Shown: one piece after another, positions 1 to 6,089 of the stretch | Numbering within the stretch: position 1 is the stretch's first letter | Layout of the letters: each line of letters opens with the position of its first letter | Origin: Candidatus Tectimicrobiota bacterium | Lineage (GTDB): Bacteria; JACPSX01 | DNA length: 6,089 nucleotides | Assembly: GCA_016193065.1 (NCBI GenBank) | Contig: JACPSX010000035.1 | Location: 1-6,089, forward strand | Direction of reading: 5' to 3' | The notes under the pieces: model-generated | Databases searched by the model: none | What the model saw: only the letters and a program-made list of their open reading frames with translations | What the model was told of the DNA's origin: nothing | Translations under genes and position numbers: made by a program

Positions 1-584
1 TCGATGGCCAGGTTCAGCTCATCGACGCGGGCGGAAATGGCGGGCTCGTCAATTTGAATGAATCGGGCGCCGGCCGCTTCCAGCTCCTGAGCCTCCAGGC
101 GGATCACCTCCGCCCAGGCCTGCGCCGCCCGGGCCCGGTTCGGATAATATTCGTTGAAGGACCAGTCCATCAGTGTGTAGGGGCCGGTCAGCATGCCGAT
201 GATGGGCCGGGAGGTCAGGCTCTGCGCAAATTGGAACCACTCCACCGTGATGGAACGGGGCCGCTCGATGGGGCCCACGATGATCGGCTTCTTGTAGTAG
301 CGGTTGCCGTAAGAGCGCACCGGCTCGCTGATGACGCAGCCCTTGATGTTCTCGGCGAAATACGTGGCCATGTCGCCGCGGTACATCTCTCCGTCCACCA
401 GGAGATCGTAATCCATCTCCTCCTGGGTGCGGATCCAGAATTCCGTGGCTTCCCTCTCCAGTTTGTTGAGCTCCTGAGGGGAGATTTTCCCTTTCTGAAA
501 CAGAGCGCGAGCCTTCATGAGGTTTTCCGGCTTGGGGAAACTGCCCACGGAAGTGGTCGGTAACTTTGGGGACAGTGGTCTCAT
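1..584 (-). CDS. MetE-family (core-type) methionine synthase-like methyltransferase, 3' end outside the window
   Basis: Reverse-strand translation from the ATG at 584 gives 194 residues before the window ends. Near the N-terminus is TTSVGSFPKPENL, the homocysteine-loop signature of the MetE C-terminal domain. Further on are VDGEMYRGDM, LTGPYTLMDWS and, close to the edge, IQIDEPAI, whose Asp contacts the homocysteine amino group in MetE. No N-terminal MetE duplication is present, so this is the short core form. Such proteins make methionine by moving a methyl group to zinc-bound homocysteine; short forms often use a methyl-corrinoid protein instead of methyl-folate (family knowledge). The zinc-ligand half lies beyond the window, so activity cannot be judged. 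The start overlaps the preceding stop as ATGA, implying translational coupling with the paralogue at 581-1543. It could also be a related zinc methyltransferase with another thiol substrate. Confidence 0.88.
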   Translation of the reverse strand, partial: MRPLSPKLPTTSVGSFPKPENLMKARALFQKGKISPQELNKLEREATEFWIRTQEEMDYDLLVDGEMYRGDMATYFAENIKGCVISEPVRSYGNRYYKKPIIVGPIERPRSITVEWFQFAQSLTSRPIIGMLTGPYTLMDWSFNEYYPNRARAAQAWAEVIRLEAQELEAAGARFIQIDEPAISARVDELNLAI

Positions 585-1543
585 CCCTTGACTCCCTCGA
601 ATTCCCGGACCAGTGTGACTAGATTCCGGACTTTGTTGCGGCAGCGATCCAGGGGCAAGAATTCCAGGTTCGCGCTGGGGGCAACGGAAAGCGAGCCGGG
701 TTTCACAGCGGTGAGGATTTGCTCCAGGGCCTGGAAGATCTCGTCCCGGGACTCGAGGCGGGTATTCCTGGCGTCCATGATCCCGGCCAGGAAACGGCGG
801 TCCAGGGAGCGTCCTTTGAGGAGCCGGGCCGCGTCCGGGGTATAGGTGAAATCAAAGCCGACCTCCTCTACCGGAAAATCGAGGAGGTCGTTTAAGACGG
901 GAGTTGCGTCTCCAAAATAGAAATAAAGTGTGGTGCTGGCCCGGATCCCCTCGAAGAGGCGCTTCATGGCCCTCTGGAACCGGGGCATCTCTTCGGGGAA
1001 CTGCAGGATCGCGGGTTCGTTCACGTGCAGGAACTTGACCCCCTGCGCCTGTAGGGTCAGGAGTTCCGCGTTGAGAGACGTGGAGAGATCCTCCAAGAAA
1101 TCGTCTTCTCGGGGATAAGCGGGGGCCGAGGAAAGTTTGGACAGGGTAAACGGACCGGTCACGATCACTTTTATCGGAACGGGGGAGCAGGAGCTGGCAA
1201 ACTGGAAATCGCTGACCAGAACCGGGGCCTTCCAGGAGACCTTCCCCTGGGCGATGGGCTTGCGGTAGTAAACGTTCGTATCGAAATAGCGCACCAGGCC
1301 GTTGACCGTGACCCCGGCAAGCCCCTTGGCGAGATAAGTCACCTCATCGTCCCAGCGCACGCAGCCGTCCGAGACCAGGTCCAGCCCCAGCCCCGCTTGC
1401 TCCTCGATGGTGAGGCGGGTGACTTCTTTATAGGTCTGATCCAGCGCCCCGGGACCCTGGCGGTCTGCCTCTCGAAGAGCCCGGCGCAATTTCTGATCAC
1501 CAATTGTCTTGGGGTATCCCCCCACCACAGTTGTCCGGATCAT
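581..1543 (-). CDS. MetE-like protein with a lost zinc site, probable non-canonical partner of the next gene
   Basis: A protein of 320 residues with ATG at 1543, preceded by AAGGA 7 bases upstream. It has the whole MetE C-terminal TIM-barrel layout: TTVVGGYPK (4-12), VSDGCVRWDDE (57-67), VTGPFTLSK (128-136), LHVNEPAIL (172-180), and GIMDARNTRLES (254-265) near the end. Key residues are replaced when aligned by motif: the HxC zinc pair is Y207/Y209 (LYFYFG), the third ligand Glu is D231, the last ligand Cys is A291 (APSANLEF), the catalytic His is R259, the homocysteine Asp is N175, and the Ser of the GSFP loop is Gly. The frame is intact and fold motifs are kept, so this is not a decayed gene. 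I infer a non-catalytic or repurposed subunit, perhaps pairing with the product of 1-584. Name and substrate are unknown; a UroD-fold relative is the main alternative. Confidence 0.85.
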   Translation of the reverse strand: MIRTTVVGGYPKTIGDQKLRRALREADRQGPGALDQTYKEVTRLTIEEQAGLGLDLVSDGCVRWDDEVTYLAKGLAGVTVNGLVRYFDTNVYYRKPIAQGKVSWKAPVLVSDFQFASSCSPVPIKVIVTGPFTLSKLSSAPAYPREDDFLEDLSTSLNAELLTLQAQGVKFLHVNEPAILQFPEEMPRFQRAMKRLFEGIRASTTLYFYFGDATPVLNDLLDFPVEEVGFDFTYTPDAARLLKGRSLDRRFLAGIMDARNTRLESRDEIFQALEQILTAVKPGSLSVAPSANLEFLPLDRCRNKVRNLVTLVREFEGVKG

Positions 1544-1631
1544 TAGGATTTCCTTGACTCAGTGGATTTATTTTACGCCTTGATGGGCCCTCTTTGCCGG
1601 CCCGATCTGGCAGGGTTCGTTCAGGGGGTAG

Positions 1632-1660
1632 AGCATACCAGCGGTCTGCCCGTAAAACAA
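1632..1660 (-). promoter_or_regulatory. candidate promoter for the MetE-like pair
   Basis: On the minus strand TTGTTT (1655-1660) and TATGCT (1632-1637) are separated by 17 bases. The -35 box matches consensus at only 3 of 6 positions and the -10 box at 4 of 6. It would give a leader of about 80 bases before the ATG at 1543. I see no SAM or cobalamin riboswitch in the leader. Confidence 0.3.
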
Positions 1661-1746
1661 CCTGAAAATTCCCGTCTTTGACCTTGACCGGGACCGGGAG
1701 TTTCAGTAAAAACTGAGGAGCCGACCGAGAGGAAGCGGAGGACAAA

Positions 1747-1944
1747 ATGACACTCCAGGAATTCTATGGGATTTGCGACCGCGTGGAAAAGCAGGAAACC
1801 GTTTATCTGGAGCGAGACGATGGCCTTAAGGCGAAGGTGCTGGGAACGTTGCGGGGGGCCCAGTCCTTTTGGGTCGAGGTATGGGGCTCGGGAAAACTCG
1901 AAGCCTGGCACCACCAGGAGGTAAAAGGGGAGACGAAACCGTAA
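1747..1944 (+). CDS. small hypothetical protein, 65 residues
   Basis: The ATG at 1747 is preceded by GGAGG with good spacing, which is the main reason to believe it. The product is charged and tryptophan-containing. A short N-terminal helix (TLQEFYGICDRVEKQ) is followed by what look like beta strands (ETVYLERDD, LKAKVLGTL, SFWVEVW, LEAWHHQEV), which would suit a small beta-barrel. There is no signal peptide or membrane segment. It is divergent from the MetE-like pair (204 bases between starts) and convergent with the propeller gene at 2040. A weak promoter match, TTGACC at 1684 with TAAAAA 17 bases on, lies upstream. I do not recognise the family and assign no function. Confidence 0.55.
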   Translation: MTLQEFYGICDRVEKQETVYLERDDGLKAKVLGTLRGAQSFWVEVWGSGKLEAWHHQEVKGETKP

Positions 1945-2039
1945 CCTCTGTTCGCCGCCGCCTTCTGCCGGAAGAATTCCCACCTCCTTATAGCCGCAAG
2001 CCTCCGGCGGTTAGTCTTGCACTGAGGATCCGAGAAAAA

Positions 2040-3290
2040 TCAGTGAGCTGGATTGATCTGTCCCGACATCCTCCCCTCGGGCAAGTCGATCACCGCAATG
2101 GCGTTGGCGTGAGAGCAAGCCACATAGGCGCGCTTTCCGCTCGGGTCAAAGGCGATGTGCGAAGCCCCGCCTCCGATTTGGAGCCTGGCAGCAACCTCTC
2201 TTGTGGAAGTGTCAATCAAGGCGCATTCCCCCGAGCCAAAACAGGCAACCACCAGGAATTGCCCATCGGGGGAGAGCTCGATCCCGTGCGGATAGGAACC
2301 CACCGGAATGCGGCCCAGGCGCCGCCAATCCTTGGTCTCGATGACCGCCACCTCATCGGCCAGAAAATTGGAGACGTAGAGAAATTTCCCGTTGGGATTC
2401 AGGCGCGGCACGTGAGCCCCGGGGCCCGAGGGGGCCGAGACCACGACGGCCTGGCTGCGGGTATCGATCACCGTGATTCCGTTGGCAAAGGAGGTGGCCA
2501 CCAGAGCGTAGCGACCGTCCTCGGTGAAGGTGAGATGAGAAGCGCCGAGCCCCGAGGGAATCCGTTTGACGACTTGCGCAGTGGAAAGATCGACCACACA
2601 GACTTCTCCCGAGACCGCGCAGGGGATGTAGGCGTATCGACCATCTGGGGTGACAGAGGGATCATGGGGCCCCTGACCGACAGGGAGGGTTTTCTCGCCA
2701 CTGACGGAAGTGGCGTCGATAATGCTCACGTCACCGGACTGAGGACCTGTGACGACAATGAATTTCCCGTCGGGAGAGACGCAGGGGAGCTGCGGGCCTT
2801 TAGCCACGCCAACCGTTCCCACCTTTTCCCGGCGGGTGGTCTCGATCACTGACACGTCGTTGGAGACTGAATTTGCCACGTAGACGAAGCGGCCGTCGGG
2901 GCTCAAAGCGAGGTGAGATGCCCCCTCTCCGGTTTTGATCCTGCCCAGTGTTTTTCCACTTGAGGCCTCAAAGACCCACAGGCTCTCCCGGCGGTCCGCC
3001 GAGTAAATGATCTTCCCGTCAGGGCTGGTCTTCAGGTCGTGCAGGCCGATGCCCGTCTCCAGGGGTGGATATTCGCTGTGCCGGACTGCAACTTCCCACT
3101 CTCCTTCCTTCTCTTGGATCTGGTACTTATAGCCAGCTTCCAGGAGGTTCATGCAGGGGCCGTAGGGCTCCTCAGGGAAGGCGACCGTTAGGGTGTGCCC
3201 GGAGGGTAAGCCGCCCAGGGTGCGGCGTAGGGCGGCGGCCCACTGGGCCCGGTCGGTGGATCGCATGTCAAGTCGGGCTTCGGTATCCAT
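2040..3290 (-). CDS. DUF2249-like domain fused to an eight-blade YVTN beta-propeller
   Basis: A protein of 416 residues; the ATG at 3290 follows a GGGGGAG ribosome site 7 bases upstream. Residues 5-72 resemble DUF2249, a TusA-like fold: LDMR opening, LGGLPSGHTLTV, then LLEAGYKYQIQEKEGEWEV. The Cys-Pro of true TusA sulfur carriers is missing. Residues 82-416 are eight repeats of about 42 residues with the YVTN pattern: S-P-D-G-(K/R) turn, YVAN-like strand, V-x-V-I-D/E strand and a closing G. Eight repeats match the blade number of the cytochrome d1 domain. Seven repeats start with a His (84, 126, 209, 252, 293, 335, 378); the third has Gln167. With no signal peptide it is presumably cytoplasmic, whereas many YVTN proteins are exported. 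Such propellers bind ligands or proteins; which one is unknown here. It stands alone, facing away from the tRNA genes. Confidence 0.9.
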   Translation of the reverse strand: MDTEARLDMRSTDRAQWAAALRRTLGGLPSGHTLTVAFPEEPYGPCMNLLEAGYKYQIQEKEGEWEVAVRHSEYPPLETGIGLHDLKTSPDGKIIYSADRRESLWVFEASSGKTLGRIKTGEGASHLALSPDGRFVYVANSVSNDVSVIETTRREKVGTVGVAKGPQLPCVSPDGKFIVVTGPQSGDVSIIDATSVSGEKTLPVGQGPHDPSVTPDGRYAYIPCAVSGEVCVVDLSTAQVVKRIPSGLGASHLTFTEDGRYALVATSFANGITVIDTRSQAVVVSAPSGPGAHVPRLNPNGKFLYVSNFLADEVAVIETKDWRRLGRIPVGSYPHGIELSPDGQFLVVACFGSGECALIDTSTREVAARLQIGGGASHIAFDPSGKRAYVACSHANAIAVIDLPEGRMSGQINPAH

Positions 3291-3374
3291 GGTTTTCTCC
3301 CCCTCGGAGCTTGAGGATTCGCTGCGGTTCAGCGGGCGCTCGTCCCTTCGTTTCAGTCAGGCGGGTGAAGCGAT

Positions 3375-3418
3375 GAAAACCCTAGCCTCTCCTCGGGGTG
3401 GAAGTCAACAGGGTTTTC
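3375..3418. repeat. perfect 9-bp inverted repeat between the propeller gene and the tRNA promoter
   Basis: GAAAACCCT (3375-3383) and AGGGTTTTC (3410-3418) are exact complements with 26 bases between them. They lie 85 bases before the propeller start (minus strand) and 22 bases upstream of the tRNA -35 box (plus strand). On the minus strand the spacer contains TTGACT (3403-3408), a possible -35 with only a poor -10 following, so the arms could be an operator for the propeller gene. A transcription-stopping hairpin is the alternative, but no T-tract follows either arm. Confidence 0.5.
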
Positions 3419-3439
3419 GCTGGCTTGGGCTTGCGATCC

Positions 3440-3468
3440 TTGACACTGGTGGGGGGGTTAAGTATAGT
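3440..3468 (+). promoter_or_regulatory. strong sigma-70-type promoter of the tRNA-Val/tRNA-Asp unit
   Basis: A perfect TTGACA (3440-3445), a 17-base spacer and TATAGT (3463-3468, five of six matches). Transcription would begin near 3475, a few bases before the mature 5' end of tRNA-Val at 3481. A G-run fills part of the spacer. Confidence 0.85.
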
Positions 3469-3480
3469 GGCCTTGGGTGC

Positions 3481-3556
3481 GGGCGGATAGCTCAGTTGGG
3501 AGAGCGCAGCCCTTACAAGGCTGAGGTCACAGGTTCGATCCCTGTTCCGCCTACCA
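3481..3556 (+). tRNA. tRNA-Val(UAC)
   Basis: 76 bases. Acceptor arms GGGCGGA and TCCGCCT pair with one G-T. The D-arm is GCTCAGTTGGGAGAGC. The anticodon arm is CAGCC-CTTACAA-GGCTG with anticodon TAC. The T-arm is ACAGG-TTCGATC-CCTGT. The discriminator is A and the CCA end is encoded (3554-3556). It lies directly behind the promoter at 3440 and 24 bases before tRNA-Asp, so the two are probably co-transcribed. Confidence 0.97.
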
Positions 3557-3580
3557 TGCCGTGCCTCCTCCCTTTTCGGT

Positions 3581-3657
3581 GGGGCCGTAGTTCAGTTGGT
3601 TAGAACGCTGGCCTGTCAAGCCAGAGGTCACGGGTTCAAGTCCCGTCGGCCCCGCCA
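3581..3657 (+). tRNA. tRNA-Asp(GUC)
   Basis: 77 bases. Acceptor arms GGGGCCG and CGGCCCC pair perfectly. The anticodon arm is CTGGC-CTGTCAA-GCCAG with anticodon GTC. The T-arm is ACGGG-TTCAAGT-CCCGT. The discriminator is G with encoded CCA (3655-3657). It is the last gene before the region with mobile-element character, and its 3' end is a plausible integration site. I found no second copy of its 3' end in the window. Confidence 0.97.
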
Positions 3658-3670
3658 TCAAATCCCCAAG

Positions 3671-3700
3671 AACCGATTGAGAAATCAGAGGTTTCGTTTT
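3671..3700 (+). terminator. possible weak terminator after tRNA-Asp
   Basis: AACC-GATT pairs with AATC-aga-GGTT (3671-3693) around a GAGA loop, then TCGTTTT follows. The stem is short, AT-rich and interrupted by a 3-base bulge, so it is only a candidate for ending the tRNA transcript. Confidence 0.3.
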
Positions 3701-3932
3701 CTCCTTCGTCAGGGTCGGTCTGGCCAAATCTGCCTCTGTCGGGAATCTTTTGGCGCAAATCTGGCGCAAGAGAAAACTTCCCGAACAGATTTCCGAGTGC
3801 GGGGAATTCCAAAACGCCTCCCGAAACGCCCCCCGAAACCGTTTTGGCTCGCAACTCTCGGTTAGAAGAAGGCGCTCTCGGAATCTCTGCCCCCCGACTT
3901 TTTAGGTCGCCTCCTTCTCGTCGGCTCCATAA
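3701..3932. other. gene-free stretch with short repeats between tRNA-Asp and the ATPase remnant
   Basis: No reading frame here has a plausible start and family resemblance. TGGCGCAA occurs twice 11 bases apart (3751-3758 and 3762-3769). Two 12-base units, CGCCTCCCGAAA and CGCCCCCCGAAA (3815-3838, 11 of 12 identical), sit in tandem inside an inverted repeat. Around 3896-3940 the +1 and other frames read FLGRLL and LHKFT, which might be frameshifted remains of the ATPase described next; this is too short to be sure. Confidence 0.4.
3809..3847. repeat. 8-bp inverted repeat enclosing two tandem 12-base units
   Basis: CCAAAACG (3809-3816) and CGTTTTGG (3840-3847) are exact complements around a 23-base C-rich spacer made mostly of two near-identical 12-mers. 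There is no T-run after it on either strand, so an ordinary terminator is unlikely. It lies 150 bases from the tRNA-Asp 3' end and could be an integrase or excisionase arm site (inference). Confidence 0.4.
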
Positions 3933-4208
3933 GTTCACCCGCGCCAAACCCTCCTGGCGCCCACCTTGGCTCATCAGTTTCCTTCCCAACTCCCCCAGGG
4001 GCTCCAGGACGAGATCTTCGGGAATGTAGCCTCCATCGTTGCTTTCAACCTGAGCGCCAAGGATGCTTCGGCGGTGCGAAAGGAGTTCCTGGAGGATCCT
4101 CTTACGGAAGAGCCGGCCCGGCCGGTATCTCTGGAGACGCTCGTTGCTCTCAGGCCTGGCCAAGCTGTAGCACGGCTGGGCGGTGGGGCCTTTGCCCTTC
4201 GACAGTAA
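3933..4208 (+). pseudogene. C-terminal remnant of a HerA/VirD4-like DNA-translocating ATPase
   Basis: The frame is open from just after an in-frame stop (3930-3932) to TAA at 4206. The readable part runs TLLAPTLAHQF, SQLPQGLQDEIFGNVASIVA, FNLSAKDASAVRKEF, then VSLETLVALRPGQAVARLGG. This matches the C-terminal end of conjugative coupling or HerA-type P-loop ATPases, where a TLAHQ motif (the sensor Gln) is followed by GN-x-x-(T/S)-x-(V/I)-x-F, a DA pair and a closing 'L-x-x-L-x-P-G-x-A' segment. Walker A and B motifs should lie hundreds of codons earlier, but tRNA-Asp is under 300 bases upstream, so the N-terminal majority is gone. No ATG or ribosome site precedes it; TTG at 3966 is the only start-like codon. 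It points to a former conjugative or mobile element. Assignment rests on motif recall, not alignment. Confidence 0.6.
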
Positions 4209-4238
4209 AGCCCCTAGTTATGCACTGAGGGACACGAT

Positions 4239-5099
4239 ATGCCTCTATTCATAAGTTACTCTCACGCAGACAAGGACTTCGTCGACAGACTGGCAACACA
4301 ATTGGTCGCTCACAAGGTTAACGTCTGGCTTGATCGCTGGGAAATGCATGTTGGCGAGTCAATCATCGACCGAATCCAAAGAGCAATCATGGATGCGAGT
4401 GCGCTTCTTGTCATCCTTTCCCCTGAGTCGGTTGAGTCTGAATGGTGCAAGAAGGAACTGAACAGCGGGCTGATCCGCGAGTTGGAGGAACGGCAGATTG
4501 TAGTTCTACCAGTCCTCGTTCGTGACTGTACCATCCCTATGTTCCTTCGTGAAAAACTTTATGCGGATTTCCGTACAAATTTTGATGACGGCTTGCGAAC
4601 AATTCTAGAAGCTGTCGCGAAAGTGACAAATGAATGGCGGAACCGACTCGAAACACCAACATGGCACACTGATTGGGCGATAGACTGGGGAGAAACCGAC
4701 GAGGGCATAGCAATCCTTCGGCTTACTCTTGTGGAGGTGGCTGAGAATCAACCATATTCCGTTCTCACCGTCATCAGCCTGATTCCGGGGCCTTATGCCA
4801 ACGCATGGTATAGAGTCATGGCGGAACAAAGGCAGGAGGATGTTGCTCGACGTATGGTCGTCGAGGGGCTTTCTGCGGAATTAAAACGGATAGACTTTCG
4901 AGTCCTTCTTGAAGATCAATTCCCAAAATCTACGTCTATTCCGTTTTCCATCGAGTCCGGTGATTACACTGCCAATATAACCACTAGGTTGCTTGGAACC
5001 GATACCGGTAGGGATGTTTTGTTCGATACAGCACAGCAGATTGATGGCATCAAGACCCAAATGCAGTTGGCTGCAGCGCAACGACTGGAAAATGCATAA
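4239..5099 (+). CDS. TIR-domain protein with an unrecognised C-terminal domain
   Basis: A protein of 286 residues, ATG at 4239 with GAGG 8 bases upstream. Residues 3-125 are a TIR domain: FISYSHADKDFVDRLATQL (box 1), VWLDRWEMHVGESI (29-42), ALLVILSPESVESEWCKKEL (55-74) and a closing FRTNFDD. Glu73 of the S-x-W-C-x-x-E motif is the residue that hydrolyses NAD in active TIR enzymes, so catalysis is plausible. Residues 135-286 have alternating strands (ILRLTLVEV, SVLTVISLI, IDFRVLLED, SIPFSIES) and a final helix; I do not recognise them. There is no membrane segment. Bacterial TIR proteins often kill phage-infected cells by NAD loss (Thoeris and relatives), but no ThsA or Argonaute partner is visible here. 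GC is near 50% on inspected lines, against about 60% to the left, and it lies beside a mobile-element scar: probably acquired. Confidence 0.88.
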   Translation: MPLFISYSHADKDFVDRLATQLVAHKVNVWLDRWEMHVGESIIDRIQRAIMDASALLVILSPESVESEWCKKELNSGLIRELEERQIVVLPVLVRDCTIPMFLREKLYADFRTNFDDGLRTILEAVAKVTNEWRNRLETPTWHTDWAIDWGETDEGIAILRLTLVEVAENQPYSVLTVISLIPGPYANAWYRVMAEQRQEDVARRMVVEGLSAELKRIDFRVLLEDQFPKSTSIPFSIESGDYTANITTRLLGTDTGRDVLFDTAQQIDGIKTQMQLAAAQRLENA

Positions 5100-5108
5100 C
5101 TCCTATGA

Positions 5109-5645
5109 GGGTGTGCCCTACAAGCCACAGACACCTTACTGGTGAAAGTCCGGTCGTGGTAACCGCCAGCTTGCTCAAGATAGGTGCAACCTTGAGGTAA
5201 AAGTAAAAAGGCCCCTGTCCCTGGACACTGGGGGTAGGTATGGAAGGATCCAACCATTAGTGTCGAAAGGGGACAGGAGCCCAAAGCAGGGATCGACTTG
5301 ACGTCCCTGACATTGAAGAATCTCCGGAAGCATCTGGGTTCTCAAGATAAACCGGAGGAGTTTTTCGAGGCACTGGGGAAAGTTCCAGGGCAGTCGAACG
5401 CAGTTGGAAAGAAACTATAGAAATCTTAATTGAGAAGCGAAAGCGCTGTCAAGGAACTGCTTCCCGACTTGCGGTTTAATCAAAAGAGGCGGCTTCCTTA
5501 TCAAGGCGTTTTTGCTTTACCGGTCGCTTGAGCCCCGTGATCTACGGCGTGCTGCCGAGTGACCCCAGCGACGAGGGCGGCCCTCCCTTGCGGGGATTGC
5601 TCTCACGGAACTGCCGGAAGGTGGAACCCCTGCAAAGGAAGCCGC
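5109..5645 (+). ncRNA. highly structured RNA-like region, possible group II intron fragment
   Basis: It starts 10 bases after the TIR stop codon. GTGTG at 5111 fits the group II 5' consensus GUGYG. Successive helices follow: ACTGG-TGAAAGT-CCGGT (5138-5154), CTCAAG/CTTGAG (5174-5179 with 5191-5196), a nested long hairpin at 5210-5281, CTCCGG/CCGGAG with inner ATCT/AGAT (5322-5357), CTGGGG-AAAG-TTCCAG (5373-5388), and GC-GAAA-GC near 5440. An 11-bp helix, GCGGCTTCCTT (5489-5499) with its complement (5635-5645), closes a large domain. GTGAAAGTCC hairpins occur in domain I of many bacterial group II introns (recalled). Against this, no reverse transcriptase frame and no domain V with its AGC triad can be found. 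It may be a degraded or ORF-less intron piece, or an unrelated large RNA. Ends are approximate. Confidence 0.4.
5210..5281 (+). repeat. long nested hairpin, 12 + 6 base pairs
   Basis: Outer arms GGCCCCTGTCCC (5210-5221) and GGGACAGGAGCC (5270-5281) pair at 11 of 12 positions. After an internal loop (TG against GAAAG), GACACT (5224-5229) pairs perfectly with AGTGTC (5259-5264). The 29-base apical part holds the palindrome GGATCC and a GGT/ACC pair. No T-tract follows, so it is not an intrinsic terminator for the TIR gene. It is the strongest single helix of the structured region. Confidence 0.75.
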
Positions 5646-5870
5646 AAAGGAAAATTCGTAACCACCGGGGTCAGCGTAGCAAGCGGATAGAGCCGATCAA
5701 GGATGGTATTCTTGCAAGTGGTGATCAGTGCCTGCGCCCGTCGAAATTAGAATACACTCCTTGGAGGGGTACTGGGGATTCTCAGGTATACCAGCGGGAA
5801 ATCACCAGAGCGGGGGAGGCTTTGGGCATAGGAAACTTCCTCTTGGGGCTTGGAAAGGGATTCTGAGAAG
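5646..5870. other. stretch without a recognisable gene after the structured region
   Basis: One frame stays open from 5528 to 5866, but it lacks a ribosome site and reads as low-hydrophobicity sequence rich in Arg and Pro that resembles no family I know. Palindromic pieces such as GGTATACC near 5787 occur. I cannot say whether it continues the structured RNA or is decayed coding sequence. Confidence 0.4.
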
Positions 5871-5880
5871 AGTTTATAAT
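5850..5880 (+). promoter_or_regulatory. possible promoter with perfect -10 box
   Basis: TATAAT at 5875-5880 is an exact -10. TTGGAA at 5850-5855 matches the -35 consensus at four of six positions but with a long 19-base spacer. No gene follows before the hairpin at 5978, so any transcript would be a short RNA. Confidence 0.3.
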
Positions 5881-5887
5881 TCAAACA

Positions 5888-5919
5888 GTTCGGGGGGTCA
5901 AGCCCCTTTCATTCCGAAC
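5888..5919. repeat. nested inverted repeat GTTCGG/CCGAAC
   Basis: GTTCGG (5888-5893) pairs with CCGAAC (5914-5919). Inside, GGGG (5894-5897) pairs with CCCC (5903-5906) around TCAAG, leaving a one-sided 7-base bulge TTTCATT. It begins 7 bases after the TATAAT box, so it would sit at the 5' end of any RNA made from it. Confidence 0.5.
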
Positions 5920-5977
5920 AACTCACTCAACCCGAATCCTCAACACCAAAGAAAAAATGGTCCCGATCTTTATCCGA

Positions 5978-6010
5978 GGGTGGGGCCTTTCTGCCACACC
6001 CTTCTTTTCC
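5978..6010 (+). terminator. probable intrinsic terminator
   Basis: GGGTGGGG (5978-5985) pairs with CCACACCC (5994-6001) at seven of eight positions around an 8-base loop, and TTCTTTTCC follows on the plus strand. The T-tract is imperfect. It would end plus-strand transcription coming from the TIR gene and structured region, or from the box at 5875. Confidence 0.45.
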
Positions 6011-6089
6011 TGTGTCATGCCTCAGTGCGGTAAAAAGGGCAGCTTCGCTTTTTTTCTTGACGCCAGTGTGGGCTGGAATGATAAATGGA

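Follow-up and report, generated by a model that had tools for sequence, protein, structure and literature searches.

A free-standing N-terminal-type MetE barrel from a bacterial genome, very probably the non-catalytic subunit of a split methionine synthase

A minus-strand gene near one end of the window (the whole 6,089-nt stretch of DNA that was analyzed) very probably encodes a free-standing N-terminal-type barrel that serves as the non-catalytic, pterin-side subunit of a split cobalamin-independent methionine synthase (MetE), probably paired with the core MetE encoded downstream for the use of methyl-tetrahydrofolate (methyl-THF). MetE consists of two homologous barrels that are positioned face to face, wherein zinc and homocysteine are bound only by the C-terminal barrel. 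Split forms of this enzyme are known from archaea, and one bacterial example has been named, from Sulfobacillus sp. hq2 (Price et al. 2021, PMC7857596). A literature search on split MetE yielded nothing relevant besides that report. The features that bear on this assignment are listed in Table 1.

Table 1. Locations of the N-subunit gene, its core partner and key residues (window positions unless a contig is named)
Feature	Position	Strand	Basis
Stand-alone MetE N-barrel homologue, 320 aa	581..1543	(-)	ORF, Pfam, alignment, tree, model
Core (catalytic) MetE, first 194 codons, truncated at the contig end	3..584	(-)	Meth_synt_2 170.5 bits; best NCBIfam match PRK04326
ATGA overlap, 4 bp: N-subunit gene stop and core MetE start	581..584	(-)	Sequence
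Fragment with the missing C-terminal part of core MetE	L018 7159-7542, end of contig C13	(-)	HLC, Glu, DVHSH, DPDC
LVRYFDTNVYYR, residues 83-94, long beta2-alpha2 hairpin	1262..1297	(-)	Alignment; counterpart of E. coli N-barrel motif MTKWFNTNYHYM
Codon N175, opposite homocysteine-binding Asp; T. maritima Asn199	1019..1021	(-)	Alignment and crystal paper
Codons Y207-F208-Y209, opposite His-x-Cys zinc ligands of the catalytic barrel	917..925	(-)	Alignment
Codon D231, opposite Glu zinc ligand; T. maritima Asp253	851..853	(-)	Alignment and crystal paper
Codon R259 (DARN motif), opposite His of DIHSP	767..769	(-)	Alignment
Codon A291, opposite last Cys zinc ligand	671..673	(-)	Alignment

The reading frame of the gene is intact, beginning with ATG and extending for 320 codons that are free of stops. 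The encoded protein matches the Pfam models Meth_synt_2 at 84.5 bits and Meth_synt_1 (PF08267, cut-off 27 bits) at 73.5 bits, and it matches MetE chains in the PDB with E-values down to 3e-27, wherein the N- and C-terminal halves of the same chains are both matched. Because of these Pfam and PDB matches, the reading frame is not a chance occurrence. The slightly higher score for the catalytic-domain model is a point against assigning the protein to the N-terminal type. An AlphaFold model of the protein (pLDDT 80.6, pTM 0.83), in which the hairpin at residues 62 to 72 is poorly modelled, aligns in a structure search with MetE-family barrels at Z scores of 29 to 35 that are about equal for N- and C-terminal halves. 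At the level of a predicted model, this fit confirms the MetE-family fold without telling an N-barrel from a C-barrel.

The two barrels are not joined in a single polypeptide, as is characteristic of full-length MetE, but are encoded by two reading frames that each have their own start and stop. Their 4-bp junction suggests that translation of the core gene may be coupled to that of the N-subunit. The core gene runs off the contig, and a fragment at the end of another contig carries the motifs HLCYG, DLEFSN, DVHSH and DPDCGL, which comprise the canonical ligands and the catalytic His, in a matching orientation. No sequence overlap was found between the two pieces, which were read separately, and we infer that they are parts of one core MetE gene. 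The adjacent gene and this fragment provide the genome with a core MetE partner whose zinc ligands are intact. Convergent with the fragment on contig C13, and overlapping its 3′ end by 4 bp, is mtnA (L018 6107-7162, plus strand), which encodes the S-methyl-5-thioribose-1-phosphate isomerase of methionine salvage.

The earlier note had described a MetE paralogue in a clean frame whose zinc ligands, catalytic His and homocysteine-binding Asp are replaced. Indeed, the gene encodes an intact MetE-family barrel, and alignment places all six residues (N175, Y207, Y209, D231, R259 and A291) at the sites that had been proposed, the E. coli counterparts of five being D599 (N175), His641 (Y207), Cys643 (Y209), Glu665 (D231) and Cys726 (A291). 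Where the core methionine synthases MesA-MesD have His, Cys, Glu and Cys or accepted variants as zinc ligands, the protein has Y207, Y209, D231 and A291. The N-terminal barrel of Thermotoga maritima MetE has also lost its zinc and homocysteine sites (Pejchal and Ludwig 2004, PMC539065). In that barrel, the counterpart of Cys620 is Tyr232, which is followed by Tyr or, more often, by Phe. Phe230, Asp253 and Trp146 are named as disabling substitutions, Asn199 lies within the sequence LVNEPA, and the last Cys is kept in most sequences (PMC539065). Phe230 is located two residues before Tyr232, and hence opposite His618. At these sites the window protein reads Y209-F210, Y207, D231, N175 within VNEPA, and A291, and its former zinc and homocysteine positions are remodelled like those of a MetE N-barrel.

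The missing zinc site is therefore expected, since the protein is the non-catalytic N-barrel half of MetE, and the site disappeared after the two MetE barrels had arisen by an ancient duplication. The proposal that the protein is retained for a purpose apart from zinc-dependent catalysis, such as a role as a pseudoenzyme subunit, pointed in the right direction but was built on a comparison with the wrong half of MetE. Two further suggestions, a new activity and a corrinoid-binding role, do not fare as well. The replacements are published features of the MetE N-barrel (PMC539065), and a free-standing N-barrel next to a core MetE is published as split MetE (PMC7857596). Nothing was found that calls for a new activity or for corrinoid binding.

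The long hairpin in Table 1 carries the motif RYFDTNVYY in the window protein versus KWFNTNYHY in E. coli, and the first position stays basic. R85 aligns with the motif Lys that, by inferred numbering of the T. maritima motif, is taken to be Lys104, a residue that contacts O4 of the pterin (PMC539065). By the same motif alignment, T. maritima His111, a candidate proton donor, appears as Tyr92, which counts against the proposed assignment. A bacterial split MetE with such an Arg/Tyr hairpin might have an altered methyl-donor specificity, for example for another methyl pterin or a corrinoid protein, with the free N-subunit setting the donor, although we consider this very unlikely.

To place these residues among homologues, N-type and C-type sequences were aligned. 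The N-type rows included 8 bacterial loci, 2 sequences from genomes G009 and G018, 3 haloarchaeal subunits and 5 N-terminal halves of fused MetE, and the C-type rows included fifteen sequences, to which the core fragments from the source genome were added. Proteins from the 8 bacterial loci are 37 to 40% identical to the window protein, and a homologue of this type is present in 2 of the 40 relative genomes searched, all of which share only the domain with the source genome. Tyr209 and Asp231 occur in every aligned N-type sequence and position 259 is Arg, or Gln in the haloarchaeal subunits, whereas His-x-Cys occurs in every aligned C-type sequence. Among the ten bacterial homologues, Tyr209, Asp231 and Arg259 are conserved throughout. 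Position 207 is free to vary (Y, C, A, H, Q, N, T, F or V), most homologues carry Asp at 175, and the residue at 291 may be Ala, Cys, Ser or Thr. Judged from this alignment, only Y209, D231 and R259 are family traits, and the changes at 175, 207 and 291 are not family-defining losses.

A core MetE gene lies directly downstream of 8 of the ten bacterial homologues (that of L014 is cut by a contig end), and in the other two genomes (L015 and G009) it is found on another contig. The check proposed in the earlier note, whether homologues have the same pattern and adjoin a core MetE, therefore gave a positive result. In the genomes of these ten homologues, no Meth_synt_1 match was found in a frame long enough for a full-length MetE. 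In the closest pair of homologues (L010 and L011), the N-subunit has a dN/dS of 0.17 and the core one of 0.09, and closely related homologues of the N-subunit are therefore under purifying selection; such ratios were taken from closer pairs only, as the nearest homologue of the window gene is approximately 40% identical to it, with dS > 1.2. The core MetE proteins encoded downstream of the N-subunit at L009, L010, L012 and L013 have DLALKN where E. coli has E665, the Glu that serves as fourth zinc ligand, and they retain the His-x-Cys motif along with the catalytic His and the final Cys; the partner fragment of the source genome keeps the Glu.

The arrangement resembles systems that are already known. 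Pyrococcus furiosus PF1268 and PF1269 form a complex that was named split MetE, for which methyl-THF or another methyl pterin was predicted as the donor (PMC7857596). Like PF1268, the putative folate-binding component, the window protein is a stand-alone MetE N-domain homologue of < 400 aa that adjoins a core MetE. Also as in P. furiosus, no full-length MetE was found, there being no Meth_synt_1 match in a sufficiently long frame in the source genome as available (86% complete). Unlike PF1268, the protein comes from a bacterial host and scores slightly higher with Meth_synt_2 than with Meth_synt_1. It consequently does not pass the filter of Price et al., which calls for the reverse order of scores and, according to its authors, missed real pairs such as AMET1_0514/0515 (PMC7857596); this filter is a search rule and not a defining property.

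With the N-barrel of fused MetE from T. maritima and E. coli, the protein shares Tyr for Cys, Asp for Glu and the region of the long-hairpin motif, and with T. maritima also the change from Asp to Asn. It differs from both in being a separate polypeptide and in its hairpin residues. Haloarchaeal pairs on plasmids of Halobellus limi, Natrinema thermotolerans and Haloarcula sp. JP-L23 have the same order of N-type gene and then core gene with a 4-bp overlap, and the former zinc sites are likewise occupied by Tyr and Asp, but their subunits have Gln at 259 and Leu at 175. MesA-MesD are similar in barrel fold and size, yet they retain a zinc site and work with no N-barrel, whereas the window protein lacks both the zinc ligands and the catalytic His. 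The genomes whose homologues share the pattern are labelled as ANGP1, Bacillota, Armatimonadetes and Elusimicrobia MAGs, which extends split MetE, mainly archaeal so far, to these bacterial genomes. Apart from this extension, the system represents ordinary methionine biosynthesis. Annotation pipelines can misread split N-subunits, either as "dead" MetE paralogues or as catalytic methionine synthases.

A different origin for the gene would be a young duplication of the adjacent core MetE, followed by loss of the metal site and adoption of a lineage-specific role as a regulator or scaffold. The gene does adjoin the core gene, is homologous to it, and scores well with the catalytic-domain model. 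However, a tree built from all columns separates the N-type from the C-type rows (support 100/96.5), and the window protein groups with the N-type barrels, the N clade itself resting on the diagnostic columns. An AU test with all columns rejects a grouping of bacterial split-N with split-C sequences (p 4.6e-9), and the same grouping is still rejected when the diagnostic-residue columns are removed (p 2e-4); with those columns removed, the N clade lacks support (28% of bootstrap trees) but is not rejected either (p 0.37). Because the split-N/split-C grouping is rejected, the gene did not arise as a recent, decayed copy of its neighbor. The same residue pattern is also found in the MAGs of all four labels and in fused MetE, and we regard a young duplicate as extremely doubtful.

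An error that broke a single full-length MetE, either a frameshift or a misassembly, would also yield two adjacent genes. MetE in most bacteria is a fused two-barrel protein, and the window gene is near a contig end, both of which could favor this explanation. Against it, each of the two genes has a start and a stop of its own within the ATGA overlap. It was rejected since independent MAGs and complete haloarchaeal plasmids show this two-gene layout as well, leaving it next to no probability. It is also very unlikely indeed that the protein is an adapter that lets core MetE use a corrinoid protein as its methyl source in place of methyl-THF. Core MetE of the MesA-MesD kind is thought to depend on corrinoid proteins (PMC7857596), and the genome carries a stand-alone MetH-type homocysteine domain along with a weak match to a further MetH segment. 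Yet MesA-MesD function without an N-barrel, and the window protein retains the hairpin motif of the N-barrel, in which a basic residue aligns with the assigned Lys104. A MetF gene is also present in the source genome, and MetF makes methyl-THF.

These observations favor the split MetE, in which the N-subunit would pair, in a face-to-face arrangement, with the product of the next gene downstream, the core MetE. The core would supply the His-x-Cys, Glu and Cys ligands and the DxHS histidine, the N-subunit would close the cleft, and methyl-THF (or a related methyl pterin) would give its methyl group to zinc-bound homocysteine. Both the complex of N-subunit and core and the identity of the methyl donor are what we infer from the comparisons above.

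Elsewhere in the genome, contig C52 encodes the stand-alone MetH-type homocysteine methyltransferase domain (L047 1148-2068, 306 aa), and the next gene (L047 2065-5754) encodes a protein of 1229 aa that includes an MTHFR-like segment; together these genes possibly form a second methionine route. In the remainder of the window, approximately 1 kb at the right-hand contig end (5100-6089) is without a convincing ORF or Rfam match. Preceding it is a plus-strand gene (4239-5099) for a 286-aa TIR-domain protein that resembles anti-phage TIR effectors and has no obvious partner within the window. A minus-strand gene at 2040-3290 encodes a 416-aa beta-propeller repeat protein of the YncE/lactonase-like kind.
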